A stretch of DNA of 64,000 bases, from assembly GCF_033954455.1 (NCBI RefSeq), contig NZ_CP121473.1, positions 2,590,501-2,654,500 of the forward strand, given 5' to 3'. Source of the stretch: Thiorhodovibrio litoralis. GTDB taxonomy: Bacteria > Pseudomonadota > Gammaproteobacteria > Chromatiales > Chromatiaceae. The notes below the pieces were generated by a model. That model was not told the DNA's origin. It ran no database searches and saw only the letters and a list, made by a program, of their open reading frames with translations. Below are positions 1 to 64,000 of this stretch, piece after piece; the stretch's first letter is position 1; the number at the start of each line of letters is the position of its first letter. Position numbers and translations under genes: made by a program.

Positions 1-527
1 ACGCCGTCCAGATCAGCGCCAGCGTAGGCCATTTGCATCACGGTCGCACCGCCGAAGCAGTAGCCAACGGCGGCGAGCTTGTCCGCGTCGACGGCCGGGT
101 CGGCGGCCAGTATTTCCAGCCCTTTCAGCGCGCGTGCTTGCCAGGCATCGACATGCTCGGTGATCTGCTGCATCCAGCCCTTGGCATCGGGAGCATGGGA
201 GGTGACCTTGTCATCGCCGTACATATCGATGGCGAAGGCGACATAGCCGAGTTCGGCCAGCATTTGTGCGCGCTTCTTGGCATAGTCGTTCAGCCCCCAC
301 CACTCATGTACAACAATGATGCCGGGGCGACGCCCTTCGGTCCCTTCGGGGTAATACAGGTAGCCGGTCAACTCGGTATCACCGTCCTGGTAACGGACGG
401 TCTTGCTTTCGATCTTGGAGGTTCCGGTCTCCGTACTCGTGTTCTCGGATTGATCAGTGGCCGCCTGGGCGTTGACTGCCAGGGCCGAGAGTACGAGGGC
501 GGTCAGCAGGAGTTGGGGCATGCGCAT
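1..527 (-). CDS. Dienelactone hydrolase family protein, secreted (3' end outside window)
   Basis: Alpha/beta hydrolase of the dienelactone hydrolase family; the C-terminal part lies beyond the left edge. The N-terminus MRMPQLLLTALVLSALAVNA is a signal peptide, so the enzyme is probably periplasmic. Visible family motifs are HEWWGLND (oxyanion/substrate region) and GYCFGG, whose Cys is the family nucleophile. The Asp and His of the triad would lie outside the window. A GAAGGA ribosome site 7 bases upstream supports the start at 527; a second ATG at 521 is possible. The substrate cannot be inferred: periplasmic members rarely act on true dienelactones. Confidence 0.85.
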   Translation of the reverse strand, partial: MRMPQLLLTALVLSALAVNAQAATDQSENTSTETGTSKIESKTVRYQDGDTELTGYLYYPEGTEGRRPGIIVVHEWWGLNDYAKKRAQMLAELGYVAFAIDMYGDDKVTSHAPDAKGWMQQITEHVDAWQARALKGLEILAADPAVDADKLAAVGYCFGGATVMQMAYAGADLDG

Positions 528-615
528 AGCGTAATCCTTCGTGGTTGTTTTGGCCTGGATTAGGAAACCAATTGGCCCTGTGCCTGATTTCAGTGCCTCA
601 TTTCAATGTCGGGTT

Positions 616-2076
616 TCATCGGCTGGTGGTACACGAATTTCCCCATTCGACATTGTTGAGCACGATCCACCCATCCTCAAGGGTTCCTGCGGCGACATTG
701 CAGACTAAATCCCAATTTGGTGGATTCAGGATGAACACCTCTTCTGACTGATGCACCCGCACGGCAGTGACACTCGGCGTCCCATCGATGGCATCGTCTA
801 GCGTGGCCAGCGGGCTGCCGTTCTGTACCACCTTCAGGCGCATATCGGCGTAGTTTTTGACGGTGATCTGAATGCTTTCCCCAGGCTCGGGGACAACCGG
901 GTTGAAGTTGGTCGGGCAGTCCACGGTGGCCGGATTAGCGCTTGGCATGGGCACGCTCATGGTGCTTGCCTGCGCGAACTCGCTGCCCAGGGCCTGAGCG
1001 CCGCCCCAGGGTGTTTCGGTCAGGCCCGCGTCCTCGGTGTAGAGCCCGAAATTATTGGGCTCGTTGAAGAATTCGTAACCCACCTCTCCCGATAGATTGT
1101 CGATGAGCAGTGATCTAGTGTAATTCTGGCCGACGATTTTCCAATCGCGCGTTGTGGGGTTGTTGCTGTTCCCGACAGCACCGGATTCCGTCAGATAGAC
1201 AGGGATCGGAAAGGCCGCGACTTCCTGTGCGATTCCGTCATAAGAACTCATTGGGCCACCCGGTACATAGCGGTAAGAATTCAGGCCGATGTAGTCCGCC
1301 CGCTCGCTCGCGATGCCGCAGGCGTAGTACTGAGCGACGACGTCGGTGCCGATCAAGCCGGGGGGAGTCAGACTGGCTTCCGGCGAATCCTGCATGGCGA
1401 CACCGACGGGAGTGCTTAAGCCTTTGCTCTGCAAGTGGGCTTTGGCATCGCGGATCACGGCTTTGATCACGGATGCGTCATGCTTTTCAAGATTGACGGC
1501 GCGCTCGATACACTCTCGCTGAGTTGAGCATTCGGGTGGTGATTCGATATTGGTGACATAATCGTAAATATTGCCGGGGAAAACGACCTCGTTGCCGACT
1601 GAATAGCCGAGGATGTTCTCGTATCCCGAGAAGGCATCGATCACGTCAGTGATGCGCTCCCGCAGTGTGATTGAATAATTCGGATCGACGCGATTGACAT
1701 TGACTTGCTCCGAGGCCATGCCGATCAAGGCGTAAATACCATTTTGCTTCAGCAGATTCATCGTCGCGTCATGTCCCTGGGACAAATCGACGCTGTAAAC
1801 CCGCACCGCATTCACATTCAGCTCAAGCAGGCGCGGCAGAATTTTCTGGGCGAAGTAGTCATGCTCGCTATCGCCGAGCAGATCCTTATTGTGGTTATTC
1901 GAAGCCAGGGCCACGCCCCGAACGATAAACCTAGCCTGGTCGCTGGCTGTTATCAGAGCTTTGCCCTGGGTGGCGATTGGGCCACGGAAGTCTGCCGCAA
2001 GAGCCGTGGTTGCAGCCAAAATTGCACTTGAGGCCAGGGTAATGATGAACGCGTAGCGTGTATATTGGGTATTCAT
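616..2076 (-). CDS. GH72-like secreted glycosidase/glucanosyltransferase
   Basis: 486 residues. Signal peptide at 1-28 (ends ALAAD). The body follows the GH72 (Gas/Gel beta-1,3-glucanosyltransferase) pattern: FIVRGVAL near 50, NAVRVYSVD near 89, GIYALIGMAS near 113, ILGYSVGNEV with E163 as likely acid/base, YYACG then ADYIGLNSYRY near 260, and PVYLTESGAV with E297 as likely nucleophile. A C-terminal domain of about 110 residues is not the CBM43/X8 module of fungal enzymes and I do not recognise it. The start at 2076 is chosen because the signal peptide begins there; an upstream in-frame ATG would add 39 residues without signal character. GH72 is best known from fungi. Substrate unproven; a beta-1,3-glucan is the family expectation. 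Confidence 0.72.
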   Translation of the reverse strand: MNTQYTRYAFIITLASSAILAATTALAADFRGPIATQGKALITASDQARFIVRGVALASNNHNKDLLGDSEHDYFAQKILPRLLELNVNAVRVYSVDLSQGHDATMNLLKQNGIYALIGMASEQVNVNRVDPNYSITLRERITDVIDAFSGYENILGYSVGNEVVFPGNIYDYVTNIESPPECSTQRECIERAVNLEKHDASVIKAVIRDAKAHLQSKGLSTPVGVAMQDSPEASLTPPGLIGTDVVAQYYACGIASERADYIGLNSYRYVPGGPMSSYDGIAQEVAAFPIPVYLTESGAVGNSNNPTTRDWKIVGQNYTRSLLIDNLSGEVGYEFFNEPNNFGLYTEDAGLTETPWGGAQALGSEFAQASTMSVPMPSANPATVDCPTNFNPVVPEPGESIQITVKNYADMRLKVVQNGSPLATLDDAIDGTPSVTAVRVHQSEEVFILNPPNWDLVCNVAAGTLEDGWIVLNNVEWGNSCTTSR

Positions 2077-2259
2077 CGGATGAGTTTCCCCCTGAAGGCT
2101 CGATCTGAAGGCTGGCTTGAGTGGCGGACCATGCGCGCCATTGGATTTGCCAAGCGCTAGCGGGGAGATTTGGGCATGCGGGCAGTTTGACAACCCAGGT
2201 CGCCGGTGGCGGCGGGACGCGGGCGCACCGCGTCCCGTTCTGATAGGGCGCGGGTCGCC

Positions 2260-2457
2260 CTAGCTTTGCGAGTTGGACAGCAGCTTGAAGATCTTGAAGT
2301 TGATGATCCAGAAGCGGAAAAACTGCCAGATGAGCGAGGTGCGGAAATAGCGTGTGAACCTGGTGGGAACCGGCGGGTAGTAAGCCTGCTGATAAGGCTC
2401 GCGGTTTTTAACGGGGACCCGAGGGGGCTCAGAGGGGGCTCCAGCTTCGGTGGTCAT
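2260..2457 (-). CDS. Small conserved-looking protein downstream of SQR
   Basis: 65 residues from the ATG at 2457, which has GGAG nine bases upstream; the ATG at 2472 has no ribosome site. The N-terminus is polar and Pro-rich, the C-terminal half (FRTSLIWQFFRFWIINFKIF region) is aromatic, basic and hydrophobic, suggesting a membrane-surface amphipathic or single transmembrane helix. It follows the SQR gene on the same strand by about 75 bases, so co-transcription is likely. I do not recognise the family. An anchoring or assembly partner of SQR would be a guess from position only. Confidence 0.55.
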   Translation of the reverse strand: MTTEAGAPSEPPRVPVKNREPYQQAYYPPVPTRFTRYFRTSLIWQFFRFWIINFKIFKLLSNSQS

Positions 2458-2534
2458 CAGTATTTGCTCCATATTTTTGTGTTATTTGTAACGCCATGCG
2501 ATCGGCGTCCAGAGAAGACGTTCATCTGGGTGTA

Positions 2535-3995
2535 TCAATCCGGCAGCAGGTGCCAGCCTGGTCCGAGTTTGGCCTGGTAGATGAAGACATGATGCAGGAT
2601 GTACTTCATCCAGTGGCCGGCCAAGCCAATCTCGCCGAAGGTCAAATCCATGTCGCGGCCGTATTCCGGGTACTTTTCGTAGTCCGGTACCACTGGATAT
2701 ACGGTCATGGTGGCGGCCGTTCCCTTGAAGATGTCCGAGCCCGTCGATGCGACGCAGGCGGCGCCGGTTTCGCCCATTGAGGCGCGATGGGTTGGCTCCG
2801 GGGCGCCATTGACCATGTCGCGGATGCTGGCGGCGACGGCGCGACCCATGGCGGCCGAGGGCATCCCGGTGCGTGGCGGCGTCGGGCTGATCTGCGTGCC
2901 TTTAGGGCTTTTCATGACCTTGCTGATCGGATGCGGCGGCGCGAAGGCGATGCCGACCGAGAAGATATTCTTGTAGCTTGGGTTTTGATAGGTGCTCGGC
3001 CAGTCCGCCTTGCTCCATTCCTCATAGGGCCGGGGCGTGTAGTCCGCGTCCACTTTCATCATGCCGTTGGCGGCGAACAGCTTGTCGGTGATGTCGCTGC
3101 CGTCCTGGCCATAGGCCTTGAGTCCGACGCCGGCGAAGGGCGGAATTAACATGGCGAAGTCAAAATCCAGCTCGGCTTCGGTGCCGTCGAGGGTTTCATA
3201 ATGGATCTTGCCGGGCTCGACCTTGGTCACATGCGCGCGGGTGATCCACTCCATGTTGCGCTCGACCATCAGTGACTCGGCGAACACCTTACCGTTGGTC
3301 ATATAGCCGCCGCGCTGGATGTGTACGCCGCCCATGCCGAAGTCGCCGAGCTCGTATTCGTTGCTGATCCACATGATGCGCGCTTTGTCGCGCACCCCGT
3401 TTTGGCGCAGCGCGTGGTCGATGTTGTAGATGTACTCGAATGCCGCGCCCTGACAAGTGCACATGCCATGGCCGGTGCCGACGACAAAATTGCGTGTTTC
3501 GCCGCGCTTCATGGCGGCAATGTTTTCCTGCAGCTGTTCGTTGGCTTCGATCGCATGATCGGGGGTGCAGACTGAGACCGTGTGCCCGCCTTCTGGCCCC
3601 AGACCGGGTGTGGCGCCGAAATTCAGCTTAGGACCGGTGGCGTTGACCAGGTAGTCGTACTCGAGCTTGTCGGTCTGGCCAGCGCGCGACTCGTCGGTGT
3701 ACTCGATGGTCACATAAGGCTTTGCCTGACCGTCGCCCCCGTCTGGATGCACGGACACTGCCTTGGCCTGGCGAAAGTCAACGCCAAGCTTGCGATAGAC
3801 GGGGTCGAGCTCGAAGGTCACCTGCTTTTTCGTCATCTCCCCGACACCCACCCAGATGTTGGAGGGAATCCAATTCCACATGGCTTTGGGCGAGACAACG
3901 GAAATCTGGTGTTCGCTGCCTTTCAGCCAGCGACCGAGATAGCGGGCCACCGTGTGACCGGAAATACCCGCGCCCAGGATAACAACTCGTGCCAT
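2535..3995 (-). CDS. sqr: Sulfide:quinone oxidoreductase (possibly type IV, SqrD-like)
   Basis: 486-residue FAD protein of the SQR/flavocytochrome c flavoprotein group; oxidises sulfide to zero-valent sulfur and passes electrons to quinone at the membrane. The N-terminal dinucleotide motif is VVILGAGISGHTVARYL; VNATGPKLNF is the second FAD motif; GTGHGMCTCQGAAFEYIYN holds a Cys pair likely to include redox-active cysteines, with further Cys near CVAST. No signal peptide and no transmembrane helix, but the C-terminus (WMKYILHHVFIYQAKLGPGW) is amphipathic, as in membrane-attached SQRs. AGGAG lies 8 bases before the start. The length and Cys pattern suggest type IV rather than type I; the subtype is from memory and needs a tree. 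Confidence 0.8.
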   Translation of the reverse strand: MARVVILGAGISGHTVARYLGRWLKGSEHQISVVSPKAMWNWIPSNIWVGVGEMTKKQVTFELDPVYRKLGVDFRQAKAVSVHPDGGDGQAKPYVTIEYTDESRAGQTDKLEYDYLVNATGPKLNFGATPGLGPEGGHTVSVCTPDHAIEANEQLQENIAAMKRGETRNFVVGTGHGMCTCQGAAFEYIYNIDHALRQNGVRDKARIMWISNEYELGDFGMGGVHIQRGGYMTNGKVFAESLMVERNMEWITRAHVTKVEPGKIHYETLDGTEAELDFDFAMLIPPFAGVGLKAYGQDGSDITDKLFAANGMMKVDADYTPRPYEEWSKADWPSTYQNPSYKNIFSVGIAFAPPHPISKVMKSPKGTQISPTPPRTGMPSAAMGRAVAASIRDMVNGAPEPTHRASMGETGAACVASTGSDIFKGTAATMTVYPVVPDYEKYPEYGRDMDLTFGEIGLAGHWMKYILHHVFIYQAKLGPGWHLLPD

Positions 3996-4094
3996 AACAA
4001 AGCTCCTGTTGGTGGTTATGAGTTCGTGACTCTTGTGGTTATTTCGATGCGCACCTAGCCGGCAATTTTTGGCCGGTAATTATGGGAGACGCCC

Positions 4095-4113
4095 GGTGCT
4101 TGAGTGTAGCACC
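4095..4113 (-). terminator. Hairpin just after the dioxygenase gene
   Basis: GGTGCT, 7-base loop, AGCACC begins one base beyond the stop codon of the TauD-type gene. There is no T-run, so factor-independent termination is doubtful; it could stabilise the transcript end. Confidence 0.3.
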
Positions 4114-4114
4114 A

Positions 4115-4990
4115 TCAGGTGTTGCTGATGCGCTCGTAATAACGTGCGCGGTAGAGCAGACGCGGCTGGTCGCCGTCGCCAAACCCGCTGCGGGTGTGCA
4201 GCACATTGTTACTCACCAGCCCCCAGCCGGATTTGAGCCTGCCGTGGAAGTGCCAGGGGCTGGGTGAGCCGAGCAGTTCATTCAAACAATCAACTGCAGC
4301 CTTGGTGGCGGAATCCTCGCGCCAGCGGATGTTGCGCGAGCGCTGGGTGAAGCGCATGTGCAGGCGCCCGTCGGCCGCGACCGAGAACACCGGGCCGGTG
4401 CGGTCCGGGCGCAAGACCTGGCCATCCTGCGTGTGCGCGGGGATGGTCATGCAGTCCGACTGCATGAGTGCGCGAATGTGCGCGGGATTGCGGTCGCGGA
4501 TCAGGATATACAGGATCTCATGGTCCAAGAGTGCATTCTCGCCGCCCTCGAGCGCGGGTTGTACGCAATGCAGCAGCAAGGCGCGAATCTGCTTGTCAGC
4601 TGTGTTGTAATAACCGTCCGTGTGCCAGGCGATGGGGCGGTTGGAGTAGGGGATGAAGTCACGATGGCGCGCGTCCTCCTGCACGGTGAGGGCCGTGATG
4701 GCGTCATCATCGGCGCCGCGATTATGATCGAGACTGTGCAAGCCGAAGGCACGGCCCATGGCCACCGGAATGTCCTTGCTTGGGTCATCCCCGGCGCGGC
4801 TGGCGTAAATGGCCATGTTTGCCTGCTGGCAGCGCTCGAGCAGCGCCTGATGCTCGGCTGCGCTAAGCTGCCGTGGGTCTTTGATCTCGACCACCAGCGC
4901 GCCGAGATCGCGCGGCGCGCGCGACAGCTTCTCCTCGCGCCAACGCGCATAGGCGCTGTCATGGTCGAGGTCGAACGTGGATTCAGTCAT
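4115..4990 (-). CDS. TauD/TfdA-family 2-oxoglutarate Fe(II) dioxygenase
   Basis: 291 residues. The facial triad is visible as H123 and D125 in AWHTDGYYN and H265 in NNVLHTRSGF; Arg residues near 277-281 fit the 2-oxoglutarate carboxylate. The family hydroxylates sulfonates, herbicide-like ethers, amines or amino acids. TauD itself frees sulfite from taurine, which would suit a sulfur oxidiser, but no sulfonate transporter is nearby and the substrate is open. AGGA precedes the ATG. It lies upstream of the SQR gene on the same strand with a spacer of about 120 bases and is divergent from cytochrome b561. Confidence 0.82.
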   Translation of the reverse strand: MTESTFDLDHDSAYARWREEKLSRAPRDLGALVVEIKDPRQLSAAEHQALLERCQQANMAIYASRAGDDPSKDIPVAMGRAFGLHSLDHNRGADDDAITALTVQEDARHRDFIPYSNRPIAWHTDGYYNTADKQIRALLLHCVQPALEGGENALLDHEILYILIRDRNPAHIRALMQSDCMTIPAHTQDGQVLRPDRTGPVFSVAADGRLHMRFTQRSRNIRWREDSATKAAVDCLNELLGSPSPWHFHGRLKSGWGLVSNNVLHTRSGFGDGDQPRLLYRARYYERISNT

Positions 4991-5125
4991 TATTGTGATC
5001 CTGCCAGCCGGGGCGGCGAAGGTTTGTGCGCCTGCGGATTATACTTGGCGTAAATCCATCCGGGCTGCCGCCGGGTGCATGCGGTGGGGCAGTCGCAAGA
5101 ATGTTATATAAGGAGTGATCTGCTG

Positions 5126-5821
5126 ATGCAAATGATCCGTGTCTGGGATGCCCCGACTCGCCTGTTCCACTGGTCCCTGGCGCTGCTGGTGCTGGCGGCT
5201 TTCCTGACTGGGCTGCAGGGTGGGAACTGGATGGTCTGGCACGAGCGTGCCGGCCTTGCCATCCTCGCGCTGCTGGTGTTTCGCCTGGTATGGGGAGTTG
5301 TCGGCTCCACCTATGCCCGCTTTGCCGAGTTTTTGCCGACCCCTGCGCGCGTGCTGGCCTATGTGCGTGGGGGCTGGCATGGCCTCGGGCACAATCCACT
5401 CGGAGCACTGTCGGTATTTGCCCTGCTTGGTGTGCTCTTGTTTCAGGTGCTGACGGGGCTGTTCGCCAACGACGACATTGCCTTTGACGGGCCGCTGTTC
5501 GCGCTGGTGTCAAAAGGGCTCAGCAACAGTTTGGCCGGTTTGCACAGGCAGGCCATCTGGCTGATTGGAGGGCTGATTGGGCTGCATGTTGCCGCGGCAT
5601 TGTTCTACACCCTGGTGCGGCGGCACAACATCATCCGGCCCATGGTGACCGGGGTGAAGCAGGTCGACGCGGGCAGCGACGCAGATTGGGCGCAACCGGC
5701 GCGAGGCGGCGGCCTGCCGGCTCTGCTTCTAGCGCTGGCGCTGGCTGGAGCAGTGGTTTGGGTTGCTGCCGGCGGGCTCTTGGCTCCGCCACCACCGCCA
5801 CCGCCGCCACCTGCCTGGTGA
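5126..5821 (+). CDS. Cytochrome b561-type membrane protein (partner of cytochrome c')
   Basis: 231 residues from the ATG at 5126 (AAGGAG ten bases upstream; an earlier in-frame ATG at 5075 adds a non-family leader). Di-heme cytochrome b561 of the CybB/hydrogenase b type: starts IRVWDAPTRLFHWSL with the first heme His, then His in WHERAG, LHRQAIW and GLHVAA, in four helices. A fifth helix and a Pro run at the C-terminus end the protein. Such genes are known beside cytochrome c' genes in purple bacteria, and here the two converge. It probably moves electrons between quinol and a c-type partner; the physiological role is unsettled. Confidence 0.85.
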   Translation: MQMIRVWDAPTRLFHWSLALLVLAAFLTGLQGGNWMVWHERAGLAILALLVFRLVWGVVGSTYARFAEFLPTPARVLAYVRGGWHGLGHNPLGALSVFALLGVLLFQVLTGLFANDDIAFDGPLFALVSKGLSNSLAGLHRQAIWLIGGLIGLHVAAALFYTLVRRHNIIRPMVTGVKQVDAGSDADWAQPARGGGLPALLLALALAGAVVWVAAGGLLAPPPPPPPPPAW

Positions 5822-5823
5822 CA

Positions 5824-5864
5824 CGCCGTGGCGGGTGCCCGGATAGCCGAGACCCGCCACGGCG
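5824..5864. terminator. Perfect 13-bp inverted repeat between convergent genes
   Basis: CGCCGTGGCGGGT and its exact reverse complement ACCCGCCACGGCG flank a 15-base loop, immediately after the b561 stop and before the cytochrome c' stop. Likely a shared transcript end for both genes, although neither side has a long T-run. Confidence 0.65.
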
Positions 5865-5889
5865 CTAAAGCTGTGAAAGGATCGACTGA

Positions 5890-6357
5890 TCAGTCGTCCT
5901 TGCGGAACTTCTTATGGCACGCCTTGCAGGATTCGCCAAGTGCGCCAAATGCCTGCTTGACCTCGGCTTCGTCGCCCATGGCGGCGACTTCAGCCATGTT
6001 GTTGGCGGCGGCGACAAAATCCCCTGCTACCTTGCCAACCTCGGCCTGATCGGTGAAGAGTTCAGGCTTCACGCGGGTTTCGACACCATTGACGGCCTTG
6101 TCGGTGCCTGGGCCATAGAGGGCGCCCATGCCAGAATTGGCGATGCCGGCGATGGCGTCGGCTGCTTTCTGAACTTGCTGCTGGTTGTAGTCGCCGGCGA
6201 GGTTGGCTTTGATCTTGCTCATGTTCCATGACATGAAGGTATACCCGGCCTGACGGGTGAGGATTTGCTCCTCGGGCTTCATGTCGGCGGCGATGGCAGC
6301 GCCAGCGAGACCAATAGACAGAAGAGCCGTGGCTGAGAAAGAGACAATAGACTTCAT
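5890..6357 (-). CDS. cycP: Cytochrome c'
   Basis: 155 residues with a signal peptide (cleavage near AIAAD) and a single C-terminal heme site CKACH (C144, C147, H148), the layout of class II four-helix cytochromes c'. These periplasmic high-spin hemoproteins bind NO and CO and are linked to NO resistance. Length is normal for the family. It converges with the cytochrome b561 gene, matching the known pairing. The 5' side carries two short tandem-repeat tracts (6377-6418 and 6491-6550). Confidence 0.93.
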   Translation of the reverse strand: MKSIVSFSATALLSIGLAGAAIAADMKPEEQILTRQAGYTFMSWNMSKIKANLAGDYNQQQVQKAADAIAGIANSGMGALYGPGTDKAVNGVETRVKPELFTDQAEVGKVAGDFVAAANNMAEVAAMGDEAEVKQAFGALGESCKACHKKFRKDD

Positions 6358-6376
6358 GAGAGTTACTCCGTTGGTT

Positions 6377-6418
6377 GAAAAAATCGGGTTGAAAAAGTTG
6401 GGTTGGAATAATCGGGAC
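6377..6418. repeat. Three 14-bp degenerate tandem units in the cycP leader
   Basis: Units GAAAAAATCGGGTT, GAAAAAGTTGGGTT and GGAATAATCGGGAC run head to tail 20 bases upstream of the cytochrome c' start. They are AT-richer than the surroundings and lie in the presumed 5' untranslated region. Confidence 0.6.
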
Positions 6419-6490
6419 TCGAAAGGTCGCAGCCAAGAGCCTGACCGGCGGCCGCCAGCAGGGCGTCGGTCAAGACGGATGCCTGCGGGG

Positions 6491-6550
6491 GGTTCCGGCG
6501 GGGGTTCCGGCGGTGATTCCTGCGGTGATTCCGGCGGGAACCCTGGCGGG
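6491..6550. repeat. Five 12-bp tandem units upstream of cycP
   Basis: GGTTCCGGCGGG-type units repeat five times (units 1 and 2 differ only in the last base; the fifth is more diverged). They occupy the roughly 315-base space between cycP and folD, which otherwise holds no gene I can support. Confidence 0.75.
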
Positions 6551-6671
6551 GGCTTGGTCCGCGATGAACCGCGACCCTATGCGATGTGGGTGATTTTACC
6601 TGAAAGTCAACGCTCGGCGTTGCCGGATACAGCATAAACGTGGAAGTGGCGGATTCCCGGTCGCAGTGTTT

Positions 6672-7529
6672 TCAGCCATCAGTCATGCCTTCGGCCGCTT
6701 GCAGGGTGTTTTCGAGCAAGCTGGCGATGGTCATCGGGCCGACGCCGCCCGGGACGGGGGTAATCCAGGCCGCCCGCTCGCGGGCGCTGTCGAAGTCAAC
6801 ATCCCCGCACAAGCGCCCGTCCTGATCGCGATTCATCCCGACGTCAATGACCAGCGCGCCCGGTTTGACCCAATCGCCCGGGACGAAACGCGCGCGGCCG
6901 ATGGCGACCACCAGCACGTCGGCGGCTTGCGCTTTGGCCGCGAGATCGCGAGTGCGACTGTGGCAGACGCTGATGGTACAGCGCGCGGCGAGCAGTTCAA
7001 GCGCCATTGGTCGCCCGACGATATTCGACTGGCCAATCACAACCGCATCCAAGCCTTCAAGTGACTGGCCGGTGTGTGACAATAAGGTCATGACGCCTTT
7101 GGGGGTGCAGGGGCGCATCAGCGGCATGCGCAGCGACAGTCGCCCGACATTGTAGGGATGAAAGCCGTCGACATCCTTGGCCGGATCGATGCGCTCGATC
7201 ACCGCTTCTGGGTCGATCTGCGCTGGCAAAGGCAACTGCACCAGGATGCCGTGAATACGCGCATCCGTGTTGAGTTTGTCGATCAGCGCTAAGAGTTCGG
7301 CCTCGCTGGTGTCTTGCGGCAGCTCATGCAACTCGGAGAGAAATCCCACTTCATCGCAGGCTTTGTGCTTGTTGCGCACATAGACCTGAGAGGCGGGATT
7401 GGCACCTACGAGCACCACGGCCAACCCGGGCCGCGAGCCGCCCGCCTGCAGGCGGGTTTCAACCTTGGCTTTGAGGTCGGTGCGAATCGTCGCGGCGATT
7501 TGCTTGCCGTCGAGAATCTGTGCGCTCAT
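6672..7529 (-). CDS. folD: Methylenetetrahydrofolate dehydrogenase/cyclohydrolase
   Basis: 285 residues from the ATG at 7529, the usual FolD length and N-terminus ([15 protein letters not shown]); the open frame extends upstream but without homology. The bifunctional enzyme interconverts 5,10-methylene- and 10-formyl-tetrahydrofolate with NADP. Signatures: [16 protein letters not shown] with the catalytic Lys, [10 protein letters not shown], the dinucleotide motif [18 protein letters not shown], and [13 protein letters not shown]. Cytosolic. It stands alone, divergent from the GlgC paralogue. Confidence 0.96.
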
Positions 7530-7775
7530 GGGTGAAAGTCTCTGTCTTGGAAAGGGGCGTCTGCAGTTGCAAGGCGCTCGGGGCCGATGAACCAACCCCG
7601 CATGATAGCGCCTTGTCGGTGTTGACGGCACCCTTGCGCGCAAAACAGGCATGCTATCCTTGCGCGCCCCGGAAATCGGCTGAGACGATTCGATCTGAAA
7701 GTAGATCCTGAGTCTTGGCCTGTGTGACCGTCCCCTGTATGACCTTCCGTAGGGAAAGCCGAAGGAGAATTTGCA

Positions 7776-8990
7776 GTGCCCAGCGATACCTTGACCTTTC
7801 TGGTCGCCACCGAGCGTGGCGCGCCTGCTGAACTGACCGAAGAACGCGCCAAGGCAGCCGTGCCCTTTGGCGGCAAATACCGGGTGATCGACTTCTCGCT
7901 TGCCAACTGTTTGCATTCTGGACTGCGGCAAATTCTCGTTCTGACACAATACAAATCCCATTCGCTGCACAAGCATCTGCGCGACGGCTGGGCACTGTTC
8001 AATGCGGAACTTGGCGAGTTCATCACCCCGCTACCGCCACAAATGCGCGTCGATGGTGGCTGGTATCTGGGCGTTGTGGATGCCTTGCGGCAAAACCGGT
8101 ACCTGATTGAGCGCAGTTCCGCGTGGCGTTTGTTGCTGCTCGACGGTGGGGTCGTCTACCGCATGGATTACGCCGAGCTGCTGCGCTGGCACGATGAGCA
8201 GGAGGCGCAAATCACTGCCGCATTGCGTCCGATCACGGATGAGTCCGCGGCAAGCGCTTACCGGATTGACTGCGATGATGCTGGCCGGATTCTGGAACTG
8301 CATGGTCCTGCTCCAACCCAGCCGCCGACCCAGCCGCCGACAGGTTTGGCGCCGATGGGCGTGGTGGTGGTCAACAAAGACTATCTGCTTAAGCATCTGG
8401 ACCATCTGATTCGAGTCAGCAATGGTCAGGCCGAGGCGGATTTCGTGGCAACCTTGCTCAAGCATTCCGGTGGCGCGTGCGCGATGGGATATCGCTTTGG
8501 CGGAGAGCGTGGGCGGGTATCGCAGGATCGCTACTGGAGCGACCTGGGCTCTGTGGATGCCTACTATCGAGCGCACATGACATTGCTCGAATCGCGCCCG
8601 TCAATCGACCTCTATCAACCCGGCTGGAACATTCTTACCTATCAGGGTCAGCACCCGCCGGCGCGCACCGTGCCAGGGCCCAGTTCGGGCAGCGAGGGGG
8701 TCTTCGTGAATTCCATGCTGGCGGCGGGGACCCTTATCCGCGGTGGTGCCGTCAATCGCTCGGTGTTTTTTTCCTGTGTCAAGGTTGATGACGGCGCCAT
8801 CGTCGATGGTGCTATTTTGTTCGATCGCGTTCAGGTCGGCGCAGGTGCAGAGCTTAACCGCTGCATACTCGACAAAGACGTGGTGGTCTCGCCAGGGGCG
8901 CGCATCGGCGTTGATCGCAAAGAAGATCGCGCGCGCTTTTTCGTCTCGCCCGAGGGCGTGGTGGTGGTGCCGAAGGGTGCGCGGGTTTAG
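7776..8990 (+). CDS. GlgC-family protein lacking catalytic residues
   Basis: 404 residues from a GTG with AAGGAG nine bases upstream. Clear relative of ADP-glucose pyrophosphorylase ([48 protein letters not shown], and a C-terminal left-handed helix of hexapeptides ending in [10 protein letters not shown]). However, the nucleotide loop GGRGTRL of active enzymes aligns with TERGAPA (residues 12-18), and the GDH that carries the metal-binding catalytic Asp (D142 in E. coli) reads DGGVVY (123-128), with Gly at the Asp position. The rest is well kept, so this is not ordinary decay. A regulatory subunit of an active GlgC elsewhere, or a sugar-nucleotide sensor, is my inference. Confidence 0.85.
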
Positions 8991-9235
8991 TGCTTCGCGC
9001 GACAGGTCAGCCACCCTCGATGTCGCTCTTTAGCGGCCGTGGCAGATCGGCGTTGGCAAACGGAAACTCGCCTTTTGGTGAACTTTAAGGCAAAATGCCG
9101 GGTCGGAGTTAGGCGGCATGGGCCGCTTTACCCGTTTTCATCCAAGCCTTGCGGGCTTTTTGCCCCAACGGCCCATGAAACCCCGTCGCGTTTCACCGCG
9201 ACCTTTCCGTTTATCGCTAGTTTAGGAGACGACTT

Positions 9236-9592
9236 ATGTCCGATAAGCCAATGAATCAGAGCCGTCGCGATGCCGTCAAGCTCGTTCTCGGTGGTCTTGC
9301 CACGGTCCCCCTGATGAATCTGGTCGGCATGGCCGCTGCTCAGGCCGAGGAACTGCCGCACGTCGATCCCGCCACTGATCCGACCGCGCAGGCGCTGAAG
9401 TACAGCGAAGACGCGACCCAGTCGGTGCGTGAGCAAGAAGCGCGTCCGGGTCTGCCGGCTAACGAGCAGCACTGTGCGAACTGTCAGTTCGTGCTGGCTG
9501 ATTCCGGCGACTGGCGTCCGTGCAGCCTGTTCCCGGGCAAGGCTGTCAGCCAGAACGGCTGGTGCGCCTCCTGGACTCTTAAGGCTGGTTGA
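9236..9592 (+). CDS. hip: High-potential iron-sulfur protein (HiPIP)
   Basis: 118 residues. Twin-arginine signal (SRRDAVK, then a hydrophobic stretch ending MAAAQA) exports the folded protein to the periplasm. Four cysteines, C80, C83, C96 and C110, in the family order C-x2-C, PCSLFPG and GWCASW bind one 4Fe-4S cluster. In purple sulfur bacteria HiPIP is an electron donor to the photo-oxidised reaction-centre cytochrome. AGGAG stands 8 bases ahead of the ATG, and a strong hairpin follows, so it is probably monocistronic. Confidence 0.97.
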
Positions 9593-9919
9593 TTCGGTTC
9601 GCCGACGTCTAGCTGACTCTCATGCTGAGAGATACGCGGGCAGCATCAGTCTCTGATGCGGCCTGCGTGCTTTTTTGATGGCGAAAGCCGTCCCTGCCGT
9701 TCGGTTTGCGTTTTGATCGCTCCGCCCGGCTGAGATTTCCCCAACCCGCTTGTTCAACCCAGGTTCGCCCCAGTTCATGCCGAGTACATGCCGGTCCGAT
9801 CGTGCTGCGTTTGGCTCGATGCGGGATCTGGTGGCGCCTGAGCTGGCTATGCCGCGCCGGCAATCTGCCCGTGCCGCCAGGCAATCCAGTTCCCTCATAT
9901 CCCTCAACCAGGCTCCAAA
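9593..9919. other. Gene-free spacer after HiPIP
   Basis: Contains the HiPIP terminator in its first 85 bases. In the remaining 240 bases before the next gene I see no supported open frame or clear promoter. Confidence 0.5.
9634..9676 (+). terminator. HiPIP terminator
   Basis: GCATCAG-TCT-CTGATGC stem, extended by imperfect pairing of the outer ACGCGGGC and GCCTGCGT arms, followed by a run of six T. A convincing factor-independent terminator about 40 bases after the HiPIP stop. Confidence 0.85.
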
Positions 9920-10711
9920 ATGACGACTGCTTCCTATGCCGCGCCCGCTACCGAAAAGCGCCACGTGCTGCTGCGGGCGCTGATCTGGGCCATTGTCGGC
10001 GTGATCTACGCACCCCTGTTTTTAGCGCTTGAGGATCTGTTCCGCATGGCGGACTTTGGCCCCTGGTCCTTCGTGCCTGCCGCGGCCCTGGCTGGCGGTG
10101 CCGGCGCCATGCTCTACGGCGCGCGCCAGGTGGCGATCGCGGCCAGTCTGATTGGCGTGTCGACCGGGTCGATCCTGCTGCTGATCCCTGGGGCCGCCAC
10201 CGCACTTTGGCAGCCGGCCGTGGTGGGGCTGCTCGCTGGTGTCGCGGGCGGATTGTTCGTGACCTTTCCCGGTGTCTGCACCTCGCATGTGGTGGCCAAG
10301 GCCGTTACGGGCATCGTCTCGGGCGCGGTCTGCGGTACCTTTCTGGCGCTGGTGGAGCCTCATCTGCCGTTGGTGCGACTGGAATTTGCCGCGGTCGCCT
10401 TTCTGGTGTCGGTCAATGGCGTGATCTATGTGTCGACCCTCAGCCCCTGGATGCGGACTTTGTCCGCCGTCGATGCCCTGGCCAACCGGTGGAAGCAGGC
10501 GCTGGTCATCGGCGTTGTCGCCATGGTGACGGCGGCCAGTGTCTGGATTGTATCCAAATCCATTACTGGCGAGGTCTCTACCCCCATGGCGATGGCGCTG
10601 ATGGGCTTGCCCGATAGTCTGCCGGTCGCGTTAATGGCGGGGGCCGCCGGCGGCGCGATTACCGGCGCTTTGCTCGAGATTTTCCGTTTTCGCTGGGTGC
10701 TCGATGTTTGA
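9920..10711 (+). CDS. Polytopic membrane protein of unknown function
   Basis: 263 residues with about six to seven hydrophobic segments, many rich in Gly and Ala ([48 protein letters not shown]). No signal peptide, heme or metal motif stands out. Gly-rich helices suggest tight helix packing as in small transporters or DUF-type inner-membrane proteins. It runs into rlmE (overlap if rlmE starts at the TTG at 10708), so translation may be coupled, but no functional link to rRNA methylation is known to me. Confidence 0.7.
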
Positions 10712-10740
10712 CTTCCACGAGTTCAGCTGAAGTCCAACCC

Positions 10741-11388
10741 GTGGGCCGCAGCAAAAGCAGTCAGCGCTGGCTTGCGCGTCAGCGCAGCGATCCTTACGTC
10801 AAACAGGCGCAAGCCCAGGGTTATCGCTCGCGGGCTGCCTACAAGCTGCTTGAGATCGACGCCAAGGATCGGTTGCTGCGTCCAGGCTTGCGGGCGCTGG
10901 ACCTTGGCGCTGCCCCTGGTGGCTGGTCGCAGGTGCTCGCCGCGCGAGTGGGAAAGCGCGGTCAGGTCATCGCCTTGGATGTGCTGGCGATGGACCCGGT
11001 GCCGGGAGTGGACTTCATCGAAGGGGACTTCACCGAGGATGAAACCCTGACGCGGCTCTGCGCGGTCCTTGGCGAAGCATCGGTGGATCTTGTGCTTTCC
11101 GATATGGCCCCTAATGTTTCGGGAATGCGGGCAGTGGATCAGCCGCGATCCATCTATCTGTGCGAGCTGGCACTGGACTTGTCGACCAGAGTGCTGCAAT
11201 CTGGAGGCCATCTGGTGATGAAGGCCTTCCATGGGGAGGGTTTCGACCAACTGGTGCGTGATCTGCGGCAATGTTTTGAGCGTGTCGCCAGTCGCAAGCC
11301 GGAGGCATCGCGCGCAAACAGCCGCGAGACCTACTTGGTCGCCAAGGGATTTCGCCCGGCTTGTCGCAAGGACAGGGAGACAGGCTAG
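10741..11388 (+). CDS. rlmE: 23S rRNA 2'-O-ribose methyltransferase E
   Basis: Methylates U2552 of 23S rRNA with S-adenosylmethionine. The E. coli-like K-D-K-E tetrad is visible: K in [10 protein letters not shown] in LSDMAPN, K in MKAFHGEG and E in SRETYLV; the SAM loop is [12 protein letters not shown]. The GTG at 10741 is chosen because the protein then starts like E. coli RlmE and is 215 residues; a TTG at 10708, overlapping the previous stop, would add 11. It is followed by ftsH, the usual gammaproteobacterial order. Confidence 0.95.
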
Positions 11389-11471
11389 GGATCTCGTGAT
11401 TCTGTCGAAAGGCAGGGGACGAGAGGCATGGCGTCCGGCACTGCCGGATTATTTTTTGAGAGACTGAGTCT

Positions 11472-13412
11472 GTGACCGATATGGCAAAGAATCTGCTTCT
11501 GTGGGTGGTCATCGCGATTGTGCTGATGTCCGTGTTCAATAACTTTACGACCACGCAAACCTCACCGCGGACCATGGCCTACTCGGATTTTATCGAGCAG
11601 GTGCAGCAGGGCCAGGTGAAAGAGGTGGTGGTGAAGGGGCGCACCATTGACGGCGAGAACGTCGATGGCCATAAGTTCACCACCTACAGCCCCGGCGATG
11701 ACGGTCTGGTTGGCGACCTGCTCAACAACAATGTTGAGATCAAGGCCGCGCCGCCGGAGAAGCAGTCGCTGCTGATGCAGATACTGATCAACTGGTTCCC
11801 ATTGTTCATTCTGATCGGCTTGTGGATTTTCTTCATGCGTCAGATGCAAGGCGGTGCCGGCGGGCGCGGGGCCATGTCCTTTGGCAAGAGCAAGGCACGC
11901 ATGCTGAGCGAGGACCAGGTTAAGGTCACCTTTGCCGACATGGCCGGAGCCGAGGAGGCGAAGGACGAGGTTGTCGAGGTGGTCGATTTCCTCAAAGACC
12001 CATCCAAATTCCAAAAGCTCGGCGGCAAGATCCCCAAGGGCGTGCTCATGGTCGGCCCGCCTGGCACCGGTAAAACGCTGCTTGCGCGTGCCATTGCCGG
12101 CGAGGCCAAGGTGCCCTTCTTCACCATCTCAGGCTCAGATTTTGTCGAGATGTTCGTCGGCGTGGGTGCGTCGCGCGTGCGCGATATGTTCGAGCAGGCT
12201 AAAAAACACGCTCCCTGCATCATCTTCATCGACGAGATCGATGCTGTCGGTCGTCATCGCGGCGCCGGTCTCGGCGGCGGCCATGACGAGCGTGAGCAGA
12301 CGCTGAACCAACTGCTGGTGGAAATGGACGGCTTCGAGGGGACAGAGGGCGTCATTGTCATCGCCGCCACCAATAGGCCCGATGTGCTTGACCCAGCGCT
12401 GCTGCGGCCTGGTCGCTTTGATCGTCAGGTGGTGGTGCCCCTACCCGATGTGCGCGGACGCGAGCAAATTCTGAAGGTCCACATGCGCAAGGTGCCAACC
12501 GCCGAGGATGTGCAGGCGTCCATCCTCGCACGCGGCACGCCCGGTTTCTCGGGGGCCGATCTGGCCAATCTGGTCAATGAGGCAGCGCTCTTTGCCGCCC
12601 GCTCCAACAAGCGTCTGGTGGACATGCAGGACCTTGAAAAGGCCAAGGACAAAATCATGATGGGTGCCGAGCGGCGCTCCATGGTGATGTCCGATGATGA
12701 GAAGAAGCTCACTGCGTATCACGAGTCGGGCCACGCCATCGTCGGGCGCCTGGTGCCCCAGCATGATCCGGTGCACAAGGTCAGCATTATTCCGCGCGGA
12801 CGGGCGCTGGGCGTGACGCTGTTTTTGCCCGAGGATGATCGCTTCAGCTACAGCAAGCAGCGGCTTGAGAGTCAGATCTCCAGTCTGTTCGGCGGGCGCA
12901 TCGCCGAGGAACTGATCTTTGGACCGGAGATGGTCACCACGGGTGCATCAAACGACATCCAGCGTGCCACTGAACTGGCGCGCAACATGGTCACCCGCTG
13001 GGGCCTGTCGGACAGGCTTGGTCCGCTGGCCTATGGTGAGGATGAGCAGGAAGTCTTTCTCGGCCACTCGGTGACGCAGCACAAATCGGTATCCGATGAG
13101 ACCACGCACGTCATCGACGAGGAAGTGCGCAGTTTCATTGATCGCAACTATGAGCGCGCCAAGAACCTGCTGAACGAGAACATGGAAAAGCTCCACAACA
13201 TGGCCGCCGCGCTGATCAAGTACGAGACCATCGACCTGGAGCAGATCAACGACATCATGGAAGGCCGTCCGCCGCGTCCGCCCAAGGACTGGGACAAGGA
13301 AGATGCTCAGCAGCCACCCGGCGGCAGTGCCGATGCCCCGGTGACCCCAGGCGAGGACGGTAAGCCGGCCAGCGGCGTCGGTCCAATTGGCGGCCCCGCA
13401 GGCGAGCATTGA
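11472..13412 (+). CDS. ftsH: ATP-dependent zinc metalloprotease FtsH
   Basis: 646-residue inner-membrane AAA+ protease that degrades membrane and short-lived cytoplasmic proteins. Two N-terminal helices flank a periplasmic domain ([28 protein letters not shown]). AAA module: Walker A GPPGTGKT, Walker B IIFIDEID, second region of homology [21 protein letters not shown]. Zinc site HESGH. A Pro/Gly/Asp-rich C-terminal tail. The GTG at 11472 has a GAGAG-type ribosome site; the ATG at 11481 gives the E. coli N-terminus MAKNL and is equally plausible. The stop overlaps the folP start. Confidence 0.97.
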
Positions 13413-14233
13413 CGCTCGATCTCACTCAGCCCTGTGTGATGGGCGTGCTTAATGTCACGCCCGATTCCTTCTCTGACGGCGGGTGCTACGCCCGGGTCGA
13501 TGCCGCCTGCGCGCACGCGCAGGCAATGGCCGAGGCCGGGGCGAAAATCATCGATATCGGTGGTGAGTCGACCCGGCCCGGTGCCGCCGCTGTCTCCACC
13601 GCAGAGCAACTCGACCGCGTCATCCCGGTGATTGAACGTCTGGCGCCCGCGCTGGATGCATCCGGTCTTGGTGCCCTGATTTCCATCGATACCTCCGATC
13701 CCGCAGTGATGCGCGAGGCGGTCGGCGCTGGCGCCCATCTCATCAATGACATTCGCGCGCTGCGCGAGCCCGGTGCCCTCGCGGCAGCCGCCGAGCTGCG
13801 GGTCCCCGTGGTGCTGATGCACATGCAGGGCAATCCGCAGAGCATGCAGCACAAGCCGGACTACACCGATGTGGTGGCGGAGGTGGCCGAGTTTCTGCGC
13901 GTGCGCATGGATGCCGCTGAGGATGCCGGCATTCCGCCCGAGCGCCTGGTGATCGATCCGGGATTTGGCTTCGGCAAGCGCCTGGAGCATAATTTGCAGC
14001 TTTTGGCGGGCCTTGAGTCCATTGTTTCGCTTGGCCCGCCCGTGCTGGTCGGCTTGTCGCGCAAGTCCATGCTGGGCGCGGTGACCGGCGCCGAGGTCTC
14101 GCAGCGCCTGCCAGCTGGGCTCGCGGCGGCGGTGATGGCGGTTGAACGCGGCGCGGCCATCGTGCGCACCCATGATGTCGCGCCAACGGTGCAAGCGCTG
14201 GAAATGGTGCGGGCGGTTGCGCAGGCCGTTTGA
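13409..14233 (+). CDS. folP: Dihydropteroate synthase
   Basis: 274 residues; condenses p-aminobenzoate with dihydropterin pyrophosphate in folate synthesis. Motifs: [69 protein letters not shown]. The start is a TTG sharing four bases (TTGA) with the ftsH stop, indicating coupled translation. Part of the ftsH-folP-glmM run. Confidence 0.96.
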
Positions 14234-14308
14234 GAGGCAGCGGAGCGCTACAAGCGGGGTGTTGCGGACGCTGTCCGCCGCTAGATTTTGCAATCTCGAT
14301 TCAAGCTT

Positions 14309-15649
14309 ATGCGAAAGTATTTCGGAACCGATGGAATTCGCGGCCGGGTCGGCGATCCGAGCGTCAGTCCGGACTTTGTGCTCAAGCTTGGCTGGGCCGC
14401 CGGGCGCGTGCTGGCGCGCCATGGCAGCGGCCGCAAGGTGCTGATTGGCAAGGATACGCGCATTTCCGGCTATATGTTCGAGTCCGCCCTGGAGGCCGGG
14501 CTGGTTGCCGCCGGGCTGGATATCCGGCTGCTCGGGCCGATGCCGACGCCGGGTGTGGCGTATCTGACACGAACCCTGCGCGCGGTGGCCGGTATCGTTA
14601 TTACCGCCTCTCACAATCCTTACGAGGACAACGGCATCAAGTTTTTCTCCGGCGCCGGGGATAAGCTGCCGGATGAAACTGAGCTCGCAATCGAGGACGA
14701 ACTTGAACTCCCGCTCGAAGCGGTTCCGGCCAGCGCGCTTGGCAAGGCCAAGCGGGTCGAGGATGCCAGCGGGCGCTATATCGAGTTCTGCAAAAGCACA
14801 GTCCCTGCCTGGTTTTCGCTAAAAGGTTTGCGGATCGTTGTTGATTGCGCCCATGGCGCGACCTACAACATTGCGCCTTATGTGTTCGATGAGCTTGGCG
14901 CTGACATCATTCCTCTGGGCGTGGAACCGGACGGGTTCAATATCAACAAGTCAGTCGGCTCCCTGCATCTGGAAGCTGTGCAACAGGCCGTCGCCCGCGA
15001 GCAGGCCGATCTGGGCATCGCTTTCGATGGCGATGGCGACCGGGTACTGATGGTCGATGGCGACGGACGGCTGATCGATGGCGATGTGCTGCTGTATCTG
15101 ATCGCGAAGTCTCGACGCGAGATGGGTTGCCTGAGCGGCCCCGTGGTCGGTACCCTGATGAGCAATCTCGCGTTGGAGCAAGCGCTGCAGGGCATCGGGA
15201 TTGACTTTGTCCGGGTCAAGGTGGGGGATCGCTACGTCATGGAACGGCTTAAGGCCGATGAGGGCGTCCTCGGTGGGGAGCCTTCGGGCCATATCATTTG
15301 CCGCGATCGGACCTCGACGGGGGACGGCATCGTCGCTGCCCTGCAGGTCTTGGCGGCGCTGGCGGGCTGGAAGCAAAGCCTGGCGGAAGCGGCAACAGCG
15401 GTGGTGCATTATCCGCAGGTGCTGATCAACTTGCGCCTGGAACAACAACGCGATGTCATCAACCTGCCCGGGGTGCAACGCGCGGTTCGCGCGGCGGAAG
15501 AACGCTTGGGCGACCATGGCCGGGTGCTGCTGCGGCCATCCGGCACCGAGCCCGTCGTGCGGGTGATGGTGGAAGGGCGCGACCGCGATCAGGTCGAGCA
15601 GATGGCGGCGGAACTGGCTGAGAGCGTGCGTGCGCAGGCAGCGGCCTAA
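14309..15649 (+). CDS. glmM: Phosphoglucosamine mutase
   Basis: 446 residues; converts glucosamine-6-phosphate to glucosamine-1-phosphate for UDP-GlcNAc, hence peptidoglycan and LPS. Starts [14 protein letters not shown] as in E. coli. The phosphorylated serine lies in [13 protein letters not shown], the metal loop is [12 protein letters not shown], sugar-binding GGEPSGHI, phosphate-binding [12 protein letters not shown]. An upstream in-frame TTG adds seven residues without homology, so the ATG at 14309 is preferred. Confidence 0.97.
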
Positions 15650-15703
15650 GCCCTGGCAACAGCATCCAACACCGACCAATCAGGAGTTTCCGGCGGAGCA
15701 GAC

Positions 15704-17071
15704 ATGGCAACATCCACCTGTATTCATGGTATGTGGTCCTCGCGTTTTGCCTTTATCCTCGCGGCCAGTGGCTCGGCGGTCGGTCTCGGTAATATCTGGC
15801 GTTTTCCCTACACTGCCGGTGAGTATGGCGGCGGGGCCTTCGTGCTGGTCTATCTGCTGTGTGTGGCGGTGATTGGTATTCCCATCATGATGGCCGAGGT
15901 GATGCTTGGGCGGCGCGGACGCCAGAGCCCGATCAACACCATGCGCGCCCTAGCGCAGGCTCAGCAGGCACCGGCGTTCTGGCAGCTGGTCGGCTGGCTG
16001 GGGATTTTGTCTGGTTTTCTGATCCTGTCCTTCTATAGCGTGGTGGCTGGCTGGACCCTGTCGTATATGCTGCGTGCCGGCATGGGGGCCTTCACGGCCA
16101 TTGACGCGGCCGGCTCGAAGGGGGAATTTTCCGCGCTGCTGGCCGACCCCTGGCAGCTGTTTCTCTGGCACAGTGTTTTCATGGCCATGGTCGGGCTAGT
16201 GGTGGCGCATGGCGTGACCAGCGGTCTGGAGCGGGCAGTGCGCCTGCTGATGCCGGCGTTGTTCGTGCTGCTGATCCTGATGGTGGCCTACGCGGCACAG
16301 ACCGGGGCTTTCATGCAGGGGCTCGATTATCTGTTCCGCCCGGATTTCGCCGAGTTTCAAGGACGCGCCGGCGAGGCGATCCTAAGCGCCATGGGTCAGG
16401 CATTTTTCAGCCTGAGCCTCGGCATGGGTGCCATCATGATGTATGGCTCCTATCTCGACAGCCAGGCATCCATCACCGGGAACGTCGTCATTATTGCCGG
16501 CATGGATACCCTGGTTGCGCTGATGGCGGGCATGGCGATTTTCCCAATCGTGCTGGCCGATGGCCTCGCACCAGGCAGTGGCCCGGGACTGATTTTCGAG
16601 ACCCTGCCGATCGCCTTCGGGCAGATGCCGGGAGGTCAATTCTTCGCGGTGGTGTTCTTCCTGCTGCTGTTGTTTGCGGCCTGGACTTCGGCGATTTCTC
16701 TGCTTGAGCCGCTGACGGCCTGGTTTGTGGAAAACCGCGGCTGGCGACGCGTGAGCGCGGCCGTAACAGGGACAGTGCTGATCTGGCTGCTTGGCGTCGC
16801 CTGCCTGCTGTCGCTCAATGTCTGGTCGGACGTCACTCTGTTCGGCAAGGGTTTCTTCGATCTGTTCGACTACGCCACCTCGAATGTGCTGCTGCCGCTC
16901 GGCGGCGTGATGATTGCCATCTTTGCCGGCTGGGTTCTGAACCGGCATGTTTCAGCCGATGAGCTGACGGGCGGTGAAAGCCTTGGCTATCGCTTGTGGC
17001 GCTTCCTGATTCGCTATGTCTCGCCAGTCGGCGTGACCATTGTTTTTCTCAATGCGATTGGATTGATTTAA
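15704..17071 (+). CDS. Sodium-dependent transporter of the NSS/SNF family
   Basis: 455 residues, about eleven to twelve membrane segments. The family start is clear: WSSRFAFILAASGSAVGLGNIWRFPY, with unwound helix 1 contributing sodium and substrate sites, followed by GGGAFVLVYLL and GIPIMMAEVMLGRRG. Bacterial members (LeuT, TnaT type) import amino acids with sodium. The substrate cannot be read from sequence. It is followed by ratA after only two bases. Confidence 0.9.
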   Translation: MATSTCIHGMWSSRFAFILAASGSAVGLGNIWRFPYTAGEYGGGAFVLVYLLCVAVIGIPIMMAEVMLGRRGRQSPINTMRALAQAQQAPAFWQLVGWLGILSGFLILSFYSVVAGWTLSYMLRAGMGAFTAIDAAGSKGEFSALLADPWQLFLWHSVFMAMVGLVVAHGVTSGLERAVRLLMPALFVLLILMVAYAAQTGAFMQGLDYLFRPDFAEFQGRAGEAILSAMGQAFFSLSLGMGAIMMYGSYLDSQASITGNVVIIAGMDTLVALMAGMAIFPIVLADGLAPGSGPGLIFETLPIAFGQMPGGQFFAVVFFLLLLFAAWTSAISLLEPLTAWFVENRGWRRVSAAVTGTVLIWLLGVACLLSLNVWSDVTLFGKGFFDLFDYATSNVLLPLGGVMIAIFAGWVLNRHVSADELTGGESLGYRLWRFLIRYVSPVGVTIVFLNAIGLI

Positions 17072-17072
17072 C

Positions 17073-17507
17073 GTGCCTGTCATTAACAAAAGCGCGCTTG
17101 TCCGCCATTCGGCCGCTGACATGTTTCAGCTGGTCGCCGATGTGGAGGGCTATCCGAACTTCCTTCCCTGGTGCCACGCGACCCAGTTGCTGTCGCGCAC
17201 CGAGAACGAGATTTGTGGCCGCATCGAGGTCTCGCGCATGGGGATTCATCAGGCGTTCTCGACCTGCAACCGCATCGACCCGCCGCATCGGATGGACATC
17301 GACCTGAAAGACGGTCCGTTTCGCAAGCTCACCGGCGGCTGGGTGTTTACCCCGCTGCGCGAGGATGCCTGCAAGGTGGAGCTACAGCTCGATTTCGAGT
17401 TCTCCGGGCGGATGATCGACCGCGCCTTTGGCGCCGTCTTCGGGCAGATTGCCGGCTCGCTGGTGGACGCCTTCTGCAAACGAGCCGATGAGGTGTATCG
17501 TGTCTGA
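17073..17507 (+). CDS. ratA: RatA/Coq10-like START-domain protein
   Basis: 144 residues from a GTG. Polyketide cyclase/START fold: INKSALVRHSAADMFQLVADVEGYPNFLPWC at the N-terminus and an amphipathic C-terminal helix (FGQIAGSLVDAFCKRADEVY). Homologous to E. coli RatA, reported to block 70S subunit association, and to eukaryotic Coq10, a quinone-binding chaperone; which applies here is open. The stop overlaps the rnfH/ratB start, the conserved pairing. Confidence 0.9.
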   Translation: MPVINKSALVRHSAADMFQLVADVEGYPNFLPWCHATQLLSRTENEICGRIEVSRMGIHQAFSTCNRIDPPHRMDIDLKDGPFRKLTGGWVFTPLREDACKVELQLDFEFSGRMIDRAFGAVFGQIAGSLVDAFCKRADEVYRV

Positions 17508-17931
17508 CAAAACCACGACCGCTGCGAGCGCGGGCGGGTCGCCCGATGCCGGGGTGACCATCAATGGGGCGACCATCAATGGGGCGACCATCAATGGGGC
17601 GACCATCAATGGGGTGACCATCAATGTTGAGGTCGTGTATGCGCGCCAGGCAGCGCAGACATTACTGAACGTGAAGGGCGCGCCCGGGCTCACCGCCGGG
17701 GAGGCGATTGAGCGCTCGGGCATCTTGAGCGCGCGACCGGAAATCGACCTCAGCGTCAATAAGCTCGGCATTTTCGGTAAGCCGATCAAAGCCGAGCAGG
17801 CCTTAGCCAATGGCGACAGAGTCGAGATTTACTCGCCGCTGATTGCCGATCCCAAGCAAGCGAAGCAGAAACAAGCCGCGAGCCGCAGCGCGAAATCCGA
17901 GGCAGCCAAGCCAGACGCCGCCTCAGCCTAA
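17500..17931 (+). CDS. rnfH: RnfH/RatB family protein with N-terminal pentapeptide repeat
   Basis: 143 residues from a GTG (GAGG six bases upstream) that overlaps the ratA stop by 8 bases. The beta-grasp core is residues 43-125 (VEVVYARQAAQTLLNVKG, GLTAGEAIERSG, KLGIFGKP, NGDRVEIYSPLIADPK). The oddity is residues 18-42: five exact-length repeats of G-[VA]-T-I-N encoded by a 15-bp tandem array. The last unit runs directly into the first beta-strand. The C-terminus is a Lys/Ala/Gln-rich tail. Function of the family is not settled. Confidence 0.88.
   Translation: MSDKTTTAASAGGSPDAGVTINGATINGATINGATINGVTINVEVVYARQAAQTLLNVKGAPGLTAGEAIERSGILSARPEIDLSVNKLGIFGKPIKAEQALANGDRVEIYSPLIADPKQAKQKQAASRSAKSEAAKPDAASA
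17551..17625 (+). repeat. Five 15-bp tandem repeats inside rnfH
   Basis: GGGGYGACCATCAAT occurs five times without gaps; the three inner copies are identical and the outer two carry T instead of C. In frame, each unit encodes GVTIN or GATIN, so copy-number change would keep the frame. Confidence 0.95.
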
Positions 17932-17941
17932 TCCCCTGAAC

Positions 17942-18448
17942 CTAATCTTTGGTCTTGACGCCGACCGCGTTGAGCGTCTTTCTGACCAAACCGCGATTGT
18001 CCTGCCAGTCGGGAACCTCCACGACGATCTCGCGCTCATCTTCCGCGGCGGCGAGACGGTCGGGATTGGGCTCGAAATCACCCAGAATACGCACCAGGGT
18101 ATCGCCGTCAAACCAGAGCGTGAGCTTGCGCTCCTCGATCGGGCGATGTCCGCGCTTGATGGTGTAGGGGTAGTCCCAGCGGTCGGTATGGAAGATGTCG
18201 GTGAGCAGGGGTGTACCGAGCAGATAACGCACCTGCGCCCGGGACATGCCAAGCTCCAGGCGGTCAACCATCTCCTCGGTGATGAGGTTACCCTGCTGCA
18301 CGGTCATCTTGTAGACGAACGGCAGGTTGGAGAGCTTGGAGCCTTTTTCGTGATCTGGCTTGTTGCGTTTGCCCGCGCAACCGCTCAGGCCTGTTGCAAG
18401 CACGCCAACCAGAGCCGTGGTTGTTATAATGATGAGAAGCCTTCGCAT
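17942..18448 (-). CDS. bamE: Outer-membrane assembly lipoprotein BamE
   Basis: 168 residues. Lipoprotein signal with lipobox LSGC. The core matches BamE/SmpA/OmlA: GNLITEEMVDRLELGMSRAQVRYLLGTPLL and WDYPYTIKRG. It is a subunit of the BAM complex that inserts beta-barrel proteins. The C-terminal extension of about 50 residues goes beyond the short E. coli protein but is seen in other gammaproteobacteria. Divergent from fur, the standard neighbour. Confidence 0.93.
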   Translation of the reverse strand: MRRLLIIITTTALVGVLATGLSGCAGKRNKPDHEKGSKLSNLPFVYKMTVQQGNLITEEMVDRLELGMSRAQVRYLLGTPLLTDIFHTDRWDYPYTIKRGHRPIEERKLTLWFDGDTLVRILGDFEPNPDRLAAAEDEREIVVEVPDWQDNRGLVRKTLNAVGVKTKD

Positions 18449-18577
18449 TGATCCTTCACTTCAAGGTGCCGCTATTTCAAACTCGAATGATACCCTAGAG
18501 ACGATGCGTTCGGCATTCCTGATGCACCATTCGCCTGCCTCGGGTTGTAAGACATCGTCCGGTTGGAGCCGGTTTCC

Positions 18578-19036
18578 ATGAACCAGAGTCAGCAAATCAA
18601 AGAGGCCGGTTTGAAGGTGACAGTGCCCAGGGTGAAGATCCTGAGCATTCTGCAGACCACCAAACAGCGTCATCTCAGCGCCGAGGATGTTTACAAGGAG
18701 CTGCTGGCCGCCGGAGAGGACATCGGTCTGGCCACCGTTTATCGGGTGCTGACGCAGTTCGAGTCTGCGGGAATTCTCGTTCGCCACCACTTTGAAGGCG
18801 GGCAGTCGGTGTTCGAGCTCAACCGCGGCGGTCACCACGATCACCTCGTCTGCGTTAAATGTGGGCAGATCCTCGAGTTTGTCGAAGAACTCATCGAGGA
18901 ACGCCAGCGCGCGATTGCCGAGCAGAAAGGCTTCAAGATCGAGGACCACTCGCTGGTTATCTATGGCATTTGTCCCAAGTGCCAAGGCCATAACGAGAGC
19001 CAGAACCAGAACCAGAACAAGAGCCACGCGTCCTAG
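18578..19036 (+). CDS. fur: Ferric uptake regulator
   Basis: 152 residues; iron-sensing repressor. Winged helix at the N-terminus (KVTVPRVKILSILQ, DIGLATVYRVLTQFESAGIL), metal-rich hinge HHDHLVC, and two Cys pairs CVKCG and CPKCQ that form the structural zinc site. The ATG at 18578 has GGAG nine bases upstream. The C-terminus ends in a short Gln-Asn run made by CAGAAC repeats. I see no convincing Fur box in the bamE-fur spacer. Confidence 0.96.
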   Translation: MNQSQQIKEAGLKVTVPRVKILSILQTTKQRHLSAEDVYKELLAAGEDIGLATVYRVLTQFESAGILVRHHFEGGQSVFELNRGGHHDHLVCVKCGQILEFVEELIEERQRAIAEQKGFKIEDHSLVIYGICPKCQGHNESQNQNQNKSHAS

Positions 19037-19147
19037 CAACATCCATCCTAGCATCATCGCGGTTCTCAGACAGGTGTCACCGCTGACACGCATTCTCGAG
19101 CCTGATTCGTCGACGTTTGAGAGCGGAATCCGTCGCGGCGGCTACCA

Positions 19148-20629
19148 ATGACGTCTGTCGAGACTTTTCAGACACTGGCCCGGCCGGTTGCTGTCTTGAT
19201 TTCTCCCGATGGGGAGATCTCGGGCGATGAACTACTCACACGCAGCCATGCGCGCGCCGCCGAGCTGCGCCGTCAGGGGCTGCAATACGGCGATCTGGTC
19301 ATCTGTCCTGTCGATGCGGCCAGTCCCTCATTGACGCTGATGCAGGCTGCGCTGGCGCTCAACAATGCCGCCTTGCTGCCGGTGCCCGCCGGACTGACGC
19401 CCACCGATGAGCGCAATCTCGCGACCCAAACCGGTGCGAACTGGATGTGGGAGCCGGCTGATCGTCCCCGCACGGGATCTGGCTGCAACCCTGGCGGCGG
19501 TCAATTGCGTGCGCTCGGCCCGTCAGCCGATTCATCGCGCGGCGAGGATGTGGCGCGCCATGGTTCATTGGCGCTGGTGGTTCAGACCAGCGGCAGCAGC
19601 GGCGGTCGCAAGGCGGCCATGCTAAGTGCGCAAGCCTTGTACGCATCTTGCGAGCGCATCAATCAGCGCCTCGGCCTGGCGGCCAATGACCTGTGGCTGT
19701 GCGCCTTGCCGCGGCAGCATATCGGTGGGCTGGCGATCGGGTATCGCTGCGCCCTGGCCGGGGCTGGCATGCTGCTGCATCCTGGCTTTGATGCCGGGCG
19801 GGTCGCGGCGGACCTGTGGCGGCATCCGGTTACCCACCTGTCGCTGGTGCCGGCAATGCTTGCGCGCCTGCTCGACCAATGCCCGCGGCCACCGCAATGG
19901 CTGCGGGTGTTACTGATTGGCGGTCAGGCGCTCGATAGCCGCCTGGCGCAGCGGGCGTTGGCGGCAGGTTGGCCCTTGCATCTTGGCTACGGCATGACCG
20001 AAACCTGCTCGTTCATTGCCAGCCGCAAACTTGCGGATCTTGATGAAGCGGGAGATGGCCGGGAAGAGGGGGCGAGGGGGGAGGGGGGACTAGAGCCCTT
20101 GCCCGATGTCCAGCTCGAGGCGCCCGCGTGCGCATCTGGGGAATCGCCTTCGCCCTTGCGTCTGCGTGCGCCCATGCTGATGATGGGCTACGCCAACCCG
20201 CGGCGCCGCCCCAGGCTCGGGCTGGATGCCGACGGCTGGCTGCGGACCGCCGATCTTGCCTGTCTGAGCGACACATCCGGGCTGCGCGTCCTCGGTCGCG
20301 CCGATGATCAATTGGTGATTGGCGGTGTGAATGTGCAGCCGGGGATGATTGAGGCCCAAATCAGCCAGTGCGCTGACGTCTCGCGCTGCGTCCTGGTGGG
20401 GCTGCCAGAGCCGGTTTGGGGCCATGTCTTGGTGGCCTTTTACCAGGGAGCGATCAGTGCCGCAGCGCTCGATGCCTGGTGCCGGGAACATTTGTCAAGC
20501 CCGCGCCGACCGCGCCTGTTCCTGCCAATGCGCGACTGGCCACTGCTGGCATCTGGCAAGGATAATCGTGCCCGGCTGCGCGAAATCGCCGCCGACGCCT
20601 GGTGCAGTCGCAGCGAGAGTTCCCGGTGA
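19148..20629 (+). CDS. menE: AMP-forming ligase, probably o-succinylbenzoate-CoA ligase
   Basis: 493 residues of the ANL superfamily. P-loop QTSGSSGGRKAAMLS, adenylate motif LGYGMTETCSF, hinge region LRVLGRADDQLVIGGVNVQPG and C-terminal catalytic Lys in ASGKDNRARL. The IGGVNVQP hinge and length resemble MenE of menaquinone synthesis. A Gly/Glu-rich insert (about residues 298-320) separates the two lobes. No other men gene is in the window, so the assignment rests on sequence alone; another acyl-CoA ligase is possible. Confidence 0.65.
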   Translation: MTSVETFQTLARPVAVLISPDGEISGDELLTRSHARAAELRRQGLQYGDLVICPVDAASPSLTLMQAALALNNAALLPVPAGLTPTDERNLATQTGANWMWEPADRPRTGSGCNPGGGQLRALGPSADSSRGEDVARHGSLALVVQTSGSSGGRKAAMLSAQALYASCERINQRLGLAANDLWLCALPRQHIGGLAIGYRCALAGAGMLLHPGFDAGRVAADLWRHPVTHLSLVPAMLARLLDQCPRPPQWLRVLLIGGQALDSRLAQRALAAGWPLHLGYGMTETCSFIASRKLADLDEAGDGREEGARGEGGLEPLPDVQLEAPACASGESPSPLRLRAPMLMMGYANPRRRPRLGLDADGWLRTADLACLSDTSGLRVLGRADDQLVIGGVNVQPGMIEAQISQCADVSRCVLVGLPEPVWGHVLVAFYQGAISAAALDAWCREHLSSPRRPRLFLPMRDWPLLASGKDNRARLREIAADAWCSRSESSR

Positions 20630-20675
20630 TGATGTTTAACTTCTATCACTCCGCTCCCCTCAACCTGCCTTGGTC

Positions 20676-21305
20676 ATGCTGATGCGCCTTGGAATGAGAC
20701 CCCGCAACCGTCGCCGTCCACTGGCGCTGCGCCTGTTCATGGCGTTGCTGGCCGTCGGGCTCTTTGTGATTGGCTACCAATGGGGCAACCAGTCCCAGCG
20801 AGGGCAGGGTCAGACAGTGGCGATTGAAGGCGTCCGCCTGCGCCCGGCCGTCCCTTTACCGAGCTGGCAACTGACCGATGATGGCGGGCAGCCGCGCGGT
20901 TCTGACCAGTTTGAAGGCTTCTGGGTGTTGCTCGGCTTCGCCCCCATCGATGATGTCTCTGGGCATCTCACGATGACGCGCATGCTGGAGGTCTTCAATC
21001 GCCTTGCGGATCAACCCGCTGTGCGCGAGCAACTGCGACTGGTGCTGGTCAGTCCGCGCATGGATGCCGCCCTGGCGCAGGACTTCCGTCGGCTGTTGAC
21101 TCAGATCTGGGTCTTGAGCGGCTCGCCAGAGCAACTAGCGCGCCTTGACGCCATGCTTGCTGGATCGACTGCGAAGGAGGGCGCCGCGCTTTATCTGATC
21201 GACCCTGAGGCGCGACTGACCGCCATTTTCCCCAACACGCAGCCGCCGGCTGCCATCGCGCGCGATATGCGGCTGCTTGCCAAGACCACTGCACAGGAGC
21301 CTTAA
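20676..21305 (+). CDS. Sco-like thioredoxin-fold membrane-anchored protein without copper ligands
   Basis: About 209 residues; start uncertain (candidates at 20670, 20676, 20682 and 20694, none with a good ribosome site). One N-terminal helix (LALRLFMALLAVGLFVIGYQWG), then a periplasmic domain in Sco/SenC order: PSWQLTDDGGQP, FEGFWVLLGFAP, RLVLVSPRMD, ALYLIDPEARLTAIFP. The C-x3-C pair expected after GFAP is absent (IDDVSGHL instead) and I find no cysteine or the usual distal His. Copper delivery is therefore unlikely. It sits between the MenE-like gene and psd. Confidence 0.65.
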   Translation: MLMRLGMRPRNRRRPLALRLFMALLAVGLFVIGYQWGNQSQRGQGQTVAIEGVRLRPAVPLPSWQLTDDGGQPRGSDQFEGFWVLLGFAPIDDVSGHLTMTRMLEVFNRLADQPAVREQLRLVLVSPRMDAALAQDFRRLLTQIWVLSGSPEQLARLDAMLAGSTAKEGAALYLIDPEARLTAIFPNTQPPAAIARDMRLLAKTTAQEP

Positions 21306-21306
21306 G

Positions 21307-22221
21307 TTGCCTTTACCCACCGATGAACGCCCAGACCGTCCGGACCGCCCGGCGTTGGGCGCGCGCCTGTTCGTCTGGCTGCAATACGCCCTGCCGCAGC
21401 ATCGGCTCTCGCGCATGATGTTGCGTCTGACCCGTTTGCGCCTTGGGCCCGTTACTCACTGGCTGATCCGGCGGTTTGTGGCCCATTTCGCTGTCGATCT
21501 GAGCGAGGCCGCCACAACAAGACCCGAGTCGTACGCGAGCTTCAATGCCTTTTTTACCCGAGCCCTGGCAGCGCACGCGCGCCCCTTGCCTGATGACCCA
21601 CAGGCGCTACTGAGCCCGGTCGACGGTCGCGTGAGCGAGGCGGGGCGAATTGAAGGCGAGCGCCTGCTCCAGTGCAAGGGCCAGTGGTTTGCCCTGCGCG
21701 ATTTGCTCGGCGATGACGCGATCGCGGCACAGTTTACCGACGGCTGGTTTGCGACCCTCTATCTGTCCCCGCGCGATTACCACCGCATCCACATGCCCCT
21801 GGCCGGACGCGCGACCCAGATGTTGCATGTGCCGGGGCGCCTGTTCAGCGTCAATCCAACCACGGTGACAGGCGTGCCGGGGCTTTTTGCGCGCAACGAG
21901 CGGGTGGTCACAGTCTTCGATACCGACATCGGCCCCATGGCCATGGTGCTGGTCGGGGCCATCTTCGTCGGCAGCATAGAAACCGTCTGGGCCGGGGAGA
22001 TCACCCCACCGCGCGCGCGCGAAGTGACGCGCACGGACTATACCCAAACCGATACTCAGACTCCCATCGCGCTTGCACGCGGTGAAGAAATGGGACGCTT
22101 CAATATGGGCTCAACCGTCATCTTGCTGCTCCCCGCCGGTGCCGCCTCGCTTTCGCCTGAATTGACCGCCGGCGTTCAGGTGCGCTGTCGCGCGCCCATT
22201 GGCCGGCTGTCTGGTGCCTGA
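21307..22221 (+). CDS. psd: Phosphatidylserine decarboxylase proenzyme
   Basis: 304 residues from a TTG with AGGAG seven bases upstream. Makes phosphatidylethanolamine at the inner membrane. The pyruvoyl group forms by self-cleavage at Gly-Ser in NMGST near residue 275; other motifs are SFNAFFTR, SPVDGRV, YHRIHMP and the catalytic region EITPP. Length is typical of the bacterial proenzyme. Converges with soxB with only 14 bases between stops. Confidence 0.95.
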   Translation: MPLPTDERPDRPDRPALGARLFVWLQYALPQHRLSRMMLRLTRLRLGPVTHWLIRRFVAHFAVDLSEAATTRPESYASFNAFFTRALAAHARPLPDDPQALLSPVDGRVSEAGRIEGERLLQCKGQWFALRDLLGDDAIAAQFTDGWFATLYLSPRDYHRIHMPLAGRATQMLHVPGRLFSVNPTTVTGVPGLFARNERVVTVFDTDIGPMAMVLVGAIFVGSIETVWAGEITPPRAREVTRTDYTQTDTQTPIALARGEEMGRFNMGSTVILLLPAGAASLSPELTAGVQVRCRAPIGRLSGA

Positions 22222-22235
22222 TCAAGCTCGAAGAC

Positions 22236-24023
22236 TCAACTCAGAATCTTGCCTGAGTAGTCGGCCAGGCCCGGGTTTCCCTCGACGTTTTTGAGCTTTG
22301 GCGTGTTGATTTTGTCGAGTTTGACGGTCTTGATGTCGCGCAGATAGGTCGCGACCGTCTCCCAGATGGGCTCGTCCGGGGCCTGGCTGCCGACCGTCGC
22401 CCAGCCGGCGACCACATAGTTCTTCTCGGCATCGATGGGGGTGCCATCGTCGAGTTGCATCTCGCTGATGCGCTTGCCCATGCCGCCGCTCGGGTCGCAG
22501 ACGTAATTCAGCCCGCCGACGCGCACCATGTCGCCGCCTTGCTGGACGTAGGGGTCGGGGTTGAACAGGTTGTCGCAGACGTCCTCAAGGATGGCTTTGA
22601 TCTCGGCGCCTTTCATCTCCCGGCGATAGGTCTCGGGGTAGGTGATGCAGGTCTGATCCATCACATTGTCCATGGTGATGGATTGGCCAGGCAGGACCGA
22701 GGTGCCCCAGCGAAAGCCGGGCGAGAGGCTGATCTGGGCGTCCTTCACTTTCATCAGCGCATCGCAGATGACCTGATCGAAAGTCCCGTTGAAGTTGCCA
22801 CGGCGGTAGAGTACGTCCTCGGTGGTGGCGAGCTTCTCGGTTAGCTTCTCGAGATGGGGCGCGCGGACCTCGTCGATATACTTTGCCATGTCCGGGTCGG
22901 CTGGCAGTAGGTTGGAGAAGACCGGCAGCAGGCGGTAGCGGAAGTCGCGCAGCTTGCCGTCCTTGACATCCAGATCCATCACGCCGAGGAATTTGCCGTT
23001 GGAGCCGGCGTTGGTGACCAGGGTCTTGCCGCTGGCGTTCTCGACGATGGTTGGTGCCGGCATGCCATCGTGCGTGTGGCCGCCGAAGATGACATCGATG
23101 CCGGTGACGCGCGAGGCCATCTTGAGATCCACATCCATGCCGTTGTGCGATAGCACCACGACCAGATCGGGCTTTTCGCTCTCGCGCAACTCGTCGATGA
23201 TCTCCTGCATGCGCGAGTCCTGAATGCCGAAGGTCCAGTCCGGGATGAAGCGTGATGGGTTGGCGATGGGGGTGTAGGGGAAGGCCTGACCGACCACTGC
23301 GACTTTGACGCCGCCTGTCTCCTTGATGGTGTAAGGCTTGAACGCCAGTCCGGCATCCTCGTCGAAGCCGCCGAAGTCGGCGAATTTGTAATCGAACAGC
23401 GCCTCTTCGCGCACCTTGACGTTTTGGGCGACAAAATCGCCGTTGAAGGCTTTGACGTTTTTGATGACCTCGGTGTCCAGGTAGGTGAACTCCCAGTGCC
23501 CGGTCATCACGTCCACGCCCAGCTTGTTGCAGGCGCCAACCATGTCCATGCCGCGCGTCCAGTAGGCGGTGCCTGATCCCTGCCAGGTGTCGCCGCCGTC
23601 CAGCAGCAGGCTGTTGCCGTCGCCGCGCTCGCTACGGATGCGATCGACCAGTGTCTTGAGATGCGCGAAGCCGCCGATGGTGCCGAACTGCTCCGCTGCA
23701 TCGGCATAATTTAAGTAGCTAAAGGCATGTGCTTCGATGCTGCCCGGCGCGATGCCGAAGTGCTCGAGCAGCGTCGTGCCGACCAAGTGCGGCGCCTTGC
23801 CGTAGGCGCCGCCAACGCCGATATTGACGTTCGGCTCGCGAAAGTAGACGGGGTTGAGCTGCGCATGGGTATCGGTGATGTGCAATAGCGTAACATTGCC
23901 AAACTTCGGTAGCTCGTAGAGGTCGCTTGGTTGCTTGGTTTGGGCAAAAGCCGAGCTTGGCAGCAGGCCGGCGGCACCGGCCAGGCTCATCAGGTGGATA
24001 AATTCGCGGCGGGAAATGGTCAT
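22236..24023 (-). CDS. soxB: Thiosulfohydrolase SoxB
   Basis: 595 residues from the ATG at 24023, which has GGAGGAG nine bases upstream. Tat signal SRREFIHLM. Dimanganese phosphoesterase-type core: HITDTHAQ (D51, H53), LDGGDTWQGSG, GHWEFTY, VVLSHNGMDVD, GGHTHDG, and a 5'-nucleotidase C-terminal domain. Hydrolyses sulfate from the sulfane-sulfonate bound to SoxYZ. Divergent from the kinase gene and, beyond it, soxXAKL; soxYZ and soxCD are not in the window. Absence of soxCD would fit a globule-forming phototroph, but they could be elsewhere. Confidence 0.96.
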   Translation of the reverse strand: MTISRREFIHLMSLAGAAGLLPSSAFAQTKQPSDLYELPKFGNVTLLHITDTHAQLNPVYFREPNVNIGVGGAYGKAPHLVGTTLLEHFGIAPGSIEAHAFSYLNYADAAEQFGTIGGFAHLKTLVDRIRSERGDGNSLLLDGGDTWQGSGTAYWTRGMDMVGACNKLGVDVMTGHWEFTYLDTEVIKNVKAFNGDFVAQNVKVREEALFDYKFADFGGFDEDAGLAFKPYTIKETGGVKVAVVGQAFPYTPIANPSRFIPDWTFGIQDSRMQEIIDELRESEKPDLVVVLSHNGMDVDLKMASRVTGIDVIFGGHTHDGMPAPTIVENASGKTLVTNAGSNGKFLGVMDLDVKDGKLRDFRYRLLPVFSNLLPADPDMAKYIDEVRAPHLEKLTEKLATTEDVLYRRGNFNGTFDQVICDALMKVKDAQISLSPGFRWGTSVLPGQSITMDNVMDQTCITYPETYRREMKGAEIKAILEDVCDNLFNPDPYVQQGGDMVRVGGLNYVCDPSGGMGKRISEMQLDDGTPIDAEKNYVVAGWATVGSQAPDEPIWETVATYLRDIKTVKLDKINTPKLKNVEGNPGLADYSGKILS

Positions 24024-24251
24024 GGATGGCAGCTCCTCCGATCGCTTTAATGGTTTTTCGGCGCCGGGGTTGGCCATGGCTCGCGCCCTGAGGGGCCAAG
24101 TGGCGAGCGCATTTCGGCTGGCCCGGCGATCTGGTTAAGTTTGGGCTTGGGGTTGCGCACTCTCAATGTTATCGCTAAAAACCCAGTATGTCGCTTTGAT
24201 TTGTCCGGGCGTCGATCTCGATCCCGGTTCCGCCTGGGCTGGTGGGGTGCC

Positions 24252-25619
24252 ATGAGACGGGGGCAAGGCAGTCACCGGCGGGTGCTCGGGCTCAATGCGA
24301 TTGCCTGGGTGATGCTCGGGGCGCCGAGACTCGTCAATGCGGCAGGGGCGCCTGGTGAACGGGTAGGGGAGTCCTCTGAAATCTTTGCCGTTGTCGTGGC
24401 GCTCGGCCTGCTGGGCTGGTTACTGCTGCGCATGCGCCGGCTGAACACGCGCCTGGCGGATACCAATGTCAGACTCGAGCAGTGCGAGTCCTTCGTGCTG
24501 GATTCCGTCGCCGAAGGGGTATTTGGAATCGATCTCAGCGGACGGATCACCTTTGCCAATCGCGCCTTTGAGGAAATGACCGGCTGGCGGGGGGCTGATC
24601 TGGTCGGGCAGGAGCGCCACGAGCTCTTGCATCACACCCATGCAGACGGCGAGCCCTATCCGCGTGAGAGCTGTCCGATTCATGCGACGCTGGAGGATGG
24701 GAAGGCGCGTATTGTTGATGATGATCTTTTCTGGCGCAGCGATGGGAGCTGGTTTCCGGTGGAGTACAGCGTCACGCCGCTGCTCGACCGCCGCGGGCAG
24801 ATCATGGGCAGCGTGGTGGTCATCCGCGATGTGACCGAACGTCGCAGCTTGGCCGAGCGCGTCCGTTCGCTGGAGATGCAACAGGCACATGCCGCGCGCA
24901 TCAACATGCTTGGCGAAATGGTCTCGGGCATCGGCCACGAGCTCAACCAGCCGCTGACGGCCATTGCTACCAATGCGCGCGCGAGCCTGCGGCTGATCGA
25001 ATCCGGACGGACCCAATGTGCGGACTGCACAACCGTGCTGGATAAAATCGCCGTGCAAGCGGAGCGGGCGGCCGAGGTCATCCGACACATGCGCAGGTTC
25101 TCGCGCAAGGAACCGACCGAGAGCGCCCGGGTGGCGGTGGCGGATCTGTTCGAGACTATTTTGGTGCTGATGCGCGAGGATGCACGGCGCGCCGATGCCG
25201 TATTGCAAAGTGAGATTCAGCCGGCAGCGCTTGCCGTGCTGGCGCAGCAAACCCAGATCGAGCAGGTGCTGATCAACCTGGCCCGCAATGGAATTGAGGC
25301 CATGGCTGAGGGCGGGCGCGAGCGGCGGGTGCTTTTGTTACAGGCACATGCGCGTGGGCGCGAGGAGGTCGAAATCCGGGTGGTGGATACGGGGCTTGGC
25401 TTGTCGCGCGGTCTGTCGCAACATTTGTTCGAGCCCTTCGTGACCACCAAACCGCAGGGCATTGGGCTCGGGCTGTCGATCAGCGCGCGCATTGTCGAGA
25501 CGCACGGCAGTCACCTCCAGTGGGAGACCACGCCGGGAATCGGCACGAGCTTTTTCTTTCGTTTGCCGCGGGCGGACACCGCCGCGCGCGGACTGGCCGG
25601 GAAGGAAATGGATGGGTGA
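24252..25619 (+). CDS. PAS-domain sensor histidine kinase beside soxB
   Basis: 455 residues from the ATG at 24252. A signal-like hydrophobic segment (11-30) and a transmembrane helix (43-60) enclose a very short outside loop. PAS domain at about 77-195 (GVFGIDLSGRITFANRAFEEMTGW), with a CPIH element that includes Cys and His. HisKA with H229 in GHELNQPLTAI, then ATPase boxes NLARNGIEAM, DTGLGL and GIGLGLSI. This is the FixL/TtrS-like class. The stop overlaps the regulator start by four bases. The PAS ligand is unknown; redox or a sulfur compound is an inference from position. Confidence 0.9.
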   Translation: MRRGQGSHRRVLGLNAIAWVMLGAPRLVNAAGAPGERVGESSEIFAVVVALGLLGWLLLRMRRLNTRLADTNVRLEQCESFVLDSVAEGVFGIDLSGRITFANRAFEEMTGWRGADLVGQERHELLHHTHADGEPYPRESCPIHATLEDGKARIVDDDLFWRSDGSWFPVEYSVTPLLDRRGQIMGSVVVIRDVTERRSLAERVRSLEMQQAHAARINMLGEMVSGIGHELNQPLTAIATNARASLRLIESGRTQCADCTTVLDKIAVQAERAAEVIRHMRRFSRKEPTESARVAVADLFETILVLMREDARRADAVLQSEIQPAALAVLAQQTQIEQVLINLARNGIEAMAEGGRERRVLLLQAHARGREEVEIRVVDTGLGLSRGLSQHLFEPFVTTKPQGIGLGLSISARIVETHGSHLQWETTPGIGTSFFFRLPRADTAARGLAGKEMDG

Positions 25620-26248
25620 AACAGAATCCAACGATGATCGATGACAACCCCAAGGCGTTTATTGTCGACGATGACGCCGACGTTTGTGACGCCATCGCGC
25701 TGCTGATGAGCTCAGTCGGTATTGCCAGCGAAAGCTATGGCTCGGCCTGGGCCTTTCTGTCCTGTTTCGATCCGCGCCGCCGCGGATGCTTGATTCTGGA
25801 TGTGCGCATGCCTGACATGAGCGGGCTTGAGCTGCAGGATCGTCTCGCCGAGCAGCCGATTCATCCGCCGGTGATCATCATCACCGGGCATGGCGATGTG
25901 CCTATGGCCGTGCGCGCGGTCAAGCGCGGCGCGGTGGATTTTCTCGAGAAACCCTTCAATGACACCGTGCTGCTCGAGGCGGTCCAGCGCGCTTTCGCGC
26001 TTGATGCCGATCAGCGCACTCGCCTGCACCGCCAGACGCAAGCGGAGGAGCGCTTGAACCGGCTGACGCGGCGCGAACGCCAGATTCTGGAGTTGATCGT
26101 CGCTGGCAAGCGCAACAAAGTGATTGCCGCCGATCTGGAGATCAGCCAGTCGACGGTTGAGGCCCACCGCGCCAAGATTATGGACAAGCTCGAAGCGCGC
26201 TCCCTGTCGGACTTAATGCGGCTGATGCTGCCGCTGGATGGCGACTGA
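25616..26248 (+). CDS. FixJ/NarL-type response regulator
   Basis: 210 residues from a GTG overlapping the kinase stop (GTGA), with AAGGAAA upstream; the ATG at 25634 has no ribosome site. Receiver with acidic patch VDDD (17-20), phospho-acceptor D62 in ILDVRMPDMSG and Lys in EKPF; then a LuxR-type helix-turn-helix (LTRRERQILELIVAGKRNKVIAADLEISQSTVEAHR). Likely a DNA-binding activator paired with the kinase before it. Target unproven; soxB on one side and soxXAKL on the other are the obvious candidates. Confidence 0.93.
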   Translation: MKQNPTMIDDNPKAFIVDDDADVCDAIALLMSSVGIASESYGSAWAFLSCFDPRRRGCLILDVRMPDMSGLELQDRLAEQPIHPPVIIITGHGDVPMAVRAVKRGAVDFLEKPFNDTVLLEAVQRAFALDADQRTRLHRQTQAEERLNRLTRRERQILELIVAGKRNKVIAADLEISQSTVEAHRAKIMDKLEARSLSDLMRLMLPLDGD

Positions 26249-26609
26249 TCTGGCGGCTTACCAGCCCTTTCTCCATGTCGTTCGCGCGCGAGCTCAAGTT
26301 CTAACTTGCGCTGAAGGGCTGGGTGCCGTTAGGATTTTTCATTGATAAATGGCAACCACCTCCCAAGTTTTGGGTAATTACCAGCGAGTCGGCATCCACC
26401 GGGACCTCGCCTTCAGTCCAAAAACCAGATGTACACCAGCTAGAAAATAACCACCCACAAAAGCCCCCGGATACGCATCACTAGAAGCGAACCACCAAGA
26501 AACCCATCACTAGAAACGCACTACGAAAAACCGCACCACCCAGAAACGAACCATCAGAAACGAACCACCAAAAACGCACCACTAGAAACGCACCAAAAGG
26601 AGACCTTTG
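26249..26609 (+). promoter_or_regulatory. Long soxX leader/promoter region
   Basis: 361 bases between the regulator stop and the soxX start. The first third is ordinary GC-rich sequence; a weak promoter-like pair TTGCGC (26306) and TAGGAT (26330) lies there. From about 26400 the composition shifts to A/C-rich, and the last 125 bases are a degenerate repeat array (listed separately) running into the AAAGGAG ribosome site. No open frame is supported. Confidence 0.5.
26475..26599. repeat. Degenerate roughly 14-bp repeat array upstream of soxX
   Basis: About eight units related to ACCACTAGAAACGC follow one another (for example ATCACTAGAAACGC, ACCATCAGAAACGA, ACCACCAAAAACGC, ACCACTAGAAACGC), with unit length 13-15. 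The strand is rich in A and C with almost no T in the core, unlike the flanking genes. It lies wholly in the likely 5' untranslated region of soxX. Confidence 0.75.
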
Positions 26610-27002
26610 ATGATGTTCCTATTTTCACCCGAACGACAGAGAACTGGGCTGGCCTTCGGTCTTGCCTCGATGCTCGTGCTCGGGACTGGCTCGGCCATGG
26701 CGATGGAGCTCGACGCCCTAACGCTCAATGGCAATGCCGATGCCGGTCGTGCCGTGGCCATGGACCGTTCGACTGGAAACTGCATTGCCTGTCATGTGCT
26801 GCCTGGCGGGGAAGCCCCGGGAGCCATCGGTCCGCCCCTGGTCGCCATGCAGACACGCTATCCCAGCAAGCATGCGGTGGCTGAACGGGTATGGGATGCG
26901 ACGGTCAAGGCACCGGACGCCGCCATGCCACCCTTTGGTCGGCATAATATCCTGACCGAACAGCAATTCGTCGATGTCGTGGAATACGTGTGGGGACTTT
27001 GA
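26610..27002 (+). CDS. soxX: SoxX, c-type cytochrome subunit of SoxAX
   Basis: 130 residues from the ATG at 26610 (AAAGGAG seven bases upstream). Signal peptide ending near GSAMA. One heme site CIACH (C58, C61, H62) and a distal Met in DAAMPPFG (M106), as in SoxX. With SoxA it couples thiosulfate oxidatively to the Cys of SoxY. First gene of soxXAKL. Confidence 0.94.
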   Translation: MMFLFSPERQRTGLAFGLASMLVLGTGSAMAMELDALTLNGNADAGRAVAMDRSTGNCIACHVLPGGEAPGAIGPPLVAMQTRYPSKHAVAERVWDATVKAPDAAMPPFGRHNILTEQQFVDVVEYVWGL

Positions 27003-27111
27003 TCCGCACGCTTCAGTGCCTGCACGCAGCGGCATCACCGATGAAAACAACCCCAAAGGTCGGGTCCCAAAGATTGGCTCCCGAGAAGGTTGGATCAGGA
27101 GATTACACATC

Positions 27112-27948
27112 ATGAGATATTCATTCGTACCGGCCATTATCGGCCTTGGCATGCTGATCGCCGCCCCGGTGATGGCCTCGACCCCGGAGGAGGATCGCGA
27201 GGCCTGGCAGGCCTACTACCAGAAACGCTTCCCCAAGGTGCCGAAAGAGGACTTCATCAACGGCGTCTACGCCATCGACCCCATCGGGCGCGAGAACTGG
27301 GAGGCGATTGAAGAATTTCCGCCTTACGAAACCGCCATTTCTAATGGCGAGGAAATGTGGAACACGCCCTTCGCCAACGGCAAGAGTTATAGCGACTGTT
27401 TCCCCGACGGTCCGGCCATTGAAGGAAAATACCCCTATTGGGACAAGGAGCGAGGCATGGTCATGACCCTGCCTCTGGCGCTCAATGAATGCCGCGAGGC
27501 CAATGGCGAGGAGCCGCTGAAATACAAGAAAGGCCCCATTGCCGATCTGCTGTCTTACGTCGCCTTTGAGTCGCGCGGACAGATAATCAATGTCGAGATT
27601 CCGGCGGATGACCCGCGCGCGGTTGAGGCTTACGAGAAAGGCAAGGAGTTTTACTTCACGCGCCGCGGCCAGCTGAATTTTGCCTGCGCCAACTGTCACG
27701 TGAACAGTTCCGGAAGCACCCTGCGTACTGAAATTCTCAGCCCTGCCTTTGGCCACACCACGCACTTTCCGGTCTATCGCTCCAAGTGGGGCGAGATGGG
27801 GACCCTGCACCGACGCTTTGCCGGGTGCAACAAGCAGGTGCGCGCCAAGCCGTTTCCAGCCCAGGGCGAGGAATACCGCGATCTGGAATACTTCATGACC
27901 TACATGAACAATGGTCTGGAGCTTAATGGCCCGGGAGCGCGCAAGTAG
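27112..27948 (+). CDS. soxA: SoxA, c-type cytochrome subunit of SoxAX
   Basis: 278 residues from the ATG at 27112, with AGGAG upstream; the open frame upstream overlaps soxX but lacks homology. Signal peptide ends near VMAS. A single C-terminal heme site CANCH (C192, C195, H196), and C239 in FAGCNKQ, the position of the Cys-persulfide heme ligand. C96 and C127 probably form the disulfide that replaces the N-terminal heme, so this is a monoheme SoxA as in Chromatiaceae. Confidence 0.95.
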   Translation: MRYSFVPAIIGLGMLIAAPVMASTPEEDREAWQAYYQKRFPKVPKEDFINGVYAIDPIGRENWEAIEEFPPYETAISNGEEMWNTPFANGKSYSDCFPDGPAIEGKYPYWDKERGMVMTLPLALNECREANGEEPLKYKKGPIADLLSYVAFESRGQIINVEIPADDPRAVEAYEKGKEFYFTRRGQLNFACANCHVNSSGSTLRTEILSPAFGHTTHFPVYRSKWGEMGTLHRRFAGCNKQVRAKPFPAQGEEYRDLEYFMTYMNNGLELNGPGARK

Positions 27949-28099
27949 CCGTCTGCGTGTCGGATCAACGCGGCAAGGGGTGGCTGATGCGCGCATTGGT
28001 CTTCCCCGGCACCCCGACCGACATGGGATCCAAAACATTCACGCCGCACCGGCAGGCATGCCGGTGGTGGCGGACAAAGTAGGACGAGAGGAGTCAGTC

Positions 28100-28657
28100 A
28101 TGCTAAAACAACCGATTAGCCGCATACTGGTGGCGGCCCTGTTGGTGCTGGTCCCGCTGACCAGTGCCTGGGCAACGCATCGCAGTGAAGCCGAGCAGTC
28201 CATTGCGGATGCCAAGCAAATGCACCAGAAAGCGGAAGCCGCTGGTGTGGCGACCGCGACTGCGGCCGAGATGATCGCCGAAGCTGAGGCTCTGCTGGAG
28301 ACCCGCGAGTACACTCAGGCTGTGAGGGTGTCGACCTGGGCCCAGCGTCAGGACAGCTTCGCACTCGAGGTCGCGACAGGCGAGGTGACCCTGGATACCA
28401 ATCTGGAAGCCGTCGCCGAGCGTGAAATTAAGGCAGCGACCGCCGCGGCTGACAAAGCCAATTCCGTGGGTGGCGAGTGGCGCGACACGCGCAAGATGAT
28501 CAAGAAAGCTGAGACCCTGGCCAAGGCGGGTGAGTTTGAGCAAGCCATCAAAGAGGCCATTGCAGCACGTCGGCAAGGCGAACTGGGCTACGAGCAGGCG
28601 ATGCGCGAAAAGGGCGCCGATATGCCCGACTACATGCGCGCAGCCCTCAATGACTGA
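28100..28657 (+). CDS. soxK: SoxK (SoxAX-binding protein) with duplicated domain
   Basis: 185 residues from the ATG at 28100 (GAGGAG upstream). Signal peptide ends near SAWA. Two helical repeats of about 62 residues: the first starts EAEQSIADAKQMHQKAEAAG and the second VAEREIKAATAAADKANSVG; each continues into an AE-x-L segment and an EY/EF-x-QA segment. The second, with WRDT, is closest to known SoxK/SAXB, a small protein that binds SoxAX and stimulates its activity. Known SoxK is, as I recall, about half this size, so a tandem duplication is likely. Confidence 0.82.
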   Translation: MLKQPISRILVAALLVLVPLTSAWATHRSEAEQSIADAKQMHQKAEAAGVATATAAEMIAEAEALLETREYTQAVRVSTWAQRQDSFALEVATGEVTLDTNLEAVAEREIKAATAAADKANSVGGEWRDTRKMIKKAETLAKAGEFEQAIKEAIAARRQGELGYEQAMREKGADMPDYMRAALND

Positions 28658-28707
28658 AGCATCCCGTCTTGCGTCTGGCACCTGCTGATCAAAGGAGATT
28701 TCTCGAC

Positions 28708-29400
28708 ATGAAAACACGTTTTATTGCGCCCCTTACTCGCGCGCACCTCGGTGTCCTGACGGCAGGCCTGCTGCTGCCGCTGGCGCTGATGGCTGCGGAC
28801 AACCGCATCACGCCTGACATTGAGACCGTTCAGGTCATGCACAACGGGGAGATGGTCACCATTAAGCGCGGGCATGACCGGGATGCGACCCTGCCCGAAG
28901 TCTTTCAAAAGACCGATCGCGGCTGTCCGCCGTTTTGCGTGCAGCCAATGGAGGTCGTGCCCGGGGTGGAGACGATCGGGGAGATTGATCTGCTCGGTTA
29001 TCTGCAGCGCATGACCGAGGGCGATGACAACATCATGGTGATCGACTCACGCACCCCCGATTGGGTGATGCGCGGCACCATTCCGGGTTCCATCAATATT
29101 CCGTGGAACAAAATCAATAACGAAGGTTCCGGAATTTTTGAAACACCCACCGAAGCAGACACCTTTGTGCATATCCTGGCCGACCAATTTGGCGCCACTC
29201 AGGACCCAGCCTCCAAGGCTTGGTCCTTTGACGATGCCAAGACCCTGGTCTTCTTCTGCAACGGGATCTGGTGTCCGCAATCTTCCATCAACATCAAGAC
29301 GTTGCACGCCATCGGTTACCCGGTACATAAAATGAAGTGGTACCGCGGTGGCATGCAGGATTGGGTCAGCGTTGGTCTTACCACGGTAGAGCCGGAATAA
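28708..29400 (+). CDS. soxL: SoxL, periplasmic rhodanese
   Basis: 230 residues from the ATG at 28708 (AAAGGAG upstream). Signal peptide (LTAGLLLPLALMAA). Rhodanese domain at about 90-228: VIDSRTPDWVMRGTIPGSINIP and active-site loop with C184 in FFCNGIWCPQS, followed by YPVHKMKWYRGGMQDW. A further Cys pair C73/C77 lies before the domain. Probably removes sulfane sulfur from SoxY. Last gene of soxXAKL. Confidence 0.92.
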   Translation: MKTRFIAPLTRAHLGVLTAGLLLPLALMAADNRITPDIETVQVMHNGEMVTIKRGHDRDATLPEVFQKTDRGCPPFCVQPMEVVPGVETIGEIDLLGYLQRMTEGDDNIMVIDSRTPDWVMRGTIPGSINIPWNKINNEGSGIFETPTEADTFVHILADQFGATQDPASKAWSFDDAKTLVFFCNGIWCPQSSINIKTLHAIGYPVHKMKWYRGGMQDWVSVGLTTVEPE

Positions 29401-29419
29401 CGGGCTCTTCCTCCTTGAT

Positions 29420-29458
29420 GGTGGCGAGCCGTTATCAGGGCTCGCCACCCGCCTTTAA
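29420..29458 (+). terminator. Terminator of the soxXAKL operon
   Basis: Perfect 11-bp stem GGTGGCGAGCC/GGCTCGCCACC with an 8-base loop, then CGCCTTT. It starts 20 bases after the soxL stop. The T-tract is short but the stem is strong. Confidence 0.85.
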
Positions 29459-29497
29459 CACCCAGGCGCGGTTCCTGCCCGTCGCGGGTGCGTATTG

Positions 29498-30772
29498 ATG
29501 TCTCTGTTTCTCTGTCCGGAGTGCGATTTACTGCAAAAGTCCGGCCCGCTTGCCGCGGGCAGCGCTGTGCATTGCTCGCGCTGTGGGTACCTGCTGCATC
29601 GCGCGCGCGCCAATAGCCTCGACCGCAGCCTGGCGCTGACACTGGCCGGGCTGGTGCTGTTCGCCATTGCCAACAGCTTTCCGTTCCTGTCGTTCCAAAT
29701 GCAGGGGCAGACGACCGAGACCACCCTCAGTACCGGAATCTCAAGCCTGTTCGATCAGGGCAAATGGGAAGTCGCCCTAGTCGTGTTGTTCACCAGCATT
29801 CTGGCGCCCGGGCTGCAACTGCTGCTGTTGGCGAGCGTGCTGTTGCCGCTCAAGGGCGGGCGGTTCCCTCCCTGGTTGGCGCAGCTTTTCCGCCTGTTTC
29901 GTCATCTGCTGCCCTGGGGCATGATGGACGTTTTCCTGATCGGCATACTGGTCTCGGTGGTCAAGCTCACGGAGATGGCGTCCATCGTGCCGGGCATCTC
30001 ACTGTTTGCGTTTGTGCTGCTGATTTTCGTGCTGGCCGCGGCCCAATCCTCGCTCGACCCGGATATCGTCTGGAGCCGGGTGGCACTGCGCGCGCCAGTG
30101 CGTCTTCGGCTGCGCCCAGGCGAGACGGCCTTGGGATGCGAATCCTGCGATCTGGTGGTGCCCAAGCCCGCGCTGCGCGAAGCGGGCCTGAAGGACGCCT
30201 GTCCGCGCTGCGCCAGTGCGCTGCATCGGCGCAAGCCGCGCAGCTTGCAGCGCACCTGGGCGCTGGTGATCGCCGCGCTGCTGTTTTACATTCCAGCCAA
30301 TGTGTTTCCCATCATGACGGTGACATCGCTTGGTAACGCGCAGTCGGATACTATTCTGTCAGGTGTTGTGTTTTTGTTGCATCACGGTATGTGGCCACTG
30401 GCGCTGGTGGTTTTTGTTGCGAGCATTTTCGTGCCGCTGCTCAAGCTGGTGATTCTGGTATTCTTGCTGGTTTCGGTGCAGCTGCGCTTGCGCTGGCGAC
30501 CGGTGGACCGCACCCGGCTCTACCGCCTGACCGAGGCCATCGGGCGCTGGTCCATGGTCGATGTCTATGTGGTGACCATTCTGGTGGCCCTTGTCCACCT
30601 GGGAAATCTGGCGTCCATCCAGGCGGAGACCGGCGCGGTGTTTTTCTGCGCCGTGGTCATCATTACCATGCTCGCGGCCATGGCCTTCGATCCGCGCCTG
30701 ATCTGGGACGCACTTGGGGAGCAGGAAACGCGAGTCGCCCAGAATCCGACCGCCGAGCTCGCGCATCCATGA
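29498..30772 (+). CDS. pqiA: PqiA/LetA-family integral membrane protein
   Basis: 424 residues (ATG at 29498; a TTG three bases earlier is also in frame). Two homologous halves, each with a zinc-ribbon (CPECDLL with CSRCGYLL; CESCDLV with CPRCASAL) followed by four membrane helices (SFPFLSFQ, GMMDVFLIGILVSVVKL; NVFPIMTV, SMVDVYVVTILVALVHL). This is the PqiA/LetA pattern, the inner-membrane part of a lipid-transport system with the MCE protein encoded next. Confidence 0.9.
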   Translation: MSLFLCPECDLLQKSGPLAAGSAVHCSRCGYLLHRARANSLDRSLALTLAGLVLFAIANSFPFLSFQMQGQTTETTLSTGISSLFDQGKWEVALVVLFTSILAPGLQLLLLASVLLPLKGGRFPPWLAQLFRLFRHLLPWGMMDVFLIGILVSVVKLTEMASIVPGISLFAFVLLIFVLAAAQSSLDPDIVWSRVALRAPVRLRLRPGETALGCESCDLVVPKPALREAGLKDACPRCASALHRRKPRSLQRTWALVIAALLFYIPANVFPIMTVTSLGNAQSDTILSGVVFLLHHGMWPLALVVFVASIFVPLLKLVILVFLLVSVQLRLRWRPVDRTRLYRLTEAIGRWSMVDVYVVTILVALVHLGNLASIQAETGAVFFCAVVIITMLAAMAFDPRLIWDALGEQETRVAQNPTAELAHP

Positions 30773-30863
30773 CCCTTTGCCCACGCGGACACCTTGGCTT
30801 CTGGCCCCCTTGGTCGCGCCCCCTTGGCCGCGCTCCTGAAGGGTTATCGAGGACGATCGCACC

Positions 30864-32621
30864 ATGACAGAAACTGCGCGACCGGACTCCGGGGCCCCGC
30901 AAAATTCCCCGCCGTCACCTGATCTTTCTGCGGGTGGGGGGAGCGCCGGTGAGGGTTTGGCCGATGCCCGGGTCGTCAAGCGCGAGCGCTGGTCGCTGGT
31001 GTGGCTGGTTCCGCTGGTGGCGGTCGCCATTGGTGCCTGGCTGGCGTTTCATGCCATCAGCCAGCGCGGCCCGACCATCACGATCGAGTTTACGACCGCC
31101 AGCGGCCTGCAGGCCGGTAAGACTAAGGTCAAGTTCAAGGACGTGGTCATCGGCCAGGTCACGGAAATTGCCGTGTCTGAAGACCTCGAGAAGGTTCTGG
31201 TCACCGCCGAGCTGACCCGTGGCTCATCCCATTACCTCACCGACAAGACCCGCTTCTGGGTCGCCAGGCCGCGGGTGACGCCGAGTCAGATCACCGGTCT
31301 GGAGACGTTGCTCTCGGGCGCCTATGTCGCCATTGATCCGGTCACCGAGGGCAAGCCGACGCGGAATTTTCGTGGGCTCAAGAACCCGCCGGTCATCACC
31401 ACCTCGGAGCCGGGTTCGGAGTTCGCGTTGCGCGCATCCACACTCGGCTCGTTGAATCTGGGCTCTCCGGTCTACTACCGTCACATTCAGGTCGGGCAGG
31501 TGGTGAATTATCGCCTCGACAAGGACGGTGGCGCCGTCACCATCGATGTTTTTGTTGCCAAGCCCCATGATAGCCTGGTGTACGCGACCACCAGATTCTG
31601 GAATGCCAGCGGCTTTGACGTGCGCATGACCGCTGAGGGTGTTTCGATCGACAGCGAGTCAGTGGTTTCCATGCTAATCGGCGGGGTGGCTTTCGATACG
31701 CCGGATACCCTGGATGACAAAGGCGCACCCGCGAAGGACGGGCAGTATTTTCCGCTCTACGCTAACCGCAAGGAGGCGCATGAGCGCGCGTATCTGAACA
31801 GAAAGCGCTTCGTGCTGCTGTTTGACGGCTCAGTGCGGGGGCTGTCGGTCAACGCACCAGTCATGGTGCGCGGCATTCAGGTCGGGCAGGTACTGGATAT
31901 CCAACTCGAGTTCGATCCGAAACGGATCGATTTCCAGATTCCGGTGTTGGTCGAGATCGAGCCGGATCGCGTCGATCGGCTCAAGGTGGAGGATGAAGCC
32001 ATCCTTGCCCACACGCAAGAACCTATCGCGACCGCCTCCGACGCATCCTTGCTGCAGGCGCTGGTGGCCAGCGGCCTGCGCGGGCAGCTCAAGACCGGAA
32101 GCCTGTTGACTGGGCAGCTTTATGTCGAGTTCGACCTGCATTCGGACGCCGCGCCCGCCACCATCGGCGAGCATGACGGCTATCCCACGCTGCCAACCTT
32201 GCCGACACCCATCGAGGCCGTGACCACCAAGGTCGACCGCATTCTGACCGAAGTCGAGGCCATTCCCTTCCGCGCCATTGGCGACGACCTGTCCGCCACT
32301 CTGGCCGGCGCGCGTGCGCTGGTAGACTCAGAAGAAGTCCGAGATGCATTGACGCAGGTCGATCGCTTGCTAGATCATCTCGCGCACTTGAGTGCCATGG
32401 TTGACGCTCAGCTTGCGCCCGAGTTGTTGCGCTTGGTGGTTCAGGCACAAGGCTCGTTTAAGAGTCTCAATAGGCAGCTTTCGCCCGATGCGCCGCTGAG
32501 CGCAGATCTCCTGGGCGCGCTGCGGGCAATTCAGTCGGCATCGCGGTCTGTCGGGGAACTGGCGGACTACCTTGAACGCCATCCCGAGGCACTGCTACGA
32601 GGAAAAGGAGGAGCCAGATGA
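30864..32621 (+). CDS. pqiB: PqiB-type MCE-domain protein
   Basis: 585 residues. One N-terminal helix (WLVPLVAVAIGAWLAFHAI) anchors it in the inner membrane; three MCE domains follow (starting near ITIEFTTASGL, FALRASTLGSL and FVLLFDGSVRGL), each with the GSPVYYRHIQVGQV-like strand pair, then a long helical tail that in PqiB forms a needle across the periplasm. Moves lipids between membranes. The stop overlaps the pqiC start by four bases (ATGA). Confidence 0.93.
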   Translation: MTETARPDSGAPQNSPPSPDLSAGGGSAGEGLADARVVKRERWSLVWLVPLVAVAIGAWLAFHAISQRGPTITIEFTTASGLQAGKTKVKFKDVVIGQVTEIAVSEDLEKVLVTAELTRGSSHYLTDKTRFWVARPRVTPSQITGLETLLSGAYVAIDPVTEGKPTRNFRGLKNPPVITTSEPGSEFALRASTLGSLNLGSPVYYRHIQVGQVVNYRLDKDGGAVTIDVFVAKPHDSLVYATTRFWNASGFDVRMTAEGVSIDSESVVSMLIGGVAFDTPDTLDDKGAPAKDGQYFPLYANRKEAHERAYLNRKRFVLLFDGSVRGLSVNAPVMVRGIQVGQVLDIQLEFDPKRIDFQIPVLVEIEPDRVDRLKVEDEAILAHTQEPIATASDASLLQALVASGLRGQLKTGSLLTGQLYVEFDLHSDAAPATIGEHDGYPTLPTLPTPIEAVTTKVDRILTEVEAIPFRAIGDDLSATLAGARALVDSEEVRDALTQVDRLLDHLAHLSAMVDAQLAPELLRLVVQAQGSFKSLNRQLSPDAPLSADLLGALRAIQSASRSVGELADYLERHPEALLRGKGGAR

Positions 32622-33265
32622 GGCGACCGCGAATCCGATGGATATCCGCTACGGGGGCCTTGCTGGCCGCTGCGGCAGGGTTGCTTGGGGGCTGCGCCAG
32701 CTCGCCGCCATCGTCTTTCTATACCCTGACGGCGATGGCTGAGGGCGCGGGCGGAGAGGTCGACATTCATGGCGGGCGGCTTGCGATTGGCGTGGGGCCG
32801 GTGAGCATCCCGAGTTTCCTCGACCGCCCGCAGGTGGTGCGGCGTCAGGGTGCCAATGAGCTTGCGGTGGATGAGTTTCATCGCTGGGGCGGAAGCCTGA
32901 ATGACGATTTTCCGCGCGTCTTCTCGGAGAACCTGGCGCAACTGCTGCAAACCAGTCGCATCGTGCTCTTTCCGAGTGATCTGCGGCTGAAGCTGGATTT
33001 CCGCGTGCTGGCCGAGATCATGGCCTTTGAGGCCGGCCCGTCGAATCAGGCGCTGCTCAAGGTCCGCTGGGCGGTGCTCAATCCTTTCTCTGAGGAAGTC
33101 CTGCTGATGCGTGAAGATGCTTATCGTCACAGCATCGCGCCAGATGCCAGCGTGTCTGAGCAGATCGCGGCACTGAGCCTTACGCTGGCCGCTTTCAGTC
33201 GCGATGTCGCCAGCGAGCTCCAACGCCTGCCGCGTCCGCGTCCGCCCGCGCCAGCAGAGATTTAA
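32618..33265 (+). CDS. pqiC: PqiC-type outer-membrane lipoprotein
   Basis: 215 residues. Lipobox LLGGC, then SFYTLTAM, the typical start of the ABC-type transport auxiliary (DUF330) family, IGVGPVSIPSFLDRPQVVRR, and FSENLAQLLQTSRI. PqiC is the outer-membrane receptor for the PqiB needle. Translation is coupled to pqiB by overlap. Confidence 0.9.
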   Translation: MRRPRIRWISATGALLAAAAGLLGGCASSPPSSFYTLTAMAEGAGGEVDIHGGRLAIGVGPVSIPSFLDRPQVVRRQGANELAVDEFHRWGGSLNDDFPRVFSENLAQLLQTSRIVLFPSDLRLKLDFRVLAEIMAFEAGPSNQALLKVRWAVLNPFSEEVLLMREDAYRHSIAPDASVSEQIAALSLTLAAFSRDVASELQRLPRPRPPAPAEI

Positions 33266-33330
33266 CCTGCGCGGACCGGAACCGCGTAGACAAAACTCCC
33301 GCGCCCGTCACCCGGCTGAAAACCGAAAGC

Positions 33331-34035
33331 TTAAGCGTAATAGCCGTGGCGGTTGAAGCGCTTCAGGTCGGCTTCAAGGTCGCCAGCCAGGGCGTAATCC
33401 AGATCATGGGGATGGATGCCGATGCGGAGCACCCCGGCGGCGCGCGCGCGACGGCGATTGAGCGCGTTCCACAGCCGCAGCGCAAGCACGCGCGTGGCAT
33501 TGTCGGCCTCGTAGCCGAGCATGGGCGTCGCGCGCCAAGCGCGCGTGCGTGCCTCGTAGATGCCGCCGAAGACTTCGTAGCGCTCGAACGGGCCCTCGGC
33601 AGAAAGCCGCGCGCGCGAGATGGCGCCCATGGCCCAAGCGGGCGGCACATAGAGCGACGGCGGCGCGAAGCCCTGCTGGATGAACCACTCGCGGCTGCGC
33701 CTGAGCAGCGCGAGAATGCCCTCGGCATCCAGCGCCAAATGCTCGGCGACCTGGCGTGACAGGAAAAGGGCGTGCAGGCGGTGATAAAGCCCGCCGATGT
33801 GCTCGGCCCGATGGTGCCAGCCATGAGCGGCCAGCTCATGGCCTGGTTGTAGCAGCTGTTGCAGGCGGTCGAGGTCCGCCGCCGACCAGTCGCGACCGGG
33901 CACCACCAACAGCGTGACCTTGGCGACACCCAGCGCCGAGAGCCTGTCCAGCACCCGCTCGACTGCCGGCAATGTCTCCGGCATCACATCATGTACCGAG
34001 ACCAGGGCGTCGGTTTCTGGGCTAAGGCGTCGCAT
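33331..34035 (-). CDS. DUF2334 polysaccharide deacetylase-like protein
   Basis: 234 residues. NodB-like metal residues are visible: VHDVMPE near 14 (His-Asp), AAHGWHHRAEH (His pair) and GIHPHDLDY near the C-terminus. No signal peptide, so a cytosolic substrate. Its start overlaps the end of the glycosyltransferase gene by 14 bases, making it the last gene of a sulfotransferase/glycosyltransferase/deacetylase set. It may deacetylate the sugar added by its neighbour; that is an inference from gene order. Confidence 0.82.
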   Translation of the reverse strand: MRRLSPETDALVSVHDVMPETLPAVERVLDRLSALGVAKVTLLVVPGRDWSAADLDRLQQLLQPGHELAAHGWHHRAEHIGGLYHRLHALFLSRQVAEHLALDAEGILALLRRSREWFIQQGFAPPSLYVPPAWAMGAISRARLSAEGPFERYEVFGGIYEARTRAWRATPMLGYEADNATRVLALRLWNALNRRRARAAGVLRIGIHPHDLDYALAGDLEADLKRFNRHGYYA

Positions 34036-35197
34036 CGATTCCGGTCAGGCGGCCGTCGCGCAGGATATCGAGCCAGTGGCTCAGGTTGCGCGCGTTAATA
34101 TCTCTCGCGGCCGCGCGCGCGATGGCGGCCTTGCTGTGGCGCGCATCCGGTTTCAGGTCGGCGATGCGCCGCAGCGTGTCGGCGAGCACCTCGTCGGTTT
34201 CGATCCTGAACAGGCCGCGATTGAGCTGATCCCAGCTCAGAATGCCGCAGTGGGCGGACACGACCACGAGTCGCGCGCGTGCCATGGCCTCGAGTGCGAT
34301 GGTGCCGAAGGACTCAACAGTCGATGGCAGCACCAGTGCATCGACGCTATCAATCAGCGGCAGAATTTTCTGCCGCGGCACCCAGCCGAGAAGCGTGATA
34401 TTGCCAAGGCGTTGCGTCTGAGTTTCCAGCCAGGGGCGCATAGGGCCCTCGCCGGCCACCAGAAATTCCATCTCTGGCAAGGCTTCGGCCGCGTCAACCA
34501 CGGCCTCAAGGTTCTTCTCCGGTGCCAAGCGGCCAGCGAACAGCACTCGCTTGAGTGTGTCGCCCAAAGGCTTGGGCGGCTGTGTGATAAAGCGTCTGGG
34601 GATGGACGTCCCCATGAGCCCGACCTGCTCGGCGCCGATGTCTCGGGCCGTCTCGACCATCTCATGAGAGTTGGCCAGCACCAGATGACTGTCGCGAAAC
34701 AGTTTGCGGTTGCAGCCGTTCAGATACCATTGCGCGAAGGGCATGCGCGCGGACCAGTCCTGATTCATGGCCGCAAGGCGCTCGAAGTGGGTATGAAAGC
34801 CGACGATGATGCGCGTGCGGTGGCGTTTGGCGAACAGCAGCCCGAGCATGCCATAAGGGCCGGGTGTGGGAATGACGACCGCGTCCGGATTGATGCGCCG
34901 CAGCCGGCGGCGGATCATCAGCGGCGAGGGCAGCATAAATTTCTGCGTTCGATCACCCGGGAGCGGAACCGCAAAGCCGCCGTACCAGCGCCCGTTGCGA
35001 TAGCGTGGCGAGATGATCTGCACCAGCACCCCGGCATCGCGCAGATGCTCGGAAAGGTCGCGGTAGTAGGCACCGACGCCATTGCGCTCCGGGGCGGCGT
35101 CGGACACGATGGCGACCCGCAGGGGAGCGCCGGACCGCGGCTCTTGTTGCGCCAGCGCGGATTGCGTGCGGCGGTTTGGGCTGTCTGGATTCAGCAT
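34022..35197 (-). CDS. GT4-type glycosyltransferase
   Basis: 391 residues, GT-B fold. N-terminal VAIVSDAAPERNGVGAYYRDLSEHL gives the Gly-rich acceptor loop, FHTHFERL is the His region, VLFAGRLAPEKNLEAVV begins the nucleotide-sugar domain, and STVESFGTIALEAMARA holds the E-x7-E motif. Resembles enzymes that put a sugar on diacylglycerol or phosphatidylinositol, such as SqdX and PimB types. Overlaps both neighbours (7 bases with the sulfotransferase gene). Confidence 0.88.
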   Translation of the reverse strand: MLNPDSPNRRTQSALAQQEPRSGAPLRVAIVSDAAPERNGVGAYYRDLSEHLRDAGVLVQIISPRYRNGRWYGGFAVPLPGDRTQKFMLPSPLMIRRRLRRINPDAVVIPTPGPYGMLGLLFAKRHRTRIIVGFHTHFERLAAMNQDWSARMPFAQWYLNGCNRKLFRDSHLVLANSHEMVETARDIGAEQVGLMGTSIPRRFITQPPKPLGDTLKRVLFAGRLAPEKNLEAVVDAAEALPEMEFLVAGEGPMRPWLETQTQRLGNITLLGWVPRQKILPLIDSVDALVLPSTVESFGTIALEAMARARLVVVSAHCGILSWDQLNRGLFRIETDEVLADTLRRIADLKPDARHSKAAIARAAARDINARNLSHWLDILRDGRLTGIDATP

Positions 35198-36492
35198 GGG
35201 ACACCATCCGCTGCTGGGCTGGCAGGTCGGTCTGGTGCCTCGGTGCGAGCCGCTGCGGCGCCGTCGCGGAACCCGCTCTCTGGTGCGGTTGAAGACGCTT
35301 CCGCGCCGCCCGCGCCCGGTGACAGCAAGGCGGCCAGGCGCGGCTCGCCATGCACATCGGCAAAGGCAGTGGCCAGTTCGGCGCCATCCAACCCAAAGTC
35401 TTCCAGGGCATAGCTGTGCCCGCTGCGGTAGCGTCGACTGGCTTCTGCCTCCTGCTGCAGGATGGCGTCGAATTCATCCGACAGCGGCAGCCCGAGCTGA
35501 TGGTAGACAGCCGTCAGCGCGTTGCGCAGATGCTCGCGCAGGGCGTGCATGCCAAGCCAGGCGCAGCGCTCGGGCGGCCTTTGACTGAGTTGGGAGGCCA
35601 GATTCAGATACTGAAAGCGAAGTTGCTCCATGAACCGATCCCGCACCCAGGGACTGCGCGGCGGTGTGCCGAAGAACGCAAGACCCGAGCCGATGGAGCT
35701 CAACTGGGAGGGCAGTGTGCGTTCTGGTTCGCGCAGGCAGATCAGAAACCGGGCATCCGGAAAGTGATCGCGCAGCCCGCCCGCCAGGGGCGCGAAGGCT
35801 GCATTCTTGGACAGTAGACGCTTGTCGGGGCCATGCACGTAGAGGTGCTTCTGCAGGCAGCGGTGGTAAAACGCGAGTATCGCCTGGCGCTCTTTGGCGG
35901 AAATAGAGCGGTCGAACTGCCCGATATTCCACAGATGCTGGCTGAACGGGAAGGGCAGCACCAGGATGAAGCAGGAGAGAATCGGCAGCAGGCTGAAATA
36001 ATCTTCCTCCGGTGCCTGCAGCGTCATCGGATGCACCTCGTCCATGGCAGCAAAGCCGTGCTTCTCGATCCATCCCAGCAAGCGGGCCAGGTGCCCGCCC
36101 CAGCGCCGGTCGAGCCGGGCCAGTCCCAGCCAGAACTTGCGCGCGCTAACCGAGAGCGCGAACAGGCTCTCCCAGGTGCTGAAGGTGGTGAACTGCGCGT
36201 CCCGCGCCAGTACCCGATGCAGATTGGTGGTGCCGCTGCGGGGCACCCCCAGCACCAACAGAGGCTCGCGGATCTCGACCCGGCGATAGCCGCGAAAAAA
36301 GATCTCATCGAGCAGGAAGCCAACCCAGTGGGTGGCAATCACCAGCGCCAAAAAAGGCAGGAACCCGAGCATCACCAGCCGGCGACGCACGCCGGGCCAG
36401 GATGATCCCGCATCGATCGCCGGATGGCGAGCGAAGCTATGGATGGCGAGGCCGGCGAAGCGCTTCGATGTGAGGAAGAAGAGTTCCAGCAT
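35191..36492 (-). CDS. PAPS-dependent sulfotransferase
   Basis: 433 residues. An N-terminal hydrophobic segment (LVMLGFLPFLALVIATHWVGFLL) suggests membrane attachment. The 5'-phosphosulfate loop is LVLGVPRSGTTNLHRVL; the 3'-phosphate region is probably RFLICLREPERTLPSQLSS. Domain pattern of the Sulfotransfer_3 family. The C-terminus is an Ala/Pro/Glu-rich tail. It starts 22 bases after the rne stop on the same strand and overlaps the glycosyltransferase gene. Acceptor likely a glycolipid or glycan, by inference. Confidence 0.85.
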   Translation of the reverse strand: MLELFFLTSKRFAGLAIHSFARHPAIDAGSSWPGVRRRLVMLGFLPFLALVIATHWVGFLLDEIFFRGYRRVEIREPLLVLGVPRSGTTNLHRVLARDAQFTTFSTWESLFALSVSARKFWLGLARLDRRWGGHLARLLGWIEKHGFAAMDEVHPMTLQAPEEDYFSLLPILSCFILVLPFPFSQHLWNIGQFDRSISAKERQAILAFYHRCLQKHLYVHGPDKRLLSKNAAFAPLAGGLRDHFPDARFLICLREPERTLPSQLSSIGSGLAFFGTPPRSPWVRDRFMEQLRFQYLNLASQLSQRPPERCAWLGMHALREHLRNALTAVYHQLGLPLSDEFDAILQQEAEASRRYRSGHSYALEDFGLDGAELATAFADVHGEPRLAALLSPGAGGAEASSTAPESGFRDGAAAARTEAPDRPASPAADGVPC

Positions 36493-36514
36493 CGGATGAG
36501 AAAAACGGCGCGGA

Positions 36515-39500
36515 TCAGCCGAGGCCCGGGCCGCCTTGCTCCTGTTTTCGGGCCGGCTCGCTGGTGTTGTGCTGCGCCGTATCGGGTGCTGGCGCAGGTG
36601 TTGCCGATGCTGACGTCGATGGCGCGGCTCTCGGCGTCTCGGTATCCGGGATTTTGCGCTCCGTGGGTGCTTTCGCTTCCGTTAGCCGGATTCCCGATGA
36701 TGTTGGCGGCGCTTGCGGGCTGTCCGCTTTTGGATGTGGCCGAGTTTCTGCCGGCGCTTGCATGCTGTCTGCTTTCGAGGATAGCGGAGCCTCTGCAGGT
36801 GCTTTCGGGCTGCGCGCCTGCGTGGTCGATGGCGTGTCTGCCTTCGCCTCGGTTTTGGCTGGCGCTAGTTGCGTTGGCGCTGGTTGCGGAGGCTTAGGGG
36901 CCGGATCTTGCGGTGCTGATGGCGCTGACTGCGCAGGTTCAGCGCTGGCGGGCGCAACAGGCTTTTCTACAGGCGGGCTGCGCGGAGCATCCCGGTCGTC
37001 GGCCGAAGCAGTGCGCGCGGCAGCATCAGAAATGCCAGGTGCTGACTGCGCTGCGGGGCGCGGGTCCTTTGTGTCAGAAGAGGGCGCGTGCGACGAAACT
37101 GAGCTGGCCGACGCAGTTTCGCCGCTGGAACCCGTGCCAGTGCCTTTGTCGGAGCCCGAGCCAGAATCCTTACCGGAATCTTTACCGGATTTGTCCTCCG
37201 CTGAGGCGCTCGCGCTGTCTGTCTGTTCCGGCCGGGACCGTGCTGGGGGGCGTGCTGGTGCCTGCGCAGTTTCGCTCGCTGGGCTAGCCTCCTCGGTCGG
37301 CTTGGCATCGCCATTGGTAGCCGCCTGGGAGCCGGGCTTGCGTCTGTTGCGACCGCCCCGTCTGCGGCGGCTGGAGCGCGAACGGGGCGCATCGCCCTCG
37401 CCGCTGCTTTGACGTGCATCGCCATCGCCAGCCTGGTCGTTGTCACCGGAGCTCGCGTTCGGATCAGCTCCGGCGTTTGCGGCACCGGATTGATCTGCCG
37501 GTCTGGCGCGGTCACTCGAGTCAGGCGGAGTTCGATCGGCTTTGGGGTGCTCCCTTGCCTCGGTTTCGTCGCCGCGATCTGCGTTGGATGAAGCTGCGGC
37601 ATCCTGAGCGCTGGCCTGACCGGTCGAGGATTTTCTTCCACGTCCGCGCCCGCCACGGCGACTGGAGCGCGAGCGCTCGCTGCGTTGGGATTGGCCGTCA
37701 CCGCTTTGCGAATTTTCGCTGGGTCCATTTTCCGTGGGTCCACTTTCATCGCGCCCGCTGTCGGTTCGCGTGCTGGCGGCGCGGTCATCTGACGCGGTCT
37801 TGGCCGTTGTCGCCTTGCTCTCGGAGTCGGTGACAGCGTCTGCTTCGCTCCTGCCACGGCTTTGTCGCGAACCGCCAGAGCCGCGCCGGGCTGGGCGGCT
37901 GCGGGCAGGCTTGTCCTCGCTGGCCAGGGCGGGTTCCTCGCGCGCTTGCTTGGCGGCGGACACATCCTTGGACTGCGTTGTCTCATCGTGCCCGGCGGAG
38001 AAGAAGGTGACCCACAGGCGCTTGAGCAAGTTTTCATTGCGCTCCTGGGTGGCTGCGGCGGCGCCCGTGTGGCGTCGGCTGGGCTCTGCGCTCTCGCTGC
38101 GGTGCGGCGCCGGTATCGAGGGCGCGAGCTGCTTGACGGCGGGTTCGTCCGCGGGTCGCGTGGTGGTGGCTTGCGATAGAGTCTCTTCGTTGGAGAGATC
38201 TTCGGCCAGCTCATAGCTGACATCGGCATCGGCGCCGGATTTGACGACGTCCTGGCTGCGAATGCGCTCAATGCGGTATTCAGGGGTGTCGATGCTTTTG
38301 TTCGGGACCAACAGGACTTCGACCTGGTGGCGCTCTTCGATCGCCAGCACCGCCCGGCGCTTTTCATTGAGCAGAAAGGTCGCGACCGGAATCGGCAGAT
38401 GCGCGAGGATGCGCGAGGTGCTGTCCTTCATCGCTTCTTCTTCAACGATGCGCAGCACCGAGAGGCCTAGGGATTCGACGCCGCGGATGGTGCCCTGGCC
38501 GCGGCAGCGCGGACACACGATTTGGCTCGACTCGCCCAGCGAGGGGCGCAGGCGCTGGCGTGACATCTCCAGCAGGCCAAAGCGCGAGATGCGCGAGATC
38601 TGCACGCGGGCGCGGTCCTGCTTGAGCGCGTCGCGCAGGCGGTTCTCGACCTCGCGCTGGTTGCGGGCCGGGGTCATGTCGATGAAGTCGATCACGAAGA
38701 GCCCGCCGAGATCGCGCAGGCGCAGCTGGCGGGCGACTTCGTCCGCAGCCTCCAGGTTCGTGTTGAGGGCCGTTTCCTCGATATCGGCGCCCTTGGTGGC
38801 GCGCGACGAGTTGATGTCGATGGAGGTGAGGGCTTCGCCATGGTCGATGACCAGCGAGCCGCCCGAGGGCAGGCGCACCTCGCGCTGAAAGGCGGATTCG
38901 ATCTGGCTTTCGATCTGGTAGCGGGTAAACAGCGGGACTTCGTCCTCATAGAGGCGCAGCTTCTTCAGGTTATGCGGCATGACTGAGCGCACGAAGACCT
39001 GGGCCTTTTCGAACATCTTCGGGTCATCGACCACAATCTCGCCGATGTCGGCGCGCAGATGGTCGCGGATGGAGCGGATGATGACGTCGCTTTCCTGGTA
39101 GATCAGGAAGGGCGCCTTGCGCTCTTTACTCGAGGTCTCAATGGCGTCCCACAGCTGCTTGAGGTAATCGAGGTCCCACTGCAGTTCCTCGATGTTCTTG
39201 CCGACGCCGGCAGTGCGCACGATCAGCCCCGTGTCCTCGGGGATGTCGAGCTGACTCAGCGCCTCGCGCAGCTCGCTGCGATCCGTGCCCTCGATGCGGC
39301 GCGAGACGCCGCCGGCGCGCGGATTGTTGGGCATCAACACCAGATAGCGGCCGGCTAGGGAGATGAAGGTGGTCAGAGCCGCGCCTTTGTTGCCGCGCTC
39401 TTCCTTGTCGATTTGCACCACCACTTCCTGACCCTCGCGGATCAGCTCGCGGATGTTGTTCTTGGTGCCGGGCTTGGCGCCCTCGTTAGCAAAATAGCTG

Positions 39501-39724
39501 CGCGCGATTTCCTTCAGCGGCAAAAAGCCATGGCGCTCGCTGCCATATTCGACGAAAGCCGCCTCCAGACTGGGCTCGACGCGGGTGATGGTCCCTTTGT
39601 AAATATTGGCTTTTTTCTGCTCGCGGCCGGGTGATTCAATATCAAGGTTGAACAGTTGTTGACCATCGACGATGGCCACACGCAACTCTTCGGGCTGAGT
39701 TGCATTGATCAGCATTCTTTTCAT
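36515..39724 (-). CDS. rne: Ribonuclease E
   Basis: 1069 residues, close to the E. coli length. Catalytic half: S1 domain ([22 protein letters not shown]), 5' sensor, DNase I-like subdomain with catalytic Asp in [12 protein letters not shown] and [10 protein letters not shown], and zinc-link CPRCRGQG. The C-terminal half is a disordered scaffold of Arg-rich and Ser/Asp/Pro/Ala-rich blocks ([14 protein letters not shown] type), probably binding RNA and degradosome partners. The ATG at 39724 gives [20 protein letters not shown]. The long upstream region may serve autoregulation. Confidence 0.96.
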
Positions 39725-40256
39725 TGTGGTTGAAATCTCTCGGGCAGCGCGCACTGGCGGCGGCGGACCCGAGCCATGCCGGGTCTGTCCGTCGCGCGCC
39801 AGTCAATGCCCCGGGCGGTAGCGGGGCCGGGTGGCGATGGTGTCCGGGTGAGGTGGCGGCGCGACGGCTTGTGGCCTCGCGCGCGCTGACTTCAAGAAAC
39901 CGGATGTGCATCGATCCTCTTGCGCGCGGCTGGTTATTTGCTTAGGGTCGCGGGCTCCGCCAGAGTCCGCGAACCGATCATGGTTGTGTGTCCCAGATGG
40001 GACACACCAAAATGTTCTTCACCCGCCAGCCATGCCAAGGCAATCTCTCGCAGACTCTAACGAGCCGTGGCATGAGCCGGCGTGATTCCCGTTACACTAT
40101 GTTCCGGTCGGATCAAAAAACGGGTTCACGTCTGTATCAATCTGGGTCGAAGCCGGCCTGAGTCAGACTCCGGTCGCCGCCTTCAATTCCGACACGAACT
40201 GTCGGATAAACCGTGCCAGCCGACTGGACTCGCCAGCACGGCGACCAATACGGCAA
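39725..40256. other. Divergent rne-rluC spacer
   Basis: 532 bases without a supported gene. It should hold the rne promoter and its long leader, plus the rluC promoter. A perfect 22-base hairpin (39986-40007) is the only structure that stands out. The leader GC content drops around 40080-40340 relative to the genes. Confidence 0.55.
39986..40007. promoter_or_regulatory. Perfect 9-bp inverted repeat upstream of rne
   Basis: GTGTGTCCC-AGAT-GGGACACAC, about 260 bases ahead of the rne start. There is no T-run on either side, so it is not a terminator. An operator, or a leader hairpin for RNase E feedback as known in E. coli rne, are both possible. Confidence 0.45.
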
Positions 40257-41369
40257 ATGGACCAACGGGTTGCACAGATTTATTTGCGACCCGTCAAGAT
40301 AGCAGTGAAACACTCATTGAGCAAACCAAAACCGACCAGCTTCCCCCCGGCAACGTCTTCGGACAGGCCGTCCTCTGGGGAAAATCCGCAGGGTGGCACG
40401 CAGCGCGCCTCGGGCGGCGTGCGTTATTTGCAGATTGACGCGGACCGCGAAGGGCAGCGGATCGACAATTTCCTGCTCGCACAGCTCAAAGGCGCGCCGA
40501 GAAGCCTGATTTACCGCATTCTGCGCAGCGGCGAGGTGCGGCTCAATGGCGGCCGGGTCAAGCCCTCAGCGCGGCTTGCCTGTGGTGACACCCTGCGCCT
40601 GCCGCCCGTGCGTCTCGCCCCCGTCGCGGCGAGCGCCGCGCCATCGGCGGGATTACAGCAGCGGCTCGATGCGTCAATCCTGTATGAAGATGAGGGCCTG
40701 ATGCTGATCGACAAGCCAGCGGGGCTGGCGGTGCATGGCGGCAGCGGGCTCAACCTGGGCTTGATCGAAGCGCTGCGCACGCTGCGGCCAAAACAGTCTT
40801 TGGAACTGGTCCACCGGCTCGATCGCGACACCTCGGGCTGTTTGCTGATCAGCAAAAAACCCGCGATCCTGCGCTGGCTGCATCAGCAACTGCGCGAGGG
40901 GCAAGTGCGCAAGCGCTACCTCGCCTTGCTGGTCGGCGGCTTGCCGCGCGAGCGCATTGAAGTGCGCGCCCCGCTGCGCAAGAACCTGCTGCGCGGCGGC
41001 GAGCGGGTGGTCCGGGTCGATCCCGTCGCGGGCAAGGCGGCGCGGACGGGTTTTCGGGTGCGGGAAGCCTTCGCTGACTTTACCCTGGTGGATGTGCGCC
41101 TGGATACCGGGCGCACCCATCAAATTCGCGTGCATGCCGCGCACATCGGAGCCGCGGTGGCCGGCGATGAGAAGTACGGCGATAGCGCGGGCAATCGTCA
41201 TCTGAGCAGACTGGGGTTGAATCGCTTATTCTTGCACGCGGCCGAGCTGGGCTTTCGCCCGCATCCCGAGGCTGAGCCGCTGTCGCTCAGTGCCTCGCTG
41301 CCGCGCGATTTGGAGCAGGTGCTGACGAGGCTGCGGGTCGAGCCGTCGGAAGACTCCAGCAAGCGCTGA
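40257..41369 (+). CDS. rluC: 23S rRNA pseudouridine synthase RluC
   Basis: 370 residues from the ATG at 40257; the first 50 or so are poor in homology and no ribosome site precedes the ATG, so a later start (for example GTG at 40305) is possible. S4 RNA-binding domain (GQRIDNFLLAQLKGAPRSLIYRILRSGEVRLN), then catalytic Asp in LVHRLDRDTSGCLL, RKRYLALL, and TGRTHQIRVH. Makes pseudouridines 955, 2504 and 2580 in E. coli. Followed by gph and sppA as in many gammaproteobacteria; divergent from rne, also classical. Confidence 0.93.
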   Translation: MDQRVAQIYLRPVKIAVKHSLSKPKPTSFPPATSSDRPSSGENPQGGTQRASGGVRYLQIDADREGQRIDNFLLAQLKGAPRSLIYRILRSGEVRLNGGRVKPSARLACGDTLRLPPVRLAPVAASAAPSAGLQQRLDASILYEDEGLMLIDKPAGLAVHGGSGLNLGLIEALRTLRPKQSLELVHRLDRDTSGCLLISKKPAILRWLHQQLREGQVRKRYLALLVGGLPRERIEVRAPLRKNLLRGGERVVRVDPVAGKAARTGFRVREAFADFTLVDVRLDTGRTHQIRVHAAHIGAAVAGDEKYGDSAGNRHLSRLGLNRLFLHAAELGFRPHPEAEPLSLSASLPRDLEQVLTRLRVEPSEDSSKR

Positions 41370-41436
41370 CAGCGCCAACAAGAAGCTTCGTGGCAATAGC
41401 CTTCACCATCATTTTCCGCAAAGATCCCGACTCTCC

Positions 41437-42102
41437 ATGCAACCCGAGCTGATCATCTTCGACTGGGACGGCACCCTGATGGACTCGGCCGCGCGCATCG
41501 TCAACTCTATGACCGCGGCCTTTATCGAACAGGAACTGACCCCGCCGCCACCCGAGCTGATGCGCGCCCAGATCGGGCTTGGGCTTGATGAGGCCATGCG
41601 TGCGGTGTGTCCAGACGCGACGCCTGAGACCAGGGCCCGGCTGATGAATGGCTATCGCAGTCGGTTTCTCGGCGATGACCCGACGCCGGCGCCATTGTTT
41701 GCGCAGGCCGGAGAAGTGGTCCGCGGGCTGCATGAGCAGGGTTTGCTGCTCGCGGTGGCCACCGGGAAGAGTCGCATTGGGCTCGACCGGGCACTCGTAC
41801 AATCAGGACTTGGGCCCTATTTCCACGCTACCCGCTGCGCCGATGAGACCCTTTCAAAGCCCAATCCGCAAATGCTGTTCGAGCTGCTCGACGAACTCGG
41901 CACCCGCGCGGATGCGGCCTTGATGATTGGCGATACCGAATTCGACCTGCTGATGGCCAAGAGCGCCGGCATGCCCTCGCTTGGCGTCAGCTATGGCGTG
42001 CATGACAGTGCGCGGCTGCTTGCCTGCGAGCCCCTGGGCTTGATCGATGCCATCGGCGAATTGCCCGCGTGGCTTGCGGCGCGCGCTGGGCCCGATGCCT
42101 GA
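41437..42102 (+). CDS. HAD-family phosphatase, phosphoglycolate phosphatase-like
   Basis: 221 residues. HAD motif I IIFDWDGTLMDS, motif II ATGKSR, motif III Lys in SKPNPQ, motif IV MIGDTEFDLLMA; a helical cap lies between I and II. The gene after rluC is usually of this kind (YrfG/Gph-like). In a Calvin-cycle autotroph, removal of 2-phosphoglycolate is plausible, but pyrophosphatase or nucleotidase activity cannot be excluded. Confidence 0.88.
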   Translation: MQPELIIFDWDGTLMDSAARIVNSMTAAFIEQELTPPPPELMRAQIGLGLDEAMRAVCPDATPETRARLMNGYRSRFLGDDPTPAPLFAQAGEVVRGLHEQGLLLAVATGKSRIGLDRALVQSGLGPYFHATRCADETLSKPNPQMLFELLDELGTRADAALMIGDTEFDLLMAKSAGMPSLGVSYGVHDSARLLACEPLGLIDAIGELPAWLAARAGPDA

Positions 42103-42167
42103 ACTCCGCCCCAGACCCCAACACCCGGACCCCTAACACCTAGCCACCGATATTGGAGATGCACTGA

Positions 42168-43160
42168 ATGAAGCTCTGGCCTTTCCGCCAACTGCCAACC
42201 GGCAAACTACCCGATCCCGATGACCCTAACTGGGAGCGGGCGCTGATCAACAGCATGGCGGTCGAGTTCCTGCGCGATCAGCGCCGCGGGCGCCGGTGGG
42301 GCATTTTTTTCAAGCTTGCCGCGCTCGCTTATGTGCTCATCCTTCTGCTGGTGGTCAATGCCGACAGCCTCAGCGAGTCGGTCGGCGCGGGCGAAGAGCA
42401 CACGGCGCTGATCGAGATTGACGGCATCATCGCGCCGGATACCGAAGCCAGCGCCGATAAGATCATCACGGCGCTGCGCAAGGCGTTCAAGGCCGACAAG
42501 GCGAAGGGCGTCATCCTGCGCATTAACAGTCCCGGCGGCAGTCCGGTGCAGTCGGGCTACGTGAACGACGAGATTCGGCGGCTGAAAGAAAAATACCCCG
42601 ACAAGCCCGTCTATGCCGTCGCCGTCGATGCCTGCGCCTCGGGCGCTTACTACATTGCCGTCGCCGCTGATGAAATCTATGTCGACAAGGCTAGCTTGAT
42701 CGGCTCCATCGGCGTGCGCATTGGCAGCTTCGGCTTAAATCGCGCGATTGACGAGCTTGGCATCGATCGCCGGCTGCTGGTCGCGGGCGAGCACAAGGGC
42801 ATTCTCGATCCTTTCTCGCCGCTGGATGAATTTGACAAGACCTTCGTCCAGCGCCTGCTCGATGGGCTGCATCAGCAGTTCATCACCGCGGTCAAGGAAG
42901 GCCGAGGCGACCGGCTGGTCGAAAACGACGAGCTGTTCACCGGTTTGTTCTGGAGCGGCGCCGAAAGCATCGAGCTTGGCCTGGCCGATGGCCTTGGCAG
43001 CAGCAGCAGTGTCGCCCGCGATCTGATCGGCGCAGAGGAGATCGTCACCTACAGCCGCAAGCGGGACCTGCTCGAAAAGGTCACCGACCAGCTCGGTTCG
43101 TCCATCGCCTTCACCTGGGCGCGGCTGATTGGGATCGACGGGACCCTGTCTGTGCAATAG
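42168..43160 (+). CDS. sppA: Signal peptide peptidase SppA, S49 family
   Basis: 330 residues, the short single-domain type. One N-terminal helix (FKLAALAYVLILLLVV). The catalytic Ser is in VDACASGAYYIAVAA and the general-base Lys in LVAGEHKGILDPF; the oxyanion strand is RINSPGGSPVQSG. Cleaves leftover signal peptides in the inner membrane. TTGGAGA lies ahead of the ATG. Third gene of rluC-gph-sppA. Confidence 0.93.
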   Translation: MKLWPFRQLPTGKLPDPDDPNWERALINSMAVEFLRDQRRGRRWGIFFKLAALAYVLILLLVVNADSLSESVGAGEEHTALIEIDGIIAPDTEASADKIITALRKAFKADKAKGVILRINSPGGSPVQSGYVNDEIRRLKEKYPDKPVYAVAVDACASGAYYIAVAADEIYVDKASLIGSIGVRIGSFGLNRAIDELGIDRRLLVAGEHKGILDPFSPLDEFDKTFVQRLLDGLHQQFITAVKEGRGDRLVENDELFTGLFWSGAESIELGLADGLGSSSSVARDLIGAEEIVTYSRKRDLLEKVTDQLGSSIAFTWARLIGIDGTLSVQ

Positions 43161-43206
43161 TTTTCGCTGCAATAGGAGTCGTTGCAATCGTTCTCGCTGC
43201 GATCAC

Positions 43207-43821
43207 TCAGGCAGGTGATCCTCCCAGGATCTCGATGCCTTCGCGCTCCAGCATGGTGACGAGGCGGATCAGCGGCAGGCCGATCAGGCTGTTCGGGTCC
43301 TCGCCCTCCAGGCGCGAGAAGAGCGCGATGCCGAGGCCTTCCGACTTGAAAGCACCGGCGCAATCGTAAGGTTGCTCGCGCTCCAGGTAGCTGAGGATCT
43401 TCTCCCGTGTCAGATGCCGGAAGGACACCCAGAAGGGATCGCAGCAACTCTGTGTCTGGCCGGTCTTGGCGTTCAGCAGGCAAAGCCCGGTCAGGAAACA
43501 GACCTGGCGTCCGGACAGGCGCTCGAGTTGTTCGATGGCCGCCTGATGGTTGCCGGGCTTGCCGAGAATCTGCCCATCGATGCTGGCGACCTGATCGGAG
43601 CCGATGATCAATGCCTCAGGGTGGCTTTGGGCGACCGCATGGGCCTTGGCGATGGCCAGACGCTCGACCAGCCCGGCCGGCGCTTCGCCAGGGAGGGGAT
43701 GCTCGTCGATATCGGGTGACACGGAGCGGTAGCCCTGTGTGGTCTTGTCGAGCCCGAGCTTGTCGAGAAGGGCCCTGCGGTATTTCGAGCTGGACGCGAG
43801 TATGATTTCCGGCGACATCAT
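43207..43821 (-). CDS. Maf-type nucleotide pyrophosphatase (YceF-like)
   Basis: 204 residues. Starts IILASSSKYRRALLDKLG, with SPDIDE and the catalytic region IIGSDQVASIDGQILGKPG. The Ile-Gly-Ser-Asp-Gln version is that of YceF/MafB enzymes, which hydrolyse m7GTP, rather than YhdE. The start codon directly follows the ycgN stop, so the two are co-translated. Confidence 0.9.
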   Translation of the reverse strand: MMSPEIILASSSKYRRALLDKLGLDKTTQGYRSVSPDIDEHPLPGEAPAGLVERLAIAKAHAVAQSHPEALIIGSDQVASIDGQILGKPGNHQAAIEQLERLSGRQVCFLTGLCLLNAKTGQTQSCCDPFWVSFRHLTREKILSYLEREQPYDCAGAFKSEGLGIALFSRLEGEDPNSLIGLPLIRLVTMLEREGIEILGGSPA

Positions 43822-44265
43822 TTAGCGCACCCAATCAATCAGATGCAGCAGGGGATCATCCGACTGGGTTTCGCAAACAATGCGCCCGAGTACCGAGTTG
43901 CCGCTGTTGATGACAGAATCCGCGTCGCCGGTGATCAACGGATGCCATGACGGCAGTGGTTGACCTTCGGCCAAACGGCGGTAGGCGCAGCTTTGCGGCA
44001 GCCAGCCCGGGCTTTCCAGTGTCTCGAGTGTGAGTGTCACGCAGTCCGGCACGCGGGTGGAGCGATTGGGATAATCCTGGCACCGGCCGCTTTGATGATC
44101 GAGCAGAAAGCAGGCGACATTGCTGTAATGGATCTCCCCGGTGTCTTCGTCCTCGAACTTATTCAGGCAACATTTCGCACAGCCATCGCACAGCGACTCC
44201 CATTGTGCCCGGGCCATGGCCTTCAGCGGGATGGCCTCCCAAAATGGCAGATCGGATTCGGTCAA
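43822..44265 (-). CDS. ycgN: YcgN-family cysteine cluster protein
   Basis: 147 residues from a TTG with AGGGA nine bases upstream. WESLCDGCAKCCLNKFED and later VACFLLD and RVPDCVTL give the Cys pattern C-x2-C-x2-CC that may hold an Fe-S or zinc site; ends HLIDWVR as the family does. Function unknown in E. coli. Overlap-free junction with maf. Confidence 0.88.
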   Translation of the reverse strand: MTESDLPFWEAIPLKAMARAQWESLCDGCAKCCLNKFEDEDTGEIHYSNVACFLLDHQSGRCQDYPNRSTRVPDCVTLTLETLESPGWLPQSCAYRRLAEGQPLPSWHPLITGDADSVINSGNSVLGRIVCETQSDDPLLHLIDWVR

Positions 44266-44404
44266 GATGGTTCATTCCCTGGTAGCTTGCAAGATGTCGC
44301 CATTATAGCCTTTCACCGATGCGCTATCTTTTGTCGCAACTGCGCGCTTGCTGTTAGAGCCGAGGGGAGTCGTTGGCGCGGGGTGGCAGTGCAGGGGGCT
44401 GACG

Positions 44405-44905
44405 GTGTCTGAACCCAAATACAGCGTGATCGAAACCCCGCTCGGCGAGCTCGGCGTTTGCTGGCAGGAGGGGGAGGAGAGATACCTAGTCGCGGGTGTT
44501 CGCCTGCCGGTTGATCAGGGCGCTTTGCCGGGCGAGGGCGTGCCGGCGCCTGCCTGGCTCGAGCGCGAATTCCGGGCCTATTTTTGCGATCCGGCGCATG
44601 CCTTCGGCATCGCGCTACGGCTTGCGGGAACGGCTTTTCAGCAACGGGTGTGGCGTGCGCTGCAGGGTATTCCACCCGGCTCGGTGCGGCGCTACGGTGA
44701 GTTGGCGACGGAGCTTGGCAGCAGCGCGCGGGCGGTTGGCAATGCCTGCCGCGCTAATCCTTGTCCGATCATCGTGCCCTGTCATCGGGTGGTGGCAAGT
44801 CGGGGGCTTGGTGGCTTTGCCGGGAAGACCCTGGGTGCTTCCATGAACGTGAAAGCCTGGTTGTTGCGGTATGAGGGTGTGGATCTGACGGAGCTTGGCG
44901 CATGA
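44405..44905 (+). CDS. ogt: Methylated-DNA-protein cysteine methyltransferase
   Basis: 166 residues from a GTG with AGGGGG upstream. Suicide repair of O6-alkylguanine. The acceptor Cys lies in IIVPCHRVV; Arg finger region GSSARAVGNACRANP; turn motif GSVRRYGELA. Lacks the Ada N-terminal domain. Stop overlaps the xerD start by four bases (ATGA). Confidence 0.93.
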   Translation: MSEPKYSVIETPLGELGVCWQEGEERYLVAGVRLPVDQGALPGEGVPAPAWLEREFRAYFCDPAHAFGIALRLAGTAFQQRVWRALQGIPPGSVRRYGELATELGSSARAVGNACRANPCPIIVPCHRVVASRGLGGFAGKTLGASMNVKAWLLRYEGVDLTELGA

Positions 44906-45801
44906 AAGATACAACCGCTGTGGTGGTGGAGTCCTTTGCCGATGCGCTGTGGATGGAACGGGGGCTGAGCGCCAATACCCTGTCTGCCTACCAGTCCGAT
45001 CTGCGCGCCTATTGCGAGTGGCTGGAGGCAGCGCGCGATCGCGAGCCGGCCGCAGCCGATCGCATCGACCTGATCGACTATCTCGGCGCCCTGGCTGCCA
45101 AGGGGCTCAAGCCGCGCTCCTCGGCGCGGGTGCTGTCCTGTTTGCGCCAGTTCTATGGCCATCTGCTGCGCCAGGGGCTGATCGACAAGGACCCAAGCAC
45201 CCGCATCGATGCGCCCAAGCTCGGGCGCCCCCTGCCGCGCAGCCTGAGCGAGGGCGATGTCGAAGCGCTGCTGCAGGCACCGGATACGGATATTGCGCGC
45301 GGGCATCGGGATCGCACCATGCTCGAGGTGCTCTACGCCACCGGCCTGCGGGTAACGGAGTTGGTCAGCCTGGAATGGAATTCCGTTAGCATCAACCAGG
45401 GCGTGGTGCGGGTGCTCGGCAAGGGCAGCAAGGAGCGGCTGGTGCCCCTGGGAGAGGAGGCGCTGGCCTGGCTGGCGGACTTTTCCCGCGGACCGCGCGC
45501 GGAGTTGCTCGGCGCGCGCCAGTGTACTCATGTCTTCCCGACCAGCCGTGGCTGCTGCATGACGCGCCAAGCCTTTTGGCAGCTGATCAAGCGCTATGCA
45601 CTCGAGGCTGGCATCGTGGTCGAGCTCTCCCCGCACAGCCTGCGCCATGCCTTTGCCACCCATCTGCTCAATCACGGCGCCGACCTGCGCGTGGTGCAGA
45701 TGCTGCTCGGCCACAGCGACCTGTCGACCACCCAAATCTACACCCATGTGGCCAACGCGCGGCTGCAAGAACTGCACGCCAAGCATCATCCGCGTGCCTG
45801 A
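44902..45801 (+). CDS. xerD: Site-specific tyrosine recombinase XerD
   Basis: 299 residues; resolves chromosome dimers at dif with XerC. N-terminal SAM-like domain (LSANTLSAYQSDLRAYCEWL), catalytic Arg in YATGLRVTELVSL, Lys in LGKGSKERLVPL, HSLRHAFATHLL (His, Arg), LGHSDLSTTQIYTHV (His and Tyr nucleophile). XerD rather than XerC from N-terminal features and the dsbC neighbourhood. Confidence 0.92.
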   Translation: MKDTTAVVVESFADALWMERGLSANTLSAYQSDLRAYCEWLEAARDREPAAADRIDLIDYLGALAAKGLKPRSSARVLSCLRQFYGHLLRQGLIDKDPSTRIDAPKLGRPLPRSLSEGDVEALLQAPDTDIARGHRDRTMLEVLYATGLRVTELVSLEWNSVSINQGVVRVLGKGSKERLVPLGEEALAWLADFSRGPRAELLGARQCTHVFPTSRGCCMTRQAFWQLIKRYALEAGIVVELSPHSLRHAFATHLLNHGADLRVVQMLLGHSDLSTTQIYTHVANARLQELHAKHHPRA

Positions 45802-45891
45802 GGGCATGCCCGCGCAAACATTCTCGCCACGGCGCGAATCTATGATAGCCTTTTGGCCTTTAGGTGCTGACTGAACTTGTTTGGAGGCTTG

Positions 45892-46374
45892 ATGCCGTCT
45901 TTCGACGTGGTGGCCGAGGCCGATTTGCAGGAAGTCCGTAACGCGGTCGATCAGGCCAATCGGGAGATCGGAACCCGTTTCGATTTCAAAGGGGTGGATG
46001 CGCGCTTCGAGCTGTCCGCTGATGCTGTCGATCTGCACGCTGAGCAGGAATTTCAGCTTGGGCAGATGATGGACATTCTGCGCCAGAAGCTTGTCAAACG
46101 CTCGGTCGACCTCGCCGCACTTGAGGTCGAGGAACCCGTCACCACACTGAATGCAGCCCGCCAGCATGTTGGTGTCAAGCAGGGCATCGACTCAGACACC
46201 GCCAAGCGCATGGTCAAGGCGCTCAAGGCCAGCAAGATAAAGGTCCAGGCGCAGATTCAGGGCGATCAACTGCGGGTCACTGGCAAGAAACGCGACGACC
46301 TCCAGGACGCCATTGCTGAGTTGCGCAACACGGGCTGGAATTTGCCGATAACCTTTACAAATTTCCGCGATTAA
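45892..46374 (+). CDS. yajQ: YajQ-family nucleotide-binding protein
   Basis: 160 residues from the ATG at 45892 (GGAGG four bases upstream). PSFDVVAEADLQEVRNAVDQA, RFDFKGVDARFEL, AKRMVKALKASKIKVQAQIQ and the end GWNLPITFTNFRD are family signatures. The fold resembles RNA-binding domains; a Xanthomonas homologue binds c-di-GMP, which is notable given the c-di-GMP genes in this window. Sits between xerD and dsbC. Confidence 0.94.
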   Translation: MPSFDVVAEADLQEVRNAVDQANREIGTRFDFKGVDARFELSADAVDLHAEQEFQLGQMMDILRQKLVKRSVDLAALEVEEPVTTLNAARQHVGVKQGIDSDTAKRMVKALKASKIKVQAQIQGDQLRVTGKKRDDLQDAIAELRNTGWNLPITFTNFRD

Positions 46375-46402
46375 AGATTTTTCCAGCGAGGATTTCTCCA
46401 AC

Positions 46403-47173
46403 ATGATCACACTCAACAAGCCCCACAACCGTGCTGCGCGGTCGCTCACAATGGCCGCGGCGGTTGCCCTGGGGATGGTTCTGACCGGCGGCGCGGCCTT
46501 GGCCGATGAGGCCGCGAATATCCGCGCGGCGCTGGCCAAGGTATTGCCTGATCACAAGCCGACCTCGGTCAAGCCTTCGGTGGTCGACGGGCTTTATCAG
46601 GTGGATATCGGGCCGCAGGTGATGTTTGTCACCGCCGACGGCCGTTACCTGATCGATGGCGCCATTGTTGATCTCGAGAGTCGGGAAAATATCGCCGACG
46701 CGGCGCAGGCAGATGCGCGTCAGCGCACCATGGCAGGGGTGAAGGACGATGAGTCGATCGTTTTTGCCGCCGATGATCCCAAGCACACAATTACCGTCTT
46801 CACCGACATTGACTGTGGCTACTGTCGTAAGCTCCATCACCAGATCGACGGCTATAATAAGGAAGGAATCAGCGTTCGCTATCTGTTCTTTCCGCGCAGC
46901 GGCGTTGGCAGCCCGTCCTATGACAAGGCCGTCTCGGTCTGGTGTGCCAAGGATCAGAAATCGGCAATGACCGCTGCCAAGAATGGCGAGTCGGTGGAAA
47001 ATGCAACCTGTGAAAACCCGGTCAAGGATCAGATGGAGCTTGGCGAGTTACTCGGCATCCGTGGAACTCCGGCAATCGTGCTCGAGAACGGCGACCTGGT
47101 GCCTGGCTATGTCGAGCCCAAACGCCTGGCGAAAATGCTTGATGACAGCGCCGAGAACGCCGCGGCCAACTGA
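46403..47173 (+). CDS. dsbC: Thiol:disulfide interchange protein DsbC
   Basis: 256 residues with a signal peptide (ending near AALADE). N-terminal dimerisation domain followed by a thioredoxin fold with active site CGYC in FTDIDCGYCRKLH and cis-Pro loop GIRGTPAIV. A second Cys pair (WCAKDQ, ATCENP) matches the structural disulfide of DsbC. Periplasmic isomerase that repairs wrong disulfides. The xerD-dsbC order is common in gammaproteobacteria. Confidence 0.95.
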   Translation: MITLNKPHNRAARSLTMAAAVALGMVLTGGAALADEAANIRAALAKVLPDHKPTSVKPSVVDGLYQVDIGPQVMFVTADGRYLIDGAIVDLESRENIADAAQADARQRTMAGVKDDESIVFAADDPKHTITVFTDIDCGYCRKLHHQIDGYNKEGISVRYLFFPRSGVGSPSYDKAVSVWCAKDQKSAMTAAKNGESVENATCENPVKDQMELGELLGIRGTPAIVLENGDLVPGYVEPKRLAKMLDDSAENAAAN

Positions 47174-47381
47174 GAGTGCCTGTCGCTCATGCCGCAACGG
47201 CGGATTTTGGCCCAGGACCGGCAAGTCGGCGTGAGAGCGCAATAGGCGGATGCCCAGATAGACTGATGTCCAGAAAGAGACGCGAGCCGCTGACGTGCGG
47301 TGGCTCGATAACAAGCAAAGGCCTTTTATTCCCGCCTGGGTTTCTTCGTCGGGAGGCTTGAGGTGAGAGAGGTGGTTCGCA

Positions 47382-48263
47382 GTGGCTGAACAAACACCGG
47401 CATTGGAATTTGCCTGTCGCACGCACGTGGGAATGGTCCGCAAGGGCAATGAAGACTCGGTGGCCGTGCATCCAGAGCAATACCTCGCGATCGTGGCCGA
47501 CGGGGTTGGCGGAGCCAGCGCCGGAGAGGTGGCCAGTCGCATGGCCGTCGATCTGATTTCCGAGCGTTTCGTCAATCGCGCGCCGAGCCGCTCCGAGCCA
47601 CGCATCGCCCAGCTGCTGACGGAAGCCGCTGTTGACGAGGCCAACGGCGCCATTATTCGCCGCGCCAAGGAAAAGCCAGAGTGCTCCGGCATGGGCACGA
47701 CCGTGGTGATGGGGTTTTTCGGCCAGGGTTGGATGGTGCATGGGCACGTTGGCGACTCGCGCATGTACCGGTTGCGCGACGGGAACCTGGAGCAACTCAC
47801 GCGGGATCATTCCTTTATTCAGGAAGTGGTCGATCAAGGCTTCTTCCCCACCCTGGCGGATGCGCGTGAATATGGCATCACTGACAATGTGCTGACCCGT
47901 GCACTTGGATCGGCTGCGCATATCAAAGCAACGACGGATAGCGTCGAGCTCGCTAAGGGGGATTTGTTTCTCCTTTGCTCCGATGGCCTCACGGGGATGG
48001 TGCCCTACGAGGAGCTGTGCAATGTACTGAACGCCGCGGATTCGCTCGAGACGGCGGCCGATACCTTGATCAAGCTCGCCTGCAAGCGCGGTGGTGTGGA
48101 CAACATCACAGTCGCCCTGGTGCGCGTCAATCAGGTCGAGCAATCGGCGGAGAACCCAGCCAGCACAGAGCACTCGGCTAGCAAGGAGAGCTCAGCCGAT
48201 CGTGCGTCCTCTTCGGATGCGCCGACAAAGCTGATGGACAGGCCGCGCACGCAACGCGCCTGA
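47382..48263 (+). CDS. PP2C-family serine/threonine phosphatase
   Basis: 293 residues from a GTG preceded by GAGAGG. Metal-binding motifs: GMVRKGNEDS, IVADGVGG, GMGTTVVMG, HVGDSRMYRLRDG, LLCSDGLTGMV and GGVDNITVALV. Soluble, no membrane segment. The last 45 residues are a Ser/Glu/Ala-rich tail. Bacterial enzymes of this kind (PppA, Stp1) oppose Hanks-type kinases, but no kinase lies nearby; a role in type VI secretion or signalling cannot be judged here. Confidence 0.93.
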   Translation: MAEQTPALEFACRTHVGMVRKGNEDSVAVHPEQYLAIVADGVGGASAGEVASRMAVDLISERFVNRAPSRSEPRIAQLLTEAAVDEANGAIIRRAKEKPECSGMGTTVVMGFFGQGWMVHGHVGDSRMYRLRDGNLEQLTRDHSFIQEVVDQGFFPTLADAREYGITDNVLTRALGSAAHIKATTDSVELAKGDLFLLCSDGLTGMVPYEELCNVLNAADSLETAADTLIKLACKRGGVDNITVALVRVNQVEQSAENPASTEHSASKESSADRASSSDAPTKLMDRPRTQRA

Positions 48264-48296
48264 GCGACCCTAGCACGCAATGCGCCTGAGCGACCT
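48247..48296. repeat. 26-base-period direct repeat at the PP2C stop
   Basis: GCACGCAACGCGCCTGAGCG and what follows recur after 26 bases with about two mismatches over 24. The first copy contains the stop codon, so the second is an untranslated duplicate of the gene's last codons. Confidence 0.7.
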
Positions 48297-48356
48297 GGAG
48301 CCCATCCACGCTGCCTGCGATCTGCGCCGCCGTCCAATCGGTCGCTATCAGGGTTC

Positions 48357-49154
48357 TCAGTCCTTGCCCGACTTGCCCTGCTCAACACTGTGCAGCGCTT
48401 GAGCGCGATCCGCGCTCAGGTCCGCCTGCAAGAATGCCTTGTCCATGGGCATCTCCAGCGCCCAGCCGGTTGTTGGGTCGAGTGTGACTTTGCCTTCACT
48501 GAGGGTGAAATCAAGCAGGTGACCGCCGGACTCGCGATCGTTGGAGAGAAAATGCAGGTGAAACCCGGGTACGTTCAGCCCCTTGACGTAGCTCGGGCAC
48601 CAGAAGCCGATCAGGGTGCCTGAGATATTCTCGCGGGTGAAGTAGGTCTGCTCGGCGGCGACTTCCTTCAGCGGCCGATAGGGCGGTTTCTGACCCGGAA
48701 CGCTGCGGTAATGTACCTTGGCGAAATTACCCTCGACCCGCACGGCATAGGTCAGGTTCCGACTCGGCAGGCGCTCTTCCAGCCAAGTCTTGAAGGCGGC
48801 GTAGTCTTGATCAGAGGGCGGCTCCAGGTGTTCATCCGCGTCGAACCATGTCAGGCTGATGAAGGGTGTGGCAGTGTCGCCCGGCATTGTGCGCACTTGG
48901 CCGTCTGAGGCGGCCTGATAGACGTCGCCGTCAATCAGTATCAGTTCTCCGTCCAGACCGGCAAAGGTGCCCAAGCCAAAGTCGCCGTGCGTGAGCACTT
49001 CATCCAGGGTGGCCAGCGGCTGGTAGACGCCGGCGAGCAGGGCATCGATGGTGGAAATCTGAAACAGCGTATCGCGATCGGACTGCGCCAGAACCACCTG
49101 CGGCGTCACGGCTTGCATGGTCAGGGCGATCAGCGTGGGAAGAAACAGGCGCAT
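48357..49154 (-). CDS. budA: Alpha-acetolactate decarboxylase, exported
   Basis: 265 residues. Converts acetolactate to acetoin. Family features: LFQISTIDALLAGVYQPLATLDEVLTHGDFG region, GTFAGLDGELILIDGDVYQ, GTLIGFWCPSYVKGLNVPGF, and zinc ligands in HLHFLSND and GGHLLDF. A signal peptide (LFLPTLIALTMQAVTPQVVLAQ) predicts export, as in some Gram-positive homologues. AAGGAG lies before the ATG. No acetolactate synthase or acetoin reductase is close. Confidence 0.88.
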   Translation of the reverse strand: MRLFLPTLIALTMQAVTPQVVLAQSDRDTLFQISTIDALLAGVYQPLATLDEVLTHGDFGLGTFAGLDGELILIDGDVYQAASDGQVRTMPGDTATPFISLTWFDADEHLEPPSDQDYAAFKTWLEERLPSRNLTYAVRVEGNFAKVHYRSVPGQKPPYRPLKEVAAEQTYFTRENISGTLIGFWCPSYVKGLNVPGFHLHFLSNDRESGGHLLDFTLSEGKVTLDPTTGWALEMPMDKAFLQADLSADRAQALHSVEQGKSGKD

Positions 49155-49175
49155 GGTCAGGGTCTCCTTAGGGAT

Positions 49176-49859
49176 TCAGGTCAGCAGGTCGCGCAGCAAC
49201 AAGGGCTTGCCCGTATCCAGGTAAGCGCTCTGGGCAAGGAACACCTGCGCGGTGTTGAGCGCGTCTGAAAGTGCGTTGTGGGCGGCCAACTGCGGCAGAT
49301 TGTAATGCTCGGCGAGCGCATGCAGGCGCACATCGGCCGGCCGGTAGGCTTGCTGGCGACGCTCCAGGCTACGTCGAGCCAGGGCCAGGGTGTCCACCAC
49401 GCGCAGCAGCGGCTCCTGGCCAAATAGTTGGCGGCAAGCGGCGGCGAGAAAGCCAAGTTCGATGCGCGCATGATGCGCTACCAACACCCGTCCGCCAAGG
49501 GCGCGCAAACAATCGGCCAGCACATCCTTCAGCGGCTCGCCCTCGGCGGCCTGGTCGTCTGTGATCTGATGAATCACCGCGCTGTCGGCAGAGATGGGCT
49601 GTGCGGCGCGCACCAGGCGGTGCCGCGCGCCCTCAAGGCGGATGCGGTTGCCGTCGATCGGAACCCAGCCGAAGCTCAAAATCTGATCCTTTACCGGAAA
49701 GAGCCCGGTGGTTTCCAGATCGAGCGCCAGATAATCTGTGTCGCGGTAGTCCAGATTCGCGCGCGGCAGCGGGTGGGAGTAACAGTCGCGCAGCGGGCCG
49801 AACGGCAGATTGTAGATGGTCCAACGGCGGCGGGCTTCGAGCAGGACGTCGTTTTTCAT
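49176..49859 (-). CDS. DnaQ-like 3'-5' exonuclease
   Basis: 227 residues from the ATG at 49859. DEDDh exonuclease: YLALDLETTGLFP (Asp, Glu), VAHHARIELGFL (Asp replaced by Glu in the usual HNAxFD), and HNALSDALNTAQVF (His, Asp). It follows the cNMP/CBS/DUF294 gene by 46 bases, a pairing seen in many proteobacteria. Role in DNA proofreading is doubtful; RNA or nucleotide turnover is possible. Confidence 0.87.
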   Translation of the reverse strand: MKNDVLLEARRRWTIYNLPFGPLRDCYSHPLPRANLDYRDTDYLALDLETTGLFPVKDQILSFGWVPIDGNRIRLEGARHRLVRAAQPISADSAVIHQITDDQAAEGEPLKDVLADCLRALGGRVLVAHHARIELGFLAAACRQLFGQEPLLRVVDTLALARRSLERRQQAYRPADVRLHALAEHYNLPQLAAHNALSDALNTAQVFLAQSAYLDTGKPLLLRDLLT

Positions 49860-49905
49860 GCGGGTCTGGCGGCAGATGGGGGATGGGTGATGAGGAAATG
49901 GGTGA

Positions 49906-51774
49906 TCAGGAAAAACGCCCGGCCTGATAGCGCTGGCCAAGGGTTTCCTGCAGCGAGGCGATGAGCGCGAAGGCGTCTTTCATGTGGCCGCGCTCAAGCG
50001 GCGAAAGACTGTCTGGCGAGAGGAAATTATCGGCATCCTCGCCCGCGCGCAGCTGATTGGCCTGATGGCGCACGCGCAGGGTGCCGATGAACTCGAGCGC
50101 ATCGACCAGATTGGCCGCGCCATCGCGACTCAGCGCGGCGCTGCCGGCAACCATCTGCAGCCGTTCGAGGCTGTTGACATCGGGAATTCCTGCCGATAAA
50201 GCGTGTACGCGCGCCATGTCGATAATGGGCACTGTACCGCGCAGCTTGAGATCGAAGGTGTGATCATGCTCGCCCCCGCGAATTAGCACAAAGTTGCGAA
50301 AGAATCCCAAAGGCGGGCGGTGTTTGATCGCATTGGCCGCCATGTGCGCGATAAAAATGCGGTTTTCGCTAGTCTTGCGCAGGATTTCGCGCTGCAGGCT
50401 CTCAAACAGATGCTCCGGATCGTGCAGCGCGCGCAGGTCGAAAAAGACACTCGCATTCAGCAACGCCTGAGGCTGCGGGCGTTCAATCCAATCCTCGAAG
50501 TAGTTCCGCCAGGTACTCAGGGGCTGGCGCCATTGCGGATTGGACGCCATCACATCGCCAGGGCAGTGGACAAAGCCGCAGTCGTTGAGGCCGTTGGTCA
50601 CCTTTGCTGCGAGCTGCTGAAAATAGGCATCCTGCTCCGGTGTTGGCGCCTGGGCGAGCAGTAGGGCATTGTCTTGATCAGAATGCGCGGACTGCTCGCG
50701 CCTGGCCTGGGAACCGCCGACCATCCAGCAGTAAGGGAAGGGCGGAGGGCCGAGGTCACGCTCGGCCAGCTCGATCAGACGCAGGTTAATGGCGTCTGTG
50801 ACCGCGGTGATGGCCTGGCCGACCTGATCGGCGGTGGCGCCGGATGCGACCAGATGAATCTGCAATTCCGGGATTTTGCGCGCCGTGGCGACCAGCGTTT
50901 TGAGATCCTCGGCTTTGTGGATATCACCGACCAGATAGACCGAATTGGCGCTTTGGAAGCGCACCAGGTCCGAGGTGGAAATGACGCCGACCACCTGCCC
51001 GTCGCGCATCACCGGCAGATGATGCACATTGAGCCGCGACATGGTGAGCAGCGCCTGAAACCCCAGGGTGTCGGCCGCAGTGGTATGCAGGGTCTGGGTC
51101 ATGATCTCGCTGACCGGGCGCTGCGGCGACAGGCCGGCCGCCAGGCAGCGGTCACGCAGATCGCGCACGGTCAGCAGGCCGCGCAGGCGGTCGTTGTCCA
51201 TGATGATCAGCGACGAGCAGCGCGCTTCGCTCATGATACGCGCGGCTTGCTCAATGCTGGTCTCGGGCGCGGCGCTGACCAGATTCTCGCCAATCAGATC
51301 CCGCACCCGCACCGTCATCAGGCTGGTGCCGGCGATCGGGCCGCGCTCCGTAACGCTGTCGATGGCGCTGCGCAGTCGCTCGGAGACTGATTGGTCGAAA
51401 TGAGCGGCAAAATCCGGGTATTCCGCCCGCAATTTGCCCAGGACCTCGCAGGGCAGCAGGTAGATCAGGGAGTCCTCTGAGGTTGTCCCCTGAATACCGC
51501 GCTGAATGCGGCGGTCATCGCAGGCGCTCGGTGCCGTGTCACCCTCGGCCAGCTTGCCGATCAGCTCGCCGCTGCGGTCGCGCAGTTCAATGGCGCCGCG
51601 ACGCAGAATATAAAGTGCCGGGGTTTTTTCATCCTCCGGCGGAAACTTTGAGCCGCGACGCAAATAACGCACCGTCAGCCGCTTCGGCAAGGTCGCCAGG
51701 ACATCCTCCGGCAGGGCGTCGAAGGGCGGGTGACTGGCCAGGAAATCGCGGATTTCAATCAGCTCGATGTCCAT
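49906..51774 (-). CDS. cNMP-binding/CBS/DUF294 nucleotidyltransferase-like signalling protein
   Basis: 622 residues from the ATG at 51774 (GGAG six bases upstream). Cyclic-nucleotide-binding domain (about 10-125), two CBS repeats (about 155-270; LVSAAPETSIEQAARIMSEA, LHTTAADTLGFQALLTMSR), a nucleotidyltransferase-like module with GGSQARREQSAHSDQDNALL and a helical C-terminal domain. GlnD-like architecture suggests protein modification controlled by adenylate or cyclic nucleotides. Target unknown. Last genes of the unit that starts with siaB, if transcription continues. Confidence 0.9.
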   Translation of the reverse strand: MDIELIEIRDFLASHPPFDALPEDVLATLPKRLTVRYLRRGSKFPPEDEKTPALYILRRGAIELRDRSGELIGKLAEGDTAPSACDDRRIQRGIQGTTSEDSLIYLLPCEVLGKLRAEYPDFAAHFDQSVSERLRSAIDSVTERGPIAGTSLMTVRVRDLIGENLVSAAPETSIEQAARIMSEARCSSLIIMDNDRLRGLLTVRDLRDRCLAAGLSPQRPVSEIMTQTLHTTAADTLGFQALLTMSRLNVHHLPVMRDGQVVGVISTSDLVRFQSANSVYLVGDIHKAEDLKTLVATARKIPELQIHLVASGATADQVGQAITAVTDAINLRLIELAERDLGPPPFPYCWMVGGSQARREQSAHSDQDNALLLAQAPTPEQDAYFQQLAAKVTNGLNDCGFVHCPGDVMASNPQWRQPLSTWRNYFEDWIERPQPQALLNASVFFDLRALHDPEHLFESLQREILRKTSENRIFIAHMAANAIKHRPPLGFFRNFVLIRGGEHDHTFDLKLRGTVPIIDMARVHALSAGIPDVNSLERLQMVAGSAALSRDGAANLVDALEFIGTLRVRHQANQLRAGEDADNFLSPDSLSPLERGHMKDAFALIASLQETLGQRYQAGRFS

Positions 51775-51821
51775 GTGGGCTCCGTCTGGGTGCGCGCCGA
51801 AGCGAGCGGTAAGGAGGTTGG

Positions 51822-52079
51822 TCAAGTAGCACTGGCTTGCATGCGATTATGCACTTGTTCAAGCAGAGTTGCCGCTTGTGAAAACTGATATTGGCCGATG
51901 TGACGCGTCACGGTCGCGAAGTCCTTAGCCGATAGCACTGCGGCAAGCTGGGTTTGATGCGCGCGAAACACATCCTCAGCATCCGCGTGGAGGGTCTGGG
52001 CGAGTTCGATCAGATCCTCAATGATGGGCAGACTGGTGTGCGCCGGCGATGTCTTTCTTGACTCCGTCGGCACGGGCAC
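51822..52079 (-). CDS. Small helical orphan downstream of siaA
   Basis: 85 residues from a GTG with only a weak ribosome site, 24 bases after the siaA stop. LIELAQTLHADAEDVFRAHQTQLAAVLSA and the closing FSQAATLLEQ segment resemble the C-terminal helical module found on some hybrid kinases and response regulators, where it follows a receiver. Here it stands alone. It could be a small regulator of SiaA or the next protein, or a remnant. Confidence 0.5.
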   Translation of the reverse strand: MPVPTESRKTSPAHTSLPIIEDLIELAQTLHADAEDVFRAHQTQLAAVLSAKDFATVTRHIGQYQFSQAATLLEQVHNRMQASAT

Positions 52080-52103
52080 GAATCCGGCGCGACTCGCCGT
52101 TGA

Positions 52104-53834
52104 TCAATCATTCTTGTGAATCGCGATGAGCGTCATATCATCGCGGCGCGCCTGCTCACCCCGATAGGCCGCAAGTGCCTGTTCAAGCGCGAGCATCCAG
52201 TCATGCAGCTTGGCTTGGCGGCTGTGCTTGAGTCGTTCGATGAAGCGGCGGCGACCCAGGAGCCGCTGCGGCTCGCCGCCCATTTGATCGGTCACGCCAT
52301 CGCTTAGCAGCAGACACAGATCGCCGGGTGCGATCTCCAGCCGATGCAGTTCGATCCGGCGCGGTGGCGGCAGACTGGCGTAGCCGAGGTGCGCATGTCC
52401 ACCGCGATAGACCTTTACCCGGTCATCGGCGCCGAGCTGGATCAACGCAATGCCGGCACTGGCGAAACGTGCCTGGGTGCAGTCCCTGTTGAGACAAAGA
52501 ACCGCCGCTTCAAGCCCATCGTCGGCAACGCTTTCGTGACCATCCTGACGCATGCGTTTGCGAACCAGATCATCAAGCGCATAGAGTATCTCAACCGGGT
52601 CGCGCAATCCCTGCTCGTGCAAAATGCGCTCTAGGGCCGAGGCCACCAGCAGCGTCATCAGGGCGCCAGGAACCCCGTGCCCCGTGCAGTCGGCGAGCAC
52701 AATGAGCGGCTGATCCGCCAGGGATTCAAACCAATACCAGTCGCCGCCCACGGCTTGCAGTGGCTCCCAATGCACGGCCATTTCAGCCTGGTGCAGGCTG
52801 ATGCGATCTGACGCGGGCAGAATGGCGTTTTGAATGCGCCGCGCATAATTGATGCTGGCGAGCAGTTGATCATTGGCATCGGCGAGCCGGGCATGGGTGC
52901 TGTCGAGTTCGCCGAAGGCCTGCTCGAGCGCGGATTTTTGCTGGTCAAGGTCCTGCATCGCGCTGTGCAGCGCACAGGTCCGTTCCTGAACGCGGGCTTC
53001 GAGTTCCGCCGTCAGCGCACGCAGATCCTGTTCGGCCGCATCGCGCTGATTGAGACCCTGCTGAAAGGCGCTGAGCAGAGCGGCCATGCGCTGATTCAAC
53101 ATGCCAAGCTCGTCGCGCTGGTGTCCGCGCAGTCGTGGCGGTGTCCAGTGTCCCGGTGCGCCGGGGTTGACCTCGGTAATGGCATCGGACAGTCGCAGGA
53201 TCGGGCGGGTGATCATCCAATAGAACACGGCCACCACCAGCGCCGAAACCAGCAGGATTTGCACTGTGGTCACCAGCAGGTTGGTGCGGGCTTGGACCAG
53301 AAAGCTGGCGGCCAGAGCATTGGCCGAGAGTTCCAGGCTGAGGGTGCCGATGGGTTCGCCCGGCCCTGTAGATGCCTCGGGGGCGCTCTGGGGATCATGC
53401 AGGACTAGGCGGTAATGCAGGATGTCGGTAAAGGAGGGCGCCAGCGCGCGCACCAGGACCGTCGGCGTTGATGCCGATGCGGGCTTGATCTCAGCGAGCA
53501 CCTGCCCGAAGTTGTCGCGCAGCTCGGCCGCAGAAAGGGCGGGTAGGGCATGGAGTCCATTGATAAGCTGGCGCGCCAGCTCGGGATGCATTTGGAAAGC
53601 CGCTTCGGCTGCGGAGCCGCGCACCAGCGCGAGCGTGCGGTCGATTTCGGCCTGGAGGTCGGCGCGCATGCCGCGCCATTGCAGATAGAGCTGAGCGGCG
53701 CCGGTCGATAAGCTCAGTAGTGACACCACCAGCAGGGTGATGGTGGCCTGCTTGAAGGTGAGGCCGCGCCAGAAGGTCACCTGGGCGTTCGCCAAGTCGG
53801 GGTTTGGCGTGAGCGGTTCAGCGGGCGCCTTCAA
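52104..53834 (-). CDS. siaA: SiaA-like HAMP/PP2C (SpoIIE-type) phosphatase
   Basis: 576 residues from a TTG with GGAGAGGA eight bases upstream; the start overlaps the binding-protein gene by 17 bases. Two helices (ITLLVVSLLSLSTGAAQLYL; LVTTVQILLVSALVVAVFYWM) bracket a periplasmic domain of about 130 residues; then HAMP, a coiled coil (about 270-330) and a SpoIIE phosphatase (ASINYARRIQNAILP, AVGGDWYWF, VLADCTGHGVPGALMT, LLSDGVTDQMGG, DDMTLI). In Pseudomonas aeruginosa SiaA dephosphorylates SiaC. Confidence 0.85.
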   Translation of the reverse strand: MKAPAEPLTPNPDLANAQVTFWRGLTFKQATITLLVVSLLSLSTGAAQLYLQWRGMRADLQAEIDRTLALVRGSAAEAAFQMHPELARQLINGLHALPALSAAELRDNFGQVLAEIKPASASTPTVLVRALAPSFTDILHYRLVLHDPQSAPEASTGPGEPIGTLSLELSANALAASFLVQARTNLLVTTVQILLVSALVVAVFYWMITRPILRLSDAITEVNPGAPGHWTPPRLRGHQRDELGMLNQRMAALLSAFQQGLNQRDAAEQDLRALTAELEARVQERTCALHSAMQDLDQQKSALEQAFGELDSTHARLADANDQLLASINYARRIQNAILPASDRISLHQAEMAVHWEPLQAVGGDWYWFESLADQPLIVLADCTGHGVPGALMTLLVASALERILHEQGLRDPVEILYALDDLVRKRMRQDGHESVADDGLEAAVLCLNRDCTQARFASAGIALIQLGADDRVKVYRGGHAHLGYASLPPPRRIELHRLEIAPGDLCLLLSDGVTDQMGGEPQRLLGRRRFIERLKHSRQAKLHDWMLALEQALAAYRGEQARRDDMTLIAIHKND

Positions 53835-54597
53835 TCGGATCTGTCCTCTCCGTGTCGGCCTGACCCAGCCCCCAGCGCGCCTTGATGGCTTGCACCTGAG
53901 CGGCGGACCGCTCCAGCCAGTGATCGAAGGCTTGCAAGACCTGCGGATATTTCAGGGTGGAGAGGTGGTAGTGATCGCGCGAATGCGGCAGGCTGGGATC
54001 GAACACCAGTGCTTCGGGCTGGCCGATGCCCTGTTCGAGCTGATAGGCCGCAACCTGGGTGTTGGCATAGGCAGCATCGACGCGCCCGGCGATGGTCTGG
54101 CGCATCAGTGCCTCGAAGTCCAGACTCTCGCGCAACTGGACCTGGCCTTGGCTGATCTCCTGTTGCCAGGCCCAGGGCGTGAAGCCGATCACCGTGGCCA
54201 GGGTCTTGATGCTGGCGCGACCCTGGCCTGCGCGTTCGGGGCGCACCAGGGTGCCATCGGTGAAGGCCAGCAAGGGCCGGCTGTAGTGAATCTCGAAGCC
54301 CGCACGTTTATCGCGCTGCCAAGCGGGATGGTCGGGCAGCTTGAAGTCGATCTGGCCAGTGAGAAAACTGCTCAGCAAACGCGAGACAGGGAGCGGGCGA
54401 TAGTCGAAGCGAATGCCCTGATCTTCGGCAAAGGCGTCGAGCAGTTCCGGCAAGACGCCCATGCAGCGGCCATCTTGGCAAGCATGCACGGGGAGATAAT
54501 CGATCTGCTCGACACCGACGCTGTAGGTCTCGCTTTGCGCGGGCGCCTCCGAGAGCACCAGCAGCGTCAGCGCGCAGAGGCCAAGCACGGTTTTCAC
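53818..54597 (-). CDS. Orphan periplasmic substrate-binding protein in the Sia operon
   Basis: 259 residues from a GTG placed 8 bases after the siaD stop; earlier in-frame starts inside siaD would spoil the signal peptide (VLGLCALTLLVLSEAPAQS). Family 3 solute-binding fold: SVGVEQIDYLPVHACQDGRCMGVLPELLDAFAE region, FDYRPLPVSRLLSSFLTGQIDFKLPD, and TIAGRVDAAYANTQVAAY. C and C in HACQDGRC may form a disulfide. No permease or ATPase gene is present, so sensing rather than import is likely; SiaA is the natural partner. Confidence 0.83.
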   Translation of the reverse strand: MKTVLGLCALTLLVLSEAPAQSETYSVGVEQIDYLPVHACQDGRCMGVLPELLDAFAEDQGIRFDYRPLPVSRLLSSFLTGQIDFKLPDHPAWQRDKRAGFEIHYSRPLLAFTDGTLVRPERAGQGRASIKTLATVIGFTPWAWQQEISQGQVQLRESLDFEALMRQTIAGRVDAAYANTQVAAYQLEQGIGQPEALVFDPSLPHSRDHYHLSTLKYPQVLQAFDHWLERSAAQVQAIKARWGLGQADTERTDPIEGAR

Positions 54598-54604
54598 GTG
54601 ATGC

Positions 54605-55453
54605 TCAGTCACTCGTGATCGGTGCATCCGCTGCATCTGGCGTGTCCGCGACCACCTGATTGCGTCCGGCATCTTTCGCGCGATAGAGGCTGCGATCAGC
54701 GCGCGCGATGGCGCGGTTCAGCGGTTCATCCTTGGCGAGTGACGCCACCCCGATGCTGAGTGTCAGTTGGATGGGCCCACGCTGGCTTTGAATTTGAGCC
54801 TGTGCCAGGCGCTCGCGCAGACGTTCGGCGACCTGCAGCCCGTCGTCAAGGGTGGTTTCCGGCAGAATACCGAGAAACTCTTCCCCGCCCAAACGTCCCG
54901 CTACATCACCCTCGCGCAATTCAGAGCGAAACAGATCTGCAAAATGGCACAGCACGTCGTCGCCGATGCCGTGACCATAGCAATCATTGACCTGCTTGAA
55001 ATAATCGAGATCGCACAGCATCAGGGTCAGCGGCTGTTGGGTGCGACGGTGGCGGCGGACCTCATGCTCACCGAGTTCCAGAATATGCCGACGGTTGCTA
55101 ATGCCGGTCAGTTCATCCGTGGTCGCCATCCGGCGTAGTTCGGCTTCGAGCACCTTGCGGTGCTGAATCTCTTCATGCAGTTGGTCATTCAGGGCCTGGA
55201 GTTTTGTGGTCTGTTCGGACAGTTGCTGATTGGCGCGGTGCAGATCGAGCTGCAGCCGATCGCTGATGCGCAGCAGCCGGTGCGACTCGCGATAGCTGCG
55301 GCGGTAGGCATCGCGCAGCAGGCTGAAGCCTTCGGGCAGGCCCTCGGGAATGCGATCCAGGCTTTGCACCATGGCTTCCGCCTGGTCCAGCATTTTCTCC
55401 TCGTAGGCAAAGAGCGTGAAGCTCGCGTCGGGGGATTCGATGGGTTGGATCAT
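54605..55453 (-). CDS. siaD: SiaD-like diguanylate cyclase
   Basis: 282 residues. N-terminal helical region with a coiled coil (about 65-110, LQLDLHRANQQLSEQ), then GGDEF domain with TDELTGISNRRHI, LCDLDYFKQVND and the active GGEEF in GRLGGEEFLG. An RxxD inhibitory site (REGD) sits five residues before it, so c-di-GMP feedback is expected. The coiled-coil plus GGDEF layout matches SiaD, which is activated by unphosphorylated SiaC. ATGA overlap with siaC. Confidence 0.87.
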   Translation of the reverse strand: MIQPIESPDASFTLFAYEEKMLDQAEAMVQSLDRIPEGLPEGFSLLRDAYRRSYRESHRLLRISDRLQLDLHRANQQLSEQTTKLQALNDQLHEEIQHRKVLEAELRRMATTDELTGISNRRHILELGEHEVRRHRRTQQPLTLMLCDLDYFKQVNDCYGHGIGDDVLCHFADLFRSELREGDVAGRLGGEEFLGILPETTLDDGLQVAERLRERLAQAQIQSQRGPIQLTLSIGVASLAKDEPLNRAIARADRSLYRAKDAGRNQVVADTPDAADAPITSD

Positions 55454-55854
55454 GGCGAGATATCCTGGCCTTGAGGGAGCGGCACCAGTTCAAATTCTCC
55501 ATGCTCGAAGTCTTCCGCGAAGTCCTCGCCAAACTCCTGCATGGCGTCATCCTCGGGGTCGAAAAACCAGCGTACGCGCGTCGAGACCCCGCGCGATGCA
55601 GCGTGCTCGAGGAGCTGAAACATGTTCATCAGCGCCTTGGCGCTGCTGCTGTTGAAGTAGGTCATCCGCAGTTCAAGCTCGACGCGCGCATCGACAAGAC
55701 CGTCGAGATATTCCGCCATCGCCTTGAGCGGGGGACCAAAAAAGGCCGCCGCATCCTCAGGATAGGACTCACCGGCCAGGGAGAGGCGATGATGCTCAAA
55801 ATCAAACAGGAGCGCGGGGGAGCGTTCGGTGGCTTCGCGGTGGATCGGTTGCAT
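55450..55854 (-). CDS. siaC: SiaC-like DUF1987 partner-switch protein
   Basis: 134 residues from the ATG at 55854. DUF1987: ALLFDFEHHRLSLAGESYPED, then LKAMAEYLDGL, LELRMTYFNSSSAKALMNMF. The phospho-site in P. aeruginosa SiaC is, from memory, a Thr in the N-T-S-S loop; here the loop is N-S-S-S with S69 in that place, still phosphorylatable. Analogous to an anti-anti-sigma-factor fold. Overlaps siaD by four bases, so the two products are made together. Confidence 0.88.
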   Translation of the reverse strand: MQPIHREATERSPALLFDFEHHRLSLAGESYPEDAAAFFGPPLKAMAEYLDGLVDARVELELRMTYFNSSSAKALMNMFQLLEHAASRGVSTRVRWFFDPEDDAMQEFGEDFAEDFEHGEFELVPLPQGQDISP

Positions 55855-55960
55855 GCTGTCTCGGCGCGGACTTAACTGGGCGCGGATTGCGGGTGACCGG
55901 ATTGGATGACCTGATTGGATGACCGGGTGAGTGGCCTGGCCGAGTAATTGATCAGGCAAC

Positions 55961-56515
55961 TTAAATATAGGCCTTGAGACAGAAAAATGTCTGTTGCTGG
56001 CCAACGGGAACGAAGTCGAACTCAATTGGCCGACTCGAACGACGCGCGATCTCAATCAGACCGACATTGCCGCCGATGCTATCGGACTCTGCGGGTTCTC
56101 TGAGTTTTTCTTTGTAAAGCGCCTTGAGCTCGGTCTTGTCCATTTTCGCCATGGCGCTGAGGCGCTGATCGAGTGCAATGGCTTCTTGCTCGCGCACCAC
56201 ATTGCCACAGACGACAAAAAAGCCATCCGCCTCGCGACCGACCGAGACCATGCCCGAGCTGAGTGCCGTCGCTTGGCTGGGCGGGTCGATCAAGCGCTCC
56301 GATGAATACCGCAGGATATTTTGCACCTGCTCGACAAAGACGGAGAAAACGCGCTTGGTGACGTTCGCGTCGGTGTCTTCGAGGGTCATTTTCTGTTTCA
56401 GCGCTTCGCCGAGGGAGTACAGAATCCCCTCGGACAAAAAACCGACGAAGGAGAAAATCAGACCGCGATTGCCGGTCAGTCGCTGAAACTCGAAATAGTC
56501 ACGGGCGAGATGCAT
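55961..56515 (-). CDS. siaB: SiaB-like protein kinase
   Basis: 184 residues from the ATG at 56515 (GGGAG eight bases upstream). SiaB family (DUF6272): FSFVGFLSEGILYSLGEALK at the N-terminus, VFSVFVEQVQNILRYSSERL as the degenerate ATP-binding helix, GNVGLIEIARRSSRPIEFDF at the C-terminus. In P. aeruginosa SiaB phosphorylates SiaC. First gene of the cluster, 106 bases ahead of siaC. The four sia genes are thus all present, with order B-C-D-A instead of A-B-C-D. Confidence 0.85.
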   Translation of the reverse strand: MHLARDYFEFQRLTGNRGLIFSFVGFLSEGILYSLGEALKQKMTLEDTDANVTKRVFSVFVEQVQNILRYSSERLIDPPSQATALSSGMVSVGREADGFFVVCGNVVREQEAIALDQRLSAMAKMDKTELKALYKEKLREPAESDSIGGNVGLIEIARRSSRPIEFDFVPVGQQQTFFCLKAYI

Positions 56516-56685
56516 CGGTGGACTCCCACGGGCAGCGCCTGACATTGGGGGCTCTGAGGACCGGTCGCATAACCGCGCCGACACCGGCTCTTTAGAGCCG
56601 TCATGTTAAAGGTCGCGCCAGTGCGGCACAATAGCCGAATAGCCGCGACGGCTACGAAGTTTGCCGACGCCTGAAAAGCAACCCG

Positions 56686-57495
56686 TTGACTCAGAATATC
56701 CCGGTTATCTTCGTCACGGCTTTGGATAAATTCCAAGGCGAAACCATCGGCTTCGACCTAGGCGCGGCGGATTATATTACAAAACCGATTAAACCCGTGA
56801 TTGTCCGGGCGCGCGTGCGAACGCAACTCGCGCTCTACGATCAGACACGCCATCTCGAAACCCTGGTGCGGGAACGCACCCAGGCGCTTGAGCGGACTCG
56901 GCTGCAAGTTGTAGAAATACTCGGGCGTGCGGCCGAGCTGAAGGATGAGGAAACCGGTCTGCATGTGGTGCGCATGAGCCGCTACGTCGGTCTGCTTGCA
57001 CAAGCCCATGGTCTGGAGGAAGACTTCTGTAAGTTGTTGCAGCATGCCGCCATGATGCACGACTTGGGCAAGATCGGCATCCCGGACCACATTTTGCGCA
57101 AGCCCGATCGCCTCGACGAGGCCGAATTTGCTGAGATCCGTCGACACGCCGAAATCGGCGCCAGAATCATCGGCCAGAACGCCGACGACAGCCATTCACT
57201 GATCGAGCTTGCGAGCATTATCGCGCTAACCCACCACGAAAAATGGGATGGCAGCGGTTATCCACACGGACTTGCCGGGGAAGACATTCCTTTGGTCGGG
57301 CGCATCGCCGCTGTTGCCGATGTGTTCGATGCCTTAACCTCTGACCGGCCCTACAAAGCCGCCTGGAGCATCGAGGACGCCGTCGCTCTGCTCAAACGCG
57401 AGCGCGGAAGGCATTTTGATCCGCATCTGGTGGATAGCTTTGAGAAAATTCTCCCTCGCATCATCGCCGTACGCGAGGCATCTCTGGACAAATGA
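56686..57495 (+). CDS. 5'-truncated response regulator with HD-GYP domain
   Basis: 269 residues if translation starts at the TTG at 56686. The product begins halfway through a receiver (IPVIFVTALDKFQGETIGFDLGAADYITKP), followed by a coiled linker and a complete HD-GYP c-di-GMP phosphodiesterase: HDLGKIGIPD, HHEKWDGSGYPHGL, RIAAVADVFDALTSDRPY. In the same frame, homology continues upstream to 56647 (DGYEVCRRLKSNP) and then stops; an in-frame TAG lies at 56632. The phospho-acceptor Asp half is missing. No ribosome site is seen, so expression is doubtful. Confidence 0.8.
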   Translation: MTQNIPVIFVTALDKFQGETIGFDLGAADYITKPIKPVIVRARVRTQLALYDQTRHLETLVRERTQALERTRLQVVEILGRAAELKDEETGLHVVRMSRYVGLLAQAHGLEEDFCKLLQHAAMMHDLGKIGIPDHILRKPDRLDEAEFAEIRRHAEIGARIIGQNADDSHSLIELASIIALTHHEKWDGSGYPHGLAGEDIPLVGRIAAVADVFDALTSDRPYKAAWSIEDAVALLKRERGRHFDPHLVDSFEKILPRIIAVREASLDK

Positions 57496-57551
57496 CCAGC
57501 CGCGTCAGGACGCAGGCATAAAGCACGCCTTGCCTGCGAGAAGCACCGGCT

Positions 57552-57583
57552 GATAAAAAAAAAGCCCCGCAGAGCGGGGCTTT
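57552..57583. terminator. Bidirectional terminator between HD-GYP gene and symporter
   Basis: AAAGCCCCGC-AGA-GCGGGGCTTT, a perfect 10-bp stem. On the minus strand it is followed by about ten T, which makes it a strong terminator for the symporter gene; on the plus strand by TTTGTC, adequate for the HD-GYP gene. Confidence 0.93.
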
Positions 57584-57626
57584 GTCAGTTACAGCGTCAG
57601 CCGCTGTTGTTTGAAGGAGCCGGGCA

Positions 57627-59441
57627 TTAGTGGTCGAGCGCGGCACTGATGTGCGAGGCTGGACCCGAACCACGCGGCACTCGGACATCCTCGACCAGGG
57701 CCTGGATGTTCTCGGGTGGCGCCAGTGTCAAGCGCGACACAATCAGGGCTACGGTGAAGTTGATGATCGCACCCACTGCACCAAAGGCGTTCGGCGAGAT
57801 GCCGAAGAACCAGTCTGGCGACATGCCCATCATAAACTCGGTGCCGGGGATGAACAGAATCCCCTTATGCTGGAAGACATAGAGCATGGTGACAGTAATG
57901 CCGGATGCCATGCCCCAGATTGCGCCGGTGTTGTTCATGCGCTTGTCAAAGATGCCGAGCATCAGTGCCGGGAAGATTGACGAGGCTGCCAGACCAAAGG
58001 CGATGGCCACGGTTCCTGCCGCGAAGCCCGGCGGGTTTAGGCCGAGTAAGCCGGCCACCACGATGGCGCCGGCCATGGAGACGCGGCTGGCGTTGAGTTC
58101 GGCCTTCTCGGAGATGTCGGGCTTGAAGATGCCCTTCAGCAGGTCATGGGAGATGGCCGAGGAGATGGCCAGTAGCAGACCGGCCGCAGTCGAGAGCGCA
58201 GCGGCCAGACCACCGGCAACCACCAGTGCGACGACCCAGTTCGGCAAGTTGGCGATTTCCGGATTGGCCAGCACCATGATGTCGCGGTCGACCTTGACCA
58301 TCTCGTTGCCTTTCCAACCAAAGCCCTCGGCTTCGGCGGCGAAGTCTTCGTTCTTGTCGTTGTAGTACTGAATGCGACCGTCGCCGTTCTTGTCCTCGAA
58401 CTGCAGCAGGCCGGTGGTTTCCCACTTCTTGAACCATTCTGGACGGTCTTCGTACTTCAGGTTGCCGGTTTCCTCGCCGACCGGACCAATCTGAATGGTA
58501 TCCATCAGGTTCAGACGCGCCATGGCGCCGACTGCAGGTGCTGTGGTGTAGAGAATGGCGATGAAGACCAGCGCCCAACCAGCGGAGTAACGTGCGTCAG
58601 CCACCTTGGGCACGGTGAAGAAGCGGATGATGACGTGAGGCAGGCCGGCGGTACCAATCATCAGCGACAGGGTATAGGCAAACATATTTAGCGTGCTGCC
58701 CATGACCTGAGTGGTGTATTCCTTAAAGCCAAGATCGGTGACGACCTGGTCGAGTTTGTCGAGCAGGCTCATGCCCGAGGCGACGCCGTCCGGAACGTAT
58801 TCACTGCCGAGGCCAAGCTGCGGTAGCGGGTTGCCGGTGAGGTTGAGCGAGATGAAGATGGCCGGGATGGTGTAGGCCAGGATCAGCACGCAGTACTGTG
58901 CGATCTGGGTGTAGGTGATACCCTTCATGCCACCGAGCACGGCGTAGAAGAACACGATACCCATACCAATATAGAGACCCTGATCGTAGCTGGTCTCCAG
59001 GAAGCGCGAGAAGGCGACGCCGATGCCTTTCATCTGACCGATAACGTAAGTGATTGAGGCCAGAATCAGGCAAATCACAGCCACGACACGAGCAGCCTGT
59101 GAGTAGTAGCGATCTCCGATGAACTCAGGCACGGTGAACTTGCCGAACTTACGCAGGTAAGGTGCAAGCAACAGGGCCAGCAGCACATAGCCACCAGTCC
59201 AGCCCATCAGGAAGACTGAAGCGCCATAGCCGTTGAAGGCGATCAAGCCGGCCATGGAGATGAAGGACGCGGCTGACATCCAGTCCGCGGCGGTGGCCAT
59301 GCCGTTGGCGACCGGGTGGATACCCTTGCCAGCGACATAGAACTCGGCAGTGGTGGCCGCACGGGCCCAGATGGCAATGCCGATGTAGAGCGCGAAGGTC
59401 GCGCCGACGACCGAGTAGGTCCAGAGTGAGAGATTATCCAT
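57627..59441 (-). CDS. Sodium:solute symporter large subunit (ActP-like)
   Basis: 604 residues, about thirteen helices. SSS family: YVAGKGIHPVANGMATAADWMSAASF (sodium site region), GYVLLALLLAPYLRKFGKFTVPEFIG, and ALSTAAGLLLAISSAISHDL. Closest in plan to ActP/VC_2705-type symporters for acetate or other short acids, used with a DUF4212 small subunit, whose gene precedes it. A hydrophilic loop near residues 330-395 contains DKNGDGRIQYYN, an EF-hand-like calcium loop. Substrate uncertain; acetate uptake is plausible for a phototroph. Confidence 0.88.
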   Translation of the reverse strand: MDNLSLWTYSVVGATFALYIGIAIWARAATTAEFYVAGKGIHPVANGMATAADWMSAASFISMAGLIAFNGYGASVFLMGWTGGYVLLALLLAPYLRKFGKFTVPEFIGDRYYSQAARVVAVICLILASITYVIGQMKGIGVAFSRFLETSYDQGLYIGMGIVFFYAVLGGMKGITYTQIAQYCVLILAYTIPAIFISLNLTGNPLPQLGLGSEYVPDGVASGMSLLDKLDQVVTDLGFKEYTTQVMGSTLNMFAYTLSLMIGTAGLPHVIIRFFTVPKVADARYSAGWALVFIAILYTTAPAVGAMARLNLMDTIQIGPVGEETGNLKYEDRPEWFKKWETTGLLQFEDKNGDGRIQYYNDKNEDFAAEAEGFGWKGNEMVKVDRDIMVLANPEIANLPNWVVALVVAGGLAAALSTAAGLLLAISSAISHDLLKGIFKPDISEKAELNASRVSMAGAIVVAGLLGLNPPGFAAGTVAIAFGLAASSIFPALMLGIFDKRMNNTGAIWGMASGITVTMLYVFQHKGILFIPGTEFMMGMSPDWFFGISPNAFGAVGAIINFTVALIVSRLTLAPPENIQALVEDVRVPRGSGPASHISAALDH

Positions 59442-59453
59442 TGGCGGTTCTCC

Positions 59454-59710
59454 TTATTGCTCGTCCACGCCGAATTGTTTGTCGAGCTTGTTCATGCGGC
59501 TGGCATAGACAAAAATCAGAGCCAGAAACACGTAAATGGAGCCCTGTTGGGCAAACCAGAAACCGAGCGGATAGCCACCGAGATGGATACTATTAAGCGC
59601 TGGCGCGAGGAGAATGCCGAAGCCGTATGAAACCACAAACCAGATTACAGCAGGATTGCGAGCAACCGAAGATTTGCCTTCCAATAGGCAGCACGATTTT
59701 CAGGTGTCAC
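59454..59710 (-). pseudogene. DUF4212 symporter small subunit, frameshifted
   Basis: The intact gene should start at the GTG at 59710, which has GGGAGGG eight bases upstream. From there the frame reads RAAYWKANLRLLAILL, the normal DUF4212 start, then meets TAA at 59645-59647. One base further the other frame continues VIWFVVSYGFGILLAPALNS, LGFWFAQQGSIYVFLALIFVYA to the stop at 59454, again normal. Adding one base at about 59648 restores a full protein. Either a real mutation, a sequencing error, or recoding. A TTG at 59684 would give a shorter product with a wrong N-terminus. Confidence 0.85.
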
Positions 59711-60067
59711 CTTGATGTCCCTCCCTCATGTGTGAGGCTTGCGTGATGCGGGGGCGAGGCGATCGAAAAACGGGACGGCCATGCATGAGGTCTTGGCAGA
59801 GCGCGTGGCCGAACGGAATTCGCGGTCAGCCAGCCGACTGTCCGCCGGCCCATACCCTGGCCGAAAGGACAATCGAACAGCTTCGATCGGGCAGACACCC
59901 CCTTGAGTATTATTGACATGTTGTTATCCGCCCGCAGTTTCTGCCCAAACATACAAGCGGTGCCGCATTCTCTGGTCTGGGCCTAGTCCCTGTCAATGGT
60001 AAGGAGAATGATATCCGCAGCGCAGTCTTTCGTTGGCGGCAACGAATCATCTGATTTCTGCTGTCTG
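59711..60067. other. Spacer upstream of the symporter operon
   Basis: 357 bases with no supported gene. It should contain the symporter operon promoter (minus strand). A small hairpin CCTCA-TGTG-TGAGG (59724-59737) touches the ribosome site of the small subunit and could hide it. The short open frames here have no protein-like features. Confidence 0.45.
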
Positions 60068-62068
60068 TTATTCGTCCAGACCGACGCCGCGACGGGTCTG
60101 GTTGTCGATCCATAGGGCGTGATTGGCGCCGCCAGCGGGGCCCTGATAGCGGTCTTGGCCGGCGAGGTCGAGGAAAATGCCGGCGTCCAGGTAGGGACGT
60201 TTGTCGCTAGGCTGGCGGTCGGGATCACTGTTGGTGGCGTAGCCGCGAGCGCTGCGTTCGCTCGCCTGGTAGTGATCGTCTCCGGCGAGGTCAGCCAGAA
60301 TGCCGTAGCCGTCGTATTGGTCGCCGCAACCCTGACTGCGGTCCTCGGCTTGGTAGTGGTCGTGGCCGGCGATGTCGATGAGCACGCCCGTAGCGAAGTC
60401 GCGGCCGTTTCCCTGGACCTGATTGATGCCGCGATAGGTATCCTGACCCGCTTGGTCGAGCAGGACACCAACGGCGAAGTGGGCCGCGGCGCCCTGGCCG
60501 TACCAGCTTGCGCTATAGCTGTCGTTGCCGGCGCGGTCAATCAGCATGCCGAGACCATAAAAGTAGCCGGTGCCTTGGGTGTACATGGAGCCGGTATAGG
60601 TATCGTCGCCATGGTCGTCGATCAGCACACCGACTCCCCCAGGGAATAACTCGCGCGTGACGGGCGCCGGGTCACCGTTTTTCAGCGTTTCGTCAAAGCG
60701 TAGGTAGAAGCCAAGGCTGGCTCCCTGGGCAAAAGACCAAAAGACTGGCTGGCCGTTCGTCCATTGCGAGTAGTTGGACGCGAATCGGTCGTTGACGCGA
60801 TAGGTGTCATTGCCGCCTTGGTCGTGCAGCAGGGCGGTTCCGGCGGTGCGGCTGAACCCTTGTCCCTTACCGTCGATGATGTAGGTATCGTTTTCTTCTC
60901 CGGCTGCGTGCACAAGTCCTATTCCAAACGCCGCTGCACCCTGGGCAAACTGACTGGCGCGCATCTGATCTTGGCCGCCGAAGTCGAATAAGCCACCAAC
61001 GCCGCCAAGTGCGGCGCCCTGGCAGTAGGTGGTGCACTGATAGTCGTCATTGCCCGCAAGGTCGATGAGCAGGCCAACGCTCTGATGGGCGGCGCCTTGG
61101 CTGAAAGGGCTCTCGCTGAGGTAGCGATCGTCGCCGTCAAAGTCGATCAGCACCGCGATCTGGCCAATTTCAGCGGCACCGCCTGCGTTGTTGGTGTAAA
61201 GATCATTGCCGCCGGGATCGATCAGCAGCCATGCGTCTAGGTGGTGGTGATCATCGCCTGGAGTGCCGATGATGACCGTTCGGCCGTCAACATCAAGCTG
61301 CAGGGGCCCGGTCATAGCTGGCCATGATGGGATCCGGGTGGATGGAATCCGGGTGCTCTGCTGTTGAGTCAGCTCGACCAGGGTGAGCGCGAGATCGAGA
61401 AGCGGTTTTGGCTCGATGGCGGCATAGGCATTGAAGGCGGGGCGTGCCTGAGCAAGATCGTCTTTCGGTATGCTGTCGAGTATCCATGCCGGCATTTTCT
61501 TGCGCTGTTGCGCACGTAATCCCGCGCTTAACCCCGCTTGTAATCCAGTGCTTTGGATCATGGTCTCCATGCCTTTTAGGATGGCGACGACCTGACTGAC
61601 CCATTGCGGTAGGTCGTGACTGAGCGACGCCACCGGTTTGACCAGCTGGGGATTCCGGTTGCCTGGAGGTTCGCCAATCAGGCTTTGCAGAGTCGGTGGT
61701 GCGATGCCAGCGCTGAGCTCAATGGCCACGGAGATGGCCTCCAGCGGCGAGCGCAGTGCCCGGTCGAGGGGCGGCGGACGCATCGGGTCGCTGGGACCAG
61801 GCAGCGGGAAGTCGCCGATCAGGCGTCCTTCCTCGCGGAATTTTTCCGCGTTCTTCTCCCACATCCGTTGGTCGCGCACCAGCAGGTCAGTTGGGGCGAT
61901 GCTGGTGTGGCTGAGTGCTTGTGTGATCTTGTCGCGAATCAGCGCGGCTGTCGGCAAGTCCGTCTGGCCCGTCGGCAAGTCCGTCTGGCTGTTGGCAACT
62001 TCTGACACCAAGAGCAGCAGCGCAGCGAGATGAAGGGCGTGGAGATTGCTGGCGCACAGGAAAGGCAT
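60068..62068 (-). CDS. Secreted repeat protein, probable beta-solenoid
   Basis: 666 residues with a signal peptide (LHLAALLLLVSEVANSQ). Residues about 60-250 are helical and not recognised. Residues 277-645 hold 12-13 repeats of about 25-27 residues on the plan [VI]G-x-L-[IL]-D-x-x-G-x-D-x-Y-x6-QG-x3, for example VGLLIDLAGNDDY, LGMLIDRAGNDSY, VGVLLDQAGQDTY and TGVLIDIAGHDHY. The G-x-D-x-Y corners resemble calcium-binding turns of RTX-like proteins. Two short internal duplications (TDLPTGQ and STRIP) lie outside the array. No ribosome site is visible. Function unknown; an adhesin, matrix or ice/polysaccharide-binding role is a guess. Confidence 0.75.
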   Translation of the reverse strand: MPFLCASNLHALHLAALLLLVSEVANSQTDLPTGQTDLPTAALIRDKITQALSHTSIAPTDLLVRDQRMWEKNAEKFREEGRLIGDFPLPGPSDPMRPPPLDRALRSPLEAISVAIELSAGIAPPTLQSLIGEPPGNRNPQLVKPVASLSHDLPQWVSQVVAILKGMETMIQSTGLQAGLSAGLRAQQRKKMPAWILDSIPKDDLAQARPAFNAYAAIEPKPLLDLALTLVELTQQQSTRIPSTRIPSWPAMTGPLQLDVDGRTVIIGTPGDDHHHLDAWLLIDPGGNDLYTNNAGGAAEIGQIAVLIDFDGDDRYLSESPFSQGAAHQSVGLLIDLAGNDDYQCTTYCQGAALGGVGGLFDFGGQDQMRASQFAQGAAAFGIGLVHAAGEENDTYIIDGKGQGFSRTAGTALLHDQGGNDTYRVNDRFASNYSQWTNGQPVFWSFAQGASLGFYLRFDETLKNGDPAPVTRELFPGGVGVLIDDHGDDTYTGSMYTQGTGYFYGLGMLIDRAGNDSYSASWYGQGAAAHFAVGVLLDQAGQDTYRGINQVQGNGRDFATGVLIDIAGHDHYQAEDRSQGCGDQYDGYGILADLAGDDHYQASERSARGYATNSDPDRQPSDKRPYLDAGIFLDLAGQDRYQGPAGGANHALWIDNQTRRGVGLDE
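60134..61240 (-). repeat. Region encoding the 25-27-residue repeats
   Basis: About 12-13 units of roughly 75-81 bp. They are diverged at DNA level, so the conservation is of the protein pattern rather than recent copying. One unit is interrupted by an insert of about 50 residues (around residues 425-475). Confidence 0.75.
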
Positions 62069-62322
62069 GGTTGGCAGAGGGTGCGAGTGGAAACAATACC
62101 GCGCGAACAGACTTATCGACGGCGGCTCTCCTGGGGCTCTTGAGGCACGGGCGCTCAGGGCTTCCGATCAGTCAGGTATTGTGAGGAATCTGGTCGTTGA
62201 AGACGGTCTCAATGGCCGCCATGTGCTGGAGGCGAGGGCGGCTGTGCGTAAGGCGCGTCCTTAGTCCCCATAATCACCTAGAGCGCGATCACCAAGCGCT
62301 TGATCGCCAGGAGGAGTAGACG

Positions 62323-62478
62323 ATGGATGCAGGCACTTTACAAGCGTTGGAGCTGATCGGCTGGGTTGTGCTGATGTACTGGCTGCTGACCACCATCAAG
62401 AGCACGCGCCACACGCCGGGCGATGCGCAGGATCAGAGCCAGGAGGCGGACGCGAAAGAGAGGTCGCCAGACGACTGA
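62323..62478 (+). CDS. 51-residue single-helix membrane peptide
   Basis: ATG preceded by AGGAGGAG, the best ribosome site in the region. Sequence plan: MDAGTLQALE, one helix (LIGWVVLMYWLLTTI), then a charged tail rich in Asp, Glu, Gln and Lys. Resembles in shape CcoQ-like or other small membrane regulators, but no oxidase genes are nearby. Convergent with fpr. I cannot assign a function. Confidence 0.6.
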   Translation: MDAGTLQALELIGWVVLMYWLLTTIKSTRHTPGDAQDQSQEADAKERSPDD

Positions 62479-62485
62479 GCCATAG

Positions 62486-62576
62486 ACTGAACCAGCAGAC
62501 TGAACCAGCAGACTGAACCAGCAGACTGAACCAGCAGACTGAACCAGCAGACTGAGTCAGGCGACTGGGCCAGACC
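62486..62576. repeat. 13-bp tandem repeat between convergent genes
   Basis: ACTGAACCAGCAG is repeated five times exactly (62486-62550), followed by two diverged units (ACTGAGTCAGGCG, ACTGGGCCAGACC); the bases before it (from 62474) look like another decayed copy that includes the stop of the small gene. It fills almost the whole space up to the fpr stop. Confidence 0.95.
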
Positions 62577-62582
62577 ACTGAT

Positions 62583-63329
62583 TTAGTGATACTGCTCGGT
62601 GGTGTAATGCCCGGGCTGGGTGCGCTTGTGCCGGTGCAGTCCGCGGGCCTCTAGCCAGGCGCGGACCTCTTTGATCATGGCGGAATTGCCGCAAAGCATC
62701 AGGTGGCTGTCCTCGGCGGTAATCTCGGCGTCGGCGGCGCGCTGGAGCTCGCCTTGTTCAAGAAGCTGGGTGATACGGCCCTGGAGTGAGCCCGGGCGTT
62801 GCTCGCGGGTGAGGGTGGAGGTAAAGGAGAAGCGCTGGCCGTATTGCTCTTTGAGCTTGGCCAGGGTCTCGGGGTAGGCCAACTCGCCGCTGTGGCGGGC
62901 GCCTTGGACCAGGATGATCCGCTCGAAGCGTTCCCATGGCTCGGGCGTTTTGAGGATTGAGAGGTAGACGCCAAGCGCGGTACCGGTGGCGAGCATCCAC
63001 AGATGCCGGCGTGAGACGACGTTATCCATGGTGAAGACACCGCCGGCCTTGGCTGAGACCCAGACGCGGTCGCCGCTGCGCAGATCGGACAGGCGTGGGG
63101 TCAGTGGTCCTTCCGGGACCTCGTTGAAGTAGATCTCGAGCGGTCGCTCATCCGGGGCGTTGACCAGGGAGTAGGGGCGCCCGACACGCTTTTCGTCGAT
63201 ATCGAGTGCGACCTTGATGTATTGGCCAGCCACGAACGAAGGCAGTGGGGCGTCGATATTCAGGCTGTAGAGATTGTCGCTCCAGTGGCGCAGGCCAACG
63301 ACCCGTCCCTCGATCCAGTCTTCCGTCAT
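62583..63329 (-). CDS. fpr: Ferredoxin-NADP+ reductase
   Basis: 248 residues, bacterial Fpr type. FAD site VGRPYSLVNAPDE, LEIYFNEVPEGPLTPRL, NADP region LWMLATGTALGVYLSIL and VQGARHSGELAY, and LMLCGNSAMIKEVRAWLE. The C-terminus GHYTTEQYH matches the short type, which ends near the flavin. Exchanges electrons between ferredoxin or flavodoxin and NADP(H). Single gene. Confidence 0.94.
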   Translation of the reverse strand: MTEDWIEGRVVGLRHWSDNLYSLNIDAPLPSFVAGQYIKVALDIDEKRVGRPYSLVNAPDERPLEIYFNEVPEGPLTPRLSDLRSGDRVWVSAKAGGVFTMDNVVSRRHLWMLATGTALGVYLSILKTPEPWERFERIILVQGARHSGELAYPETLAKLKEQYGQRFSFTSTLTREQRPGSLQGRITQLLEQGELQRAADAEITAEDSHLMLCGNSAMIKEVRAWLEARGLHRHKRTQPGHYTTEQYH

Positions 63330-63406
63330 GAGTGTGCTCTCTTGTGTTGCTGCGGTTGGCTTCAGCTGCCAGAGGTTTGGTTAGTGCGCGCGCTTTTCAA
63401 TTCGTT

Positions 63407-64000
63407 TTAATGGGCCAGCGGCTGGGGCTCAGGGCGGGCATCTTCCGGCGCTGGCAGCTCGGGGACCGGTCGACCAATGAAGTAGCCCTGCCCGAAGTCG
63501 ATGCCGAGCTCGATCAGGACATCGAGAATGGCCTCGGACTCGACGAATTCGGCGATGACTTTCTTGCCCATCGCGTGCGCCATTTCGGTGGCGGCGGTGA
63601 CGAAAATGCGATCCTCGGCATTGTGATCGAGGTTGCGAATGAAGCTGCCGTCGATTTTTACATCATCGACCGGGAGCTGTTTCAGGTAGGCATAGGAGGC
63701 AAAGCCGCTGCCAAAGTCGTCGAGCGCGAAGCGACAGCCGAGCGCGCGCAGGCTATTCATGCGGGCGATGGCAACCTCCATGTTGTCGATGGCGACGGTT
63801 TCGGTGATCTCGAGCGTCAGGCGTTGCGGGTCTATTCCTGAGGAGTGCAACACCTGCATCAGCTCGCCGTCCAGCGTCGGGTCGGCCAGCGACTTGGCCG
63901 ACAGGTTGACGGCCAGGGAGAGCCGCGGATGCTCGCTCAGCACGCGGACGGCATTGGCGATGACCCAGCGGTCGATGGCGTTGATCAGGCCGGTGCGTTC
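63407..64000 (-). CDS. EAL-domain c-di-GMP phosphodiesterase, C-terminal part
   Basis: Only the last 198 or so residues are inside the window; the frame is open to the right edge. EAL features present: VNLSAKSLADP, TLEITETVAIDN with metal Glu, LDDFGSGFASYAYLKQLPVDDVKIDGSFI with the DDFG metal motif and catalytic-loop Lys, FVESEAILDVLIELGIDFGQGYFIGRPVPE. These residues suggest an active enzyme. Whether a GGDEF or sensor domain precedes it cannot be seen. Confidence 0.92.
   Translation of the reverse strand, partial: ERTGLINAIDRWVIANAVRVLSEHPRLSLAVNLSAKSLADPTLDGELMQVLHSSGIDPQRLTLEITETVAIDNMEVAIARMNSLRALGCRFALDDFGSGFASYAYLKQLPVDDVKIDGSFIRNLDHNAEDRIFVTAATEMAHAMGKKVIAEFVESEAILDVLIELGIDFGQGYFIGRPVPELPAPEDARPEPQPLAH

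Follow-up and report, generated by a model that had tools for sequence, protein, structure and literature searches.

The large subunit of plant ADP-glucose pyrophosphorylase (AGPase) is a regulatory paralogue of the catalytic subunit; its active-site changes are milder than those described below, and it is said to be the faster of the two subunits in rate. The two subunits are reported to differ 2.7-fold in rate (PMC2529307). Firmicutes have GlgD (TIGR02092), an inactive GlgC homologue found beside an active GlgC, and the excerpts of PMC9093745 that we draw on report altered kinetics and regulation in GlgC/GlgD tetramers, the absence of GlgD from Proteobacteria and a proteobacterial AGPase that is a single-subunit tetramer. 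GMPPA offers a further likeness, by description only: this dead nucleotidyltransferase can bind ligand, and it regulates GDP-mannose pyrophosphorylase B, the active paralogue (PMC11228364, in part), although it is eukaryotic and belongs to a different substrate family. In Escherichia coli GlgC, the regulatory clefts sit between the domains of neighbouring protomers, with R130 entering from the neighbour (parts of PMC11046441 and PMC6773804), and mutagenesis found R40 and R52 to be essential for activation by FBP (PMC6773804, same parts).

Among the titles and abstract openings of the literature searched, we found no report of a catalytically dead GlgC in Proteobacteria, and the consulted passages of a survey that counted two glgC genes in Allochromatium vinosum make no mention of an inactive one (PMC4301808). 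A dead GlgC conserved among the purple sulfur bacteria would add a separate example of a catalytic subunit that became a regulator, and one whose orthologues can be studied in intact, half-eroded and fully eroded states. The eroded GlgC described here is, judging from its sequence and those of its orthologues, probably a regulator of a working enzyme and not itself an enzyme.

The glgC-like gene and its former active site

The window, a 64,000-nucleotide stretch of the Thiorhodovibrio litoralis genome, carries a glgC-like gene (7776..8990, + strand) with a GTG start, identified as an ORF and by profile and homology searches, that encodes a catalytically eroded AGPase homologue of 404 aa; it and its orthologues are here named clade D. 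A ribosome-binding site, AAGGAG, is read directly 8 nt 5' of the GTG (7762..7767, +). Residues 2-400 align with E. coli GlgC (5l6s) at E 1.9e-82 (phmmer), and Pfam recognises both parts of the two-domain GlgC fold with its C-terminal beta-helix (PF00483 and PF24894). Glucose-1-phosphate adenylyltransferase models rank first among the NCBIfam matches, each below its cut-off, with 286.1 bits against 424.9 for TIGR02091 (GlgC) and 361 against 470 for PRK00725; a motif-intact C-type GlgC (L003, 417.8 bits) is also slightly under the TIGR02091 cut-off. An AlphaFold model (pLDDT 79, pTM 0.83; input alignment of 47 rows, intact and eroded mixed) matched E. coli AGPase 5l6v in Foldseek with TM 0.84 and rmsd 3.9. 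Confidence is low at residues 60-90 and 281-293, and the beta-helix (residues 295-404; 8658..8987, +) reaches pLDDT 86-97 in ten-residue blocks from 301 onward. The GlgC fold is thus predicted to be retained.

The original prediction read two losses from this gene, the nucleotide loop GGRGTRL aligning with TERGAPA and the catalytic GDH with GGV. Our alignment agrees on both. Since 55 of the 90 orthologues examined carry the same lesions, neither chance nor sequencing error accounts for them. In the former G-rich loop (residues 11-17; 7806..7826, +), AGGxGxR has become ATERGAP, with LAGGRGTRL pairing with VATERGAPA and one residue deleted. The former catalytic AGDHIY now reads DGGVVY (residues 123-128; 8142..8159, +): LAGDHIY pairs with LDGGVVY, which places G125 at D142 of E. 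coli, which we take to be the catalytic residue, and V126 at H143. At the former glucose-1-phosphate EKP motif (8301..8342, +) the protein reads HGPAP, and the EKP lysine is missing in all 55 eroded orthologues. The same region holds a short tandem duplication, TQPPTQPPT (8316-8342), probably recent because the same-genus copies L010 and L011 lack it.

All three elements of the catalytic GlgC motif (GGxGxR loop, catalytic Asp and EKP Lys) are therefore changed in the window protein. The rest of the gene had been described as well preserved, which overstates its preservation and understates the damage to the active site: S212, H143, R32 and EKP/K195 are lost besides the loop and D142, and residues 146-235 have drifted. 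K195 and S212 are presumably the glucose-1-phosphate residues. In the eroded clade as a whole, G27, R32, P43, H143 and K195 are lost in 55/55 sequences, S212 in 54 and D142 in 52, and the G28 position is acidic in 45. Judged from these alignments, the window protein is a full-length GlgC homologue with an erased active site.

Distribution, phylogeny and selection

Absence from all relatives, which the original prediction regarded as speaking against it, does not hold. Of 146 same-family genomes, at least 65 have a clade D orthologue; the call was made at about 320 bits or more, so that intact D of more distant kind may be undercounted. Some GlgC-like match is present in at least 136. The 65 comprise 50 eroded, 7 intermediate and 8 motif-intact cases, with the state in G015 and G038 set by >60% identity to the window protein and not by motif reading, and the frameshifted copy of G001 (L071) counted as intact on motif alone; the G120 copy (L070) is cut by a contig edge and has no start. 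In a scan of named genomes (best 80 of 398 candidates), eroded copies were found in Rhabdochromatium marinum, Thiospirillum, Thiohalocapsa, Halochromatium, Thiocystis, Allochromatium, Thiocapsa, Thiorhodococcus, Chromatium, Lamprocystis, Thiodictyon, Marichromatium and others, and intact copies in Methylobacter, Thiogranum, Thiohalobacter, Ca. Thiodiazotropha and others; the copy of a Ctena symbiont (L150) is intermediate. In a wider class sample of 274 genomes, 28 gave a match at E 1e-85 or better, a count that includes the genome of the window. The nine best of these besides the window all have DHIYRMDY, an EKP and WRDVGT, and the loop is intact in all seven that were readable, so full erosion is confined, as far as the copies read show, to Chromatiaceae and close kin. 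A plasmid search returned matches all below 60% identity, the best in Vibrio.

A quick tree, motif columns included, was built from 107 proteins (90 orthologues, 8 C-type and 9 other GlgCs); 96 clade D rows had been extracted, and five identical to retained rows plus the frameshifted L154 were dropped beforehand. The 55 sequences that lack the loop or D142, together with the intermediate L108, form one clade (SH-aLRT 99.6) that nests among 29 intact and 5 other partly eroded GlgCs. Minimum numbers of changes on this tree were one each for G27, R32 and D276, two for G28, and four each for D142 and K195. L108, from a Chromatiaceae MAG, retains the loop and GDH and has lost EKP, from which the glucose-1-phosphate lysine may have been lost first. 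Separate partial erosion is found in L063, L064, L066, L068 and L150, where K195 or D276 is lost and the loop and D142 are retained. The tree and the motif states establish the window protein as a predicted pseudoenzyme descended from an active-type gammaproteobacterial GlgC. A partial duplication is present in Lamprocystis purpurea, where a further fragment (L114:9619-9804), just 3' of the full copy, matches residues 340-401.

Membership of GlgD is ruled out by score, as the window protein reaches 148.8 bits on the GlgD model (cut-off 236.6) and 286 on that of GlgC; it also differs from GlgD in arising inside a gammaproteobacterial GlgC clade, in the tree of 90 orthologues and 17 other GlgCs. 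The plant enzyme is likewise a weaker match than E. coli GlgC (chain 9xuk_B, E 5.8e-30 against 1.9e-82, phmmer). The best reading is a non-catalytic AGPase paralogue that is not GlgD itself, one that resembles Firmicutes GlgD and the plant large subunits but would have arisen separately in Proteobacteria.

dN/dS across Chromatiaceae had been proposed as a check. The ratio (NG86) was 0.041-0.147 over 19 eroded pairs, 0.056-0.178 over 7 intact or intermediate pairs and 0.018-0.074 over 10 C-type pairs, with pairs not all independent and several dS values >1 that make those ratios rough. The eroded copies are under purifying selection, and clade D exceeded the C type in 8/8 genome pairs measured for both, by 1.5-3.1 times. 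Same-family copies were open over 398-428 aa in 61 of the 63 fetched, the exceptions being L070, at its contig edge, and L071. A pseudogene is rejected on the full-length ORF and the dN/dS of the eroded pairs. It is very improbable that the protein still has weak pyrophosphorylase activity or is a redundant copy that is slowly decaying. These readings would fit the retention of D142 in 3 of the 55 eroded sequences (Thiococcus pfennigii, Allochromatium warmingii and the MAG copy L121), the absence of the gene from some near-complete relatives such as G103, and the frameshifts in two draft copies, Chromatium okenii LaCa L154 (motifs not read) and L071 (motifs intact). However, the loop and EKP are gone even where D142 remains, nearly all fetched copies are open, and the low dN/dS is accompanied by newly fixed residues.

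Mean pairwise identity in eroded and intact D, respectively, was 78 and 83% over residues 1-59, 76 and 79% over 60-120, 67 and 70% over 121-145, 35 and 56% over 146-235 (with the EKP region), 77 and 76% over 236-294, and 70 and 63% over the beta-helix (295-404). Constraint fell mostly in residues 146-235, not in the beta-helix.

Allosteric residues and newly fixed arginines

The activator phosphate pocket of E. coli GlgC (PMC6773804) is represented in the window protein by R24 (E. coli R40; 7845..7847, +) and R36 (R52; 7881..7883, +), both retained in 55/55 eroded, 29/29 intact D and 17/17 other GlgCs. R113 (8112..8114, +) corresponds to R130, which reaches the adjacent subunit's regulatory cleft (PMC11046441, PMC6773804), and is present in 55/55 eroded and 29/29 intact D sequences and in 2/17 other GlgCs. 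By alignment, all 55 eroded sequences thus keep R40, R52 and R130 of the effector pocket, with K at R386, but not K39, where nearly all have H, Q, E or D; for R423 the alignment offers no counterpart. Q74, P103, Q105 and W113 are also retained in 55/55, of which Q74 and W113 are, we assume, signal residues. The 17 other GlgCs in the alignment all share R40, R52, Q74 and W113, so the retention of these four is not specific to a regulatory role; R130 is the exception. The window protein therefore resembles E. coli GlgC in its fold over nearly the whole length and in R40/R52, R130 and D276, and differs in the loss of the loop, D142, H143, K195 and S212, in K39 and in the unaligned R423.

Of the sites at least 95% conserved in 46 intact GlgCs, the eroded clade has kept 54 (≥90%) and lost 26 (<50%), the latter including G27, G28, R32, P43, D142, H143, the EKP residues, S212 and R275. 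Twelve sites are fixed (≥95%) in the eroded clade yet occur in less than half of intact D, P43A, R105, R108, R151 and R245 among them; three of these sites also occur in roughly a third to half of other GlgCs. R108 (E. coli L125; 8097..8099, +) and R151 (M168; 8226..8228, +) occur in 100% of the 55 eroded and 0% of the 29 intact D sequences, and R245 (Q265; 8508..8510, +) in 100% and 3%, respectively, and in 12% of the 17 other GlgCs.

These fixed sites, together with the K42, Y114 and D276 equivalents that persist in the window protein and 55/55 eroded orthologues (D276 is D256; 8541..8543, +), could belong to a neofunctionalised enzyme that uses them and the new arginines in some other sugar-phosphate reaction. 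We regard this as quite improbable, given the acidic G28 position, the near-universal losses at K195, D142 and S212, and the low conservation of residues 146-235, the least conserved part of the protein and unlike an active site under selection.

Partner GlgCs and the proposed regulatory role

The second, intact glgC that the original prediction proposed to look for proved to be two: a C-type copy (G000:C1:1565100-1566356) and a B-type copy (G000:C1:2982057-2983259) lie elsewhere in the window's genome, both motif-intact. A further GlgC, of A, B or C type, is found in 57/57 genomes with eroded or intermediate D, among the matches listed, and in G024 (82% complete) and G051 (90% complete), where no other GlgC was found among these matches, D is intact; erosion is thus seen only where another GlgC can catalyse. 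The intactness of these partners was read from motifs in the 17 tree copies and rests on TIGR02091 scores for the others: among the matches listed, 63 of 65 D genomes have a match over the cut-off, and in the other two (G004 and G076) the C copies were read. In G088, the A-type copy contains an internal TAG. Matches to the glgA family occur in all 35 D-bearing genomes tested (of 65), 34 of them over the cut-off.

C-type GlgC accompanies eroded D in 49 of 50 genomes vs 14 of 96 others, among the matches listed (Fisher p 8e-25; G054, at 478 bits to C, left out of the C-type count). This association is confounded by shared ancestry, which explains it in large part, and we do not count the p value as evidence. 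More weight falls on Rhabdochromatium marinum (G004) and G076, in which C is the only other GlgC found among the matches listed. The C type (L189-L218) is long-branched, occurs in at least 63 of 146 family genomes and has Phe at the E. coli Y114 position in 8/8 copies aligned. The B-type gene (within locus L002, G000:C1:2980566-2984378) is flanked, by eye, by UreD-like and urea ABC transporter ATPase-like ORFs, an odd location for glgC.

The retained non-catalytic role proposed originally gains support from the eroded orthologues across Chromatiaceae, their dN/dS, the allosteric residues in 55/55 and the two motif-intact GlgCs. Its specific form there is plausible on these sequence comparisons, and a subunit is favoured over a sensor. 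On balance, we think it probable that the protein is a non-catalytic regulatory partner of an active GlgC, in a mixed tetramer, most likely with the C type, that binds a sugar-phosphate effector. The window protein would assemble with an active GlgC of the same cell, presumably the divergent C-type copy, that type being the only other GlgC found in the two relatives above. The mixed tetramer would bind the effector through the window protein, and binding would set the activity or the effector sensitivity of the catalytic subunit (the direction of effect is one that we infer), so that glycogen synthesis would follow the state of carbon metabolism. By analogy with GlgD and GMPPA, a dead subunit that keeps its cleft and assembly domain could bind an effector and signal to an active neighbour.

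Several observations weigh against such a regulatory partner. No glg gene adjoins the glgC-like gene in the window (ORF reading) or occurs among ten neighbours of five other loci (Pfam; five of the ten without a match), and K39 is lost. Twelve genomes have C without D, among the matches listed, so C does not need D and D is dispensable. Of the seven genomes in which an A-type copy is the only other GlgC among the matches listed, G022 alone is fully eroded, with no C found.

era, recO or pdxJ lies nearby in 38 of 47 eroded loci (L079-L158; 55 eroded in all), 42 of the 47 having at least 5 kb upstream, vs 0 of 25 intact loci (of 29). Because these are housekeeping genes, the position supports vertical descent and is silent on function, and gene neighbourhood was rejected as a functional clue. 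The same position would also suit a stand-alone, homo-oligomeric sensor or scaffold whose regulatory cleft takes up a sugar phosphate or nucleotide sugar and which acts on, for example, glycogen synthase outside the GlgC tetramer. For such a protein the active site could be lost while allosteric residues and beta-helix were retained, and the new arginines may point to a newly acquired ligand site. It nevertheless seems unlikely, as the known inactive homologues of this fold, GlgD and GMPPA, act through an active paralogue, every genome with eroded or intermediate D has another GlgC among the matches listed, and the data suggest no partner besides GlgC.

Returning to the regulatory partner, a larger claim can be made only tentatively: a further independent origin of a regulatory AGPase subunit in CO2-fixing purple sulfur bacteria is possible, with its own effector site (R108, R151 and R245 with R130), pairing with C-type GlgC, and living intermediates in L108 and the copies of other genomes that keep the loop and Asp and have lost the EKP lysine. 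If true, some glycogen synthesis in Proteobacteria would depend on more than a single-subunit enzyme. Automatic calls of glucose-1-phosphate adenylyltransferase, and counts of glgC copies, may overstate catalytic capacity in these phototrophs.

In the window, the glgC-like gene sits between folD and a high-potential iron-sulfur protein gene just 3' of it (9236-9592, +), both named by reading. Among the 85 loci searched, folD was near the clade D gene only in G028, G076 and R. marinum. Also named by reading are a cytochrome-b-like gene with a polyproline tail (5075-5821, +) and a cytochrome c'-like gene ending in CKACHKK (5890-6357, -); homologues of both lie near the clade D gene in G028 and R. 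marinum.
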